The position numbers and the translations under genes are program-made. The notes beneath the pieces are model-generated. The model saw only the letters and a program-made list of their open reading frames with translations. It was not told where the DNA came from and ran no database searches. Source: Chondrocystis sp. NIES-4102 (lineage in GTDB: Bacteria; Cyanobacteriota; Cyanobacteriia; Cyanobacteriales; Xenococcaceae). From it: a stretch of DNA of 64,000 nt. Positions 1 through 64,000 of the stretch are shown here, in pieces (the stretch's first letter is position 1; each line of letters opens with the position of its first letter). The DNA is taken from positions 2,418,001-2,482,000 of the forward strand of contig AP018281.1 in the NCBI GenBank assembly GCA_002368355.1, read 5' to 3'.

Positions 1-228
1 CCCCAACTTTTATCTGGAGATATTATTACCCCAGTCTTTAAAGATTGGCACAATGGCACATATAAAATAATTAGTTTTTATGCAAAGCAAGCTCGCGGAA
101 TGATGGCAGCTTATCTGATTAAAAATAAAATACAAAATATAAAAGATATACAAACTTTTGCCGAGGTTGGTTATAGTTATAATTCTGCACTATCAGATAA
201 TAAAACTTTGGTTTTTACTCGTCAATAA
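1..228 (+). CDS. yaaA: YaaA-family peroxide-stress protein (C-terminal part, truncated by window edge)
   Basis: An open frame enters from the left edge and ends at TAA 226-228, giving the last 75 residues of a protein. The tail contains the sequence VFKDWHNGTYKIISFYAKQA followed by RGMMAAYLI, which I recognise as the conserved C-terminal block of YaaA (UPF0246). YaaA proteins bind DNA and lower free intracellular iron during hydrogen peroxide stress. The start and the N-terminal two thirds lie outside the window, so integrity cannot be judged. The next gene begins about 300 bases downstream, so an operon is unlikely. Confidence 0.85.
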   Translation, partial: PQLLSGDIITPVFKDWHNGTYKIISFYAKQARGMMAAYLIKNKIQNIKDIQTFAEVGYSYNSALSDNKTLVFTRQ

Positions 229-531
229 TTATTAATTGTGTTGTGGGATATCACTATAAAATTCTCTTCTCCCAAAAAGCGATCGCCATTATCAAGTTAG
301 CAGTTTTTGTTTACAATTATTAACAAACAATATTTGTGTTGCTAATTCAAACACTGACATATTATATAACTCTTAACTATTTAAACTGGTAAGTTTTATC
401 TATACCATAACAATCAGTAATTTGATAATTTGACAACTATTTAAAAACGTTTATAGACTATTTGGGTGGTTTATATTTTTTCCAATAAATGGGAACTATA
501 CATTAGTAACCATTAATAAACATCTTCACTA
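229..531. other. AT-rich spacer between yaaA and the 114-aa ORF
   Basis: No open frame of note is seen. The spacer holds one HIP1 octamer (gcgatcgc, near 283) and otherwise long A/T tracts. It presumably contains the promoter for the rightward ORF cluster, but I see no convincing -35/-10 pair. Confidence 0.6.
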
Positions 532-876
532 ATGGAAATTTTAAATCCATCTATCGAGCAGCTAGTTACAGAAATAATAGCTGTCAATCATGCTTGGAAA
601 GAAGCTAAACATTTATTCGATATTATTGATAATCCTTTAGCCAATTCCTTAAGGGATTTAAAAGCAAATTTACAAGTTAGATTGTTACGTAGCTACGCGC
701 CAATAAAAGTTTATTTAACAGTAGATAAAAATCCTAATGCCGATTATGACGAACCCCTTTACGGTTTGCAGTTGGTGACATCAGTAAATGGCAGAAAAGA
801 TGCTGCACATCTGCCCATCAGAGTTGCACAAGCCAATTTATCACAGTCAGAATTAGATCAATTTGTAAGAAGTTAA
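532..876 (+). CDS. Hypothetical protein, 114 aa, upstream of the ZorA-like pseudogene
   Basis: A 114-residue ORF from ATG to TAA with normal cyanobacterial codon use. It is soluble, with no signal peptide or membrane segment. It starts with a predicted helical region (residues 1-55), followed by a strand-rich part containing KVYLTVDKNPNADYDEPLYG and a helical end. I do not recognise the family. It ends 21 bases before the ZorA-like frame at 898, which has its own Shine-Dalgarno sequence (ttaggaga), so the two were probably co-transcribed. It may be an accessory gene of the same decayed locus. It is intact, unlike its neighbours. Confidence 0.6.
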   Translation: MEILNPSIEQLVTEIIAVNHAWKEAKHLFDIIDNPLANSLRDLKANLQVRLLRSYAPIKVYLTVDKNPNADYDEPLYGLQLVTSVNGRKDAAHLPIRVAQANLSQSELDQFVRS

Positions 877-897
877 TTTTTTAGGAGATACTAAGAA

Positions 898-2123
898 ATG
901 GTTAATATTATCTTTTGCTTGGCTATTGTTGGAATAGCATTTTGGATTGGTCTAAAAGAACAGAAATTCATAAGTGATTATCAAAAAGAAGATTATGTCA
1001 TAGTCAAAGAATCTATTGACAACTTACAGCAATACAAAATAAATAATAAAAATATTATACAGTCTCAAAAAAAAGAAACTGAAATTATAAAATGGCTAAC
1101 TCAACATTTAAAAGGAGAATTGCATTCTTCAGGTTTTAAGCCAGAACAAGATAAAAATGGCGATTTTATTTTATTTTCTTACCCGTCTTTTTTAGGAAAA
1201 CCAGTACCTCGAAGTCCTGTTAATTTTGCTCCTGCTTTATTAACTGCAATTGGTATTTTAGGCACTTTACTGGCATTTTCCTAGGCTTACAAGGAATAGA
1301 TTTAGGAAATATAAGTGAAACTCAACAACTTATTTTAGCTAGTCAAAAGCTATTAGCAGGAATGAAAACAGCATTTGTAACTTCTTTATTTGGAATGGGT
1401 GCTGCTATTTTTTTCATTTTATATTTATCTTGGGGAGAACAGGAGCGTACTAAGATTCGTAATAAATTACGTAGAGAATTAAGCAACATTGCTTTTTTAG
1501 AAAATCCCAACCGTCTTTTATCCCGTTTAGATAACCAGGAAGATAGAGAAGTTGTCAAAACCCTACAAGCTGTTGCAGATAACATATCTTGTTTAAATGC
1601 TGATGTTATTGCTAGTGCTGTTAAAAGTGCGCTTGCATCACCAGATAGTCCTTTAGTTTCAGAATTAAAACAAATTATAGATAATACATTAGGTTTATCT
1701 AATTTAACTCCAAATGCGATAGCGTCTGCAACAACAGATAAATTTACGCTTTTAATTAATCCAATTTCTGAAGAAATAAAACAACTTAGACAATTTCAAC
1801 AAAGCCAAGGGCAAACTGTAGAAAGTTTAGTTAAACAATTGCGTAACGAGTTAATTGAGCCTGTCGTTACTAGATTAGATCAAAGTGCAGAATTAACTAA
1901 AGAAGCATCAGTAGCAGTCAGCAATTTAAAAAATGAATTAGGGGGTATTAGTCAGAGTTTAGCTGGCGCAGTAACTACTATTCAAACTTTCCAACAGGAT
2001 ACTTTAATTCGTCTACAAGAATTTGCTACTAATTTATATAAAGTAAACTTAACGACTTGGGAAAGAAATAGATTAGAAAGTCGTAGTGGTTTTTGGTCAA
2101 ACTATAGCGATAGCGAAGCGTAA
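898..2123 (+). pseudogene. ZorA-like MotA/TolQ/ExbB proton-channel subunit, broken by a one-base deletion
   Basis: Two overlapping frames (898-1284 and 1362-2123, open further upstream) together give one ZorA-type protein. It has an N-terminal membrane helix (IIFCLAIVGIAFWIGL), a coiled region, a second helix starting FAPALLTAIGILGT, a third at AGMKTAFVTSLFGMGAAIFF, and a long coiled-coil tail. At about 1261-1272 the DNA reads ggcactttactgg. Adding one t gives GTFTGIFLGLQGI, the expected channel helix, so a single base was lost and frame 1 stops at a TAG at 1282. The Shine-Dalgarno taggagat lies ahead of 898. ZorA with ZorB forms a flagellar-stator-like channel in the Zorya anti-phage system; no ZorB follows here. 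The 3' end runs into a small palindromic repeat that supplies the final residues and stop. The family call is by pattern recognition only. Confidence 0.7.
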
Positions 2124-2141
2124 CCCTTGGGGTTAATCGCT
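2106..2141. repeat. Small palindromic dispersed repeat at the pseudogene junction
   Basis: A 36-base element with outer arms agcgat and atcgct and an inner hairpin taaccc-ttg-gggtta. It resembles the short palindromic repeats scattered through cyanobacterial genomes. It lies exactly where the ZorA-like frame ends and the ZorC-like remnant begins, and provides the stop codon TAA at 2121. It may mark the deletion join. Confidence 0.55.
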
Positions 2142-2679
2142 TTGAACGCATTCGTATATTATTGCCTCAAAGTTCAGTGGATATTTTGGGTAACTATCTT
2201 AATAATCAAGATATTAGCATCTTATTAGAAGATGGTAGCGAAACTACAGAAGTGTGTATTTTTGATTTTGGTAATTACTTTTTAGTCGAGTTTTTCCGAG
2301 GTAATGGTAGCGAAACTCGGATCTTTGAAAAAAATACCCAAACAGAACAACAATTATTTCACTCTCAACTGTCAATTAAAAAACTTCGTTACCTAGGCTT
2401 AAATAATCCGATTCACGATCATGTAGTTTGTTAGCAATACTTCTGTGTACAATGGTTAAAAGAAAGAAATATACTACCCAACCAAGGAATTAGAAATTTT
2501 AAGGGCTTGTCTGATAAATACAATAAATACGATCCTCAGATGGGGCTATCCAAACCTTCCAACGAAAACCTAATCAAACGCGATAAGCTCGTAGAGCTAT
2601 GCTTTGCAATCGCAAATTAGAGTACTGGAAACAAGATATTGCCAGATTAGAACAACAAGCGAGGGAATATAGAAATTAA
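2141..2679 (+). pseudogene. C-terminal remnant of a ZorC/EH_signature-type protein
   Basis: From about 2141 a frame encodes RFERIRILLPQSSVDILGNY and continues to a stop at 2434. Glu and His positions (FLVEFF, NNPIHDHV) resemble the EH_signature domain of ZorC. After the TAG at 2432 the same frame continues as QYFCVQWLKERNILPNQG and onward, so that stop looks like a nonsense mutation. A second palindromic repeat (2580-2613) interrupts the frame, after which a shifted frame gives LEYWKQDIARLEQQAREYRN before TAA at 2677. The N-terminal part is missing. ZorC works with ZorA/ZorB/ZorD in type I Zorya defence; this copy cannot be functional. The ZorC assignment rests on a short, degenerate stretch and on the ZorA-like neighbour. 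Confidence 0.5.
2580..2613. repeat. Small palindromic dispersed repeat inside the ZorC-like remnant
   Basis: A 34-base insertion-like sequence bounded by gcgat and atcgc, with inner arms aagc and gctt. It has the same general design as the element at 2106-2141. A similar string (gataagctatgtctacgac) appears near 62109, so this is a dispersed family. It disrupts the coding frame it sits in. Confidence 0.45.
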
Positions 2680-2764
2680 GCCGATTTTAATATCAAGTCC
2701 TTTTTATCAGATCGACAAAGTTTTATGCTATATTAATTCAGGACGTAAAACATTACGTAAATCA

Positions 2765-2838
2765 CGGGATGTAGCGCAGCTTGGTAGCGCGCCTGCTTTG
2801 GGAGCAGGATGTCGCAGGTTCAAATCCTGTCATCCCGA
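2765..2838 (+). tRNA. tRNA-Pro (anticodon UGG)
   Basis: A full cloverleaf can be drawn: acceptor stem cgggatg/catcccg, D-arm gcgc-agcttggta-gcgc, anticodon stem cctgc/gcagg with loop tttggga (anticodon TGG), a 5-base variable loop, and T-arm gcagg-ttcaaat-cctgt. The discriminator base is A and CCA is not encoded. A plausible -10 hexamer tatatt lies at 2729-2734, preceded by TG. It is transcribed in the same direction as the DUF3598 gene that starts 47 bases later. Confidence 0.96.
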
Positions 2839-2884
2839 TACTGCGCCTTGATCCTTATATAAAATTAGGAATTGAGGTTAAATT

Positions 2885-3721
2885 ATGCCAACTCAATGGG
2901 AGTGTTTTCTCAAAAATTTGGGAGAGTGGCAAGGTTCTTTTACTCGCTTTGCGCCTTCGGGAGAAGAAATTAATGATACTCCCACCTTAGTAACTTTAGA
3001 AGGTAGAAATAATAACAAAAATGTCCACCAGGTTGTACGTTATCTACCTCCCAATGAACCACCCCGCGATGTTGTAATTGACTACGAATTTCTTAACCGC
3101 AGTATTGTATTTTTCGATAATGGTGCTTTTTCCCAAGGAAGTATGCAATGGGGCCCTTATACCACTTTTGGGGGTGAATTTGGCTTAATTGATAATGATT
3201 TTGGTGATGGAACTCGTCGATTAAGAATGGTAGAACTTTATAATAGTGCTGCACAATTGGAAAAAATAGTCTTAATTAGAGAAAAACTTCCCCATAGCAA
3301 TATTCCCGAAAGACCTAGACTTACAGTAGAAGATTTGTTAGGAACATGGAAAGGGAAAGCCACAACTCTTTATGCAGATTTAAGCCAAGGGGATACCTTC
3401 AATACCCAGTTGGAAATAAAACAGCAGGATAGTAATCATTTAATTCAGACATTAACTTTTGCCAATCAAACTATTAGTTCAATCGCTAGAATTGACGGTA
3501 ATAAATTATTATTTGAAAACAGTAATTTACCCATTCAAGTATTACTCTTACCCGATGGTGCATCTTGTAATTGCCCTAAATACGTAAAACTAGGTCATAA
3601 TTATGTCTTAGAAATGGGATGGTTAATTAAACCTCAGCTTAGACAACGAATTATGCGCAGCTATAATGAAAAAGGTAATTGGGTAAGTTGTACCTTAGTT
3701 ACAGAGGAAAAAGTTAGCTAA
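2885..3721 (+). CDS. DUF3598 family protein (lipocalin-like)
   Basis: A 278-residue soluble protein with the DUF3598 pattern. The N-terminal half has FLKNLGEWQGSFTRFAPSGE and repeated strand-rich motifs; the second half begins near residue 150 with VEDLLGTWKGKATTLYADLS, a second beta-barrel-like module. The two related halves, each opening with a G-x-W motif, suggest a lipocalin/CpcS-like fold. The family occurs in cyanobacteria and plants and has no firmly assigned function. The length is as expected for the family. The start at ATG 2885 is followed by PTQWECF, the usual N-terminus. Confidence 0.8.
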   Translation: MPTQWECFLKNLGEWQGSFTRFAPSGEEINDTPTLVTLEGRNNNKNVHQVVRYLPPNEPPRDVVIDYEFLNRSIVFFDNGAFSQGSMQWGPYTTFGGEFGLIDNDFGDGTRRLRMVELYNSAAQLEKIVLIREKLPHSNIPERPRLTVEDLLGTWKGKATTLYADLSQGDTFNTQLEIKQQDSNHLIQTLTFANQTISSIARIDGNKLLFENSNLPIQVLLLPDGASCNCPKYVKLGHNYVLEMGWLIKPQLRQRIMRSYNEKGNWVSCTLVTEEKVS

Positions 3722-3901
3722 CTAGAATTATATTTTTGTCTAAATCATTGTGGACTGAATATAGAAGAGGCTAAGGGAAAAATAATTAATTTTAGATTAA
3801 TGCCCGTAAGTCTATTTATCGCTTAATCCACTTCAACTTATCTGTAGATCAAAATTACTACTAATACCAAAGCCACTAATAGCTAGCAAACCAAAAAAGA
3901 C

Positions 3902-4342
3902 TTAATTAGCTGATTGAGAATTAAGATCTAAAGCTTTTTGTTTCATCATCTGAAAAATATTAAAAAATCCATTAGCACGAGAAGGAGTTAAACTAACTTT
4001 TAACCCTGTATCTTCAATAAAATCAGGTTCTACCTGCATAATGGTTTCTGGAGGTAATTGATTCAAACCTTCAATCAGAAATGCTACTAAACCCTTGACC
4101 AATTGGGCATCAGAGTCGCCCTGATAACACACCTTGCCGTCTTCCAGTTTAGCAGAAATATAAACCTTAGAAACACATCCCTTGACCTTATTAGCTTCAA
4201 TTTTATCCGCTTCATCAATAGGGGGTAATTTTTTCGCATACCAGAGTAATTGCTCATACTTTTGCTTAGGGTTTGGACGACTTTGAAAGCGATCAACAAT
4301 TTTAGCCAAACTAGGAGGTAGAGATGTTTCTGTAGATGACAT
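3902..4342 (-). CDS. sufE: SufE-family cysteine desulfurase sulfur acceptor
   Basis: A 146-residue SufE protein. It carries the motif KVKGCVSKVYISAKLEDGKV, in which the Cys is the sulfur-accepting residue, followed by GDSDAQLVKGLVAFLIEGLN and a C-terminal helix SRANGFFNIFQMMKQKAL. It receives persulfide sulfur from the cysteine desulfurase SufS and hands it to the SufBCD scaffold for Fe-S cluster assembly. Upstream it is divergent to glgC with about 190 bases between the starts; other suf genes are not in the window. Confidence 0.93.
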   Translation of the reverse strand: MSSTETSLPPSLAKIVDRFQSRPNPKQKYEQLLWYAKKLPPIDEADKIEANKVKGCVSKVYISAKLEDGKVCYQGDSDAQLVKGLVAFLIEGLNQLPPETIMQVEPDFIEDTGLKVSLTPSRANGFFNIFQMMKQKALDLNSQSAN

Positions 4343-4533
4343 AGCTAATAAATAAGTACTAAAAACTTAAGTTTAAACGACAACCTCAATTATATTTCAG
4401 GCGATCGCTTATATTACATTCACTTAATACTTTAGCAAAACCTCTGCTTTTCCTCTTTATTTTGCTGAATCTGTCCCCCATTCAGATAAACTTTATCTTG
4501 AGAGGCACAGGCAGTCACGAGGTTTAAAAAAAA

Positions 4534-5823
4534 GTGAAAAGAGTATTAGGTATTATTCTCGGAGGCGGTGCAGGTACTCGTTTGTATCCCTTAACCAAAT
4601 TAAGGGCAAAACCAGCAGTACCTCTAGCCAGTAAATATCGTTTAATAGATATTCCCGTCAGTAACTGCATAAATTCAGAGATTCTCAAAATTTACGTTCT
4701 GACTCAATTTAACTCAGCCTCTCTTAATCGACATCTAAATCGCAGTTATAATTTTTCTGGATTTAGAGAAGGATTTGTAGAGGTTTTATCAGCACAACAG
4801 ACTAAAGATAATCCTGGTTGGTTTCAGGGTACTGCGGACGCGGTACGCCAATATATGGATCTAATCAAGGAATGGGATGTAGATGAATGTCTGATTCTTT
4901 CAGGTGATCATTTATATCGCATGGACTATAGTTTGTTTGTGGAACATCATCGAGAAACAAAGGCAGATATTACTTTATCTGTAGTACCCATTGATGACCG
5001 CAGGGCTTCTAGTTTTGGGTTAATGAAAATAGATGATCAAGGAAGAATTATAGATTTTGCCGAAAAACCTAAAGGTGAAGACCTTAAAAAAATGCAGGTA
5101 GACACCTCTAAATTAGGTCTGACACCAGAAGAAGCACGTCAAAGTCCTTATATAGCTTCTATGGGAATTTATGTCTTCAAAAAAGATATTTTAATCCATC
5201 TATTAGAAAGTAATTTAGATCAAACTGACTTCGGTAATGAAATTATCCCAGGAGCAGCCAAAGATTACAATCTGCAAGCCTACTTATTCAAGGGGTATTG
5301 GGAAGATATAGGAACAATGGAATCCTTCTATGAAGCCAATCTCGCCCTAACTAAGCAACCTGATCCAGAATTTAGTTTCTATGATGAAAAAGCTCCTATC
5401 TATACGCGATCGCGTTATCTACCACCAACTAAGCTTCTAGACTGTCAAGTTAATGAATCTATGATTGGTGAAGGTTGTATTATTAAGCAATGTCAGATCA
5501 ATCATTCTGTAATTGGCTTGAGAACTCGTATAGAAGCTAACTGTACCATTGAAGACTCTTTAATTATGGGTGCGGATTTCTATGAGCCTTTTATTGAAGG
5601 AGATTTTGATCATGAAAATACTAAAGTTCCCGTAGGTATTGGAGAGGGTTCAACAGTACGTAAGGCAATTGTGGATAAAAATGCTCGTATTGGTCGCAAT
5701 GTTCAAATTGTTAACAAGGATCGAGTGGAAGAAAGCCAAAGAGAGGATGAAGGTTTTTATATTCGCAGTGGTATTGTCGTAATTTTGAAAAACGCCACCA
5801 TCGCTCATAATACAATTATTTAG
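4534..5823 (+). CDS. glgC: Glucose-1-phosphate adenylyltransferase (ADP-glucose pyrophosphorylase)
   Basis: A 429-residue protein making ADP-glucose from ATP and glucose 1-phosphate, the committed step of glycogen synthesis. It opens with [20 protein letters not shown] (nucleotide-binding loop), has [11 protein letters not shown] and [10 protein letters not shown] (substrate-binding motifs), and ends with a left-handed beta-helix domain that carries the allosteric site (3-phosphoglycerate activation, phosphate inhibition). The start is GTG at 4534, chosen because the conserved N-terminus begins immediately after it. A good intrinsic terminator follows at 5907. Confidence 0.97.
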
Positions 5824-5906
5824 GGTCGGCAATTTTACTTTGGTACTATCTATTAACAGTTAATTTTAAGTAAATTCAATTGATTAAATATTCCAATTAG
5901 GAATCT

Positions 5907-5938
5907 GGGTATAGCAATTTCGACTATGCCCTTTTTTT
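5907..5938 (+). terminator. Rho-independent terminator after glgC
   Basis: Stem gggtatag/ctatgccc (one G-T pair) with a 9-base loop, followed by seven T residues. It lies 84 bases downstream of the glgC stop codon. Confidence 0.85.
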
Positions 5939-6046
5939 AATTTCAAATCTAAAATATAAGTAAACTAGTAGCCCTTTGCGCTCTTCGTCCTCTTATCCTT
6001 AATCTCAACTTGATATATTGAATAATGTGAACTACTGCACCTACTC

Positions 6047-6065
6047 ATAGGATGCAGCTTCCTAT
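6047..6065 (-). repeat. Hairpin at the 3' end of tnpB (candidate right-end subterminal palindrome)
   Basis: Perfect 6-bp stem atagga/tcctat around a 7-base loop, overlapping the tnpB stop codon. IS200/IS605-family elements carry a subterminal hairpin at each end, and the RNA from this end commonly forms the guide RNA (omegaRNA) scaffold of TnpB. Confidence 0.5.
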
Positions 6066-7240
6066 CCAACAGACTGCCGAGTAGTAGACTTCTTGCGTCC
6101 TCCACTACTGGGTCTAACATCTGGACAATAGGCTTTATCCCGCGTTCCGCAGGTCAGTAATCGAAGACCCTCGTCTCTGAGGGAAATTGCCGCGTTGATA
6201 TCTCTATCGTGATGTGTATTGCAACTAGAACAAGTCCAGAATCTGACATCAAGAGGCAAGCTACCAGCTAGATTCAAGCACACATGGCAAGTTTTACTCG
6301 ATGGGAAAAATCTATCTACTTCTAAATATATTTTTCCTGACTGTTCTGCTTTATATTTGAGCATGGTACAAAATTGACCCCAGCCAACTTGACTAATGGC
6401 TTTGGCAAGCTGGTGGTTTTTGACCATGTTCTTAATTGCGAGATTTTCCAACACCAAAACTTGATTCTCATTCACTATCCTTCGCGATAGCTTGTGATGG
6501 AAATCTTCACGACAGCGATTAATTTTGTTATGTACCTTAGCTACTTTAACCCGTGATTTATTTCTGTTGTTACTTCCTTTCTGTTTTCTAGATAGCTGCT
6601 GTTGCTTAAGTTTAAGGTTTTTTTCATGTTTTTTGAGCCATCTAGGATTGTCAAACTTTTGAGAGCTTGATGTAATACAAAAATGAGTCAAGCCTAAATC
6701 TAATCCTACTGCTTTACCTTTACTACTTGGCTTTGGTAATTCTTGCCCATCTTCAAACATTAGACTTGCAAAATACTGGTCACAACTATTTTTAGTTATA
6801 GTGACTGTTCTAATCTTGCCTTCAATTGGACGATGGATGACCGCATCTATCCAGTCAAGTTTTGGAAAATAGATTTTATTTTGTCCTAGCTTGACATTTT
6901 GAGGATAGGTTAAAGATTGCTTCCCATGCTTAGATTTGAACCGAGGATATTTAGCTCGTTTTTCAAAGAAATTAATAAATGCTCTGCTTAAATTCAGGCA
7001 TACAAACTGAAGAGACTGAGAATAGGTTTGCCTCAGCCACTCTGTATCTTCTTGCTTTTTTAACTTGGGTAATTGCTTAATTAGATCGTATTTAGCAATG
7101 CCCTTGCCTGTTTCTTTATAGGTTTGGTTAGTCAAAGCCAAAAAGTAATTCCAAACCCAACGAGTTGTACCGAAAGCGTTGGCTAATGATACTTTCTGTT
7201 GTTCGGTTGGGTAAATTCGTACTTTGACTACTTGCAGCAT
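6062..7240 (-). CDS. tnpB: TnpB RNA-guided endonuclease (IS200/IS605 family, solo copy)
   Basis: A 392-residue intact TnpB/OrfB. It has an N-terminal helical domain opening VVKVRIYPTEQQ, the RuvC-like residues Asp181 (GLDLGLTHF), Glu265 (LVLENLAIKNM) and Asp347 (HHDRDINAA), and a zinc finger with CHVC (318-321) and CSSC (337-340). All catalytic positions are kept, so the enzyme may be active as an RNA-guided nickase or nuclease that promotes element retention. No Y1 transposase tnpA is adjacent, so movement would need TnpA in trans. It lies between glgC and dnaJ. The start is ATG at 7240, giving the usual MLQVVKVRIYP N-terminus. Confidence 0.95.
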   Translation of the reverse strand: MLQVVKVRIYPTEQQKVSLANAFGTTRWVWNYFLALTNQTYKETGKGIAKYDLIKQLPKLKKQEDTEWLRQTYSQSLQFVCLNLSRAFINFFEKRAKYPRFKSKHGKQSLTYPQNVKLGQNKIYFPKLDWIDAVIHRPIEGKIRTVTITKNSCDQYFASLMFEDGQELPKPSSKGKAVGLDLGLTHFCITSSSQKFDNPRWLKKHEKNLKLKQQQLSRKQKGSNNRNKSRVKVAKVHNKINRCREDFHHKLSRRIVNENQVLVLENLAIKNMVKNHQLAKAISQVGWGQFCTMLKYKAEQSGKIYLEVDRFFPSSKTCHVCLNLAGSLPLDVRFWTCSSCNTHHDRDINAAISLRDEGLRLLTCGTRDKAYCPDVRPSSGGRKKSTTRQSVG

Positions 7241-7334
7241 TTATTGTTAATCTGTATTTATGATAATTTTTACGGTAGAACAAAGTTAATAGAATTACAA
7301 GGTATCGCTCCGTGATGTTTTGTTGTTGCGGTAG

Positions 7335-7379
7335 CGGGCTTTCATAAAAAAGGCACAAGGCACATGAGACGAAAGCCCG
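7335..7379. repeat. Inverted repeat upstream of tnpB (candidate left-end palindrome)
   Basis: Arms cgggctttc (7335-7343) and gaaagcccg (7371-7379) are perfect complements separated by 27 bases. The position, about 95 bases before the tnpB start, fits the left-end structure of an IS200/IS605 element, though it could be an unrelated hairpin of the dnaJ upstream region. The rest of the 7241-7561 spacer is AT-rich and shows no gene. Confidence 0.4.
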
Positions 7380-7561
7380 ACATTAATTTATAAAAATTCA
7401 TGAAAATAACTAATGTCTTATTAGCTACAAAAGCCAGCTAAACTTAGATTAGTTTACAATTATAAAGTTAAACTTTAAATAAGATTATTAAAATTTTCGC
7501 GCCTGTTTATATAACTTACTCATATTCAAACTTAGCAATTTTTTCTAGGAGATAATCCTCA

Positions 7562-8569
7562 ATGTCTTCCACTGAATTTAAAGATTATTACGCTATTTTA
7601 GGAGTCGGCAAAACCGCAAGTGCAGACGAAATCAAAAAACAATTTCGCAAACTCGCTTTAAAATATCATCCCGATCGCAATCCTGGCGATCAAGCTGCTG
7701 AAGCTAAATTTAAAGAGATCAGCGAAGCCTATGAAGTACTTTCTGATACTGAAAAAAGAACGAAATATGATCGTTTTGGGCAATATTGGGAACAAGGGGC
7801 AAAAACAAGTTACACCAGTAGCAATACTAATAGTAAAGTTGATTTTAATACTACCGATTTTAGCCAATATGGTAACTTTGAAGAATTTATTAATGAGTTA
7901 TTAGGACGTTTTTCTACCCCAGGTACTGGTAATAGTCCGAGTTATTCCTATCAAACTAGTAATAAAAACTCTTACACCAACAGTAATTTTAATACTAATT
8001 TTCAAGACTTTAATAATTATAGTGCTGGGACTACTAAATCTAGTGAGGCATCGATTACCCTAACTTTCGCCGAAGCATTTAGAGGTACGGTAAAACATTT
8101 GAACTTGGGTTCAGGAACAGTAAAAGTTACTATTCCCGCAGGTGTAAAACCAGGTACTCGTATTCGTTTAGCAGGTAAAGGACAACAAAATGCTTATAAT
8201 CAACAGCGAGGCGATTTATATCTTAATGTTCAATTAAGTCCTCATTCTTTTTTCGATTTTGAAGGAGAAAATCTAGTTTGTGAAGTACCTATTACCCCAG
8301 ACGAAGCAGTATTAGGTTCAGCAATTAGTATCCCTACCCCCGATGGCGCAGTCAACATGAAAGTTCCCCCAGGTATTCGTTCAGGTCAGGTATTACGTCT
8401 TAAGGGTAAAGGATGGTCTTCCCCTAAAGGTGGTCGATCTGATCAACTTGTGCGCATTATTATCGCCACACCGAAGGAGATAAGCCCGAAAGAAAGAGAA
8501 TATTATGAAAAAATCCGAGAGGTAAGAAGCGAAAATCCCCGCGATAGCCTAAAAAATATCAGCTTGTAG
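7562..8569 (+). CDS. DnaJ-type co-chaperone of the CbpA class (no zinc finger)
   Basis: A 335-residue J-domain protein. The J domain covers residues about 7-72 ([20 protein letters not shown], with the HPD motif in YHPDRNP). A Ser/Thr/Asn-rich linker follows (about 85-160), then two C-terminal substrate-binding beta domains (from [20 protein letters not shown]). There are no CxxCxGxG repeats, so this is a type II (CbpA/Hsp40-B) protein that stimulates DnaK ATPase activity. Shine-Dalgarno taggaga lies 7 bases ahead of ATG 7562. It stands alone, without dnaK beside it. Confidence 0.92.
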
Positions 8570-8692
8570 GCAAAAATAGGAGTAACTTAATATATAGAGT
8601 CGGGAAAAAAAGAATCAATATTCTATTTGCCAATATATGAAACCAGAAGTAGATAACGCTAAGATGATTAAAAACTCTTAAGCATTGTCTAT

Positions 8693-11617
8693 ATGTCTCT
8701 TTCTGGCAAAAGTACTCAAGCCAACGGCAAACATAACCATCATCAAATATCTTCCCTAGAAACCAATGTTATTCGTATAAAAGGGGCAAGGCAACATAAC
8801 TTAAAAAATGTCAATTTAGAGTTACCGCGTAATCAGTTGATTGTGTTTACAGGGGTTTCTGGTTCGGGTAAATCATCTTTGGCATTTGATACAATTTTTG
8901 CTGAGGGACAAAGACGTTATGTAGAATCCCTCAGTGCTTATGCAAGACAGTTTTTAGGACAGTTAGATAAGCCCGATGTCGATGCTATTGAAGGGCTAAG
9001 TCCTGCTATCTCAATTGATCAAAAATCCACCTCCCATAACCCCCGTTCAACTGTGGGGACAGTTACCGAAATATATGACTATTTAAGACTGCTGTTTGGT
9101 AGGGCTGGAGAACCCCATTGCCCCAAGTGCGATCGCTCGATAGTGCCACAAACCATTGACCAGATGTGCGATCGCATTACAGAATTGCCTCAACAGACTA
9201 AGTTTATGATCCTTGCCCCTGTAGTACGCAGTAAGAAAGGAACACACAAGCAATTGTTATCTAGTTTGGCAAATCAAGGGTTTGTCAGGGTCAAAATAAA
9301 TGGGGAAGTTAAGCAGTTAGACGAACAAATTAAATTAGATAAAAATTATAAACACGATATTGAAGTAGTTATTGATCGCCTGATTAATAAACCAGGGGTA
9401 CAAGAACGTCTAGCAGATTCTTTGGCTACCTGTCTACGTTTAGCAGAAGGAATTGCTGAAATTGAAATCATTCCCACAGAAGCAGACAACCAACCTTTAC
9501 CCAGGCTAGTCTTTTCTGAGAATTTCGCTTGTCCTGAACATGGTGCAGTAATTGAGGAATTATCCCCCCGTTTATTTTCTTTCAATTCCCCCTATGGTGC
9601 TTGTCCCGACTGTCATGGGTTAGGTAGTCATCAAACCTTTGCAGAAGAATTAGTTGTCCCCGATCCTAAACAACCAGTATATAGCGCGATCGCTCCTTGG
9701 TCGGATAAGGATAATTCTTATTATCTTTCCCTGTTGCATGGTGTGGGGCAAGCTTTGGGCTTTACTATTCAAAGTAGATGGGAAGATTTAACTCCTCAAC
9801 AACAGCACGTTCTTCTTTATGGCGCGGAGGAAGCTATTTATTTTGAGTCGGATTCTTTGGGCAATTCTAACAAAGGTTATCATCGTCACTATGCAGGCGT
9901 GATCAAGATGTTGCAGCGCAGTTATCAAGAAAGTAATTCCGATACGATTAAAAATAAACTTGAGCAATATTTAATTAACCAACCTTGTCAGACTTGTGTC
10001 GGTCAACGTCTTAAACCTGAATCCTTATCTGTTAATTTAGGGCAATATCGTATCAATGATTTAGTAGGTGTGCCAATTCGTGATTGTTTAGAACGAGTCA
10101 ATAATTTAAACCTAACTCACCGCCAGGCGTTAATTGGAGAACTAGCCCTCAAGGAAATAAAAGCCCGTTTACAATTTCTACTTGATGTAGGTTTAGACTA
10201 TTTAACCCTAGATCGCGCTGCTATGACTCTTTCGGGAGGGGAAGCACAAAGAATTAGATTAGCCACTCAGATCGGTGCAGGTTTAACGGGTGTACTCTAT
10301 GTTTTAGATGAACCTAGTATTGGTCTGCATCAACGAGATAATGATAAATTATTAACCACCCTCAAAAGACTAAGAGATCTTGGTAATACCTTGATTGTAG
10401 TAGAACATGACGAAGATACTATTAGGGCTGCTGATAGTGTAGTAGATATTGGGCCCAAAGCAGGACTACACGGAGGGGAAATTGTCGCCCAAGGTGATAT
10501 TAACGCCCTGTTGAATTCCTCCACTTCTTTAACGGGGGCATATCTCTCAGGAAAAAGAGTAATTGCCACCCCAGAAGCCAGAAGAAAAGGTAAATCCTTT
10601 GGTTTAACTCTGCATAACTGCCATCTAAACAACCTGAAGAATTTTGATATTACCATTCCTTTAGGTAACTTTGTCTGTATTACTGGCGTATCAGGATCAG
10701 GCAAATCTACCCTAATTAATGAACTACTGCATCCTGCCTTAAAACATCATCTTAGTCGTAAAGTCCCCTTCCCCAAAAACCTCGGCGAAGTAAAAGGGTT
10801 AGACGCGATCGATAAAGTAATTACTATTGATCAATCTCCTATTGGGCGTACTCCTCGTTCCAATACTGCTACCTACACAGGGGTATTTGACGCAATTCGT
10901 AGTGTTTTCGCCGAAACTATCGAGGCTAAAGCCAGGGGATATCAAGCAGGACGTTTTTCTTTTAATGTTAAAGGCGGAAGATGCGAAGCTTGTGGCGGAC
11001 AGGGAGTAAACGTGATTGAAATGAATTTTTTACCCGATGTTTATGTTCAATGTGATGTTTGCAAAGGGGCAAGATATAACCGTGAGACTCTACAAGCTAA
11101 ATATAAAAACTATTCGATCGCTGATGTTTTGGATATGACCGTTGAGGAGGCTTTGGAAATTTTTAAAAATATTCCCCGTGCTGCAAGTAAACTTCAAACC
11201 TTAGTAGATGTTGGTTTGGGTTACATCAAACTCGGACAACCAGCCCCAACTCTATCAGGAGGCGAAGCCCAAAGGGTTAAACTGGCTGCGGAATTATCCC
11301 GTCGCGCTACAGGTAAAACTCTTTATTTAATTGATGAACCCACTACAGGTTTGTCTTTTTATGATATCCACCATTTGTTAAACGTCCTACAACGATTAGT
11401 TGATAAAGGTAATTCTTTAATTGTAATTGAGCATAATTTAGATGTAATTCGCTGTTCTGATTGGGTAATTGATTTGGGTCCTGAAGGTGGAGATAAGGGA
11501 GGAGAAATTATTGCTACAGGTACACCCGAAGAAGTGGCGCAAAATGAAAAGTCTTATACAGGGAAGTATTTAAAACAGGTATTAAAACGTTATCCTGTTG
11601 CTGCTAGTTTAAATTAA
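8693..11617 (+). CDS. uvrA: UvrA, excinuclease ABC subunit A
   Basis: A 974-residue UvrA with two ABC-type ATPase modules. Module I has Walker A GVSGSGKSSLAFDTIFAEGQ near residue 55 and a zinc module with CPKC; module II has Walker A GVSGSGKSTLINELLHPALK near 663, a zinc finger (CEACGGQG ... CDVC) and a signature LSGGEAQRVKLAAEL. UvrA scans DNA for bulky lesions with UvrB during nucleotide excision repair. The ATG at 8693 precedes a short non-conserved N-terminal extension of about 25 residues before the conserved VIRIKGARQHNLKNVNL block, so a slightly later start is possible. It is monocistronic. Confidence 0.97.
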   Translation: MSLSGKSTQANGKHNHHQISSLETNVIRIKGARQHNLKNVNLELPRNQLIVFTGVSGSGKSSLAFDTIFAEGQRRYVESLSAYARQFLGQLDKPDVDAIEGLSPAISIDQKSTSHNPRSTVGTVTEIYDYLRLLFGRAGEPHCPKCDRSIVPQTIDQMCDRITELPQQTKFMILAPVVRSKKGTHKQLLSSLANQGFVRVKINGEVKQLDEQIKLDKNYKHDIEVVIDRLINKPGVQERLADSLATCLRLAEGIAEIEIIPTEADNQPLPRLVFSENFACPEHGAVIEELSPRLFSFNSPYGACPDCHGLGSHQTFAEELVVPDPKQPVYSAIAPWSDKDNSYYLSLLHGVGQALGFTIQSRWEDLTPQQQHVLLYGAEEAIYFESDSLGNSNKGYHRHYAGVIKMLQRSYQESNSDTIKNKLEQYLINQPCQTCVGQRLKPESLSVNLGQYRINDLVGVPIRDCLERVNNLNLTHRQALIGELALKEIKARLQFLLDVGLDYLTLDRAAMTLSGGEAQRIRLATQIGAGLTGVLYVLDEPSIGLHQRDNDKLLTTLKRLRDLGNTLIVVEHDEDTIRAADSVVDIGPKAGLHGGEIVAQGDINALLNSSTSLTGAYLSGKRVIATPEARRKGKSFGLTLHNCHLNNLKNFDITIPLGNFVCITGVSGSGKSTLINELLHPALKHHLSRKVPFPKNLGEVKGLDAIDKVITIDQSPIGRTPRSNTATYTGVFDAIRSVFAETIEAKARGYQAGRFSFNVKGGRCEACGGQGVNVIEMNFLPDVYVQCDVCKGARYNRETLQAKYKNYSIADVLDMTVEEALEIFKNIPRAASKLQTLVDVGLGYIKLGQPAPTLSGGEAQRVKLAAELSRRATGKTLYLIDEPTTGLSFYDIHHLLNVLQRLVDKGNSLIVIEHNLDVIRCSDWVIDLGPEGGDKGGEIIATGTPEEVAQNEKSYTGKYLKQVLKRYPVAASLN

Positions 11618-11628
11618 TTTTTAAGATC

Positions 11629-11650
11629 AAAAAAGGGGCAACGCTGCCCC
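11629..11650 (-). terminator. Rho-independent terminator for the first curlin-like gene
   Basis: Stem ggggca/tgcccc with loop of four bases; on the minus strand it is followed by six T residues. It lies between the convergent ends of uvrA and the curlin-like gene and mainly serves the minus-strand gene, since no T-run follows on the plus strand. Confidence 0.75.
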
Positions 11651-11683
11651 AGTCTAGTTTTGGTAAGTTGTTAATGTTAATTT

Positions 11684-12022
11684 TTAGTGTGGTAAATATT
11701 GATTGATATCAAGTTGACTTTGGCTATTAGTTTGATCCGCGTTTTGATTAATTAAATTGTGAGTACCAATTCCAGCAGCAGAATTACCATTTTTTTGTAC
11801 GGAAGTTTGAGGGCTGGGAGTACTAGGAATACCGTAGGCATCAAGGTTTATTTGTTGTTGCCCACTTGCTTGATGAGCGTTTTGTAGTAGAGTGTTAGCA
11901 GATCCCACCGCAGCAGCCGAATTAGTATTAGATTGAATATTAGTTTGAGCATCTTGGGCAAAAGCAGTTAAAGGAGAAAGAGCGATCGCTGCTGTTAGAA
12001 TGGATAGTAGTGATTTTTTCAT
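11684..12022 (-). CDS. Curlin-like small secreted protein, copy 1
   Basis: A 112-residue protein with a clear signal peptide (MKKSLLSILTAAIALSPLTA, cleavage after AFA). The mature part has two imperfect 39-residue repeats, beginning QTNIQSNTNSAAAVG and QTSVQKNGNSAAGIG, with about 17 identical positions. The spacing of Gln, Asn, Ser-Ala-Ala, Gly and Gln recalls the curlin repeat of CsgA, which stacks into extracellular amyloid, but it does not match the consensus strictly. Two near-identical paralogues lie at 12372-12710 and 46799-47137. No csg secretion genes are seen nearby. The upstream sequence is shared with copy 3. Confidence 0.75.
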   Translation of the reverse strand: MKKSLLSILTAAIALSPLTAFAQDAQTNIQSNTNSAAAVGSANTLLQNAHQASGQQQINLDAYGIPSTPSPQTSVQKNGNSAAGIGTHNLINQNADQTNSQSQLDINQYLPH

Positions 12023-12371
12023 GTTTCTAGACCTCGTTATTGCTAATTTCTAGTGTGTATCTTGCTTATATTTATTAGTTACGATGGGTCTATTTTTTTT
12101 ATGCAGTTTTCAATCAATAAAATATTAAAGAAGGAAGAAGATTAGTTGATTTTTAGTTTTTTCTGGCTATATATTCAGATTTTAGGCAGTTGATATAAAT
12201 CTCTCGCAGAGACGTTTATCCTCGAATGGGGACTAAGGCGCAAAGAGGTTTTTGAATTGCTCATTCGAGTGTTATATAGACAATAAAAAAGCAAGAGTTG
12301 TAATTTAACCCTTGCTAGTAATAATTAATAATAAGTATTTATTTATTGATTGATTTATTTAAGATTAATTT
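12023..12371. other. Spacer between the tandem curlin-like copies
   Basis: No gene. It contains, on the minus strand, the terminator of copy 2 (12284-12315) and the promoter-side sequence of copy 1, which matches the region before copy 3 for about 105 bases (through gttttcaatcaat). The middle holds aatctctcgcagagacg-type sequence without evident function. Confidence 0.6.
12284..12315 (-). terminator. Rho-independent terminator after curlin-like copy 2
   Basis: On the minus strand, stem gcaagggtt/aactcttgc with a 7-base loop, followed by six T residues. The same hairpin, with a changed loop, follows copy 3 at 47194. Confidence 0.85.
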
Positions 12372-12710
12372 TTAGTGTGGTAAATATTGATTGATATCAA
12401 GTTGACTTTGACTATTAATTTGATCCGCGTTTTGATTAATTAAATTGTGAGTCCCAATTCCAGCAGCAGAATTACCATTTTTTTGTACGGAAGTTTGAGG
12501 GCTGGGAACGCTAGGAACACCGTAGGCATCAAGGTTTATTTGTTGTTGCCCACTTGCTTGATGGGCATTTTGTAGTATGGCGTCAGCATCTCCCACCGCA
12601 GCAGCCGAATTAGTATTAGATTGAATATTAGTTTGAGCATCTTGGGCAAAAGCAGTTAAAGGAGAAAGAGCGATCGCTGCTGTTAGAATGGATAGTAGTG
12701 ATTTTTTCAT
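12372..12710 (-). CDS. Curlin-like small secreted protein, copy 2
   Basis: A 112-residue paralogue of the protein at 11684-12022, differing at about seven residues (for example DADAIL for SANTLL, and VPSVPS for IPSTPS). The signal peptide is identical. The leader of about 75 bases and the Shine-Dalgarno region (taacgaggtctagaaac) are nearly identical in all copies. Downstream sequence matches copy 3 rather than copy 1. The tandem arrangement suggests duplication; strong conservation at DNA level suggests it is recent or kept uniform by gene conversion. Confidence 0.75.
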   Translation of the reverse strand: MKKSLLSILTAAIALSPLTAFAQDAQTNIQSNTNSAAAVGDADAILQNAHQASGQQQINLDAYGVPSVPSPQTSVQKNGNSAAGIGTHNLINQNADQINSQSQLDINQYLPH

Positions 12711-12880
12711 GTTTCTAGACCTCGTTATTGCTAATTTTGTGTGTGTGTATCTTGCTTACATTTATTAGTTACGTAGGGTCTATTTTTTTTATGCACTTTC
12801 CTAAGATGATTATCGCGCCTTTCCATTCCCGAACTCGCGTTATATGCCTATCAACCTATAAAAATAAATAAACTAAAAAC

Positions 12881-13630
12881 TTACTTCATACCAAACTCAA
12901 CAGATACCACCGCAGTAATATCCTTTTCCAAAGAAGAAGTATCATAAATCCCGTAATCACTTACATCTGTCGAATTACGGGGGGTAATTTGAAACACGCC
13001 AGTTTTAGCACTGGTAATTGCGCCTACTTTACTTCCTGTACTTTGGGCGATCGCAGAAGCCCGATCTTTAGCATCCTTTGTTGCTTCTGCAACCATTTCC
13101 ACCCGCAATTGACCGAGTTTAGTATATAAATATTCTGGAGGTTCGGAAACTAAATTAATTCCTTGTGAGATAAGTTCGTTTGCTTGCTGAGATAGTTCTC
13201 TATACTTGGCTACTTGATCTGAACGAATTTCTAATTGTTGAGTTAAGCGATAAGCTAATATTTGTCCAGTTTCACCACCATTATATGTAACCTCTGGGAT
13301 AGATTGAGTATTAATTGCCCCCAAGGTAATAGCATCTTTGGGTACTTGTCTTTGTTGTAAATAGGATTGTAATTTCTCTGTCTGATTCTTCAGGTTTTGA
13401 TAAGCAGCTTGAGCAGTTGGTTCTTGGCTAGATACGGAAAAACGTACAATAATATAGTCTGACAAAATTGCTTTTTTAGCTGAACCAGTTACAGTTAGTA
13501 CATCATTAGCTTGTTTAAATTCCTTAAGTGCTTGGGCAAAAATTAATGAACTCATAACCAAGGAAAAAGACAGTGCAGCTAGTCCAGCGAAGAGTTGTGG
13601 AAAACGCTCGAATATCGACGATGTTTTCAT
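12881..13630 (-). CDS. SIMPL (DUF541) domain protein, secreted or membrane-anchored
   Basis: A 249-residue protein with an N-terminal hydrophobic segment (about residues 12-32, signal peptide or anchor). The SIMPL domain starts at DVLTVTGSAKKAILSDYIIV and includes LAYRLTQQLEIRSDQVAKYR and AKDRASAIAQSTGSKVGAI. The family includes E. coli YggE, linked to reduced oxidative stress, and forms oligomeric periplasmic assemblies; the molecular function is not settled. It lies directly left of the foreign element; its promoter region runs into the element's left boundary. Confidence 0.88.
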   Translation of the reverse strand: MKTSSIFERFPQLFAGLAALSFSLVMSSLIFAQALKEFKQANDVLTVTGSAKKAILSDYIIVRFSVSSQEPTAQAAYQNLKNQTEKLQSYLQQRQVPKDAITLGAINTQSIPEVTYNGGETGQILAYRLTQQLEIRSDQVAKYRELSQQANELISQGINLVSEPPEYLYTKLGQLRVEMVAEATKDAKDRASAIAQSTGSKVGAITSAKTGVFQITPRNSTDVSDYGIYDTSSLEKDITAVVSVEFGMK

Positions 13631-13844
13631 GGGTTTTTCTCCACCAAAAATGGTTTTTTATATACTGACAATTGTCTGTATAACTAAGTTCCTTAAGCAA
13701 TTAAACTTAATTATCCTCAATCAGCAATACCCATTTACTGCATAATATTAACTTGAATGTAAAAAATGGATGGTTATTAATATGATATACTCTCTACATA
13801 AAAACTAGAGTCTTATACAAACATACTACAGTTATAGTTTTAAG

Positions 13845-13861
13845 GAACAAATAAGGAATGG
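13845..13861 (+). repeat. Candidate left attachment repeat of the integrative element
   Basis: gaacaaataaggaatgg at the integrase start matches gaactaataaggaatgt at 19067-19083 at 15 of 17 positions. It overlaps the integrase Shine-Dalgarno and start codon, so chance similarity between ribosome-binding-site-like sequences is possible. Confidence 0.3.
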
Positions 13862-15339
13862 TTAGACTAGTATCAGAACAGCTACCTAATGATGGCGGGT
13901 ATCACGTCAAACGCTTAGTAGACGAGGCGAACAGCCGTTTAGAGCAAATAGGGAGACGAGGTAAGAGAGCAAAAATAGTAGCTAAACGTAATTCACTAAC
14001 GGTACAGTTTAATTTTAATGATGGTAACGGTAGCCCTCAGAAGAATGTCGGTTTAGGCGGTATCGTTTTAAACCCTAAAGGAATAGATGAAGCTGAAAGA
14101 ATAGCTTCACTAGTTACTGGTCAATTAGCAGCTAATCAGTTCACTTGGGACTGGTATAACGCCTTAATAGGTAAAGACACATCTGAGAAGGCTAAAGCAC
14201 TTACCTGTAAAGAGATGCTAGAGGAATATAAGGCTCATTACTTTAAGCAGAGAAAGGGTAACAAAACTCCGCAAAAAAGTTGGTACGAGGGGTATAGACA
14301 GATTGAAGCGATTATATCTGAATTGGACAAACCTATATCCTTATCTGTGATTAGACAGATTGTAGATTTAACAGAGAACAACAGTCTTGTTAGGACAAAA
14401 ACTCTTAACGGGCTAGTAGCGTTTTTCAAGTACTTTGATAACAGCGACTACAAGACAATTGTTAAGGAATACAAAGCCAACAATAAACCCGAAGCTAGAA
14501 ATAAAAGCGTACCTAGTGATAAACGTATAGCCGAGGTTTATAGAACTGGGTTTGAAGTTCCAAGGCTAGGTAGAAAAGATTATTTGCATAGATATTCTCA
14601 ATGGCAGTTTCTTTACGGTTTATTGGCTACTTACGGACTACGAATACATGAAGCGTGGAATATAGCCAACTGGGATAAACCAGTGACTCTTAAGAGTGGG
14701 GATTGGGTCATAGTAGATGATGGTAATGATAATGAAACGGCTACTCAACACACATCAGGTGACGTGGTAATCCCTGCAATCCTAGATCCAGATAATAAAG
14801 ACCATATACTGTGTATCAAGCACACCACTAAAACTGGCTACAGAATGGCTATGCCTCTTTCTCCAGAGGGTTCTAACTGGATACAGGAATTTAATCTTTT
14901 ACAGCCTTTAAATTTACCTGATATTAAAGACCCTTTAAAGATCCAGAATCAGGGGCGAGGTAGCTATAACTGCACTAGCCAGTCCTGTCGATGGTTCAGA
15001 GATCACAAATACGGATTTACCGCTCACGCTCTACGCCATGCTTATAACCACAGAGGGCATCTACTAGGCTATAACCCCAAAGTCTTAGCGGATAGCTTAG
15101 GGCATTCACTACAAATGAACAGTGACAATTATCTAAGACATATGAGTGCCGAAGTAAAGCTACAGGGAATGCTAGACAGTATTAATAAGGACAAAGAAAG
15201 CCGTTCTGAACTAGATAGAGTTAATGCTGAAAACAAGGCTTTAAAAGACGAAGTAACCCACCTTAAAAATGAATTAGAGCTACTTAAGACTAAACTAAAA
15301 ATGTATGAAGCGATAGAAGATAGCAGGAAACAGAAATAA
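13858..15339 (+). CDS. Tyrosine recombinase / phage-type integrase
   Basis: A 493-residue integrase. The C-terminal catalytic domain shows an Arg in LATYGLRIHEAWNIANW, the H-x-x-R box in TAHALRHAYNHRG, the His in LADSLGHSLQMNS and the catalytic Tyr in SDNYLRHMS. A coiled coil (about residues 445-490) follows the catalytic domain. The N-terminal part is a DNA-binding region with a core-binding-like stretch. The enzyme would integrate and excise the element. Shine-Dalgarno aaggaa lies just upstream. Codon use and lack of HIP1 sites set it apart from its neighbours. A strong terminator follows at 15450. Confidence 0.92.
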   Translation: MVRLVSEQLPNDGGYHVKRLVDEANSRLEQIGRRGKRAKIVAKRNSLTVQFNFNDGNGSPQKNVGLGGIVLNPKGIDEAERIASLVTGQLAANQFTWDWYNALIGKDTSEKAKALTCKEMLEEYKAHYFKQRKGNKTPQKSWYEGYRQIEAIISELDKPISLSVIRQIVDLTENNSLVRTKTLNGLVAFFKYFDNSDYKTIVKEYKANNKPEARNKSVPSDKRIAEVYRTGFEVPRLGRKDYLHRYSQWQFLYGLLATYGLRIHEAWNIANWDKPVTLKSGDWVIVDDGNDNETATQHTSGDVVIPAILDPDNKDHILCIKHTTKTGYRMAMPLSPEGSNWIQEFNLLQPLNLPDIKDPLKIQNQGRGSYNCTSQSCRWFRDHKYGFTAHALRHAYNHRGHLLGYNPKVLADSLGHSLQMNSDNYLRHMSAEVKLQGMLDSINKDKESRSELDRVNAENKALKDEVTHLKNELELLKTKLKMYEAIEDSRKQK

Positions 15340-15449
15340 GAACTAATAGCCGTTTGCTGTCAGATAGCTTACACGAGAACGATAGAGATATATCAAAACG
15401 AATATAAACAAATAAAGTAATCAAATCTTAAATACAAGTAACCAAGCTA

Positions 15450-15485
15450 ATCAAAGATTCCTTATAAGAGTCTTTGATTTTTTTC
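15450..15485 (+). terminator. Rho-independent terminator after the integrase gene
   Basis: Perfect stem atcaaaga/tctttgat with a 13-base loop, followed by a run of seven T residues. Confidence 0.85.
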
Positions 15486-15641
15486 TGACAATAGTAAACA
15501 TTACACTAATAGCTACTATAAACATAAAGCACAACTAATAATTTTAAATTAGCTACCCTCGGCAGGATATATATACTAGGGCTGCGTCAACAGCAAAGCT
15601 TGAGTAATAGAGAGTTATTTTTATAAGATTATTTACGAGCA

Positions 15642-15697
15642 TTACCCATTACCTAAATAGTTGCACAAAAACGTGCAACTATTTTAGATACGCCTAC
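15642..15697 (+). repeat. Palindromic element E1
   Basis: Left arm ttacccattacctaaatag, inner stem aaatagttgcac/gtgcaactattt around loop aaaaac, right arm ttttagatacgcctacc. The outer arms are shared with E2, E3 and E4; the inner stem is different but still self-complementary. Confidence 0.7.
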
Positions 15698-16101
15698 CAA
15701 CTCACCCAAAACAGTACTAAGTTCTTTTTTAGTTTCAATTATTAGTTGCTCAATCATCTCAAGCTAGTAACAAACGATAATACTAAAATACATCAGATAA
15801 TCAATAATCATTATACTGATGCTAATAGTTGTGACTGCTAAAGTACGTTCTAATCAAATTACGTCCTATAGGTCGCATATATAATGAGTGATAATATTCC
15901 TTGAGGGCTGCCTAAATAAAAAAATAGTCTAAGCGATAGTTAGTCAAGTACTAGCTCGTAGAGTCGAAGTGAAACGGAGATACTGGACGAACGAGAGCGA
16001 AGACGTAAAATAACCAATAACAAGCCCCTAAAGAATGTTATCTGAAATACCTACAGTCTGTAACCTAACAAAAAGCTTAAATTCATCTCAAGTCAATGTA
16101 A

Positions 16102-16158
16102 GGGGGCATATATAAAATAGTGTCACTTTAAAGTGTCACTATTTAGGTAACGGGTACA
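16102..16158 (-). repeat. Palindromic element E2
   Basis: On the minus strand the left arm reads tacccgttacctaaatag and the right arm ttttatatatgccccct. The 30-bp core at 16115-16144 is a palindrome (aaatagtgtcacttt and its near-complement) with one mismatched pair. It is the same design as E1 but in opposite orientation. Confidence 0.7.
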
Positions 16159-16237
16159 CTAGTGGTTAATCTACAAAGTAAATAAGTATTTTTTTATACA
16201 TACCCAAGAGAATCTAACTAAGGTAATTAGTGAGTAA

Positions 16238-16294
16238 GGGAGGGTATCTAAAAACGTAATACGTTTTTATATTACGTTTTAGGTAACGGGTATA
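16238..16294 (-). repeat. Palindromic element E3
   Basis: On the minus strand the left arm is tacccgttacctaaaa and the right arm ttttagataccctccct. The inner stem is aaaacgtaat/attacgtttt (16251-16260 and 16271-16280) with a 10-base loop. The sequence taggtaacgggta after the palindrome is identical to that of E2. Confidence 0.65.
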
Positions 16295-16459
16295 GGGTAA
16301 CTGTAAGTAAAGCTTAGTTCCAATTTCTACGAGTACTTGTATCCTAATTCGACAGCTTAAAGTTAAGCAGCTATAACAGTACAGGAATACTAGGTTAGGG
16401 TAAACAGACAAAAAAAAATAAGCCCTGTCAAGAGAACTCACTTTTAATCACTAAGCATC

Positions 16460-17458
16460 ATGATAAAACCAAATATCCAAAGCAGCAACAAGCAGTTATT
16501 AGTTGTAGAAAATTGTTCTAGTAATACCACGCTATCCCTTCATAATACTCTTTCTCTTACTACTAATAGCTTTAACTATCTTTTACCTACTAAAACTTAC
16601 TCCCAATTTAAATTTCTCAAGAATTTTATTCACTTAGATTATCTACGTTTAAGTAGTAATAATTTAACTAAGAAATCTTTTGACTCACTAGTAGATTTTG
16701 TGTTTGATAAGCAGGAAACAAAAACAATAAACAAGCCTTGGCATCCTGACCCTAAGATGCCCCAAAGTAAGAAATATCAAAACATAATTACATCAAGTTC
16801 AGGAATAACTTTAGGTTATACAAAGAAAGCCAAAAATCGAGGTAAAAACATTAGACACGTCTATGACATAATGCTTGACCTATCAGGGGCTTATTTTGCC
16901 AAATTAAGCCTACTAAAACAGCAAAAGGTTATTAGCTACCTAAACATTAATTGGACGTTTAAATGCCATCGGATTGATGTAGCCATAGATGATTATTCAC
17001 ATAAGCTTATACCTGTTATTGAGATGAAAAAAGCTTTTAAGCTTGGTTACAATTTTGGGTTTTCGGTAATAGATGATAGCTATTTCAAAATCACTGATAA
17101 TCAGTTTGAAGGTACTTTAGCCATAGGTTCTAGACGTTCAAGTTTATTTATCAGAATCTACACCAAGGGTAAAGATTTTGTCAGATATGAAGCTGAATTG
17201 AAAAGGCAAAAAGCCCAAGGGTTATTTAATCAAATAGCTAACTTAGAAGTGGATAAGACTCTAGCTAATGATTTAATTGTAAGTTTTGCTATAGTCTTAG
17301 CTGAAGCTGCTTTATCTAGCATAGACTTTAGGAATAAAGATAATATTAGCAGTCAGAAGAATATGACCAAGAAAAGAACTGATAGGTTATTTTTCTGGCA
17401 AGATTTTATAGATAAGGTATTAGTAACTATTGATAATCAGCTACTTGATAATAATTAA
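16460..17458 (+). CDS. Replication initiation protein of the Rep_trans (rolling-circle) type
   Basis: A 332-residue protein. The central block KCHRIDVAIDDYSHKLIPV and, downstream, GSRRSSLFIRIYTKGKDFVR followed by YEAELKRQKA match the Rep_trans (PF02486) pattern of plasmid and conjugative-element initiators that nick the double-strand origin by a Tyr. The first 65 residues are Ser/Thr/Asn-rich and unrelated. This implies the element replicates, or once replicated, as a rolling-circle plasmid. No mobilisation or transfer gene is seen. A hairpin terminator lies 72 bases after the stop. Confidence 0.75.
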   Translation: MIKPNIQSSNKQLLVVENCSSNTTLSLHNTLSLTTNSFNYLLPTKTYSQFKFLKNFIHLDYLRLSSNNLTKKSFDSLVDFVFDKQETKTINKPWHPDPKMPQSKKYQNIITSSSGITLGYTKKAKNRGKNIRHVYDIMLDLSGAYFAKLSLLKQQKVISYLNINWTFKCHRIDVAIDDYSHKLIPVIEMKKAFKLGYNFGFSVIDDSYFKITDNQFEGTLAIGSRRSSLFIRIYTKGKDFVRYEAELKRQKAQGLFNQIANLEVDKTLANDLIVSFAIVLAEAALSSIDFRNKDNISSQKNMTKKRTDRLFFWQDFIDKVLVTIDNQLLDNN

Positions 17459-18329
17459 TTTATCTTGAGGGTTAAAGATGACTATAAGGATACATTAAGC
17501 ATTGTTTGAAGGGTATACAGGTATTAAGTACTGGCAACTTGAATAAACATTATTGCCAGTCTTTATCTAGCTGTAATTTATCTTGATTAGGGTGAATATA
17601 ACCTACAGTCTGTAAGGTTAATTAAGTACTATTGAGCTTACATTAAGCATCTAGATGCTCGTTAATTGACCAGCTATGAATTCATAGTAAGTGTACTTAG
17701 AGATATTGCTTTTGTTGGTTTTATTGGTAGCTGACTAATATATCTATGAGTAGGTTCAGATTACGGGTTAGTTGTAATAAACTAACCTTCTTTTAAAACA
17801 ATTGGAACATGGGACTATTTTGTATCTGTTGGATATTAAGCCATGCGGTTATTTATTCTATCTGTTTTGGTTGGTTGAGGGTTTGAGCTTTATTTGTATA
17901 TCTTCTGAGTCTATGGTTATTTCGTTAAGAGTAAGGGTTAGTTTTATTGCTTTTGTAAGTAATGGACGTTAATTAGAAATGACTAAATGTAGGGGTATAT
18001 AACATCTATCGTCTTTACTAATTGTCGATAGATACATAGCAGTAGTATTTAATTGGTTTTTGGTAGGATGTGTTTTAGTCAATAACAGATGTGAAAAATA
18101 AGCGTCTAACCTTTTTGTTTATTTGAAGAGTCATAAAAGATATTAGACTGTCTCTACTAGCGATATAAAGCTCATTCTAGATTACTTCTTTTTAATGAAC
18201 AGTAGAAAGACTTACATGAGTATTTACGTTCTCAACCTATAGTACTTGAGATACCTACTTATATATCTACTCGTTATCTTCAACGTTATTTCTTAATCAT
18301 CTCTGGCTAATTTAGACAACACCTATATC
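17459..18329. other. AT-rich region after rep with no convincing gene
   Basis: No open frame of convincing length or start is seen in about 870 bases. Contents: the rep terminator (17530-17566), the second copy of acctacagtctgtaa (near 17600), which here is nearly palindromic with the following ggtt, and a hairpin ctatcg...cgatag near 18007. Confidence 0.55.
17530..17566 (+). terminator. Probable Rho-independent terminator after rep
   Basis: Stem actggcaa/ttgccagt with a 15-base loop, followed by the moderately T-rich ctttat. Confidence 0.6.
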
Positions 18330-18491
18330 TTGTCCGCCTGTGAGCAATACCAAAAAAATAACGACCTACAGATAAAGATGGTTTCAATGATTGCTGACCC
18401 TGGCGATAAGGACGAAAGGCTAGCATTACTGACAGAGCGTCAGCATGAAATCAAAAAGATTGAATTAGCCCTAAAAGCTCTAGCTAACTGA
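18330..18491 (+). CDS. Small ORF in the integrative element, 53 aa, helical
   Basis: An open frame ending at TGA 18489 encodes a charged, helix-forming product, with LQIKMVSMIADPGDKDERLA and ERQHEIKKIELALKALAN at its end. The composition looks protein-like and differs from the AT-rich stop-filled DNA upstream. The start is unclear: TTG 18330 or ATG 18378. No family is recognised. It may be a regulator or accessory protein of the element. Confidence 0.4.
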   Translation: MSACEQYQKNNDLQIKMVSMIADPGDKDERLALLTERQHEIKKIELALKALAN

Positions 18492-18562
18492 ACCTAACAG
18501 ATAGTTAAGTAGGGGTTATCGGGTGGCATTCCCTGGTAGCCCCTAGGGCTGGGGAGGGGGTA

Positions 18563-18757
18563 GTGGAAATAGCTTATATAAAGACCACCGAATTTAGGCG
18601 ATATGAACCCCTGGGGACTGGTAGGGAATTAATAGAGCTGCTTAGTAATTTGTATATACCAATTCGTCTAGACGGAAGTATGTACAGAAGTAGGGGACGC
18701 TACCTAAATAGTAATACTTTAAAGTATTACTATTTTATATATGCCTACTCTGACTAA
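18563..18757 (+). CDS. Possible small protein, 64 aa, overlapping palindrome E4
   Basis: GTG start with a strong Shine-Dalgarno (ggggaggggg) 4-6 bases upstream. The product begins MEIAYIKTTEFRRYEPLGTG and looks protein-like up to about residue 45; the last part is encoded by element E4, suggesting that E4 invaded or caps the reading frame. The function is unknown, and it may be a truncated gene. Confidence 0.35.
   Translation: MEIAYIKTTEFRRYEPLGTGRELIELLSNLYIPIRLDGSMYRSRGRYLNSNTLKYYYFIYAYSD
18694..18749 (+). repeat. Palindromic element E4
   Basis: Left arm acgctacctaaatag, perfect 30-bp palindrome at 18706-18735 (aaatagtaatacttt and its complement), right arm ttttatatatgcctactc. Compared with E2, bases 8-10 of the stem changed from gtc to aat together with their pairing partners, so complementarity is kept. 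Confidence 0.7.
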
Positions 18758-18789
18758 ACAAATAAACAGAATATAGGTACTAAAGGAAT

Positions 18790-19017
18790 ATGTCGTTATT
18801 TAGACCGCTCAAAGTGATTCAGTTGCCCATCCCTGCTACCGCCTGGGATGCCATAGAGAAGCTAGCAAGCCTCAAGGGGATGTCTTTACAGGAGACTTTG
18901 ATTGTTATCTTTAACAAGGGGATTATGAGCGCGTTGTACCACGAAGAAATAGAAGGGGTATCTAAGACAGAACTTTGTGTAGAATTAGAAAATCACCGAA
19001 ATAAATATAAGGAATGA
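18790..19017 (+). CDS. Small conserved-looking protein, 75 aa, possible DNA-binding
   Basis: ATG with Shine-Dalgarno aaagga 6 bases upstream. The product has a strand-like start (SLFRPLKVIQLPIPATAWD) followed by two helices with KLASLKGMSLQETLIVIFNK, an arrangement like a ribbon-helix-helix or small partition/copy-control protein. I cannot name a family. It is the last gene of the element before the candidate right attachment site. Confidence 0.5.
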   Translation: MSLFRPLKVIQLPIPATAWDAIEKLASLKGMSLQETLIVIFNKGIMSALYHEEIEGVSKTELCVELENHRNKYKE

Positions 19018-19066
19018 CTAAGGACTAAAAGCCCCTATTAAAGCGGTTAATTAGCCTGGTACTTAT

Positions 19067-19083
19067 GAACTAATAAGGAATGT
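19067..19083 (+). repeat. Candidate right attachment repeat of the integrative element
   Basis: gaactaataaggaatgt, the partner of the repeat at 13845. The spoIID-like gene's stop codon (TAG on the minus strand, 19070-19072) lies inside it, so insertion would have occurred at the 3' end of that gene. Confidence 0.3.
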
Positions 19084-20782
19084 TCAAGGAAAATAACCCT
19101 TCCTTAATATTCCTTAAAGCTGTAAAGCCCTTGCTGTATGCGGTTTGGGTAGAAACAAATTTAATATAAGAAGAGGCTGTCTGATCATCCCAAAAAACAA
19201 TCGTATTATTTAGGGGTTTAAGTTCAGTTTGAGGATAATAAAAAGCCAAAATTCGCTCTGCTGACCAACCTAAATTAGCTAAATTATAAGAACCATATTG
19301 GCTCAAACCAACACCATGACCAAAACCACCGCCAATAAAAGCATAACCATCGAGTTGATTATTCTTATAAAGTGGTTGTAGATAGAAGAAAGTACTGCGA
19401 GGGGGTTGCAACGCACTGCGAATTTCATTTTTATGTAACTCTATTGTACCTTTATCAGTTTCGATATTAAGAGTTAAAATTCTGCCAGAAGGCGATCGCT
19501 CTTGAACCTGCATTGAATAAATAGTTTGAAAGTCTGCCAAAGGATGACGGGTTTTCTGGAGATATTTGCGTAAATCTTGATTAAGATCGGCAATACTACG
19601 CTTTTTGTGCCAACGAAACACCCCTTCTCTCACTGTTTCATTAAATCCTTTAGTCATGTTGATAAATTGACGAAAAGTTTGCTCATTATCGAGAGGATAT
19701 TTAGCCAAATCCCAAAGAGGTATTGGTGCATCAATGACTGACTGAAGATAAGGACGAGCCTCACCATTCCAAGCATCTTCAAAACGTGCGGTAACACCAC
19801 CAGTGGTAGAAGAATAAAGAGCATCGATCAATTCATTTTCATAAGTTAGAACCAAGCCTGCGGTATTGGCGATCGCGCGATCGCTGATGGGATTAGCATC
19901 ATTCAAGCCCTTATATACCTGACAGTGAACTGTAGCACAAAGCTGATAATCATCCACAGCAAAACGCCTGAGATTGCGTAAGGCATAGGTACGAGCAATA
20001 ATTGTTTGGGCTGCTACCGCTTGAGGGGGGGCATTAGCACCAATTTCATAGGGAACTACGCCTCGTAAATAGGTTTCTAAAGGAACATCATTAACTAAAG
20101 TGTATTCACCATGAGCATTAGGTTGTAGCTTCAAACTACCGCCATAAAGACGAGTTTCTTGGGGATTATTAGTAGTATTGACCTTAACTAAATTTTTGCT
20201 GCTAGTAATTTCTACTTGCTGGTGGTTATATTGCTTACCATCAATAATTAAAGTAATTTTAGGTTGCTGGTTAAGAATTTCCGTATCTAAATAAGGGGTT
20301 GTATACCCATTGGCTTCTAGACTGTGAAGTAACCAACGACGAACCAAGGGAGTAGGATAAACCTCTCTTTTCGCCCATACTTGCCAGCGTCCTGGTTGAG
20401 CTACTTCTACCGCAATACCTAGTTTTTGCCAAAATTTGGCAGTATCTTCCGCCGTTTCAAAGGTAGAGCGATCGCTTAAAACTAATTTCTCATCTAATTT
20501 AGATTGAGGGAGGGGGACAGAATCTACTCTTAATACCACCTCTTTAGTAGTAATTGGTGCAAGTTTTGGAAAACTAACCTTTAAAGAATCATTCTCTGTA
20601 CTATTAATTGTAACTTGTTTAATTTCAGACTCTTTTTCATCCATAGGTGCAGCACCTAATCGCTGGATAATGCCGATTTTCAAATTAATTTCTGAAATTT
20701 TATCAGTAGTGGCGATCGCACTCTGCATTCCCCAACAGCTAATCACCCAGAAAACACCAAGGCAAATTCTTGTCTTCATCAT
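19070..20782 (-). CDS. SpoIID/LytB-domain protein, secreted amidase-activator type
   Basis: A 570-residue protein with a signal peptide (about residues 1-24). The SpoIID/LytB domain runs from VNDVPLETYLRGVVPYEIGA through AAQTIIARTYALRNL to GFGHGVGLSQYGSYNLANLG near residue 515. SpoIID proteins cleave denuded glycan strands or activate wall amidases; in cyanobacteria they are common and non-sporulation-related. The last residues (LFSLNIPY) lie at the candidate right boundary of the foreign element, so the native C-terminus may have been altered. A GATC-rich HIP1 pair sits within the gene near 19.87 kb. Confidence 0.88.
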   Translation of the reverse strand: MMKTRICLGVFWVISCWGMQSAIATTDKISEINLKIGIIQRLGAAPMDEKESEIKQVTINSTENDSLKVSFPKLAPITTKEVVLRVDSVPLPQSKLDEKLVLSDRSTFETAEDTAKFWQKLGIAVEVAQPGRWQVWAKREVYPTPLVRRWLLHSLEANGYTTPYLDTEILNQQPKITLIIDGKQYNHQQVEITSSKNLVKVNTTNNPQETRLYGGSLKLQPNAHGEYTLVNDVPLETYLRGVVPYEIGANAPPQAVAAQTIIARTYALRNLRRFAVDDYQLCATVHCQVYKGLNDANPISDRAIANTAGLVLTYENELIDALYSSTTGGVTARFEDAWNGEARPYLQSVIDAPIPLWDLAKYPLDNEQTFRQFINMTKGFNETVREGVFRWHKKRSIADLNQDLRKYLQKTRHPLADFQTIYSMQVQERSPSGRILTLNIETDKGTIELHKNEIRSALQPPRSTFFYLQPLYKNNQLDGYAFIGGGFGHGVGLSQYGSYNLANLGWSAERILAFYYPQTELKPLNNTIVFWDDQTASSYIKFVSTQTAYSKGFTALRNIKEGLFSLNIPY

Positions 20783-20950
20783 TTCCGACTTTATTGAGCT
20801 TCAGTCATTAATATTAACTATTTATTTTGACCAATGTTATGCGATATCGCTGGGTTATGAGGATTAAGACAGAGTAAAAAGTTTTAACCCTCAAAAAATC
20901 ATCAGGTGCAGTAACATTAGTGATTAATCAATCAGACTGGGATTCAATTT

Positions 20951-23900
20951 TTATGTTTCCTCATCGGTTTTATCAATCAATATTTCCCCTTTAAGCATTC
21001 GCTCGGCTGCTTTTAACAGTTCATCTTCAACATAAGGTTTAACAAAATAACCTTTTGCCCCACGAGAAGCTGCAATATTACGCATTTTTTGCGCTCCACG
21101 AGAAGTTAGCATAGCGATCGGCATAGTAGCCAGCTTTTTATCTGTTTGCAATTGAGACAGAAGTTCTAACCCGTTCATCCGTGGCATTTCAATATCACAA
21201 AAAGCAATATCGCATTCCAAACCATCACTTAGTTTTTCCCAAGCTTCCTGCCCGTCTCTTGCTTGCTCAACCCGATAACCAGCCTTTTTAAAAGTCATGG
21301 ATAGCAACTCTCTAACGGTGACAGAATCATCAATAATTAGTACCAAAGGTGCATTTGCAACTGTTCCTTGGGACTGATTATTTTTAATTTTTCTAACGTT
21401 AACAATAACTGATTCAGCTTCTTTATTTGCCCGATTAATTTCAATCAAATGTTGTGCCACATCCATCAAATCTTTTTCGGTATATGGCTTAGTTAAATAT
21501 GCCTTTGCCCCCAAATCGCTAGCTATTTGCTTATGCTTATCTGCACCGCGAGAAGTCAACATAGCCACAGGTATAGATTTTAGCTTGTCATCCCTATGCA
21601 AATTGGATAACAGTTCTAAACCATTCATCCGTGGCATTTCAATATCACTAAAGATCATATCGCAAGCCAAACCGCCCCGTAATTTATCCCATGCTTCCTG
21701 ACCATCCCTTGCCTGTTCAACACGGTATCCGAGCTTATTAAAACTCATAGATAACAGTTCTCGAACAGTAATAGAGTCATCCACCACTAATACCATAGGG
21801 TCTTGTTGAATATTTTCTGCTTGGGACTGTTTGATCATTCCTTGAGCATTGAGAATATTAAAGCCAATTTCAATTGTTCTCTTACCTTGAGCAATTTCGA
21901 TCAACTCTAATACGTCACCAATGGGCATAATCGTTCCATCTCCCAATACAGTCGCCCCTGCAATACCAGGTGGTTTAGGAATTGGGCCATCAATTTGTTT
22001 AATTACAATTTCTTGTTCGGCTCTCACCTCGTCTACCTGAATAGCTAATAGGTTATCTAAGCTACGAAGGATTACTACAGAGATGGTGTCATCATTATTT
22101 TGGTTAGCATTATAAACACCTGCTCGCCGAATTTGACGATTGTAATTGAGTAAGGTATTGAGGGGTCTTAGGGGTAGTAAAGCATTTTTCCAAGGGATAC
22201 AACGAACACCATTGGCATTAGTTTTTATATCGCTGGGTAAATATTCTTTAGTATCTTCAACACCGTCTATAGGGAAAGCAATACTGGAATTATTATCTAC
22301 ACAAGTAAGAGCTTTACAAATACTTAAGACTAAGGGTAGACGAATAGTAAAGGTTGTACCCTTACCTACTTCTGATTCAATACTGACTGAACCACGAATT
22401 TTTTTCAAGTCGGTGTTAACTACGTCCATCCCAACACCCCGACCTGCAAAATCATCAGCCTGATCCTTAGTACTAAACCCTGGATGGAATAATAAATCGT
22501 AGACCTGTGGCTCAGATAAATTTTGTGCTGTTGCCCAACTTATTAAGTTCTTTTCGATCGCTTTTTGTTTAACTATTGCTGGATTAATACCTGCTCCATC
22601 ATCAGAAACAGTGATTACCGTTTGATTACCTTGAATAAACGCCCTAATATGAACATTTCCAGCTTCTGGCTTTCCTTTTTTAAGTCTTTCTTCTGGTCTT
22701 TCAATCCCATGAGAAATAGCATTATTAACCAAGTGCGTCATAGGATTATAAAGATGCTCAACAATCATTTTATCGATTAGAACATCTTTCCCTTCAACAT
22801 GAAGTGTAGTCTGTTTTTTCTGTTTGCGAGAAATATCCCTAACTGCCCTTGGTAAACGGTCTGCTGTCTGACCAAATGCAACCATCCGCGAGGAGTTCAT
22901 CCCATCTTGCAATTGACTAGTTACTTGTCTGAAGGTTTGAGCAACTTTATCGGTTTCATCCACTACAAACTGAATATCTGATGCTGCCTCTCTAACTCGC
23001 ACAATTAGTTCAATAATATCTTGCGACAGTAAATGAAAACCTGTAAAACGATCCATTTCTAGAGCATCTAAACCTTCTTCTTGAGGTTCAGCAGTACGAA
23101 CAGTAGCAGAATTTCCGCCCCCCACCGCAGCACTAGCACGAGACTGACGACTAGCAAGTAACGCTCCTTCTAAAAGCGATCGCTCATACATATCATGCAT
23201 TTTTGCTCCTGCTTCTCCTAAAGATTGTACATGACCGAGCAAATTGTCTAAAAAGCGACGCAATCTTTCTTGGTCATCTTCTAAGCGATTACGTTTTACT
23301 ACAAGTTCTCCAATTAAGTTATTTAAATCATCTAATTTACGCACCGAAACCCGCATTGTTTGCTCAAAAGCTTGAGCTTTATTAACTGGGGATAAATCAG
23401 ATGAACTGTCATAGTTTTTTGCCTTTATTGGCTGTATTTCTGATATTTCTTGAAATTCTTCCAGATTGGGTAATGAATTAGTAGTCTCATCTTCTAGTAA
23501 TGAGTCTAAATCTGATATCTCTAAATCGGAATTTAGCGAGTTTTCTATTGTGTCTAAATCTGTTGTTGAATCTAAAATTAGTGAGTCTAAAGATTCTGTA
23601 TTTGAGTTGATTAAATCATCGAGATCGCTATGCTCTAAATTGTCTAATTCTCCTAAAGATAATGACTCTAAATCTTCAACAGATGAATTTTCTAATTCTA
23701 AACTATCAAGATTATCTAAACTATCTTCTGTGTTGTCTAAAGATAGTAACTCTAAATCTCCAATAGATGAATTTTCTAATTCTAAACTATCTTCTGTATT
23801 GTCTAAAGATAGTAACTCTAAATCTCCAATAGATGAATTTTCTAATTCTAAACTATCTTCTGTATTGTCTAAAGATAGTAACTCTAAATCTCCAATAGAT

Positions 23901-24949
23901 GAATTGTCTAATTCTAAACTATCTTCTGTATTGTCTAAAGATAGTAACTCTAAATCTTCAACAGATGAATTGTCTAGTTCTAAACCATCAAAATTATCTA
24001 AAATATCTTCTGTATTGTCTAAAGATAATGACTCTAAATCTCCAATAGATGAATTATCAAATTCTAGACTTTCAAGATTATCTATATCTGGATCAACTAC
24101 TGATAATGACTCTAAATCTCCAATAGATGAATTATCAAATTCTAGACTGTCAAGATTATCTATATCTGGATCAACTACTGATAATGACTCTAAATCTCCA
24201 ATAGATGAATTATCAAATTCTAGACTGTCAATATTATCTATATCTGGATCAACTACTGGTAATGATTGCAATTCTTCAATAGATGAATTATCAAATTCCA
24301 GACTTTCAATACTATCTATATCTGGATCAACTATAGGTAATGATTCCAATTCTTCAATAGATGAATTATCAAATTCCAGACTTTCAATACTATCTATATC
24401 TGGAGCAACTACTGGTAATGATTCCAATTCTTCAATAGATGAATTATCAAATTCCAGACTGTCTACTATAGGTAATGATTCCATCTCATAAATAGTATAT
24501 CCGTCAACTTTGAGACTTTCAATACTATTATCTGCACTAACTATTGGTGATGATTCCAATTCCGATAACTGAGCTAATTCAAACTCAGATAACTCTGGTT
24601 GTAATTCTTCCAATTCAGCATCGGCAGCAATAAAATCATTAGACTCCGATTGATCTATATTTTCAACTTGGGGAGGATTACGAAAATCCAAATCATCCCA
24701 GTCTATATCTAAAGTTTTCTTCCCCTTGCCAGGAGATTTAATATTAATATTGGAAGTCGTTTCTTCTAGAGCTTCAATCTCATTTTTAGCTGCGGTTTCA
24801 ACAGATATAAATTCAGTTACAGATTCAAGATCTTCTGCTTCTGTCCATAGATCTCCTAAATCATTGTTTTGTTGTTGTTTTAGTGTCTCAGAAGCTGCTA
24901 AATCATCAAAATTCCCATTTGCTTCTAAAGGCTTATCTTGACTGTTCAT
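20951..24949 (-). CDS. CheA/PilL-type hybrid histidine kinase with acidic repeat region and two receiver domains
   Basis: A 1332-residue protein. Residues about 1-145 are acidic and disordered; about 150-450 is a tandem repeat region; a dimerisation domain begins near 530 (VSVRKLDDLNNLIGELVVKR); the ATPase has NAISHGIERPEER near 745 and GRGVGMDVV; a CheW-like domain lies near 885-1030; and two receiver domains start near 1050 and 1200, with phospho-acceptor Asp in FSDIEMPRMNG and FCDIEMPRMNG. No N-terminal HPt domain with its phospho-His is visible, like the split PilL-C of Synechocystis, so the phosphotransfer domain would be supplied by another protein. It probably controls type IV pilus motility or phototaxis. 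It is monocistronic. Confidence 0.9.
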   Translation of the reverse strand: MNSQDKPLEANGNFDDLAASETLKQQQNNDLGDLWTEAEDLESVTEFISVETAAKNEIEALEETTSNINIKSPGKGKKTLDIDWDDLDFRNPPQVENIDQSESNDFIAADAELEELQPELSEFELAQLSELESSPIVSADNSIESLKVDGYTIYEMESLPIVDSLEFDNSSIEELESLPVVAPDIDSIESLEFDNSSIEELESLPIVDPDIDSIESLEFDNSSIEELQSLPVVDPDIDNIDSLEFDNSSIGDLESLSVVDPDIDNLDSLEFDNSSIGDLESLSVVDPDIDNLESLEFDNSSIGDLESLSLDNTEDILDNFDGLELDNSSVEDLELLSLDNTEDSLELDNSSIGDLELLSLDNTEDSLELENSSIGDLELLSLDNTEDSLELENSSIGDLELLSLDNTEDSLDNLDSLELENSSVEDLESLSLGELDNLEHSDLDDLINSNTESLDSLILDSTTDLDTIENSLNSDLEISDLDSLLEDETTNSLPNLEEFQEISEIQPIKAKNYDSSSDLSPVNKAQAFEQTMRVSVRKLDDLNNLIGELVVKRNRLEDDQERLRRFLDNLLGHVQSLGEAGAKMHDMYERSLLEGALLASRQSRASAAVGGGNSATVRTAEPQEEGLDALEMDRFTGFHLLSQDIIELIVRVREAASDIQFVVDETDKVAQTFRQVTSQLQDGMNSSRMVAFGQTADRLPRAVRDISRKQKKQTTLHVEGKDVLIDKMIVEHLYNPMTHLVNNAISHGIERPEERLKKGKPEAGNVHIRAFIQGNQTVITVSDDGAGINPAIVKQKAIEKNLISWATAQNLSEPQVYDLLFHPGFSTKDQADDFAGRGVGMDVVNTDLKKIRGSVSIESEVGKGTTFTIRLPLVLSICKALTCVDNNSSIAFPIDGVEDTKEYLPSDIKTNANGVRCIPWKNALLPLRPLNTLLNYNRQIRRAGVYNANQNNDDTISVVILRSLDNLLAIQVDEVRAEQEIVIKQIDGPIPKPPGIAGATVLGDGTIMPIGDVLELIEIAQGKRTIEIGFNILNAQGMIKQSQAENIQQDPMVLVVDDSITVRELLSMSFNKLGYRVEQARDGQEAWDKLRGGLACDMIFSDIEMPRMNGLELLSNLHRDDKLKSIPVAMLTSRGADKHKQIASDLGAKAYLTKPYTEKDLMDVAQHLIEINRANKEAESVIVNVRKIKNNQSQGTVANAPLVLIIDDSVTVRELLSMTFKKAGYRVEQARDGQEAWEKLSDGLECDIAFCDIEMPRMNGLELLSQLQTDKKLATMPIAMLTSRGAQKMRNIAASRGAKGYFVKPYVEDELLKAAERMLKGEILIDKTDEET
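23590..24500 (-). repeat. In-gene tandem repeats of the CheA/PilL-type kinase
   Basis: Coding repeats of two classes. One has about six units of roughly 26 residues built on LEFDNSSIEELESLPVVDPD; the other has about five units of roughly 22 residues built on LDNTEDSLELENSSIGDLEL. All are rich in Ser, Leu, Asp and Glu. DNA identity between units is high (runs of identical sequence of over 60 bases), so unit number should vary by slippage or recombination. Confidence 0.9.
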
Positions 24950-25243
24950 AATATATATATTGTTGACCGAATATTGCTGAATCTAGAATAATGAGTTTTA
25001 CTTTACTAATCGTAATCAAATGTCCAACATAGTTAACCAAAAATTTCTAGTGTTAGATTACACATTTTAAAACACAAAACTATTACTTATGTACTTGAAT
25101 TATATAGTTGACGATATAGTTTTAGTTTGCCCAAAATCATGGTGTTAAGTTAAGTTTCACAAAAAAAAATACAGATACTTTGTAAATGATCTGTTATATT
25201 TAGTGATTCTCTAGTAATTAAGAATGTTACCGATTAGATACCT

Positions 25244-26098
25244 ATGAATGAGCAAACTGCAACTTTACTAATTTCCTGTCCAGATGCCCCTGGATTAGTC
25301 GCCAAAATTGCTAATTTTATCTATGCTAATGGTGGCAATATTATTCATGCGGATCAACATACTGATGTTGCTACAAGTTTATTTCTGATTCGTATTGAGT
25401 GGCAACTTGAGGGTTTTAACTTACCTCGTGAAACGATAGCAACTGCTTTTAGCGCGATCGCTAAACCCTTAAATGCAGTTTGGCAATTACACTTTTCTGA
25501 TGTTGTCCCAAAAATTGCTATTTGGGTAACTAAACAAGATCATTGTCTTTGGGATTTACTTTGGCGTAGCCAGTCTAAGGAATTACCAGGTACTGTTGCT
25601 TTAATTATTAGTAATCATCCTCACTTAGAAGCGATCGCCCAGCAATTTGGTATTGATTTTTACTATCTTCCAATTGATAAGACGAATAAAGTTGAGCAAG
25701 AAGCTAAACAGTTGGAATTATTGGCAAAATATGAGATTGATCTAGTGGTTTTGGCAAAATATATGCAGATTGTCAGTCCTCAACTTATTTCTCAGTTTCC
25801 TCAGATTATTAATATTCATCATTCTTTTCTTCCAGCTTTTCCTGGGGCGAAACCTTATCATCGCGCTCATACTAGAGGTGTAAAAATTATTGGTGCAACA
25901 GCCCATTATGTGACGCAAGATTTGGACGAGGGCCCAATTATTGAACAGGAAGTATCACGAGTTTATCATCAGGATACTGTAGCGGATTTGATTCGCAAGG
26001 GTAAAGATTTGGAACGCTTGGTGTTATCTCGCGCTGTGAGATTGCATCTACAACATCGTGTTTTGGTTTACGATAACAAAACTGTAGTTTTTAGTTGA
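25244..26098 (+). CDS. purU: Formyltetrahydrofolate deformylase
   Basis: A 284-residue PurU. It has an N-terminal ACT domain (TATLLISCPDAPGLVAKIAN, about 5-85) and a formyltransferase-fold domain with INIHHSFLPAFPGAKPYHRA and the catalytic-loop region TAHYVTQDLDEGPIIEQEV. It hydrolyses 10-formyl-THF to THF and formate, balancing one-carbon pools and supplying formate to PurT. The length is normal. The 293-base spacer upstream, shared with the divergent kinase gene, is AT-rich. Confidence 0.96.
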   Translation: MNEQTATLLISCPDAPGLVAKIANFIYANGGNIIHADQHTDVATSLFLIRIEWQLEGFNLPRETIATAFSAIAKPLNAVWQLHFSDVVPKIAIWVTKQDHCLWDLLWRSQSKELPGTVALIISNHPHLEAIAQQFGIDFYYLPIDKTNKVEQEAKQLELLAKYEIDLVVLAKYMQIVSPQLISQFPQIINIHHSFLPAFPGAKPYHRAHTRGVKIIGATAHYVTQDLDEGPIIEQEVSRVYHQDTVADLIRKGKDLERLVLSRAVRLHLQHRVLVYDNKTVVFS

Positions 26099-26260
26099 TA
26101 TTTAAGTTTAGTTTGACCCTGTTGCAGATAGTTTATACCAATTTTCTACAATAACAAGAGACTTAGGACAGGTCTTGCCTTTAGCTTTTATTTTCTAGCT
26201 TTTAACTACTATCTACTACCCACAGGTGCATCTTATAATCACGCGATTTAGATATTAATC

Positions 26261-26290
26261 AAAAAAAAATAGAGACAAAATTGCCTCTAC
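26261..26290 (-). terminator. Rho-independent terminator after clpC
   Basis: On the minus strand, stem tagaggca/tgtctcta with one G-T pair and a 4-base loop, followed by nine T residues. Confidence 0.85.
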
Positions 26291-26340
26291 TTGACATGTA
26301 TTTACTTATTTACTATTGATTGAAATTATTGAGATTTAGA

Positions 26341-28812
26341 CTAAGAAGAAGGAAGTAACTCTACTTTCTCTTTTTGAGGTACAACAGTAACTTTATTCTC
26401 TTCGTCAATATCTACTACAGCAGTATCTCCTTCGCCTAAACGACCTGAAAGAATTTCTTCTGCCAAGACATCTTCTAAAAGACGCATAATTGCCCGACGT
26501 AAAGGACGCGCACCGTAAGCAGGATTATACCCTTCATCGACTAAACGATCTTTAAATTTATCGGTGACTTCCAGACTAATTTCTTGCTCGGTCAAACGTT
26601 GGAATACTTCCTTGAGTAGGATTTCGCTGATTTCTTTAACTTCGTCTTTATTCAATTGACGGAAGACAATAATCTCATCCAAACGGTTGAGGAACTCTGG
26701 ACGGAAGTAGCTTTTTAGCTCTTCATTTACCAAAGAACGAATACGGTTATATTTCGCTTCTGCTTGGTCATCAGCAAATTCAAAACCGAGACCGCCACCA
26801 CCTTTTTCAATCACTTTAGAACCAATGTTAGAAGTCAAAATTAACAAGGTATTTTTAAAGTCTACAGTTCTACCTTTGGCATCAGTTAGGCGACCGTCTT
26901 CTAAAATCTGCAACAGCATATTAAAGATATCGGGGTGTGCCTTTTCAATTTCATCAAATAGAACCACAGTATAAGGACGACGACGTACTGCTTCTGTTAG
27001 CTGACCACCTTCGTTATAACCGACATACCCTGGAGGTGAACCAATCAGTTTAGAAACTGTATGACGTTCCATGTATTCAGACATATCGAGACGAATCATG
27101 GCATCTTCCGAACCAAAGAAATAGGTTGCAAGAGCCTTGGTCAATTCTGTTTTACCTACCCCTGTAGGCCCAGAAAAGATGAAGCTGGCGATCGGACGGT
27201 TAGGATTTTTTAGACCGACTCTAGCCCGTCTAATTGCCCGTGAGATAGCTTTTACTGCGTCTTCTTGACCGATGATACGCTGATGGAGAGTATCTTCCAT
27301 GTGCATCAGTTTTTCAGATTCAGACTCGGTAATTTTATTAACTGGTACACCAGTCCAAGAAGCTACAATGTGAGCGATTTCCTCGGAATCTACCACAGGA
27401 GAATCTTCACCTGTATCGGATTCATTTTTCTTAGTCGAGGCTATGTTGCGAATTTGTTCTTTAATTTCCATCTCGCGATCGCGTAATTCCCCAGCTTGAT
27501 CGAAATCTTGGGATCTTACAGCATCGTCTTTTTGTTTGAGAATTTCTCGTAATTCCTTATCCAACTCTTTAGCTGCTGGAGGAAGTTGAGAATTAATTAA
27601 ACGAACTCTCGATCCTGCTTCGTCAATTAAATCAATCGCCTTATCTGGTAAAAAGCGATCACTAATATAACGATCAGATAGTTTTGCTGCTGCTTCTAAA
27701 GCCTCGTCTAATATTTTTAATTTGTGATGTTGTTCGTAACGCTCACGCAAACCGTAGAGAATCTCGATAGTCTCATCTACTGATGGTTCTCCTACCTGTA
27801 CAGGTTGAAAACGGCGTTCTAGGGCTGCATCACGTTCGATGTGCTTGCGGTATTCATCTAGGGTAGTTGCACCAATACACTGGAGTTCTCCCCTAGCCAA
27901 AGCTGGTTTGAGAATATTGGCAGCATCAATTGCACCTTCTGCTGCACCTGCACCAATTAGGGTGTGTACCTCGTCAATTACCAGAATTACATTACCAGCT
28001 TGACGAATTTCATCCATGATTTTTTTGAGACGTTCCTCAAATTCACCACGATACTTAGTACCTGCTACTAATAAGCCAATATCTAGGGTAACTACTCGTT
28101 TGTCTTCTAGGATATCGGGAATATCTTTATTAGCAATACGTTGGGCAAGTCCTTCAGCGATCGCAGTTTTACCAACTCCAGGTTCACCAATTAAAACTGG
28201 ATTGTTTTTAGTACGTCTACCGAGAATTTGAATTACCCGCTCAATTTCTTTTTGTCTGCCGACTACAGGATCTAATTTACCTTCCCCTGCCATCTGAGTC
28301 AGATTTGACCCAAATTCATCTAAAGTAGGAGTTTTATTTCTGCCCTGAGTACCGCTAGATCCAGCAGCCACTTCGGCAGTTTCTCCCAACATTCTAATTA
28401 CTTGAGTGCGGACTTTGGACAAGTCTACGCCCAGGTTTTCGAGTACCCTAGCAGCCACTCCTTCCCCTTCTCTAATTAAGCCTAAAAGTAGATGCTCAGT
28501 CCCAATATAGTTATGACCTAATTGGCGTGCTTCTTCTAGGGATAGTTCTAGAACTCTTTTGGCTCTTGGAGTAAAAGGAATTTCTACTGCAACAAACCCA
28601 GATCCGCGCCCGATAATTTTCTCAACTTCGATTCGAGCATCTTTAAGATTAACTCCCATCGATTTAAGAACTTTGGCAGCGACTCCAGTACCCTCTCCGA
28701 TTAAACCTAAGAGGATTTGTTCTGTACCTACGAAGTTATGACCCAGGCGGCGTGCTTCCTCCTGGGCTAACATAATTACTTTTATTGCCTTCTCTGTGAA
28801 GCGTTCAAACAT
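26341..28812 (-). CDS. clpC: ClpC, Hsp100 unfoldase of the Clp protease
   Basis: An 823-residue class I Clp ATPase. The N domain is two repeats ([20 protein letters not shown] and a copy near residue 80). D1 has Walker [14 protein letters not shown] near residue 209. A UVR-like coiled middle region ([20 protein letters not shown]) follows, and D2 has Walker [14 protein letters not shown] near 550. It unfolds substrates for ClpP/ClpR; in cyanobacteria and plastids ClpC is essential and supports the photosynthetic apparatus. The gene order clpC-rimI-lysA, with divergence at rimI, recurs in cyanobacteria as far as I recall. Confidence 0.97.
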
Positions 28813-28931
28813 GTCTCTTTTCCATCCACCTGCTGCTTGCCCTTGTTATGGTGATTTTAGCACAGCCTTTTGATTTCCTGACTCTGCTGATAGGGGAGGA
28901 AAATACGGTATTTTTGGTAACATTTTGCTGG

Positions 28932-29480
28932 TTAGTTGAGGCAGTATTGATAATAGCTTAAGCGTAGCTTTGTTTCCTGTTGATATTGATTTAAAGTAGA
29001 TCTAAAATTTGGCGTTTGTAAATTTTTGAGCCAGAGAACTAGAGCATCATCCCCTGTGGATTTGTAGTATTTTTTGCGTTTCCCAATTATGTTAAATCCT
29101 AATTTTTCATATAGATTTATCGCTCCATCATTGTGGGCATTAACTTCCAAGGTTGCCCAGTTTAAATTACGAGCGACCGCACTTTCTAGCAGGGTTAATA
29201 GTAATAGTTGTCCCAACCCTTGACGACGATAATCTGGATGTATTGCCAACAATGTTATATGAGCCTCATCCGCGATCACCCATAAGCACCCCATGCCGAT
29301 TATTTCTGAATTTGTGTAATTCTCATCCAAAATATGTAACCCCAATAGATTACTATTCGGGCTTTCTATCTCGCTTATATATCCTTCGCTTGTCCAAATA
29401 CCACCAAGACATAATTGGTCTAAAGAAACTATAGTTGGTACTTGAGATAAACTTATAGGTTTGATTGTGATTGTCTTCAC
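28932..29480 (-). CDS. rimI: RimI-type ribosomal-protein alanine N-acetyltransferase (GNAT)
   Basis: A 182-residue GNAT protein with the acetyl-CoA loop HPDYRRQGLGQLLLLTLLES and the RimI-like EVNAHNDGAINLYEKLGFNI with KKYYKSTGDDALVLWLK. RimI acetylates the N-terminal alanine of ribosomal protein S18; substrate range may be wider. The start is GTG at 29480, giving MKTITIKPIS. It is transcribed divergently from lysA with about 200 bases between. Confidence 0.88.
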   Translation of the reverse strand: MKTITIKPISLSQVPTIVSLDQLCLGGIWTSEGYISEIESPNSNLLGLHILDENYTNSEIIGMGCLWVIADEAHITLLAIHPDYRRQGLGQLLLLTLLESAVARNLNWATLEVNAHNDGAINLYEKLGFNIIGKRKKYYKSTGDDALVLWLKNLQTPNFRSTLNQYQQETKLRLSYYQYCLN

Positions 29481-29678
29481 TTTAAAAATTAAAAAATACT
29501 TAAATATTTAACTGAGTTACTTAGGAAAAATCCCTTAAATAAATTGAGGCTAGTAACACTTAGTTTATTTAGCTAGTTAACCACCATAGCTATTACCTAT
29601 TTTTTGACAGCACCTAACTGTAGACTAGAAAATAGGTAATTACAAAACTTCACTAGTCAACTCAAAAAAACAAAAATT

Positions 29679-31088
29679 ATGCTTTCGACCGATCGCAGTT
29701 TACCAAATACTGGACATCGTTATATTCCTCAAATTACAGATTTAAATATTCCTTCTGCTCCTAACCAAGAGCTATTACCCTTAACTGCTAAGGTCAATAC
29801 CCAAAATCATTTGGAAATAGGTGGTTGCGATCTTACAGAATTGGTTGCCAAATATGGCTCTCCTCTATATGTTCTGGATGAATTTACTTTAAGAACTGCT
29901 TGTCGGCAATATCGTGATAGTTTTGCTAGTTATTATGGTGGAGAGTCGCAAGTTATTTATGCTTCTAAAGCCTGGAGTTGTCTAGCTGTTTGTAGTATAA
30001 TTGCCAGCGAAGGTTTAGGTTTTGATGTGGTATCTGGAGGGGAACTATATACAACCCTACAAGCAGGCGTAAGTAAAGAGAAGATTTATTTTCATGGTAA
30101 TAATAAGTCTATAGCAGAATTAGAATATGCCGTAGCAACAGGTTGTACGATTATTATTGATAATTGGTTGGAGTTAAAAAATTTAACCCGTATAGCTGCC
30201 GAACAAAGTCCTAAACCAGTCCCAGTTATGGTGCGCCTCACTCCTGGTATTGAGTGTCATACCCACGAATATATCCGTACAGGGCATTTAGATAGTAAGT
30301 TTGGTTTTGACCCTAATCAACTAGATGAAGTATTTACCTATCTTAGCCAACAAGAGAGCTTACATTGTATAGGGTTACACGCCCATATCGGTTCGCAAAT
30401 TTTTGAGCGTCAACCTCATCAGGATTTAGGAGAAGTATTGGTTGATTGGTTTGTTAAAGCTCAGCGATATAATTTGCCTGTAACAACTCTTAATGTTGGT
30501 GGTGGGTTGGGAATTCAGTATACCGAATCTGATGATCCTCCAAGTATTTCCCAATGGGTTAAAGCTGTATGTGGCGCAGTTGAAGATGCTTGTACTAAGG
30601 CTTCTATGCCCCTACCTAAATTAATCGCTGAACCTGGACGATCTTTAATTGGTTCTGCTTGTGTTACAGCCTATACTGTCGGTAGCCGTAAAGAAATTCC
30701 TCAAATGCGTACTTATATCGCTGTAGATGGTGGAATGTCTGATAATCCTCGCCCAATTACTTATCAATCAGTGTATCGAGCCGTGGTGGCTAATCGGATG
30801 TCCGAGCCTTTAAGCGAGCAGGTAACAGTGGCTGGAAAACATTGTGAATCGGGTGATGTAGTTATTAAAGATGCTTCCTTGCCTAAAACTGAACCTGGAG
30901 ATATTTTAGTGGTAATGGATACAGGCGCGTACAATTACAGCATGGCATCTAACTATAATCGTATTGGTAGACCTGCAGCAGTAGTGGTTTATGAAGGTGA
31001 AGCCAATTTAATTATTGAACGTGAAACTTATCATAATTTAATCGAACGCGATCGCCTACCAGAAAGACTGGTAAAACCAGAAAACTAG
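29679..31088 (+). CDS. lysA: Diaminopimelate decarboxylase
   Basis: A 469-residue PLP enzyme converting meso-diaminopimelate to lysine. PLP-binding Lys97 lies in VIYASKAWSCLAVC; other motifs are HGNNKS, GLHAHIGSQIFE, the phosphate-binding NVGGGLGIQY, EPGRSLIGSA, and the active-site Cys-containing GKHCESGDVV. The first 45 residues form the usual cyanobacterial N-terminal extension. It is followed 106 bases later by cdaA and then uppS, grouping lysine and cell-wall functions. Confidence 0.97.
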   Translation: MLSTDRSLPNTGHRYIPQITDLNIPSAPNQELLPLTAKVNTQNHLEIGGCDLTELVAKYGSPLYVLDEFTLRTACRQYRDSFASYYGGESQVIYASKAWSCLAVCSIIASEGLGFDVVSGGELYTTLQAGVSKEKIYFHGNNKSIAELEYAVATGCTIIIDNWLELKNLTRIAAEQSPKPVPVMVRLTPGIECHTHEYIRTGHLDSKFGFDPNQLDEVFTYLSQQESLHCIGLHAHIGSQIFERQPHQDLGEVLVDWFVKAQRYNLPVTTLNVGGGLGIQYTESDDPPSISQWVKAVCGAVEDACTKASMPLPKLIAEPGRSLIGSACVTAYTVGSRKEIPQMRTYIAVDGGMSDNPRPITYQSVYRAVVANRMSEPLSEQVTVAGKHCESGDVVIKDASLPKTEPGDILVVMDTGAYNYSMASNYNRIGRPAAVVVYEGEANLIIERETYHNLIERDRLPERLVKPEN

Positions 31089-31194
31089 ACTTAGGATAGA
31101 AGCCAGCATATTAATTATAATTTTCCTGTATAATTTTAAGTTTTGAATTTACAGGTATTTCCCCTAACCATTCACGAGCTGAGTAAATAAAATA

Positions 31195-32112
31195 ATGTCA
31201 TTGTCGGGTATTGTTCCTGACTTAAATCAGGTAATTCCCTGGTTGCCAAATTTAATTAACATCATCGATTTGGGCTTAGTTCTAACTCTTAGTTATGCTC
31301 TTCTTTTAATTATTGGAGAAGGTGAGCGACGTAGCTTATGGATGGTCAGAGGCTTTATTGTTCTCATGTTGGCAACGGTAGTCAGTGGACAACTAGAGTT
31401 AAAATTACTGAAATTTTTACTAGAAAAACTAGTATTAGGTTCTGCTGTGGCGATGGCAGTGATTTTTCAATCTCAATTTCGCCGTTTTCTAGAACAAATT
31501 GGGAAAGGGGAAATTTTAAAGTTTTTCCAAAGTTCTAGCCGACCAAAGATTCAATCAGACAGCGTTATAGATCGCATTGTTGAAGCTGTTAAAGAACTTT
31601 CACAAAACCGCACGGGTGCATTAGTACTAATGGAAACTACAGGGTCTTTAGAGGAGGAAGATTTTGTATCTCCAGGAGTTGGTTTAAATGCCGAGGTGTC
31701 TAAAGAACTTTTGCAAACTATATTTCAAACTAGTACTTTATTGCATGATGGGGCGGTCTTAATTAGTGGATCGAGAATCTTAGCTGCTGCGGTAATTTTA
31801 CCCCTTTCAGAACGTACAGCCTCCCGTCAGTTAGGTACTCGCCATCGGGCAGCAATGGGTATTACTGAAAGAGTAGATAAATGTTTGTGTATTGTAGTAT
31901 CAGAAGAAACAGGGTCAATCTCTTTAGCCGAAAAAGGAACGTTAAATAGACCCCTAACCAGTAGTAAACTAAAAGAGTTATTACAGGCGAGGTTTACTCC
32001 CATAGTCGAACGAGATGCAGTACGTCTTAGTCGTACAATTGGTTTTCAAGGCAAAATTTTGCTAGAACGCTTATTGCGTCTTAGACCATCCAACTTTCGT
32101 AAGAAAAATTAG
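31195..32112 (+). CDS. cdaA: Diadenylate cyclase (membrane CdaA type)
   Basis: A 305-residue protein. Membrane segments occupy about residues 15-90 (IIDLGLVLTLSYALLLIIGE and following). The DAC domain has the signature DGA at 185-187 (LHDGAVLISG) and RHR at 216-218 (LGTRHRAAMGI). It condenses two ATP to c-di-AMP, which in cyanobacteria affects potassium/osmotic balance and night survival. It sits between lysA and uppS, only 30 bases before uppS, so co-transcription with a wall-precursor gene is likely. Confidence 0.95.
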   Translation: MSLSGIVPDLNQVIPWLPNLINIIDLGLVLTLSYALLLIIGEGERRSLWMVRGFIVLMLATVVSGQLELKLLKFLLEKLVLGSAVAMAVIFQSQFRRFLEQIGKGEILKFFQSSSRPKIQSDSVIDRIVEAVKELSQNRTGALVLMETTGSLEEEDFVSPGVGLNAEVSKELLQTIFQTSTLLHDGAVLISGSRILAAAVILPLSERTASRQLGTRHRAAMGITERVDKCLCIVVSEETGSISLAEKGTLNRPLTSSKLKELLQARFTPIVERDAVRLSRTIGFQGKILLERLLRLRPSNFRKKN

Positions 32113-32142
32113 GTTGACTTGTCAAATAAAAAACTTTAAAAG

Positions 32143-32892
32143 ATGAGCCTAGAGCCAGTCGCATTGCATAAACTACCTGCCGATTTAAGCCTCAAGCCCC
32201 TACCAAAACACGTAGCAGTGATTATGGATGGCAATGGTCGTTGGGCTAAAAATCAAGGCAAACCCCGTATTGTCGGTCATCAAAAGGGTGTAGATGCTTT
32301 AAAAGACTTATTGCGCTGTTGTAAAGACTGGGGAATTCCAGCCTTAACCGCCTATGCTTTTTCGACGGAGAATTGGGGACGACCCCATGCGGAAGTACAG
32401 TTTTTAATGACTTTATTTGAGCGAGTGCTACGGCGAGAGTTACAAGAAATGAAGCAAGAGAATGTGAGAATTCGCTTCGTGGGTAATTTAGATGATTTAC
32501 CTAACTCTCTGCGCCAAGAAATTGCTCGCTCAATGGAAGATACGAAAGATAATCAGGGAATTCAGTTTACTGTAGCCACAAATTATGGAGGTAGACATGA
32601 AATTCTTCAAGCTTGTAGAGCGATCGCACTTGAAGTAGCACAAGGACATTTAGAAGTGGATCAGATTGATGAGGGACTGTTTGAGGATCATTTATATACT
32701 CATGGTATTCCCCATCCAGATCTTTTGATTCGTACTAGTGGCGAGATGCGAATTAGTAATTTTTTATTATGGCAGATGGCTTACGCTGAAATTTATGTAA
32801 CCTCTACCTTATGGCCAGATTTTGATCGTCTGGAATTTCACAAGGCTTTATTAGAGTTTCAACAGCGCGATCGCCGTTTTGGTAAAGTTTAG
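32143..32892 (+). CDS. uppS: Isoprenyl transferase (undecaprenyl diphosphate synthase type)
   Basis: A 249-residue cis-prenyltransferase. The first motif, [18 protein letters not shown], contains catalytic Asp29; others are [15 protein letters not shown] and [20 protein letters not shown]. It extends farnesyl diphosphate to the C55 lipid carrier for peptidoglycan and polysaccharide export. It starts at ATG 32143, 30 bases after cdaA. Confidence 0.96.
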
Positions 32893-33049
32893 TAGAAATA
32901 AGGAAAGAAAAACTCTGTAGTTAAGCATTAATTATGCGGATGGATAACTCCATTGACGACTACTTCGCAATTTGATAAGTTAGGGACATGAGCTTAAAGT
33001 AGTTAGAAGAGATGAAGCAACTTTTAAACTCATAAAATAAGGAAACTGA

Positions 33050-33352
33050 ATGCACGTCATCTCGCTCTCGAAGTTAAAGCAATTTTGGCAGTCCCATCCT
33101 AATGCGCAGGTTAGCTTACGGTATTGGTATAAATTGACTGTTGCCCATAAATGGCAGTGTTTTCACGATCTTGTCCAAACTTTTCCTTCATCGGATAAGG
33201 TAAAAAACTTTGTTGTATTTAACATTGAAGGGAATAATTATCGTTTAATTGCTTATATTGATTACGGTCAAAGTAAAGTGTTTATCCGAGATGTTTTAAC
33301 TCATGCCGAATATGATCAAGAAAATTGGAAAAAAGATGATTGGTATCAGTAA
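33050..33352 (+). CDS. higB: HigB-family mRNA interferase toxin
   Basis: A 100-residue HigB_toxin protein. It opens MHVISLSKLKQFWQSHPNA, contains FNIEGNNYRLIAYIDYGQSK and ends in VLTHAEYDQENWKKDDWY, the family's typical C-terminus. HigB toxins are ribosome-dependent RNases. Shine-Dalgarno aaggaaa lies 5 bases ahead of the ATG. The antitoxin gene follows after 93 bases, the usual toxin-first order. Confidence 0.92.
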   Translation: MHVISLSKLKQFWQSHPNAQVSLRYWYKLTVAHKWQCFHDLVQTFPSSDKVKNFVVFNIEGNNYRLIAYIDYGQSKVFIRDVLTHAEYDQENWKKDDWYQ

Positions 33353-33445
33353 CCCCTAGTCTATATTAATAGTAATTAAGATAAGCTCTTTTTTTCTAAT
33401 TCGGTGCTTAATTTCTTCTAGCTTTTTCTTAACAAAATTCTTTTT

Positions 33446-33859
33446 ATGACTGACAAATATCTTCAATTATTACAGACATTCCCTCCTCGCACCATCAATT
33501 CAGACGAACAATTAGATAAAACAGTTGCAGTTATAGATAAGTTACTAGATCGTGGTTCTTTAACCTCGGAAGAATCAGATTATCTCAATGTTTTAGCAAT
33601 ATTAGTTTTGGATTACGAACAAAAAAGTGAGCTATTACCTGATATTTATGGTGTAGAACTACTAAAAGTTTTAATAGCACAAAGAAATTTACTTCAAAAA
33701 GATCTCGTACCTATATTTAAAACGGAGTCCATTGTCTCTGATATTTTAAGTGGAAAAAGACAATTAACCGTGCGTCATATTCGAGAATTGGCTCAATTTT
33801 TTAAGCTATCTCCTGCGGTATTTTTGCCACTTGAGTCTAGTTGTGAAGCTGTAGCCTAA
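33446..33859 (+). CDS. higA: HigA-type antitoxin with helix-turn-helix
   Basis: A 137-residue antitoxin. The N-terminal half is a helical region with EESDYLNVLAILVLDYEQKS; the C-terminal half has an XRE-like HTH with KDLVPIFKTESIVSDILSGK and RHIRELAQFFKLSPAVFLP. It would bind HigB and autoregulate the pair. The 93-base gap after higB is longer than usual and could hold a second promoter. Confidence 0.9.
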   Translation: MTDKYLQLLQTFPPRTINSDEQLDKTVAVIDKLLDRGSLTSEESDYLNVLAILVLDYEQKSELLPDIYGVELLKVLIAQRNLLQKDLVPIFKTESIVSDILSGKRQLTVRHIRELAQFFKLSPAVFLPLESSCEAVA

Positions 33860-34569
33860 GAATCGTTCAACATACAGTGATTTCACCTTGTAAATTCTGC
33901 CTGTTGTCGTCGTTGCTCATCAAGGTATTGATCTTACTATGTCTCGATAGCTTCTGTACTTTTGTTACATCTCCAGAGCGTGGAATTGACAGGACTTGAA
34001 GTAGAAAATTAAATATCTATCCGTACATGATTAGTTTAGGATATTTGGATGATTATCAATCGGATTTAGTATCAGCAGACAGGAGACAGTGTTATTTCAA
34101 AACTAATACTCCAGAGCTAAGAAACGTCTCAACATTATTTAGTATTGCTATGAATCTCAGTAGTGTTTTTTTGCTGATTCTGGCTAAAAGTTATATTTTT
34201 ATAATATAAATAGGGATTGGGCTATACCCACACGAAGTACAAGTTAAGGCAATTGATATTTGTTTCACTCTATAACTTGTATTCTTATATCCTAAAATGG
34301 GGACGGATGGGACAAAGACACGAAAAGATTGGCGAATTATTCGGTTGCTATAAAAATGATTAAGAATGTTTGCCTCGTCTCTTTGCTTTGAGGATCGCAT
34401 TTGCTTGACGAATACCTACTCCCTACTACCTATTCTTGCCACAGTCATTTTATATTTAATTATTAAAACTAAGCCTTTTGTTAGATGAAAAAGGTATTTA
34501 AAAGAGCATATTTTAATTAATGCAAGCAAATATGTAATTGCAGACACTAACATAAATCAGGAGTTATTA
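33860..34569. other. Long AT-rich spacer, no supported gene
   Basis: A 60-codon frame at 34027 lacks a ribosome-binding site and has no family features; I do not call it. Near 34412 there is a short stretch ctactccctactacctattc of the heptamer-repeat type seen at 46551. The last 100 bases presumably hold the promoter of the 71-aa gene. Confidence 0.5.
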
Positions 34570-34785
34570 ATGCTATTAAAAAGTAGAGATTCCGAAGACC
34601 TCATTGAAGTTTCAGATGTTACAGATTTAATCAACCCTTTTAAAGAAGAAATTATGGGTCAGATGCAATCAGGACAAAATGAACAACCACCAGAAGCTTT
34701 TGAAAAAGCAAACTTAGTTTTTCCTTCAGGTGAAGAACTTCCTGTTTGTTGGTTGGATGGAGATTATAAATTGAAAGAGCAATAA
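34570..34785 (+). CDS. Conserved small cyanobacterial protein, 71 aa
   Basis: ATG with Shine-Dalgarno caggagt. The acidic product begins MLLKSRDSEDLIEVSDVTDL, contains NPFKEEIMGQMQSGQNEQPP and ends with LVFPSGEELPVCWLDGDYKL. I recognise the pattern (LVFPSGE-LP-CWLD) from small uncharacterised proteins in many cyanobacteria, sometimes mislabelled acetyltransferase. It is soluble with no known domain. A weak hairpin terminator follows. Confidence 0.75.
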   Translation: MLLKSRDSEDLIEVSDVTDLINPFKEEIMGQMQSGQNEQPPEAFEKANLVFPSGEELPVCWLDGDYKLKEQ

Positions 34786-34807
34786 ATAAGCAGTAAAAAA
34801 TAAAAGT

Positions 34808-34843
34808 GGTGCTAATTATAACAATCACATTAATAGCACCCTT
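34808..34843 (+). terminator. Possible terminator after the 71-aa gene
   Basis: Stem ggtgcta/tagcacc with a long 19-base loop and only a short ctttg tail, so it is weak. Confidence 0.4.
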
Positions 34844-34909
34844 TGAAAATTGTATTTGATTTAAATTTCTATTACTTAATCCTGCAAATATTAAGCAACA
34901 ATAACAAAA

Positions 34910-36661
34910 TTAAGCAGGATAAATTCTCAGACGACGATTAGGTTCATCACCAAAACTATCAGACTGTAAACGGTAATGTTCAATCAATTCGTGCTGCATT
35001 TTTCTAACTTTTGCCGATCGCGGTAATAATTCTACAGGTTGCCCCTTGGGAATTACAATTTGCTCTACAGCTAGCCTAGCTTCTTCTAAAGCTTCCAATT
35101 CATCATCACTACCTGCTTTACTAAAAAGACGTAGATCTGTTGGTTCAGGAATATTAGGGTCATCAAGATTGAGAATCTGACGAAAAATGCGTGTAATTTG
35201 GGGAATAGTATTAGATTTGACTGTATAGATAGGAATATGACGTTCTTGAGCCAGGGTACGCAATTTAGAATGATGTTTAATTTGCGATCGCAAGGCAATT
35301 ACTGCGTCTGCTTCCATAACATCTTTGGTAAAGACAATTGGTAAATTGAGGATCTCAATTACTTGCTCAATTTGGGATCGACCAATACCATAGGCATAGA
35401 TATATACAGGTAAATCCTCACCGTTGGGTCCTGGAGTACGAATTTTTTGACTATAAGGATCTTGAGTTTGCCAAGAATGTTCTAACATCCCATCTAAATC
35501 AAAGTTACTAGTTTTAGAGATGTTAGTATTCAACGCCACAGGGGTCATTTTCCCCGATGATCTAAGACCTTGAGAATATAGGGGTGAAATAGCTGTCGTC
35601 CTACTACTAGTTAAAGGCTGAATTAATGGTAACTCAGGTTCAACAATAGTTACTTCTCCTTGATCATCTACAGTTCTAATTTGAGATGGTGCTTCCATAC
35701 CTCGCAACAAAGTATCAATAGTAGTTGCCACATCATCATGGACAACCCAGCGTTGACGTTCTAACATTTCAACGGCGATCGCAAAAGTTGGAGGTGCTTT
35801 TCTTTCTAAAACGGTTTTTTGGGTTCGACGACGACGAGCTTCATCATCTCCCAGGGTTACGCTTTGAATTCCACCTATTAAATCTGACAAGGTAGGATTT
35901 TTAATTAAGTTGGCAACGCTGTTACCGTGGGCTGTCCCCACTAACTGTACCCCTCTTTCGGCAATTGTTCTGGCTGCTAGGGCTTCTAATTCCGTCCCAA
36001 TTTCATCAATGACAATTACTTCGGGCATATGGTTTTCCACCGCCTCAATCATCACTTGGTGTTGCAACTCTGGGCGAGCCACCTGCATCCTTCTAGCGCG
36101 ACCAATGGCAGGGTGGGGAATATCTCCATCACCTGCAATCTCATTTGAAGTATCGATAATTACAACACGTTTACCTAAGTCATCCGCTAAAACCCTGGCA
36201 ATTTCCCGTAATGCTGTGGTTTTACCAACTCCAGGACGACCCAAAAGTAAGATAGACTGTCCTGTTTCCACTAAGTCGCGAATCATGACAATTGTGCCAA
36301 AAATTGCCCGACCAATACGACAGGTTAAACCAATAATATCGCCAGTACGGTTACGAATTGCACTAATACGGTGTAAAGTTCTTTCTATGCCAGCACGATT
36401 ATCACTGCTAAACATACCCACACCTTCAATACAGTGTTGAATTTCGGCTTGAGTTACAGGTTGATCACGAATATACTCAACGCGATCGCTAAAACGGGCT
36501 TCAGGTAGTCTGCCTAAATCTAAGACTACTTCAATTAGGTTATCAGTATCAGGTTTAAAATGCTTTTCTAAATTAGAACGAATTGTGTCGGGAAAAATGG
36601 TAAGTAATTTATCCAGGTTATCGGTAACTTGCATCCGATGAGAGGGTAATTCTGACTGCAT
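34910..36661 (-). CDS. ycf45: Ycf45-like AAA ATPase with R3H domain
   Basis: A 583-residue protein related to SpoIIIAA. The ATPase core has Walker A LLLGRPGVGKTTALREIARV near residue 138, Walker B EVIVIDEIGTELEA, and a motif DTSNEIAGDGDIPHPAIGRA. The C-terminal region (from about 440) holds a REC-like/R3H single-stranded nucleic acid binding part ending in LIEHYRLQSDSFGDEPNRRL. Homologues are plastid-encoded in red algae (ycf45). The function is unclear. It lies 36 bases after ldpA on the same strand. Confidence 0.9.
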   Translation of the reverse strand: MQSELPSHRMQVTDNLDKLLTIFPDTIRSNLEKHFKPDTDNLIEVVLDLGRLPEARFSDRVEYIRDQPVTQAEIQHCIEGVGMFSSDNRAGIERTLHRISAIRNRTGDIIGLTCRIGRAIFGTIVMIRDLVETGQSILLLGRPGVGKTTALREIARVLADDLGKRVVIIDTSNEIAGDGDIPHPAIGRARRMQVARPELQHQVMIEAVENHMPEVIVIDEIGTELEALAARTIAERGVQLVGTAHGNSVANLIKNPTLSDLIGGIQSVTLGDDEARRRRTQKTVLERKAPPTFAIAVEMLERQRWVVHDDVATTIDTLLRGMEAPSQIRTVDDQGEVTIVEPELPLIQPLTSSRTTAISPLYSQGLRSSGKMTPVALNTNISKTSNFDLDGMLEHSWQTQDPYSQKIRTPGPNGEDLPVYIYAYGIGRSQIEQVIEILNLPIVFTKDVMEADAVIALRSQIKHHSKLRTLAQERHIPIYTVKSNTIPQITRIFRQILNLDDPNIPEPTDLRLFSKAGSDDELEALEEARLAVEQIVIPKGQPVELLPRSAKVRKMQHELIEHYRLQSDSFGDEPNRRLRIYPA

Positions 36662-36696
36662 TTAATATATATTTTTATGTTGTTAAATTATTTAAA

Positions 36697-37800
36697 TTAC
36701 TGAGCAATGCTGCTATTTTTAATTGGCTTAACCAGCCCACTGGCAGTATTTACGGCTGCTTCTAGTAATTGCTGATGATCTTCTAGCTTGAGGTTAAGCT
36801 GATTCATTGGTTTGTTATCGTTTAAATTAAATTTAATATTTTGCAGTTGGGTTGTTTCTAACTGGTTTAAAATTGGTGAGAGGATAGCACGGGCATAACT
36901 TCCATAAGCCACCCCAGAAATAGTGTTACATATAGAATAGGTTTTTGCTTGCCGTAACATCCCTGCGGTTTTAAGTTTCTTAACTGTATAATCATTTGTG
37001 CCTCCTGCTAGCTGAACATATCCTGGTAATTTAGCCTGCAAAACTTTCTGAGCAAAAGCCACCGCAGCATGGGTAGTTCCCTTACCGATATCACCACTCA
37101 TTGATCGTCCGTCTGTTTGCCAGATCAAGGGACAGGGAAGTGGATTAATTATTTCATAGAGCGATCGCAGGTATTCTATAACCTGTGGATGATCCGTACA
37201 ACTAATAGCTAGTAACTTTAATCTACCTATTACAGGCATAATATCTAACCATAGCCGTTGGAAATCAGCTTCATGTCCCACCTGGGTATGAATTTCTATC
37301 GCATCAATCCCCATTAACTCGATGGCTGGTAAAATCACACTAGGACTGGATATATGAGAACGAGTATTAATTAACCCTTGAGGACAAATGGGTATACACC
37401 GACCACATCCATAACAGAGGCTGTCGATAACTCCCAAAGAATTTAAATTTATTGCCTCAGCAGGACATACTTGTACACAGGGTTGAGGACAGTCTGAAGG
37501 ACATTGAGTTATGTCAAACTCTGCCTTGCGAAAATGTGGATCTTCAGCATCATTAATACTGACCATTAACCAGGGGGAAGAGATGGTATTTTTGCTCAAT
37601 TTTGCAGCTATATTTATTCCTTCTTGAGCAGCAGCAATTACCGCAGGATCAGCAGCCACGTCTATACAATCAGCACCAGCTAAACTGTAAATTAGAGCTA
37701 AATTACGTACGGCGGGGAGATGTTGATAGCTAGCTCCGCAAATCAATTTGAACCAGCTACCCTCGATTAGTGACGTTAAAGGAATTGATTGTACTCTCAC
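36697..37800 (-). CDS. ldpA: LdpA, Fe-S protein affecting circadian period
   Basis: A 367-residue protein. Two [4Fe-4S] ferredoxin-like motifs are visible near residues 98-145 (CPSDCPQPCVQVCPAEAIN and CYGCGRCIPICPQGLI). The N-terminal part has MRVQSIPLTSLIEGSWFKLI and the C-terminal half the LdpA-specific domain with WQTDGRSMSGDIGKGTTHAA. In Synechococcus, LdpA tunes clock period to light through the redox state and associates with KaiA and CikA. It stands just upstream of ycf45 in the same transcription unit. Confidence 0.92.
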   Translation of the reverse strand: MRVQSIPLTSLIEGSWFKLICGASYQHLPAVRNLALIYSLAGADCIDVAADPAVIAAAQEGINIAAKLSKNTISSPWLMVSINDAEDPHFRKAEFDITQCPSDCPQPCVQVCPAEAINLNSLGVIDSLCYGCGRCIPICPQGLINTRSHISSPSVILPAIELMGIDAIEIHTQVGHEADFQRLWLDIMPVIGRLKLLAISCTDHPQVIEYLRSLYEIINPLPCPLIWQTDGRSMSGDIGKGTTHAAVAFAQKVLQAKLPGYVQLAGGTNDYTVKKLKTAGMLRQAKTYSICNTISGVAYGSYARAILSPILNQLETTQLQNIKFNLNDNKPMNQLNLKLEDHQQLLEAAVNTASGLVKPIKNSSIAQ

Positions 37801-37839
37801 TCTTTCATAGTAATAGTTTGTGTGTTGTTAGTGTGAATT

Positions 37840-38916
37840 TTACTTAAAATATTGTGAGATTTCTTTGGCGATCGCTTTTGCACCATCTTTTTTTAGTTTT
37901 GTACTTTGGCGAGGGGGAATAAGTGCTTGTGTTAAGAAATTCCAGTCTCCCTCAAAAAAGTCACTATGGGAGATAATTTGATGTGGGGAATAGTCTTGAA
38001 TGCTATTTAGTAAAATGGGTGATTCGGCAAAACCTTCACGAGTTAGGGAAACAAGAGGAACATCGTAAGATAAAGCTTCGGAAAAGGTGCTATAACCAGG
38101 TTTAGAAACTACTCTGCCACAAATTGGCATAAAATCGAGGGGACGTAGGGTTGTATCCACGACTTTAATTAAATTGGGTAACTCTGGTGCATGGCGATCA
38201 AAAGTGATAAATTGCCAGTCGGGAAAAGAATTTAAATTTTGATAGGGAATTGCTTGTAATCCTAAACCCCCAAAAGTAAGTAAGATAGTTTTATCCTTGG
38301 GGGTATTTATGGCAAATTTTTGACGTATTTCTGATTCGCTATAGCGAAGACTCGCCCCCGTCAGCCCGACATCGGTAACATGAGGAAAAATAGCCATCTC
38401 CTCGGCTAAAGGTAAACGAAACAAGCGATCGCATTGACTATAATAATTCTCGATCCACTCTACCACCCCAGTAAACTCCTTACCCCAATCGCGATAAATA
38501 AAGTCCCAACCAAAATTACTCATCATCCAACAGGGAATTTTAGCAGCACGAGCGATCGCTACAGCCAAGGCTGGTATATCCGCTAATATTAGTCCGACAT
38601 TATGTTTACGGATATATTCGGCTTCTTCAGCGATTATCTTTTCTTGAATATTAATAATCTGCTGCATTTTATCCAAAGTAGCTTGTTTATCCATTGTTAA
38701 GCTATCACTTTGAATTACACCCACATCAAACACACGCTGACGATAAATGAAATCTCCCTCTACATAGGATTTTAGCAACCACTCAGGGGCAACAGTTACA
38801 AAAATTAAAGTTATATCAGGTCGTAATTGTTGTAATTGTGCTGCGACTGTGGCTGTGCGTACAGCATGACCAAAACCATGACTGGTTACAGCAAGATAAA
38901 TGGCTGGTTGGGACAT
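37840..38916 (-). CDS. Glycosyltransferase-like protein (GT-B fold, MurG/UGT type)
   Basis: A 358-residue protein opening with MSQPAIYLAVTSHGFGHAVR, a GT-B N-terminal loop (S/T-x-G-x-GH). The C-terminal half has TILLTFGGLGLQAIP, CGRVVSKPGYSTFSEALSYD and VPLVSLTREGFAES, typical of nucleotide-sugar binding in the UGT/MurG superfamily. The acceptor cannot be inferred. It precedes ldpA by 39 bases and may be co-transcribed with ldpA and ycf45. Confidence 0.82.
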   Translation of the reverse strand: MSQPAIYLAVTSHGFGHAVRTATVAAQLQQLRPDITLIFVTVAPEWLLKSYVEGDFIYRQRVFDVGVIQSDSLTMDKQATLDKMQQIINIQEKIIAEEAEYIRKHNVGLILADIPALAVAIARAAKIPCWMMSNFGWDFIYRDWGKEFTGVVEWIENYYSQCDRLFRLPLAEEMAIFPHVTDVGLTGASLRYSESEIRQKFAINTPKDKTILLTFGGLGLQAIPYQNLNSFPDWQFITFDRHAPELPNLIKVVDTTLRPLDFMPICGRVVSKPGYSTFSEALSYDVPLVSLTREGFAESPILLNSIQDYSPHQIISHSDFFEGDWNFLTQALIPPRQSTKLKKDGAKAIAKEISQYFK

Positions 38917-39080
38917 TAACTTAAATTAAGATTTTTAGCGCAAATAATTACAGGATATATGTCAATATGTATTTTGTGCAGGGGCTACTGTAGATATTTA
39001 GCTTTCCATTCTTATGTAACTCGTTATTTTAAAATGATTATCATAATGATCTAGGTATTAAATCTTACACTACTATATGT

Positions 39081-39770
39081 ATGTCTTCCCAAGCTTTAAA
39101 CCAACACTGTTCTAACTTACCACCGCTTAATTTAGTTTACGAACTAACAAACAAAGTCAAAATCGAGAGTATCAAGCCTTATAACCCCGTCGTAGTTAAT
39201 TATCTTCCTCAACCTTGGCAAATCTTAGGAACGGGTAATTATGCTGCTGTATTTACCCATCCCAATCATCCAGAGACGGTGATTAAAATTTATGCACTCG
39301 GGCGACTTGGATGGACAGAGGAAGTAGAAGTATATAAGCGTCTTGGTGTTCATCAGGCTTTTTCGCAATGTTTTTATGCCAAAGACAATTGGTTAGTTTT
39401 GAAAAGATTGCACGGCGTTACTCTCTATGATTGTTTGCATTTAGGTTTAAAAATTCCACCGCAAGTTATCGAAGATATCGATCTGGCTTTGGACTATGCA
39501 AAATTAAAAGGTTTAACCCCCCATGATGTTCATGGACGTAATGTGATGATGTCGGAGGGAAAAGGGTTAGTAGTTGATATTTCCGACTTTTTAGATCATT
39601 CCCCCTGTCATGCTTGGAAAGATCTTAAAAAAGCTTATTATTGGTTATATCAACCTTTATTTTCTTGGTATCATCCACCAGTACCGTACTGGGTTTTGGA
39701 TGGAATTCGTGGTGTTTACCGTTTGTACCGTCGTCTTTTATCATTCATGACAAGATCTAAAATTAAATAG
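39081..39770 (+). CDS. Small protein-kinase-fold protein (RIO/Bud32-like)
   Basis: A 229-residue protein. The lysine of a kinase-type beta-3 strand is in HPETVIKIYALGRLGW. The catalytic loop is HDVHGRNVM with Asp and Asn, and the metal-binding site is probably VVDISDFLDH. This matches the atypical, lipopolysaccharide-kinase/RIO-like group rather than a classic Hanks kinase. The C-terminal part is aromatic-rich (YYWLYQPLFSWYHPPVPYWV). The substrate is unknown. It is divergent from the glycosyltransferase gene, with about 165 bases between. Confidence 0.7.
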   Translation: MSSQALNQHCSNLPPLNLVYELTNKVKIESIKPYNPVVVNYLPQPWQILGTGNYAAVFTHPNHPETVIKIYALGRLGWTEEVEVYKRLGVHQAFSQCFYAKDNWLVLKRLHGVTLYDCLHLGLKIPPQVIEDIDLALDYAKLKGLTPHDVHGRNVMMSEGKGLVVDISDFLDHSPCHAWKDLKKAYYWLYQPLFSWYHPPVPYWVLDGIRGVYRLYRRLLSFMTRSKIK

Positions 39771-39867
39771 CTATTTATTATGTGGTGGGAGGAACGGTAG
39801 TAGGTAGTAGGTAACAACTCAGCTAAAAGCCAAAAACTAAAAAACATCCCTTAATTGTCTAACATTG

Positions 39868-40632
39868 CTATAGATCACCATTGGGTAATCTTAACTTGAT
39901 TAATAGATCATTTAACTCCGATTTGGCTGTTGCTTCATTGGGTAAATGGGTATTTTCAAATGCTATTTCTAATTGATTTTGTAATTTTTGATATTCCTGT
40001 TGATGAAATGCAATATCTGTTTGGTTTAGTAATGATTTTTCTGAGGATTGAGATTTTTGTGCAATTAAATCAGGGATATAAGGTAATTGAAATATCTGAT
40101 TTAAATTAATTAAATTAGCCTCAATTTTTCCTGTATTCATTAAATATATTCCTGTTAGCAAAACACGGTAAACGTATAGTAGCGGTTTGATTTGATGAAC
40201 GTTTTCTTTAGTAAATAATCGCCACTGAGTTTTAGCAAAACCTAAATAATGGTAATAATGATAGCGAGTTAAGCATTTTTCCGCTATTAGTTGTAATAAT
40301 TGATGCTCTGGGGTAGTTTTAACTATTAAAGGAGAATGTAATTGCTCTAAAACATAACCATTTCTAGTAAGTAACAAATTGAAGAATTTTTTTAAATCAT
40401 GAGTTACCAGATCAATTTGCACGTCTTCTTTTATTTCTGATACTTCGATCGTCTCTTTTATTGAATATAACCCTACTACTTCCTGAGCAGGTAAAATATG
40501 AATCCCACGCAAATCATAATCGGAATCTGGAGAAGAAAATCCGTATAAATGTGAGCCACTGATACTAGCAAATATTAAGGGATAAGGTTGTGATTCGGCA
40601 ATTTTAATTAATAATTCTTGCTGGATATTCAT
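39868..40632 (-). CDS. RlaP-type nucleotidyltransferase (PF10127), second of a tandem pair
   Basis: A 254-residue protein of the DNA-polymerase-beta superfamily. The active-site signature is ISGSHLYGFSSPDSDYDLRG (G-S-x-x-x-G...D-x-D). The partner lies 14 bases upstream. In bacteria RlaP proteins are associated with RNA repair/ligation loci; no RNA ligase is seen here. The metal-binding acidic residues are intact. Confidence 0.8.
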   Translation of the reverse strand: MNIQQELLIKIAESQPYPLIFASISGSHLYGFSSPDSDYDLRGIHILPAQEVVGLYSIKETIEVSEIKEDVQIDLVTHDLKKFFNLLLTRNGYVLEQLHSPLIVKTTPEHQLLQLIAEKCLTRYHYYHYLGFAKTQWRLFTKENVHQIKPLLYVYRVLLTGIYLMNTGKIEANLINLNQIFQLPYIPDLIAQKSQSSEKSLLNQTDIAFHQQEYQKLQNQLEIAFENTHLPNEATAKSELNDLLIKLRLPNGDL

Positions 40633-40646
40633 TGATAATTATTTAC

Positions 40647-41570
40647 TCACTTACTAACCATAGATTTCCTAGCTTCTATTAATAAATTATTGGCTTGCTC
40701 ATAGTCTGGTCGTTCTGGTAGCGAGGTATTGCTCAAACTATTATCAAACTTTTTATGTAAATCTAGTCGCCATTTATTAATTTCTGACCAGGGCATATTA
40801 CCATTACGAATTGCTAATAATTCTTCTCGATGTTTACTTACTTTTACTTGCACAAATCCTGATTGCAAAATTGTAATTCCAGATAACAAGAGTCGGATTA
40901 GGTGCATAGCGTGTTTGGGTTTTATCTTGCCTTGATTACGTAAATCTTGTTCCATTTTTTTGAATTGGGAGATTACATAACCGTTATAGGTCTGATAAAC
41001 TAATTGTGATAAAAATATCTCTTTTTTCGCCAACAATTTCTCTGCAATTGGCGTTGTTTTCTCAATTAAGGGGGTATATAAACACTCTAAAATATTAGGA
41101 TTGGCTTTTAATGCCATAATGATAAACTTCTGTAATTCCCAATAGCATTCCTGATTCTCATGATTTTCCAATTGCTGGGGAATACCATATAAAGACCAAT
41201 GTAAATCCGCAGGAGGTAGATAAATTCCCCTTAAATCTGTATCGGAATCTTGATTATCTAAACCAAAAGCTTTTGAACCAACTATACAACGATAAATAAT
41301 ATAATCATCCAAAGCAAATTCCGCTAACGGATCATCAGCAGGGTGTATTCCTTGCTTTTGATATTGCTTACGAATACTAAACTCATGGCGATTTAAATTG
41401 ATTTCTAAATCATTGGTTAAACGAATCTTATAAATATGAGAATTATCTGTAGGAGCATAAATAATTACTCCTACTCCATTTTTAGGACAAATAACTTCCT
41501 GTTGTTTATTTCTAACTTCAATACGACTAACAATCTGTGTACCTACGGGAATAATTAAGTTAGGGTTCAT
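40647..41570 (-). CDS. RlaP-type nucleotidyltransferase (PF10127), first of a tandem pair
   Basis: A 307-residue homologue of the next gene, with an extra N-terminal segment of about 90 residues (IVSRIEVRNKQQEVICPKNG, a small beta-rich domain). Signature: CIVGSKAFGLDNQDSDTDLR. Together the pair forms a two-gene operon. The paralogy with divergence and the added domain suggest different substrates or a hetero-oligomer. The function is unassigned. Confidence 0.8.
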   Translation of the reverse strand: MNPNLIIPVGTQIVSRIEVRNKQQEVICPKNGVGVIIYAPTDNSHIYKIRLTNDLEINLNRHEFSIRKQYQKQGIHPADDPLAEFALDDYIIYRCIVGSKAFGLDNQDSDTDLRGIYLPPADLHWSLYGIPQQLENHENQECYWELQKFIIMALKANPNILECLYTPLIEKTTPIAEKLLAKKEIFLSQLVYQTYNGYVISQFKKMEQDLRNQGKIKPKHAMHLIRLLLSGITILQSGFVQVKVSKHREELLAIRNGNMPWSEINKWRLDLHKKFDNSLSNTSLPERPDYEQANNLLIEARKSMVSK

Positions 41571-41622
41571 TAAGTTATTAAACTTGCTGTTGCTTAACTT
41601 ATACTATTGCACGGGTACTTAT

Positions 41623-42498
41623 TTACTGTCCAACGTAACGACGTAGAAAGCTTTCTAAAGATTCCATTTTAATTCCAAACACCGATTCTAAACGGGTTAT
41701 TTCCCCTTGGGTGCAGAAAAATTCATTGGCTAAAAGAGTACGTAATGTACCTAAAGATTTATTTAACTGGGGATTAAGTAAACCAACACCCATTCTTAAC
41801 CCGTCGAGTAATTCTAGGGGTGGATTAATAATAATTGGATCTCGATTAAATAAACGGGAGAAAATACGAGCAATATCTTCTCGCTTAAGAATATCAGGAC
41901 CCCCCACAGCAAATACTTGATTGATGGCTGCTTCATTTTGAGTACTTGCGATCGCAATTTTTGCTAGGTCATCAGTACTAACTATGGAAGAACGATTTTT
42001 CTGATCTCCAATTGAGAAATAGATACCTGTATCACGAAACCTTTCTGCTAGAGGAATAATATTATTAGCAAATCCTGAAGGACGAAGAATTGTATAATTT
42101 AAGCCACTACGCATTAAATATTTTTCTACTTCTCGTTTAGCTTTAAAAGTAGCAGAATCTTGATAACCGCGATCGACCCCTATAACAGAGATAAAGACAA
42201 AATGTTTAACATCATTAGCTACAGCTTGATCTATGAGATCTATATTTGCCCGATAGTCTAAGGCTAAAGCATCATTACCAGATCCATGACTACTAATAAT
42301 ATATTGAACATTACGGCAAGCTTTAATAATATCCCGTTCTTGTTTGAGATCACCTATTAAGATTTCTGCGCCACGATCTTCTAATTCACCAAAATGAGAA
42401 GTTAAACGGACAAATGCTCTAACTGGCTGCTCATTTGTTCTTAATTGTCGAACAATTCTGCGTCCTAACGATCCCGTTGCACCTGTAATTAAATACAT
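41623..42498 (-). CDS. NAD(P)-binding atypical SDR protein (NmrA/YwnB-like)
   Basis: A 291-residue protein opening MYLITGATGSLGRRIVRQLR (Rossmann GxxGxxG), then ILIGDLKQERDIIKACRNVQ and a KREVEKYLMRSGLNYTILRP motif. It has the layout of extended/atypical SDRs that often act as redox sensors or complex-I-associated assembly factors; the role is not assignable. It is 25 bases after the next SDR gene on the same strand. Confidence 0.83.
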   Translation of the reverse strand: MYLITGATGSLGRRIVRQLRTNEQPVRAFVRLTSHFGELEDRGAEILIGDLKQERDIIKACRNVQYIISSHGSGNDALALDYRANIDLIDQAVANDVKHFVFISVIGVDRGYQDSATFKAKREVEKYLMRSGLNYTILRPSGFANNIIPLAERFRDTGIYFSIGDQKNRSSIVSTDDLAKIAIASTQNEAAINQVFAVGGPDILKREDIARIFSRLFNRDPIIINPPLELLDGLRMGVGLLNPQLNKSLGTLRTLLANEFFCTQGEITRLESVFGIKMESLESFLRRYVGQ

Positions 42499-42523
42499 TA
42501 TTGTACCTATTGCTTATTATTGC

Positions 42524-43303
42524 TTATTTCTTGAACTGTTTTCCTACAGCACTTACTAAAAAGTCGCGAGGCACAAATCGAGGCAGGTTAACTATAAGCT
42601 GATTACCAATGCCACCTGTTACAATGGTAGACTGTTTTTTATCCATTGCTTTTAGGGTTTCTTTAACTACTGTTTCAGTGGAAGTTAAAATACTAGTATT
42701 TGCACCTTTTAGGCTATCAGGAAAATCGGCTCTGTCAAAAAATTCCGACTCCGTAGGCCCTGGACAAACGACAAGAATATTAACCCCAGTATCTTTATTT
42801 TCTGCCCATAGTGCTTCTGTAAAGTTTAGTACAAAAGCTTTAGTGGCTGCATACACAGATAGATAGGGTAGGGGTTGAAATCCAGCAATAGAAGAGATGT
42901 TAATAATTGTGCCAGATTTTCTTTGCTGCATCAGGGGCAAAAATAAGCCTGTTAATTCTACCAAGACGCTAATATTGAGGCTCACCATTGCTAATTGCTT
43001 AGACAAAGGGCGATCGCTAAATGCCCCATAGTCTCCAAAACCTGCATTGTTGATTAGGAGATCGATGGTTAAACCTTCGGCTTGTATTTCCTCTAGTACT
43101 GCTTTTCCTGCTTCTTTTTCGGTTAAATCTTTAACTATTACTTTGGTTTTTATTTGATGTTGGGCTGCTAATTCTGTGGCTAACTGCTCTAATTTATCTT
43201 GCGATCGCGCTACTAAGACTAAATCTATTTTCTTACTTGCTAGTTGCCTGGCAAATGTTTCACCAATTCCTGACGATGCACCCGTAACTAAAGCCGTTTT
43301 CAT
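42524..43303 (-). CDS. Classical short-chain dehydrogenase/reductase
   Basis: A 259-residue SDR. Cofactor loop MKTALVTGASSGIGETFARQ, NAGFGDYG, catalytic Ser in INISSIAGFQ, and Y-x-x-x-K in YAATKAFVLNFTEA. The carbonyl substrate cannot be told. It probably forms an operon with the atypical SDR at 41623. Confidence 0.9.
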   Translation of the reverse strand: MKTALVTGASSGIGETFARQLASKKIDLVLVARSQDKLEQLATELAAQHQIKTKVIVKDLTEKEAGKAVLEEIQAEGLTIDLLINNAGFGDYGAFSDRPLSKQLAMVSLNISVLVELTGLFLPLMQQRKSGTIINISSIAGFQPLPYLSVYAATKAFVLNFTEALWAENKDTGVNILVVCPGPTESEFFDRADFPDSLKGANTSILTSTETVVKETLKAMDKKQSTIVTGGIGNQLIVNLPRFVPRDFLVSAVGKQFKK

Positions 43304-43397
43304 AATTTGTAGCTATTGCTATTTTCATTAAGAATTGTAACGCAACTTAAGTTTAAGGGATCTTGAGCTATTAATTTTGGCAAGCAACAAGCAATAA

Positions 43398-43922
43398 TTA
43401 ATCAGGATACCAAAACATACCTTTAATGCCTTCAGGATCTAACATAAATCCTAGTCTTTGATAAAAATTGATCACTTGAGGATCGGCAAAAAGAGTAATA
43501 TTACTAATATCAGAACTTCGTAGTTGCGAGATAGTATATTTCATCATTGCCTTACCCAAACCACGACCTTGAAATTTCGGATCTACCACCACATCCCAAA
43601 TGGTCGCATTAAAAGCATGATCTGAGGTAGCACGGGCAAAGCCTATCAAGCGACGCTTTTTACCTACAACTTCCCACATAGAAACTACCAGAAAGCTATG
43701 CTGAATTGCTTTTTTGACTTTACGTAGAGGACGACGCGCCCAACCAACGCGATCGCATAATTCTTCTAACTCATACAAATCTATATCACGCTCTGTGCTA
43801 AAAACTATTTGAGGTTGAGAAGTGTCTTGATTATCTAAATTTAATAACTCTTCGCCAAACTCTGTATTTTCTGAGGGATCTACCGTATCTGAATTGCTAA
43901 ATATTTTCTTCCAAAAGACCAT
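43398..43922 (-). CDS. Ycf52-like GNAT acetyltransferase
   Basis: A 174-residue protein with an acidic N-terminal extension (about 1-45), then the GNAT fold: [40 protein letters not shown] and the end [18 protein letters not shown]. This pattern is that of Ycf52, homologous to plant nuclear-encoded plastid acetyltransferases (NSI/serotonin N-acetyltransferase). It probably acetylates lysine or N-termini of proteins. Confidence 0.85.
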
Positions 43923-44134
43923 GTGAGTATGGCTTTATTGATTTTTATATATCCTTGTTATATTAGTCTATTTTTAACCCAAAAACATCTTTGAATTAAA
44001 AAAGTCTGGATGAATTTGTCATTAGATAAATTTTACATTCTCTAACTACTTGAGTGATGGTTGGAATTTTTTAGTAAAAATTGACACAATTATAAATCTA
44101 GGCTTCTTTTAGAATCTGATGATACGATAAAAAA

Positions 44135-45004
44135 ATGCCATTGATCGATATACTAGAAACCACTCATGTTTATGAGCTTACTGCTCCTGTTGATAAACCC
44201 AATTCACCTGTATTAGTTTTTGTTCATGGTTGGCTTTTAAGCCGTCAATATTGGCAACCTTTAGTAGAACTTTTAAAATCTGAGTATCAATGCTTAATTT
44301 ACGATGCTAGAGGTTTTGGAGAGTCGGCTAATAACAGTAGTGATTTAAACCATGATCAAAGTTATAGTCTCAATGCCTATGCTCATGATCTTGAGTGTTT
44401 ACTAAAAAATTTAGAAATTAAGCAGGCTTGGGTAGTTGGACATTCTTTAGGGGGTAGTGTAGCTCTTTGGGCTGCATATCGATATCCTGAAGCTATAAAA
44501 GGTGTGATTTGTCTTAATGCAGGTGGTGGAATTTACCTTAAAGAAGAATTTGAACGTTTTCGTAATGCAGGACAACAACTAGTTAAGTTTCGTCCTCGCT
44601 GGTTGCTTTGTGTGCCGTTTTTAGGTTGGTTATTTTCCCGCATGATGGTAGCTCGTCCCTTAGAATTAAAATGGGGTCGTCAGAGAGTACGTGATTTTGT
44701 TTTAGCAGATGAAAAGGCTGCTTTAGGGGCATTATTAGAATCTACTACCGAAACAGAAGTACATTTGTTACCACAGTTAGTTTCTCGTTTACAACAACCC
44801 GTTTATTTTGTAGCTGGGGAAAAAGACCAGGTGATGGAAATTAAATATGTTCATCATTTAGCCAGTTTTCATTATTTATTCGCATCTCAAGACAGCAATG
44901 TACATTTAATTCCTAATTGTGGTCATCTAGGCATGATTGAGTTTCCCACTAGAGTAGCTTCAATCATTAGAGAAATTTTAGATAAATACGAAAAGGCAGA
45001 ATAA
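44135..45004 (+). CDS. Alpha/beta-fold hydrolase
   Basis: A 289-residue protein. Oxyanion region HGWLLSRQYW, nucleophile elbow VVGHSLGGSVALW (Ser in G-H-S-L-G), acid Asp in AGEKDQVME, and the catalytic His in IPNCGHLGMIEFP. It resembles chloroplast-type esterase/lipase or pheophytinase-like hydrolases, but the substrate is unknown. Its end lies 3 bases from the convergent trm1 gene. Confidence 0.88.
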   Translation: MPLIDILETTHVYELTAPVDKPNSPVLVFVHGWLLSRQYWQPLVELLKSEYQCLIYDARGFGESANNSSDLNHDQSYSLNAYAHDLECLLKNLEIKQAWVVGHSLGGSVALWAAYRYPEAIKGVICLNAGGGIYLKEEFERFRNAGQQLVKFRPRWLLCVPFLGWLFSRMMVARPLELKWGRQRVRDFVLADEKAALGALLESTTETEVHLLPQLVSRLQQPVYFVAGEKDQVMEIKYVHHLASFHYLFASQDSNVHLIPNCGHLGMIEFPTRVASIIREILDKYEKAE

Positions 45005-45007
45005 GGC

Positions 45008-46126
45008 TTATTTACAGTTAATTTTAGAAGCGATCGCTATACAGGTTGAGATATTGGCATTGGTTTTTATTCCCTCAAGATTAATAGGGGTTGCTGCTGC
45101 TTGATAACCTTGATTTTGTAAGGCTGCAATTAGATGGGATTTTTTGGGCAGGTCTAGTTTACCTCGGCGACCAATTTCTTTTAAAGTATAAAAGTAAGGT
45201 GGTAGGTCTATTTCTTCGAGCATTAGGTTTAGTAATTTAACTAATTTGTCCCACTGCCAAGTTTGAGCGATAGGAATAAAACGTTTTAGTTGTTGTGGAT
45301 CGTGTAATCTACCTAACCACATTGCCCCACTGACAGTTATTGCGGAGTCGGCACAATTACAACGAATTTGATTTAATTTGCGCCAAGCAATAGTTTGATA
45401 GTTTCCGCAATTATGACAGTAGGCAAGAAAACCATAGTTATGTTCATTTAAACAAGCTGAGGGTAGTAAACGCAGCATCAGACGATAAGTTTTGCCAGTA
45501 AATAAGGAAAATACTGGTTCAATTCCTAAACCTTTAGTGGCTGCCTGTTGACTGGTTGCGCCAATTAAAATTCTTAAAGCTTGTTCGTGGGCTGCGGGGT
45601 GAGATCGAGCGATCGCGCCATATACCTGGGTGCTTTTTTCTGGAGGATGTCCTGTTAAGGTTCGAGCATCTGTGGAAGTTAGGTACATTAACCCTTTAAT
45701 TTTGGTTGCCCACAGCATAGTATTGAGATAGGGAACAGCATCGCCAAAACAATCTACATCAACTAAATCATAATAGTCTCGTTGTTGATAGCAATTGAAA
45801 AATACCCGATGAGCATCTTGATGAGTAAGTCGATAACAGTCGCTGGGAATAGTTGAGTGGCAATTTTGTTGTAAAATGAAATTATTATCGCCATTCCCTT
45901 CATTTATCCATAGATAATCAGCTTGGCTTTCTTGCCAATAGCGCAAACTACGCACTCCAGAACCAGCTAAAGCGTCTAAAACTCTTAGGTTGCCATAATC
46001 TTGTTTATAAGTAGTAGCAGCTAAAACACCTAAATCACGAACGAACTTGCTTTGAGGATTATAAAAGGCTTTGCCAATCTGAAATTTTACTTTTTCTTCT
46101 TGCTGCCAAGTGTTTGGTTGATTCAC
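45008..46126 (-). CDS. trm1: tRNA (guanine26-N2)-dimethyltransferase, Trm1 family
   Basis: A 372-residue SAM methyltransferase. N-terminal KVKFQIGKAFYNPQSKFVRD, SAM-binding LRVLDALAGSGVRSLRYW, catalytic-type motif DVDCFGDAVPYLN and LTSTDARTLTGHPPEKS, plus a zinc-finger-like CHNCGNY...CNCADS in the C-terminal domain. It makes m2,2G26 (or m2G) in tRNA. Trm1 is typical of eukaryotes and archaea and rare among bacteria, with Aquifex and cyanobacteria being known exceptions. Confidence 0.9.
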   Translation of the reverse strand: MNQPNTWQQEEKVKFQIGKAFYNPQSKFVRDLGVLAATTYKQDYGNLRVLDALAGSGVRSLRYWQESQADYLWINEGNGDNNFILQQNCHSTIPSDCYRLTHQDAHRVFFNCYQQRDYYDLVDVDCFGDAVPYLNTMLWATKIKGLMYLTSTDARTLTGHPPEKSTQVYGAIARSHPAAHEQALRILIGATSQQAATKGLGIEPVFSLFTGKTYRLMLRLLPSACLNEHNYGFLAYCHNCGNYQTIAWRKLNQIRCNCADSAITVSGAMWLGRLHDPQQLKRFIPIAQTWQWDKLVKLLNLMLEEIDLPPYFYTLKEIGRRGKLDLPKKSHLIAALQNQGYQAAATPINLEGIKTNANISTCIAIASKINCK

Positions 46127-46798
46127 TGATGTTATGAGTTCAAAGATTTTTTAGGGTGATTAGGATATTTTTATATTTATTAGTAATAAATAGTTTATTA
46201 GTTAATAATTACCTCTTACTTGATGATCATAATTAAAGTAAATAATATTTATTTATGGTTTGCTTTTACAATACACTTGGTTATCTTCTTTACGCGCTCA
46301 TCAAAGGTTTTATAGTTAATTAACTAATTATAAATTATGGGTTGGTAATCTTAGCAGTAAGGGGAAATTATGGCGTTAAATTAATTATTTGGATGCAGGT
46401 TATTGAGAGTGTAAGTAATTTTATAAGATAATAAAAGTTATAGCAATCAAAGAAACACAGTTAAGATATTTTATTACTTTTTAGCTGTGAGCTTCTTAGC
46501 TTCTTGGTTATTAACTTAACCCATAACATCTATTATTCTTTAACTTTTAGCTACTCCCCACTACCCACTACCCACTACCCACTACCCACTACCTACTACC
46601 TACTACCTACTACCTACTACCTACTACCTACTACCCACTACCCACTACCTAATTTTGTACAGTTGTGTTCATCACCCTGTTAAAACACCCATTTAATATT
46701 TGATTGATTGAAAACTGCATAAAAAAAATAGACCCATCGTAACTAATAAATGTAAGCAAGATACACACTAGAAATTAGCAATAACGAGGTCTAGAAAC
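46127..46798. other. Spacer upstream of curlin-like copy 3
   Basis: No gene. It contains the heptamer tandem array (46551-46650) and, over the last 110 bases, sequence nearly identical to the leader of curlin-like copy 1, including tatttttttt tracts and the Shine-Dalgarno-like taacgaggtc. Confidence 0.6.
46551..46650. repeat. Heptanucleotide tandem repeat (STRR-type)
   Basis: About 14 units of ctaccca or ctaccta in a row. The unit type switches from ccca to ccta in the middle and back at the end. Short tandemly repeated heptamers are characteristic of cyanobacterial genomes. Decayed examples occur near 26200, 34412, 39790, 62072 and 62342. Confidence 0.9.
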
Positions 46799-47137
46799 AT
46801 GAAAAAATCACTACTATCCATTCTAACAGCAGCGATCGCTCTTTCTCCTTTAACTGCTTTTGCCCAAGATGCTCAAACTAATATTCAATCTAATACTAAT
46901 TCGGCTGCTGCGGTGGGATCTGCTAACGCTATACTACAAAATGCCCATCAAGCCAGTGGGCAACAACAAGTAAATTTGGATGCCTACGGTGTTCCTAGCG
47001 TTCCCAGCCCTCAAACTTCAGTACAGTTAAATGGTAATTCTGCTGCTGGAATTGGTACTCACAACTTGATTAATCAAAACGCGGATCAAACTAATAGCCA
47101 AAGTCAACTTGATATCAATCAATATCTACCACACTAA
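46799..47137 (+). CDS. Curlin-like small secreted protein, copy 3
   Basis: A 112-residue paralogue of the proteins at 11684 and 12372, with the same signal peptide and two-repeat layout; differences include SANAIL, QQQVNLDAYGVPSVPS and VQLNGN. The upstream sequence matches copy 1, the downstream terminator matches copy 2, so this copy keeps both flanks. It is 34 kb away and inverted relative to them, standing alone after the heptamer array. Confidence 0.75.
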   Translation: MKKSLLSILTAAIALSPLTAFAQDAQTNIQSNTNSAAAVGSANAILQNAHQASGQQQVNLDAYGVPSVPSPQTSVQLNGNSAAGIGTHNLINQNADQTNSQSQLDINQYLPH

Positions 47138-47193
47138 AAATTAATCTTAAATAAATAAATCAATAAATAAATACTTATTATTAATTACGACTG

Positions 47194-47224
47194 GCAAGGG
47201 TTACATGAAAACTCTTGCTTTTTT
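47194..47224 (+). terminator. Rho-independent terminator after curlin-like copy 3
   Basis: Stem gcaagggtt/aactcttgc with a 7-base loop and six T residues. It is homologous to the terminator at 12284-12315. Confidence 0.85.
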
Positions 47225-47365
47225 GTTGTCTATATCTAATATTCAGTATTTTATAGCAAGATAATTAAGGCTTTATAACTGTGATCTTCTTAGCTTCTTA
47301 GCTTCTAAATAATACTGACTCCCCTCTCCTGTCTCCTGTCTCCCCTCTCCTAACTCCTAATAAAA

Positions 47366-47797
47366 CTAAGCATTACTTTTAATCTTCAATTGTCGCCCAA
47401 CTGCTGTAAGTAAATCATCAATAATACGATTATGAAAATAATGGGGAGGATTCCATTTTATCCACTCAGAAGCACTATGTTCAGTCATAACAATTTCCAA
47501 TTCTTCACTTACCCAGGCAAAAAAAATTACTAAAGATTTCTCAACCTTTTGACCATTCATGCTGCGATAACGAGGATAATAGATAGTTCTAAAACGGAAA
47601 TCTAATTCCAAACATACCTGTTGCCTACTAATACCTGTTTCCTCAAATAATTCTCTCAAAGCGCACTGCAATTCAGTTTCTCCTGGTTCGATATGACCTT
47701 TTGGCAAATCATAACGATGCGATCGCTTCATTAATAGAAATGATGGTTGTTGGGTGTGGGTGAAGCAAATTATACCGCAGGATTTTACTTTTTCCAT
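47366..47797 (-). CDS. Nudix hydrolase
   Basis: About 143 residues from ATG 47797 (an in-frame TTG at 47836 would add 13). The Nudix box is GHIEPGETELQCALRELFEE-TG, complete with its metal-binding glutamates, preceded by KRSHRYDLPKG. It resembles bis(5'-nucleosyl)-tetraphosphatase (Ap4A) type Nudix proteins, which remove dinucleoside polyphosphates, though specificity cannot be assigned. Confidence 0.87.
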   Translation of the reverse strand: MEKVKSCGIICFTHTQQPSFLLMKRSHRYDLPKGHIEPGETELQCALRELFEETGISRQQVCLELDFRFRTIYYPRYRSMNGQKVEKSLVIFFAWVSEELEIVMTEHSASEWIKWNPPHYFHNRIIDDLLTAVGRQLKIKSNA

Positions 47798-47957
47798 GAA
47801 TAGCGATCGCGATTTGGGAGAGACGACCGAAAGCAAGATAAACGCTGTTTAAACCATAACTTAAAATTGCCTCCTGATCAGTTTAAAGCTTCAGAACTAG
47901 AAGGCTATAAACTGATACTTGATACTTAATTATCTAGACTCTACCTGCAATATTGAT

Positions 47958-50063
47958 TTATCCTTCCCTATAGGGACTAGTTAATTTTTCTAGTTGATTT
48001 ACTAATAAGCTGAGGAATAAACCTACATCAGTAACCACCCCAACCGACTCAACGGATCCGCGATCGCTTAACTTAGTAACGACAGCAGGATTAATATCAA
48101 CACACACCATTTTTACCCCCGCAGGTGTCATATTGCCTACACCAATTGAATGAAGCATAGTTGAAAGCATCAAAATCATATCTGTCCCTTCTAAAAGTTG
48201 GGCATATTCAGTCTGTGCTTTAATTAAATCCATTTGGGTATCAGGTAGGGGCCCATCATCGCGTATTGAACCTGCTAAAGCGAAGGGAATATCATGTTTA
48301 ACACATTCATACATAATCCCTTGGGTAATGATGCCTTGTTCTACTGCTTGGGCGATACTACCGCAACGACGTACAGTATTAATAACTTTAAGATGATGGC
48401 GATGCCCACCTGTTACAGGTGTACCTTTCTGCATATCAACCCCTAGGGAAGTTCCCATCAATGCTTGTTCAATATCATGAACTGCGATCGCATTTCCCCC
48501 AAGTAAGCCCTGAATATAGCCATCACGAATGAGTGTAGAAAGATGTTTAGCCCCACCTGTATGAATTACAACTGGCCCTGCGGTAACTACCACTTTACCA
48601 CCGCGATCGCGTATTTGTCTTAATTCCCAGGCTATTTGCTCGACAACAAGTTCTACTCTTCTTTCACTTGATACCCCAGCCCCCATAAAGCTAAATTCTT
48701 CTTTGGCTTTGGAGTCACGATTAGTTTTTTTGCGTATGGTGCGTATGCCCTCTATTCCTACTACAACGCGATCGCCTTGATTTAAATCTCGCAATATTTT
48801 ACATTGAGCAGTTATACCTGCGGGGCTATCAGTAATTACAATTGCGCCATCCATTCTTTGTTTTTGAACTTTAACCCATTGGTTATTAATCAATACTTCG
48901 GTTGGATAAATATTAGTAACATAAAAGTCATCAGGGGCTACTCCCTCAAGCTCACACACTTCTATTTGAGCATTGGCTACATCTTCAGTAGGAGATACTA
49001 CCCCAATTTCTATTAACCCATTCATGATCTTTTCCATTACATCATGGTCTGGGGCTGAAATTCGCACGTCAGCAGCCGAGGTACTTTGTCTTTCTACACC
49101 TAATTGAAAGTTGAGAACCTTAAAACTACCTCCATTATCGACTACTAAATCTAAAGCACGATTCATAATTCCTGCATCTAGCAGATGTCCCTCCATATTG
49201 ATCACACGGCTTTCGACTGGAGTACTTGCGTGAACGAATGGTAAGACAGGCTCATTAATTCTTAAGGTTAGGCATTTAGCAGCCCCCCCAGCCTTGAGAA
49301 ATTCAGTCAAAGGGGTTTCGATAACTGTAAAACCTACATCGCCTAAACGCTGCTTTAAACTCTCACTGGCTTTGTTCATAACTACCGACTGTCCCACATT
49401 GACGGCATTACAAGCAAAGTTGATGGCATCCGCTTCAGCGATCGCTATTCTTTTCTCTACAGGTACACGTTTTTCTATAATATGATTGGAGTAGGAATCA
49501 AAAGCTGCTGGATAGTAAAGTAGATATCCTCCTGCTAAGGGACAAAAACAAGTGTCTAAATGGTAAAAGCGTTCGTCAATTAAACGCAGGGATAAAACTT
49601 CAATATCTAACCATTTGGCTATAAAAGGATGAGAATCTAATTCGGAACGAAAGCCATAACCTGCCCATAACCAGCGTCCTTCACGGTCTAATAAAGCATC
49701 CCCTGCACCCTCAAAAGGCAAGTCTTTTGGCAATTCAAAAACCTTAAACCCGTTTTCCTCAAACCACTGCTTAAAATATGGTTCTTCTCCCTGACGTTCG
49801 GGATGATAGAAGCGACTTAAAACCACATTCTCTCCCAAGACTAAACCTGCATTGGCAGTAAATACCATGTCTGGTACTCCTGGCTGTCCTTGAACTAAAT
49901 CTACTTGCGCCAAATCATTAAGGACAAAATTTAGTTTCGACCACTGTTCAACAGCGCGATCGCGAGATGATTTGTGTATGTTTCCCTCCATCCAAGGATT
50001 AATCACATAATCTACATCGTAGTGATCGGGAGCGCACATTAAAATGCGAATTGGTTCAGCCAT
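47958..50063 (-). CDS. argZ: Bifunctional arginine dihydrolase / ornithine cyclodeaminase (ArgZ/AgrE)
   Basis: A 701-residue protein. The N-terminal guanidino-group modifying domain (about 1-280) has DHYDVDYVINPWMEGNIH, VFTANAGLVLGENVVLSRFY, HLDTCFCPLAGGYLLYYPAA and a C-terminal catalytic Cys in GGAAKCLTLRINEP. The second half (about 290-701) is the TIGR00300-type LOR/SDH domain, a Rossmann-containing ornithine cyclodeaminase. ArgZ converts arginine to ornithine, ammonia and CO2; the fused form continues to proline (AgrE). It drives nitrogen release from cyanophycin-derived arginine at night. All regions are intact. Confidence 0.95.
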   Translation of the reverse strand: MAEPIRILMCAPDHYDVDYVINPWMEGNIHKSSRDRAVEQWSKLNFVLNDLAQVDLVQGQPGVPDMVFTANAGLVLGENVVLSRFYHPERQGEEPYFKQWFEENGFKVFELPKDLPFEGAGDALLDREGRWLWAGYGFRSELDSHPFIAKWLDIEVLSLRLIDERFYHLDTCFCPLAGGYLLYYPAAFDSYSNHIIEKRVPVEKRIAIAEADAINFACNAVNVGQSVVMNKASESLKQRLGDVGFTVIETPLTEFLKAGGAAKCLTLRINEPVLPFVHASTPVESRVINMEGHLLDAGIMNRALDLVVDNGGSFKVLNFQLGVERQSTSAADVRISAPDHDVMEKIMNGLIEIGVVSPTEDVANAQIEVCELEGVAPDDFYVTNIYPTEVLINNQWVKVQKQRMDGAIVITDSPAGITAQCKILRDLNQGDRVVVGIEGIRTIRKKTNRDSKAKEEFSFMGAGVSSERRVELVVEQIAWELRQIRDRGGKVVVTAGPVVIHTGGAKHLSTLIRDGYIQGLLGGNAIAVHDIEQALMGTSLGVDMQKGTPVTGGHRHHLKVINTVRRCGSIAQAVEQGIITQGIMYECVKHDIPFALAGSIRDDGPLPDTQMDLIKAQTEYAQLLEGTDMILMLSTMLHSIGVGNMTPAGVKMVCVDINPAVVTKLSDRGSVESVGVVTDVGLFLSLLVNQLEKLTSPYREG

Positions 50064-50433
50064 AATAATTTTTTACGATAGGTAGATGAAACAGTTAATT
50101 AACTTGTAATCGACTTAATAGTATCTTTAGATATCGACTTATAACCTGATCATATTACTATGAAATGTTACGTTGAATTTTCTTTTTAACTTCTTAAATG
50201 TCATAAAATCGTAACGCACAATATGAATTTAATAATATTTATGTATGTATATGCTTAGTAAACTTAGACGAATATTTATTCTATTTTTATTGAGGAATAT
50301 TCCAATTACTAAACCAGATTATACAAAGTCTGTGCATCTTTTATTTTTGCTGGTTGAATGATTTGTTAAGTTATTATTAATCAAAGTTGCTCACGCCTGC
50401 TTAACGATTATCTTTAGGTTATCTATTCGTCAA
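50064..50433. other. Spacer upstream of argZ
   Basis: No gene, repeat or clear regulatory site seen in these 370 bases; AT-rich. Both flanking genes are on the minus strand; the right part is the end side of the DUF2752 gene. Confidence 0.5.
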
Positions 50434-50844
50434 TCAACTAGGAGGAATTAGCCAATAAAAAATTGGTATAGGAATATTTCTCAATAGTCCATATAGCAGA
50501 CAGACGCTAATAATAATGATTATTTGCTTGTTTTTATGCTGGATTGTATACAAATTTATGTTATAGAAGTACCTTAAAAAACTAGGGAGAATCCAGTAAA
50601 TAAAATAAGGTAGGCTAATGATTAATAAAGGATTAAGTTCTAAGGCAGATTGCCAATTGCCATGAAGTAGTTGATGTAAACTTCTAAATCCGCCACATCC
50701 TATACAATAAAAACCGCCCCAGGTTCTAGATAAGCTTGGTGGATAAAAATTATCAGAATCAGCTGGGTCAAAGCTATATAAAGTTACAGTTGCTAATGTT
50801 ATGCAAAAATATAAGATAATTAATTGATTTTTCTTAGAAAACAT
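50434..50844 (-). CDS. DUF2752 membrane protein
   Basis: A 136-residue protein with three hydrophobic segments (about 9-24, 75-95, 105-125). The DUF2752 motif is TWGGFYCIGCGGFRSLHQLL, with HGNWQSALELNPLLIISLPY after it. The Cys-x-x-Cys-G is kept. The family is of unknown function and often lies beside TM2-domain genes, as here (divergent, 207 bases away). Confidence 0.87.
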   Translation of the reverse strand: MFSKKNQLIILYFCITLATVTLYSFDPADSDNFYPPSLSRTWGGFYCIGCGGFRSLHQLLHGNWQSALELNPLLIISLPYFIYWILPSFLRYFYNINLYTIQHKNKQIIIIISVCLLYGLLRNIPIPIFYWLIPPS

Positions 50845-51051
50845 ACAAGATATATAATATTATTTATACCATTTCTTTTTAAATTTACACTCAATATTTT
50901 TATTGTAAGTCTCGCACAAAGACGTAAAGGTAGCAAGTTTGATTTAAGGCATTTTCATAAAGATTTAGCACTACTAAAAATAAAAAATACTTGAAGAATA
51001 AAAAATATTTGAATATAATGTTGATCTATTTAGTTTTACCAAGACGAAGCT

Positions 51052-51318
51052 ATGACTAATACACAAAATAGTAATGCTAATAGCAAAAAAATTGCTTGTG
51101 GTATCTGTGGCATTCTTATAGGATGTTTGGGAATTCACAAGTTTATTTTGGGGTATAACACAGAAGGCTTAGTTATGTTGCTAGTGAGTATTTTAACTTG
51201 CTTTATTGCTGCACCAGTAATGGGAATAATTGGTTTGATTGAAGGAATTATATATTTGACCAAATCTGATGAGGAATTTAATAGTACTTATATTGCTGCA
51301 AAAAAAGGTTGGTTTTAG
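51052..51318 (+). CDS. TM2-domain membrane protein
   Basis: An 88-residue protein with two membrane helices (KKIACGICGILIGCLGIHKF and MLLVSILTCFIAAPVMGIIG). The TM2 motif is present (G-x-x-G-x-x-x-F-x-x-G). The function is unknown. The next small gene starts 6 bases after its stop, so the two are likely translated together. Confidence 0.85.
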   Translation: MTNTQNSNANSKKIACGICGILIGCLGIHKFILGYNTEGLVMLLVSILTCFIAAPVMGIIGLIEGIIYLTKSDEEFNSTYIAAKKGWF

Positions 51319-51324
51319 TTATTG

Positions 51325-51516
51325 ATGCTTAAAGCAAAGAGTGAATATAAAAAATTTATCTTCGCTATTTTAGGGATGGCATATTTAAATGCTTTTTCCA
51401 ATTTAAATATTAATATTTTTCTAAAAGGTTATATAGCAATTGTCCCAATTCAAATAATAGCAATTATTTACGCAATTTATTTAATTCAGAAAAAGAACAA
51501 AAGGAATAGAATATAA
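51325..51516 (+). CDS. Small membrane protein, 63 aa
   Basis: ATG at 51325, 6 bases after the TM2 gene. Product MLKAKSEYKKFIFAILGMAY followed by a second hydrophobic stretch (GYIAIVPIQIIAIIYAIYLI) and a basic tail (QKKNKRNRI): two helices. No family is recognised. It is likely co-transcribed with the TM2 gene. Confidence 0.55.
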   Translation: MLKAKSEYKKFIFAILGMAYLNAFSNLNINIFLKGYIAIVPIQIIAIIYAIYLIQKKNKRNRI

Positions 51517-51845
51517 TCCTTTAAATAATGACCTTACTTAATATTATTGAATCTCCCAATGCTGAAGTATATTTATTAATTGTCAAGCTACGAAAAAACC
51601 TAGATTTGAATGTCTCGAAAAGCTATTCTATGTCAGAATATCCTAACATTGCTTAGATTGGATAAAAATATAACTATTTGATGTTTCTATTGATATTTAT
51701 TAGTTTAATTATATTGTTATTTCATCAAAAATAATTAGTAGCTTTAAGATATTCCGATGTTTTGTCAAGTAAGAAGATAATAGATAGATAAGGACTTTTT
51801 AGCCTAGAACTGATAATTATCTAGAATTTAAAATAATAATTAAAA
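51517..51845. other. Spacer with a possible 42-codon remnant
   Basis: A short frame 51528-51656 (MTLLNIIESPNAEVYLLIVK and on) has no Shine-Dalgarno and no recognised family; it may be a gene remnant. The rest is AT-rich with no feature. Confidence 0.35.
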
Positions 51846-52250
51846 ATGAAAAATACTAAATCTCAACTATCAATTTTTGGTATCACTTTAAGTTATTTGA
51901 CAACAATACTTTGTACTTCTGCCTTGGCTGACCAATGCGCCTATATAACAAAAGAACAAGCGCAAACAGCAGTATCAAGATTAAATTTAGACCAAACTAT
52001 TTACTCATTTTGCGAACCGTGCGGGGACAAAATACCACAACCAATGACAATAGAACGTTTAGGGATTGAAACAGTAGACTATCAAGATTTTTGGCAAGTT
52101 AAGGTTAATAATGGGGGGATAGATTTAGCTTATATATTTATAGATTCAGGAGTAGATGGTAACTTCCTAAACTTAGCTGCTGTTGCCAACTGTCAGGCTA
52201 CGCAAGTAAGCCCAATAATATCGCCACAAATTCGAGGAAACAGAAAATAA
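51846..52250 (+). CDS. Hypothetical secreted protein, 134 aa
   Basis: Signal peptide (MKNTKSQLSIFGITLSYLTT to cleavage after ALA, about residue 28). The mature part has Cys-x-x-Cys in YSFCEPCGDKIPQP and further Cys residues (DQCAYI, VANCQA), so disulfides are likely. It includes IDLAYIFIDSGVDGNFLNLA. No family is recognised; periplasmic or exported. Confidence 0.6.
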   Translation: MKNTKSQLSIFGITLSYLTTILCTSALADQCAYITKEQAQTAVSRLNLDQTIYSFCEPCGDKIPQPMTIERLGIETVDYQDFWQVKVNNGGIDLAYIFIDSGVDGNFLNLAAVANCQATQVSPIISPQIRGNRK

Positions 52251-55258
<3,008 letters not shown>

Positions 55259-55885
55259 AGATGTCTTTGTAAACAAGGCTATTTTGTAATCAATATCCTT
55301 AATTTTGTCTCAAATGCCTAGCTACTTTTAGTTGGGCAAATGGCAATAAACAGAAGGGTATTGGTTGCAAAACTGTGGGCAACAAATTTCAATTAAGTAT
55401 TTACGCCGTACATTAAATTCTGTTAAGGAAAAGTAATTAACTGCAACGAAATATCAGATGATAAGTAAGTTGGGTTATCACTCCAATAAAAAAAGATTCC
55501 TAAAGATCAGCTAAATTGTTGACTTGGGAGCATTTTAAAAGCAAGAATAAACATAGATCAATATTTATTGTTTTAAGTATTGACTTTATGTAAAAGTTTG
55601 TTAAGGCAGCAGCTACTTTTTGCACATTAGTTTGGGCAAACTGCAATACTAATTTGTAGCTAAAACTTAAAATCTGGGTAACAAAATAGAGTAATCTGTT
55701 TCCAGAGAGATTTAATCAGTAACAAGGATGTTTAATAACCATTGATTTGATACCTCGACTACATTGCTGAGTTATTAAAGCTAGGAAACTGACAGGTGGC
55801 TGATGGGTCTTGTTTAAGTAACACTATCATTTTAAAGATAGCTTATTCATTTATTTGATTTCATTGTATTGGGAGGAATCCATCG
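55259..55885. other. apcE-apcA intergenic region with a near-repeat
   Basis: No gene. Two similar motifs occur: gctacttttagttgggcaaa at 55322 and gctacttttt...agtttgggcaaactgcaata at 55611-55645. This region presumably holds the strong apcA promoter and a long untranslated leader, plus the Shine-Dalgarno gggagga ahead of apcA. Confidence 0.5.
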
Positions 55886-56371
55886 ATGAGTATTGTCACG
55901 AAATCTATCGTGAACGCCGATGCAGAGGCTCGTTATTTGAGTCCTGGCGAATTAGATAGAATTAAATCCTTCGTAACGACAGGTGAAAGCCGTCTACGTA
56001 TTGCTCAAACTCTAACAGAGTCCCGCGAGCGCATCGTTAAACAAGCTGGAGACCAGTTATTCCAAAAACGTCCTGATGTTGTTTCTCCTGGCGGTAACGC
56101 TTACGGTGAAGAAATGACTGCAACTTGTCTACGTGACATGGACTACTATCTACGCCTAATTACTTACGGTGTAGTAGCTGGTGATGTAACTCCAATCGAA
56201 GAGATTGGTTTAGTTGGTGCTAAAGAAATGTACAAATCTTTAGGTACTGACGTAGGTGCTATGGCTCAAAGCATCCGTGAAATGAAAAACATAGCAACTT
56301 CTATGATGTCTGCCGATGACAGCACAGAAGCAGCTTCTTACTTCGATTACGTTATCGGAGCTATGCAGTAG
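55886..56371 (+). CDS. apcA: Allophycocyanin alpha subunit
   Basis: 161 residues, standard length. Starts [20 protein letters not shown]; chromophore Cys81 in [20 protein letters not shown]. Binds one phycocyanobilin. With ApcB it forms the trimers of the phycobilisome core. First gene of apcABC, with 111 bases before apcB. Confidence 0.99.
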
Positions 56372-56482
56372 GACTATACTGTATAATCCACTGTCAATAT
56401 ACCAGTAACAAATTTTTTCAAAAATACACTAACTTATCAGTGTTAAACAATTTAAGACTAGGTAAGATAAGGAAACAAAACT

Positions 56483-56968
56483 ATGCAAGACGCAATTACC
56501 TCTGTAATTAATTCGGCTGATGTTCAAGGCAGATACCTCGATGGTGCTGCTATGGATAAGCTCAAAAACTATTTTCAAACTGGTCAATTAAGAGTTCGTG
56601 CAGCTAGCGTAATCAGTGCTAATGCAGCTAGTATCGTTAAAGAAGCAGTAGCAAAATCTTTGCTATATTCTGATGTTACTCGTCCTGGTGGTAACATGTA
56701 TACTACTCGTCGTTATGCAGCTTGTATTCGCGACTTAGACTATTATCTCCGTTATTCCACTTACGCTATGCTAGCTGGAGATCCTTCGATCTTAGATGAG
56801 CGCGTACTTAACGGTTTGAAAGAAACTTATAATTCTCTGGGTGTTCCTGTTTCTTCTACAGTTCAAGCTATTCAAGCTATGAAAGAAGTAACTGCAAGCT
56901 TAACTGGTGCTGATGCTGGTAAAGAAATGGGCGTTTATTTCGACTATATCTGCTCTGGCTTAAGCTAA
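56483..56968 (+). CDS. apcB: Allophycocyanin beta subunit
   Basis: 161 residues. Chromophore Cys81 in [20 protein letters not shown]; the conserved methylated Asn71 is in RPGGNMYTT. Pairs with ApcA in the (alpha beta)3 core trimer. Shine-Dalgarno aaggaaac lies close to the ATG. Confidence 0.99.
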
Positions 56969-57242
56969 TTCCTTGGCAACCTGAGTTTATCGTAGAATAG
57001 TAAGCGTAAAGATTCGGGAAGTCTAGAGTGAGTGCTAGTTCTAATAAAGCTTAATTTTTCGAGCGCGAAAGAAAGATAAGTTTAGATGATCTAGTATTGA
57101 CTCCTGACTCCCGAATTTTGACATTTAAAGAGCATTAAAATCGCTATGCCTAGATACGCTACACAAACCTATTGGCTATAGTTTGGTAATCAGATTACAA
57201 GAAAATTAAACTTTTTTTTATTAAATTAGGAGAATTGAGCTT

Positions 57243-57446
57243 ATGCGTATGTTCAAGGTGACTGCTTGTGTCCCTAGTCAAACTAGAATTCGGACTCAAA
57301 GAGAATTACAAAATACTTTTTTTACTAAGTTAGTGCCTTACGATAATTGGTTTCGTGAGCAACAAAGAATCATGAAAATGGGAGGCAGAATTATTAAAGT
57401 TGAGTTAGCTACAGGTAAGCAAGGTGTAAACACAGGCTTATCATAA
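57243..57446 (+). CDS. apcC: Allophycocyanin small core linker, 7.8 kDa
   Basis: 67 residues. CpcD-like linker: MRMFKVTACVPSQTRIRTQR, then NTFFTKLVPYDNWFREQQRI and a basic C-terminal part. It binds within the core trimers and tunes red-shift and stability. It is 274 bases after apcB; an inverted repeat gattcggga/tcccgaatt flanks that gap. Shine-Dalgarno aggaga. Confidence 0.97.
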   Translation: MRMFKVTACVPSQTRIRTQRELQNTFFTKLVPYDNWFREQQRIMKMGGRIIKVELATGKQGVNTGLS

Positions 57447-57484
57447 AGATATTTTAGATATTTACTGTAAAATAAAAGTCACAA

Positions 57485-57510
57485 AGAGGTTTAAAAGCCT
57501 CTTTTTTTTT
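57485..57510 (+). terminator. Rho-independent terminator after apcABC
   Basis: Stem agaggttt/aagcctct with one G-T pair and a 2-base apex, followed by a T-run of nine. A strong terminator ends the apc operon. Confidence 0.9.
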
Positions 57511-57546
57511 AATTAACTGCTACCTTTGAAACAGAAAAAATAACAA

Positions 57547-58743
57547 TTGGTAGAAACTAAAATCGTGAGGCAATATCTTAGATATTTTATTCCTTTTGTC
57601 GATCCTCAGATTAAGTCTTGGACATGGGAAGCTCGCTTATTAAATTGGTTAACGGGTATTTGGTTAATTATTGGTTTAGTCACTCTCGTTTCGGCATCCT
57701 ATCCAGAAGGGATTGTTAATAATAATGATGGATTATATATTCTCAAGCGACAATTAATTGGGGTTGTAGTAGGTATTATTGGATTTAACTGGATGGCGCG
57801 TCAGCCGTTGTCTAAAACCTTAAAAATTGCACCTGTAATGGTGTTATTTCTATTGTTATTAATTTTCATTACTTTAGTGCCTGGGTTGGGTAAAACCACT
57901 ATGGGAGCAAGTCGCTGGATTGCTATCGGCCCATTTTCTTTACAACCTTCAGAGCTTATTAAACCGTTTTTGATGCTACAAGCAGCTTATATATTTTCTC
58001 GCTGGGATAAATTGCCAAATAGGGTGCGGATAGTTTGGTTAGTTGTATTTGTATTGGTATTGGCAGGAATTTTAATGCAACCTAACTTGAGTACTACTGC
58101 ATTATGTGGAATAAGTTTATGGTTGATAGCTTTAGCTGGGGAATTACCTTTGAGTCAATTAATTATAGTGGCTGTAAGTGGGTTGAGTGTAGCTTGCTTG
58201 AGTGTCAGTATTCATTCCTATCAGCTAAAACGAATTACTTCCTTTATAAATCCTTGGGAGAAGTACCATAGTGAGGGATATCAGTTAATTCAAAGTCTAC
58301 TGGCGATCGCATCTGGGCAATTATCTGGTTCTGGGTTTGGACTTTCGCAACAAAAATTATCATATCTGCCAATTAGATCTACAGATTTTATCTTTGCCGT
58401 TTATGCTGAAGAATTTGGCTTTATTGGCTGTGTGCTACTACTGCTATTAATTATGTTTTATGGAACTTTAGCTTTAAGAGTGACAATTAAGTGTCAACAC
58501 AGTGTTTCTAGATTGGTAGCAGTGGGTGCAATGGTCTTTATTGTGGGGCAATCATTGATTAATATTGGTGTAGCAACAGGGTCGTTACCAACCACGGGTT
58601 TACCTTTGCCTTTTTTTAGCTACGGGATTAATTCTGTAATTGCTTCATTGCTACTTGCAGGTTTATTGGTAAGAGTAGCCCGAGAAAGTAACACAGCCAA
58701 AATAATTAATATGCAGGCAATTTCTTCCCCTAGCAGACTTTAA
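57547..58743 (+). CDS. ftsW: FtsW/RodA-family peptidoglycan polymerase (FtsW-like)
   Basis: A 398-residue polytopic membrane protein of the SEDS family, about ten helices. Key patterns: GLGKTTMGASRWIAIGPFSL (SEDS catalytic loop area), FSLQPSELIKPFLMLQAAYI, GEGYQ-like QLIQSLLAIASGQLSGSG and the end TGLPLPFFSYGINSVIASLL. The N-terminus YFIPFVDPQIKSWTWEARLL is typical of cyanobacterial FtsW. It polymerises septal glycan with a PBP at division. The start is TTG at 57547 (a GTG at 57565 is the alternative). Confidence 0.93.
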   Translation: MVETKIVRQYLRYFIPFVDPQIKSWTWEARLLNWLTGIWLIIGLVTLVSASYPEGIVNNNDGLYILKRQLIGVVVGIIGFNWMARQPLSKTLKIAPVMVLFLLLLIFITLVPGLGKTTMGASRWIAIGPFSLQPSELIKPFLMLQAAYIFSRWDKLPNRVRIVWLVVFVLVLAGILMQPNLSTTALCGISLWLIALAGELPLSQLIIVAVSGLSVACLSVSIHSYQLKRITSFINPWEKYHSEGYQLIQSLLAIASGQLSGSGFGLSQQKLSYLPIRSTDFIFAVYAEEFGFIGCVLLLLLIMFYGTLALRVTIKCQHSVSRLVAVGAMVFIVGQSLINIGVATGSLPTTGLPLPFFSYGINSVIASLLLAGLLVRVARESNTAKIINMQAISSPSRL

Positions 58744-58927
58744 CCAGGAATGAAAAAATTGTCATACAATAGGGCATCTAACTAGAACAGGTTAGATGTC
58801 AGTCTATATTATTTATTTTTATATTTCTGGCGGGGTGTCAATAATTAAGATTCTTTATTAAATTAGTAATCAAAATAAATCTGGGTCTATTACTATTGCC
58901 TAAATTTTTGAAGCAAGATCATTAACT

Positions 58928-61900
58928 ATGCCTACTCCCCATCGGGATCTACTAGATTCTGCCCGTCCAATAACCAATTTTGAGAGAATCATGCACGCTC
59001 CAGGGTCTGTGATTGGTAATCGCTATCAAATTATTCAGAGGTTAGGTAGGAAGGAAATGGGAAAAACCTACCTAGTCAAAGATTTACAGGCTACAGGTGA
59101 TGCTCGCTGCGTGATAGAGCAATTAAGTCTAAACTCAGATAATCAAGGTGATTGGGAATTAATTGAGCAACGTTTAGTGGAAGAGGTGAAAGTATTAGAA
59201 AGGTTGGGCGATCATCCTCAAATCCCTCAATTTTATAATTATTTCTTTGAAAACCAACAATTTTATCTAGCAAGAGAATATATTGATGGCGATAATTTAG
59301 AACAAGAAGTTGAAAGGAGAATTTTTGAAGAAGCAGATGTTATCTTTTTAATTCAAGATATTTTAATAATTTTAGATTTTATTCATAAAATTAATGTAGT
59401 TCATCGTGATATACAACCAATCAATATAGTTAGGCGTAAGCAAGATCAAAGTTTTGTATTAGTAAATTTTGGCACAATACGTGAACTTGCAAACACTAGC
59501 GTTGATGTAAATCAAGATGCCATAGCTCCCAAGTCTTTGGGCAATTGGGCATATATTGCGCCTGAACAAAAAATTGGACAAGTTAATTTAACAAGTGATT
59601 TATATGCTTTAGCTAACACTGCTGTATACGCTTTAACAGGGCGATCGCTCCAGGCGTGGTCACAAAATAATCAACAGTGGCAGCAACAGTGTCAAATTAG
59701 TAAAAAACTAGAGACAATCTTAACTAAAATGATGTCTTCTAGTATAGAAGCTCGTTATGGGTCTGCTTTGGATGTATTGACAGAGTTACGACCTTTATTA
59801 AGGATTCGTCAGTTAGTGGGAGGACGTTACAGGATCACCCATTATTTGGGGCAAAATGAGGGTGTTGATACATATTTGGCTGATAATTTACGTCGTCAAT
59901 ATCAATCTCCCTGTTTAATAAAACTAATAGAACTTGCGAGTAATCATAGCGATAGCAAAATAAAAATAGAAAGGCGTTTTGGGGAAGAGTTATCGATTTT
60001 AGAAAAATTAGGTTATCACGATCAAATCCCTCAATTATGGGATCATGGGGAAGAAAACGACGAATTTTATTTAGTTCAAGCCTATATTCCTGGGGAAAGT
60101 CTGGCGAATATTATTCAAGAGCAAGATTTATCAATACAACAAATAATTAAAATTTTAATTAGCACCCTAGTAGTTTTAGGTTATAGTCACCAAAACCGTA
60201 TTATTCATCGTAATCTGCAACCTGAAAACATCTTAATTCGTCAAGAAGATCAACAAGTAATATTAACCGACTTTGGGATTTTAAAAGATATTAAAACTTT
60301 ATCTTATAAGCAAATAGATTCCAGTCAAAGACAGGATAATTATGCTTCTCCCGAACAAATTGCTGGTAGACCTACTCTTAGCAGTGATTTGTATGCTTTG
60401 GGGATGATAATTATTGAAGCTATAACTAAAGTTAAACCGAGTCAATTTAAGAGAGATATTGAGACAGGTAAACTAAATTGGCAATCAAAAATCGATGTGG
60501 ATCGTCGTTTGAGTAAAATTATCAATAGGATGATTGAGCTTGATTTAGGAAAGCGTTATCAATCGGCAGAACAAGTTATTAGTGATTTACAAAAGATTAA
60601 TCTTCTTAGTCCGTCTAAAATAGCTCAACCTAACAAAGTTAAAAGTTTAAATTTAGCCCAGATAAAATTACGAGTCACACCATTAATTATTGGATTATTG
60701 GGGATAATTTTTTTACTATGCAGTATTGAATTTGCTTTTCCTACCCTCAGACCTATATATTACTGGTATCAAGGTAAAAAAAACTTAATTAAACACCCAG
60801 ATTCCGCTTTGAATATCTTTACCTTAGCCATAGATTTAAAACCGACAAGTGTTTTAGGTTGGTTTGGACGTGGGGAGGCGTTATATAAGTTAGAAAGATA
60901 TCCCGAAGCTTTAGCAGCTTATTCTGAAGCAACACGCCTAAAAGAGTCTGAATTTAGATATTGGCAAAAACAAGGAGATACTTTATATCAGTTAGAAAGA
61001 TATACCGAAGCGATCGCCGTTTATAATCGCGCCCTAGAATTAGAACCTAATCAAGGAGAATTATATAATTCTAAAGGAAGAGCCTTGTATCAGCTAGAGA
61101 ACTATCCAAAAGCTTTAGAAATGCAAGAGTCTGCTTTAAAATTTGATCAGCATAACCCTCAATTTATGAGCGATCGCGCTAAAAATTTACTGGCATTAAA
61201 ACGCTATAGTGAGGCTTTGAGTGAATTTAACCGTTTAAGAGCGATCAAACCATTAAATGTTCAACTATGGGAAGATAAATCTTTAGTGTTGACCGCTTTA
61301 AATCGCCCTCAAGAAGCAGCAACAGTTATACAAGAGGTAATTCAAGCTTACCAGTCAATACTGCAAAAGCAAAAGCTAGATAGTAAAGTCTGGTTAGATT
61401 TTGCCAACTTTCTAGCTACCAATAAAATATATCAGCCAGCACTTAATTCCTATAAGCAAGTAATTAAACTTAAACCAGATTTCTATCAAGCATGGTTAGG
61501 GAAAGGAAAAGTTTTAACCCAATTAAACCAAGAGGAATCCGCATTAACCGCGCTCAATCAAGCTTTACAAATCCGTCCCCAGTCCTATTTAGCACTACAA
61601 GCCAAGGGTTTAATTTATCAAAATCAAGGCAATTTAAGCAGCGCGATCGCTCTTTTTGATCAAGCCGTAAAAATCAATCCTAATTACGCTCCTTTATGGC
61701 GCGATCGAGGAATAGCACTCAAGCAACAAGGTAATTATAATCAAGCGATCAAATCTTTCACTCAAGCCAACAAAATTACTTCTTGGGATCTGCCAACTTG
61801 GGTTAATTTAGCGACAGTTTGGGAAATACTAGACCAAGATAAACAAGCTCTCTTCGCCTTAGATCGCGCCCTCAAACTTGATCCGAGCAATGTAGATATT

Positions 61901-62041
61901 TGGAGTCAAAAAGGAGCAATCTATACCCAAAACGCTCAATACAATGAAGCTTGTGACACTTATCGTCAATCCCGTAAAATCATCCCCAACTCTGAGGTGA
62001 TTTTCAACTCCATGACTTCTTTAGGTTGTCGCCTGCAATAA
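58928..62041 (+). CDS. Tandem kinase-like protein with TM helix and TPR repeats, both kinase domains degenerate
   Basis: 1037 residues. Kinase-like domain 1 (about 30-290): the beta-3 Lys is replaced (Glu64 in CVIEQL), HRD is kept at 161 (VVHRDIQPINIV) but DFG is NFG (Asn180). Domain 2 (about 300-570): Lys332 is kept (CLIKLIE), HRD is HRN (Asn429 in IIHRNLQPENIL), DFG is kept (Asp448). Both retain the activation-segment APE region (YIAPEQ, YASPEQ). A membrane helix lies near 583-605 (TPLIIGLLGIIFLLCSIEFA), then about ten TPR units. Each domain lacks different catalytic residues, so neither looks classically active; a signalling scaffold role is likely. Alone in its transcription unit. Confidence 0.88.
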   Translation: MPTPHRDLLDSARPITNFERIMHAPGSVIGNRYQIIQRLGRKEMGKTYLVKDLQATGDARCVIEQLSLNSDNQGDWELIEQRLVEEVKVLERLGDHPQIPQFYNYFFENQQFYLAREYIDGDNLEQEVERRIFEEADVIFLIQDILIILDFIHKINVVHRDIQPINIVRRKQDQSFVLVNFGTIRELANTSVDVNQDAIAPKSLGNWAYIAPEQKIGQVNLTSDLYALANTAVYALTGRSLQAWSQNNQQWQQQCQISKKLETILTKMMSSSIEARYGSALDVLTELRPLLRIRQLVGGRYRITHYLGQNEGVDTYLADNLRRQYQSPCLIKLIELASNHSDSKIKIERRFGEELSILEKLGYHDQIPQLWDHGEENDEFYLVQAYIPGESLANIIQEQDLSIQQIIKILISTLVVLGYSHQNRIIHRNLQPENILIRQEDQQVILTDFGILKDIKTLSYKQIDSSQRQDNYASPEQIAGRPTLSSDLYALGMIIIEAITKVKPSQFKRDIETGKLNWQSKIDVDRRLSKIINRMIELDLGKRYQSAEQVISDLQKINLLSPSKIAQPNKVKSLNLAQIKLRVTPLIIGLLGIIFLLCSIEFAFPTLRPIYYWYQGKKNLIKHPDSALNIFTLAIDLKPTSVLGWFGRGEALYKLERYPEALAAYSEATRLKESEFRYWQKQGDTLYQLERYTEAIAVYNRALELEPNQGELYNSKGRALYQLENYPKALEMQESALKFDQHNPQFMSDRAKNLLALKRYSEALSEFNRLRAIKPLNVQLWEDKSLVLTALNRPQEAATVIQEVIQAYQSILQKQKLDSKVWLDFANFLATNKIYQPALNSYKQVIKLKPDFYQAWLGKGKVLTQLNQEESALTALNQALQIRPQSYLALQAKGLIYQNQGNLSSAIALFDQAVKINPNYAPLWRDRGIALKQQGNYNQAIKSFTQANKITSWDLPTWVNLATVWEILDQDKQALFALDRALKLDPSNVDIWSQKGAIYTQNAQYNEACDTYRQSRKIIPNSEVIFNSMTSLGCRLQ

Positions 62042-62559
62042 CGGACAATTTGGGTGATTATCGGTTATTGGTGGTAGTAGGTAGGAGTCAGGAGGTAGCC
62101 CTAAAGGATAAGCTATGTCTACGACAGCTACGCAACCGCAAATCCCACAAGGGGACAATGTAGGTAGTAGGTAGATCCTAGGGGCTACTAAGGATTGAGT
62201 AACGAGTCAGGAGAAGCTAAAAGCTAAAAAATAATAGATATTATCGATTAAATTATTAATTAATCAAATAAAAAACGTTCCTTAATTATTTATGGCAATA
62301 CCAGATAAAGTTAGGACATTTTTTTACTGATATCTACTAACTACTAACTACTACCTACTATCGTCACGTTCGCGCTTTGGTCGCCAAAGCAAGCGTGCGC
62401 TCAGGGACGCTTTCCGCGCCTACTACCTACTACCTACTACCCAATCACCCTAACTGTCCTAATCTAATTTTGTACATTTATATTACTGACATAATACTTA
62501 ATTCAATAAAAAAAGGCGGGTAGATCCCACCTCATAAAAATAAGCTCAAATGCGATTAC
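62042..62559. other. Spacer with repeat debris between the TPR gene and ndhH
   Basis: No gene. Degenerate gtaggta heptamer stretches occur on both sides (62072-62102, 62157-62176, 62341-62360, 62420-62440); there is a palindrome fragment similar to the dispersed repeats near 2580 (62109-62130); and a perfect hairpin gctttgg-tcg-ccaaagc lies at 62374-62390. It looks like a landing area for small repeats. Confidence 0.6.
62508..62531 (-). terminator. Rho-independent terminator after ndhH
   Basis: On the minus strand, stem ggtggg/cccgcc with loop of five, followed by seven T residues. Confidence 0.8.
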
Positions 62560-63744
62560 TTAACGATCAACTGAACCCATAATAATATCAACACTACCAA
62601 GAATCGGCATAATATCAGCTAATTTCACTCCTTTGAGCAATTCTGGTAATATTTGCAAATTATTAAAGTCAGGAGCGCGAATTTTCCAACGCCAAGGAAA
62701 GACATTATCATTACCAACAATAAATATCCCTAATTCGCCTTTGCCACTTTCAAGACGAACATAATGTTCTCCTGCAGGAATTTTAAAAGTAGGTGCAACT
62801 TTTTTAGCTACATACTGATATTCAAAGTCATTCCACTGCGACTTACGACCATCCGCTAGGCGTTTTGCCTCTAAGTTTTCATAAGCACCACCAGGAATAG
62901 CTTTTAGTGCTTGACGAATAATCTTAACTGATTCTCGCATTTCACGGACTCGAACTAAGTAGCGAGCAAAACAATCCCCTGCTGTTTCCCACTGAACATC
63001 CCAATCAAAATCATCGTAACATTCATAGTGGTCTACTTTACGCAAGTCCCATTTAACGCCAGAAGCTCTTAACATCGGCCCTGATAAACCCCAGTTAATT
63101 GCTTGATCACGACTAATAGTACCTACTCCTTCTACACGACGGCGGAAAATTGGGTTATTAGTAATTAATTTTTCATATTCATCGACTTTAGGATCAAAAT
63201 AATCACAAAAATCTTCACATTTATCAATCCACCCGTAGGGTAAATCTACCGAGACACCACCAATACGGAAATAGTTATTATTAACTAATCTTTGACCAGT
63301 AGCAGCTTCCCATAGATCGTAGATTAACTCACGTTCACGGAAAATGTAGAAAAAGGGAGTTTGCGCTCCAACATCTGCCATAAACGGCCCTAACCACAAT
63401 AAATGATTAGCAATGCGGTTTAACTCTAGCATAATCACCCGAATATACTGAGCGCGTTTTGGTACTTCAATACCTGCCAGTTTTTCAGGTGCATTTACAG
63501 TAATTGCTTCATTAAACATTCCAGCAGCATAGTCCCAACGACTTACATAAGGAACATACATAACGCTGGTGCGACTTTCTGCAATTTTTTCCATTCCGCG
63601 ATGAAGATAACCAATTACGGGTTCGCAATCGATTACATCTTCCCCATCTAAAGTTACAATCAGACGTAAAACGCCGTGCATTGAGGGATGGTGCGGCCCC
63701 ATGTTCAGGATCATGGGTTCGGTTCTAGTTTCTATCTGTGCCAT
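62560..63744 (-). CDS. ndhH: NDH-1 subunit H (49 kDa-type)
   Basis: 394 residues of the photosynthetic complex I. Starts [20 protein letters not shown]; characteristic [35 protein letters not shown], and the C-terminal [12 protein letters not shown]. It is in the peripheral arm near the plastoquinone site and takes part in cyclic electron flow and respiration. A lone gene here; it is transcribed leftwards. About 255 bases to the window end show no other gene. Confidence 0.98.
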
Positions 63745-64000
63745 AAATCAGCAATATTTCTTTGATTAAGAAATTTATTTTCCCTGCTACTATTAGTTAT
63801 CTATCTTATCGAGTTTCTGAACCTGATACGCACTCCTAGGTCAAAACTTCCCTGATTAATCGCTTGTTTTGCTCGGTTAAGTTTAAAATTTACAAGCAAT
63901 TTATAAGAAAGTTAATGATTGTTAAAGATTCTGTACCAAGTTTCTATTATGATAATTGATGAAAATCTTTAAGCGTGCATCAGGGCAATGGTAGTTATTG

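Follow-up and report, generated by a model that had tools for sequence, protein, structure and literature searches.

What kind of site keeps its outer arms, varies its inner stem and occurs four times around one gene is the question raised by a locus of the cyanobacterium Chondrocystis sp. NIES-4102. The sites, designated E1 to E4, were found in a stretch of 64,000 nucleotides (the window), which is part of a 4.5 Mb contig in a 5.0 Mb genome. An initial annotation of this sequence had proposed a structure-dependent protein-binding or replication-origin role, an RNA hairpin, or a mobile mini-element.

The integrated element and its copies

The sites belong to an integrated element present in three copies in the genome (W, in the window; A, locus L009; and C, locus L011), with the order integrase, E1, E2, E3, rep, E4, small ORF and right end in copy W (Table 1). 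Similarity of W to copy A extends over 13783-18782 (94.8%) and resumes over 19007-19140, and the flanks differ. The Rep protein is 100% identical at the three places, while the integrase of the window is 84% identical to that of copy A and 22% identical to that of copy C. No Pfam or NCBIfam family matched the window integrase above the cut-off, and family searches with the small ORF, including NCBIfam and PHROG, gave no family. A 37-bp repeat of the end of a tRNA-Val gene lies on either side of copy C, at positions 6119 and 11526 of L011. Short repeats common to both element ends in L009 and L010, together with duplications of tRNA ends in L011 and L043, suggest that the integrases act at ordinary att sites.

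Table 1. Features of the element in the window (positions are those of the window)
Feature	Position	Strand	Evidence and remarks
Integrated element, copy W of three	~13783..19140	+	~5.36 kb; limits approximate; similarity to copy A (L009, C1:1.42 Mb) inside different flanks
Tyrosine integrase, 493 aa	13858..15339	+	PHROG integrase family phrog_1, E 1.7e-11
Terminator-like hairpin with T run, 3' of integrase gene	15449..15479	+	Consensus scan
Hairpin site E1	15641..15698	+	Arm pattern, alignment, DNA fold, covariance model
Hairpin site E2	16101..16158	-	Arm pattern, alignment, DNA fold, covariance model
Hairpin site E3	16237..16294	-	Arm pattern, alignment, DNA fold, covariance model
Rep_trans rolling-circle replication initiator, 332 aa	16460..17458	+	PF02486, 30.6 bits against a cut-off of 29.6; phrog_453
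Possible conventional Rep_trans nick hairpin	18004..18033	+	8-bp stem, CTAA in 14-nt loop; weak, 13/100 shuffles as good
Hairpin site E4	18692..18749	+	Stem differs in all three element copies
Small ORF, 75 aa	18790..19017	+	Copy L009 has a different 75-aa ORF at the same place
Element right end common to W and L009	19007..19140	.	98.5% over 134 bp

Arms, stems and covariation of the E sites

The pattern TACCTWAA-N12..40-TTTTADATA had 15 matches in the whole genome, 12 of which are E sites (four in each of the three element copies) with arms exactly 24 nt apart; the remaining three lie elsewhere and have other spacings. Read backwards as a control, the pattern gave no forward match and one reverse match. 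A covariance model built from the seven distinct sites of this genome recovered the same 12 sites, and nine further rows were the reverse strands of these stems. The initial annotation had made its interpretation depend on the arms recurring together across the genome, and they do. All four hairpins that it described in the window were likewise confirmed, but the full left arm, TACCC[GA]TTACCTAAA, is confined to E1-E3, E4 having the inner half only, TACCTAAA. Of the three compensatory pairs reported between E2 and E4, two are fully compensatory, and at the third place an A.A mismatch in E2 corresponds to A-T in E4.

When folded as DNA against 200 shuffles each, five of the seven distinct sites beat all shuffles, E3 beat 199 and E4 of copy C beat 198, with z values of -3.1 to -7.3. 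Across 13 pairs in these seven sites, six pairs are invariant, six have changed on both sides and 94.5% of cells are paired, with 13 double changes among the stems. None of 500 shuffles reached the observed percent paired, number of double-change cells or covariation score; for pairs with a double change and for further pair types, 24 and 218 of 500 shuffles did so. Sliding the partner by 1-3 columns lowered pairing to 26-51%. The stems are variable and still pair, as had been claimed, although columns 21-22, 26, 34-35 and 39-40 of alignment A3 are invariant (G-T, A, G-T, A-C), so the inner stem is not free throughout. Between copies W and A, E4 has differences at 8 of its 24 stem positions and the flanks within 18587-18780 at 9 of 170 (Fisher p 0.0002), three pairs having been exchanged whole and one having become G.T.

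In a wider set of 27 sites from 14 loci, each half on average pairs more fully with its own other half than with those of other sites (means of 11.2 and 5.7; 0 of 20,000 permutations as good), partly by construction, since sites in the relatives had mostly been detected by scanning for hairpins. For the seven own sites, which were found by their arms, the means are 12.4 and 7.7 and 9 of 5,040 orderings are as good; the sites are related to each other, and neither figure is an independent probability. Complementarity in further copies, predicted by the initial annotation, holds for most of them, with one clear exception: the site L047:6214 has both arms but forms no stem (z +0.99, with 174 of 200 shuffles folding equally well). 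There is good support for regarding the E sites as structured DNA sites that belong to an element family of which little has been described. No description of such sites was found in the literature searched, which took in only a minority of subscription journals.

Conservation is unequal along the site. All seven distinct own sites have CTAA at the stem foot, as do 8 of 14 from the same genus; it is absent from the other six and from the G022, G015, L049 and L083 sites examined. Conservation of the right arm is broader than that of CTAA, and the loops are not conserved.

The A-run, stem and T-run arrangement, the intergenic positions, the placement of E4 just before the small ORF and the folding of the four window sites as RNA at -11.5 to -16.4 kcal/mol would also suit a terminator, an RNA hairpin, an operator with no DNA-processing role, or inert repeats spread by homologous recombination. 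However, a simple consensus scan called none of the four terminator-like and gave a better candidate after int, the only Rfam match (RF00447) was far below its gathering score and outside the sites, and this group of explanations accounts neither for the constant 24 nt between the arms of the 12 own sites nor for the conservation of the outer arms. We regard it as rather unlikely, and the RNA hairpin of the initial annotation gained no support.

The Rep_trans gene among the sites

The gene between E3 and E4 encodes a member of the Rep_trans family, as its product passes the PF02486 cut-off and retains the catalytic residues. PMC5714925 lists as family motifs the Asp of motif N', RxD, the Tyr of YxK, and RxE. 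The corresponding residues D60, R171/D173 (motif I RxD), Y234 and R242/E244 (motif IV RxE) are invariant in four aligned homologues, and motif II and the Glu of YxKxxE match only in part. A profile built from five relatives matched the solved Rep 4cij with an E value of 1.1e-7; the AlphaFold model of the protein, with a mean pLDDT of 45, was too poor for use. A search with Rep gave no match in a phage collection and one match in a plasmid collection, pCYLM01 (24%).

Distribution of the sites and of Rep

Same-genus elements L043, L044 and L045 (two pieces) encode Rep proteins 54-60% identical to that of the window, and in L046 (same family) and L047 (same genus) the identity is 30-34%; in all five the hairpins have similar feet and other stems. 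E sites lie beside rep in 9 of 12 Rep loci, namely the three own copies, L043-L047 and L049, which has a weaker hairpin. Of the others, L048 has a half-site and L050 and L051 have none; four Rep loci that are more distant (L052, L058, L070, L071) likewise showed no E site. Among E-bearing elements at least three integrase types occur, Rep being the common gene; integrases other than the window's match Phage_integrase or are weakly Xer/XerA-like below the cut-off.

A 36-nt motif of fixed length (CTAA, GT-N3-AY twice, A[GT]A), derived from the sites themselves, had 17 matches in 293 kb, all in such elements, and none in the reversed 293 kb. A looser motif lacking the right arm gave 15 rows, two of them outside elements, and one control match. 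The right arm alone was tried as a marker and rejected, its seven matches in 13 genomes of the genus having no E site in the surrounding DNA. Pattern scans of a genome contig collection returned 65 stretches, with two loci, and those of a viral contig collection 47 stretches, none of them a relative.

The covariance model, built from own-genome sites only, was run against 80 genomes, nine of which have a Rep homologue. At E <= 0.1 it matched 6/9 Rep genomes against 2/71 others (Fisher p 7e-6), 6/9 against 1/18 within the family (p 0.0017), and 5/8 against 2/71 with the own genome excluded (p 5e-5; family p 0.0045); at E <= 0.002 the counts are 4/9 against 0/71 (p 8e-5) and, within the family, 4/9 against 0/18 (p 0.007), all of these being confounded by kinship, which is removed only as far as the within-family counts go, and open to chance in single near-threshold matches. 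The Rep genomes with no model match (G002, G003, G011) carry sites below the model threshold. At the genome level the sites are tied to Rep better than to any one integrase.

Some matches are not beside rep, as in genomes G007, G015 and G022. Matches in G025 (per-genome E 0.029) and G072 (0.0055) have the size to be expected from chance among 80 genomes, and so would the single G007 match (0.02), were its arms not E-like; the G007 match belongs to a 14-kb region (L072) with another integrase, two hairpins with E-like arms and no Rep_trans found there. Seven G022 loci and one G015 locus (L081) also have model matches with no Rep_trans found nearby. The right arm TA[CT]GC is on the matched strand in seven of these eight and on the other strand in L079. 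In five of the G022 loci (L073-L077) the site has a tRNA gene at a distance of 302-325 bp, the tRNA being a different one in each of the five. For comparison, 375 bp separate E4 of copy C from the tRNA, and 391 bp separate E4 of W and A from the end of the common sequence.

Possible reading of the sites by Rep

The best explanation, which we put forward tentatively, is that the E sites are structure-read origin, nick or strand-transfer sites for Rep_trans, used in cis or in trans. We infer that a Rep_trans initiator/relaxase would bind the hairpins, recognising them partly by shape. Where one strand is exposed, the variable palindrome would fold and offer a conserved foot, made of the left arm (often with CTAA) and the right arm with TAYGC or a variant; the enzyme would then cut or rejoin a strand at these arms, giving multiple origin, termination or transfer sites, and elements that have no rep would use the protein in trans. 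Stems would be free to drift in compensating pairs because the site would be read by folding, and the swapping and inversion of adjoining modules would follow from strand transfer or recombination between copies. The structure-dependent role suggested by the initial annotation is compatible with the presence of the Rep_trans gene among the sites.

Counted in favour of reading by Rep are the covariation, the position of sites beside rep, the turnover of integrases, the genome-level association, the catalytic residues kept by Rep and CTAA at the foot. According to PMC9371924 and PMC13107129, CT'AA is the nic sequence of Rep_trans/MOBT enzymes (the former source), which cut it in the loop of a hairpin close to a palindromic bind site (both), and the hairpin origin of an archaeal relative tolerated structure-preserving change, a loop mutation abolishing replication (the latter). 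As in the dso and oriT of pT181, ICEBs1 and ICESt3, the initiator is in the same element and a palindrome adjoins CTAA; a further likeness is that each plasmid of the known systems has a bind-site palindrome of its own, according to the same sources. The differences are that CTAA, where present, is at the foot of the E stem and not in a GC-rich loop, the E loops being unconserved, and that one element holds four sites with different stems in two orientations, which is unusual for an origin. Also against reading by Rep are the sites in L072 and in the G022 and G015 loci, the four more distant Rep loci at which no E site was found, the lack of CTAA in a number of sites and the stemless L047:6214.

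The ordinary loop arrangement does occur in two small replicons with distant Reps (L052, pCYLM01, near 481-520; L070 at 2313). Given these and the weak candidate at 18004, the E site may be either an altered Rep site or a separate one. The GC-rich region 18495-18640 was rejected as an origin, its fold z being only -1.5 with 14 of 200 shuffles as good.

Ranked next, and unlikely, is an oriT-like site for a different relaxase, from a conjugative or mobilizable plasmid, in which a hairpin, about 8 nt and a [TA]A[CT]GC arm as nic would hitchhike on many unrelated integrative elements. The wider conservation of the right arm suits this idea, as does the presence of one site ~100-400 bp inside several element ends, and contig C5 of the own genome encodes a MobA/MobL relaxase. 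The geometry also resembles relaxase substrates with a hairpin, an eight-nt U-turn and nic, as described in PMC4814116. Against it, no E-like hairpin was found in 12 kb around the MobA/MobL gene (G000:C5:1-12000, L084), the covariance-model search gave no site outside the three elements of the own genome, and MobA_MobL occurs in only three of nine genomes tested, all nine with E-type sites; the left arm is conserved too, and several copies per element in both orientations would be unusual. These points likewise separate the E sites from the MOBQ oriT of RSF1010, which we take to be similar in having a hairpin and, after ~8 nt, a conserved sequence, in the own sites often with GCC.

Since Rep_trans elements are expected to form single-stranded intermediates, hairpins priming the complementary strand and read by host enzymes (second-strand or primosome-type origins, sso/ssi) would account for a conserved shape and variable sequence in elements with different genes. 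The occurrence of sites in both orientations counts against such origins, and so does a restricted distribution, for which a dedicated factor is a better match than a host factor; we consider origins of this type quite unlikely.

Were Rep or another enzyme to read the sites by folding, they would join integron attC as a further class of DNA sites recognised by shape, and the exchange of integrases around a kept replication module in small elements would become directly testable. Even if ordinary, the sites mark a poorly described group of cyanobacterial mobile elements.

Sites at module borders

Copies W and C have 10 differences between 15764 and 18587 and stay similar through E4 to ~18760; beyond both ends they are unrelated, except for 83% identity over ~155 bp after int. 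The breaks thus lie 67 bp right of E1 and ~11 bp after E4. Between W and A there is one difference from ~15380 to 18586, which places their left break away from E1. L043 and L044 both contain an 82-bp segment at a distance of 12-15 bp from an E stem, but it is inverted in one relative to the other and sits on the opposite side of rep. E sites are found at several borders of exchanged or inverted modules, an outcome that homologous recombination between sites could also produce.

Such borders recall integron attC, a folded single strand recombined by a tyrosine recombinase, and the short length, conserved foot and variable paired stem of the E sites resemble attC as published descriptions give it. 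The E arms stay alike, however, while the integrases are of at least three very different types, the end repeats and tRNA-end duplications indicate ordinary att sites, and no cassette array was shown. No integrase matched an integron-integrase model above the cut-off, that of L083 having a XerA/integron-integrase match below it. A possible likeness to the R''/R' boxes (CCTAA/TTAG) is confined to E1 and E3. An attC-like site is improbable. Equally speculative is a cassette system run by the rolling-circle initiator, in which shape-read hairpins would mark module borders in small cyanobacterial integrative elements, and strand transfer by Rep_trans would swap and invert integrase, rep and cargo modules, both inside one element and from one element to another, even where an element has no rep of its own.

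One E-like hairpin, that of L081, is 117 bp from a gene for a REP-associated tyrosine transposase, an arrangement like REP/RAYT. This transposase has no relative at E <= 0.001 in the own genome, G002, G003, G007, G011 or G013, and a REP/RAYT origin was rejected for the own genome. The mobile mini-element of the initial annotation has no support in the own genome, where the searches gave no site outside the three elements. Within elements, however, sites do seem to become duplicated and inverted; E1 of copy C and its flanks, for instance, are similar to an inverted copy of E3 (77% over 84 nt).

Right end of the element and altered hairpin sites

The right end of the element in the window (19007-19140) is common to the right end of a second copy elsewhere in the genome; since the final codons of a SpoIID-domain ORF fall inside this shared sequence, the 3' end of the ORF seems to have been supplied by insertion of the element. 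Upstream of the element lies a TnpB-type (OrfB_IS605) gene (6062-7240).

Altered E sites, hairpins with conserved arms around a variable stem, were found at two Rep loci of other genomes. The central letters of the unpaired site in L047 are identical to those of the adjacent site at 6079, a pattern that would fit an exchange between two sites at their apex. In the L048 remnant, an integrase remnant is followed directly by the C-terminal part of rep and then by an E-like sequence that ends abruptly near its hairpin apex.

Coordinates of individual features
Feature	Locus	Position	Genome
E site, both arms kept, halves unpaired	L047	6214-6249	
Element remnant	L048	6900-7330	G002
SpoIID-domain ORF	window	19070-20782	G000 (own genome)
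REP-associated tyrosine transposase gene	L081	4618-5337	G015

E-like hairpins and Rep genes on other contigs

Loci with an E-like hairpin form a multi-copy family in G022 (L073-L079) and G015 (L081). In L073-L077, all in G022, a distance of 302-325 bp separates the hairpin from a tRNA gene, which is a different one at each of the five loci. Several of the family's hairpins are close to contig ends, so the interiors of these loci may be collapsed repeats. The L081 transposase gene is 117 bp from the hairpin; relatives of the transposase are present in G017 and G022, and none was found in the own genome.

A 6,075-bp contig (L070, G214:C3), probably a small plasmid, carries copies of one Rep_trans gene spaced by 2,461 bp and a GC-rich hairpin with CTAA within its loop. 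The own genome has a plasmid-like 22-kb contig (L084, G000:C5) encoding a MobA/MobL relaxase, an ORF of ParA-like appearance (named by eye) and a 1,075-aa ORF.
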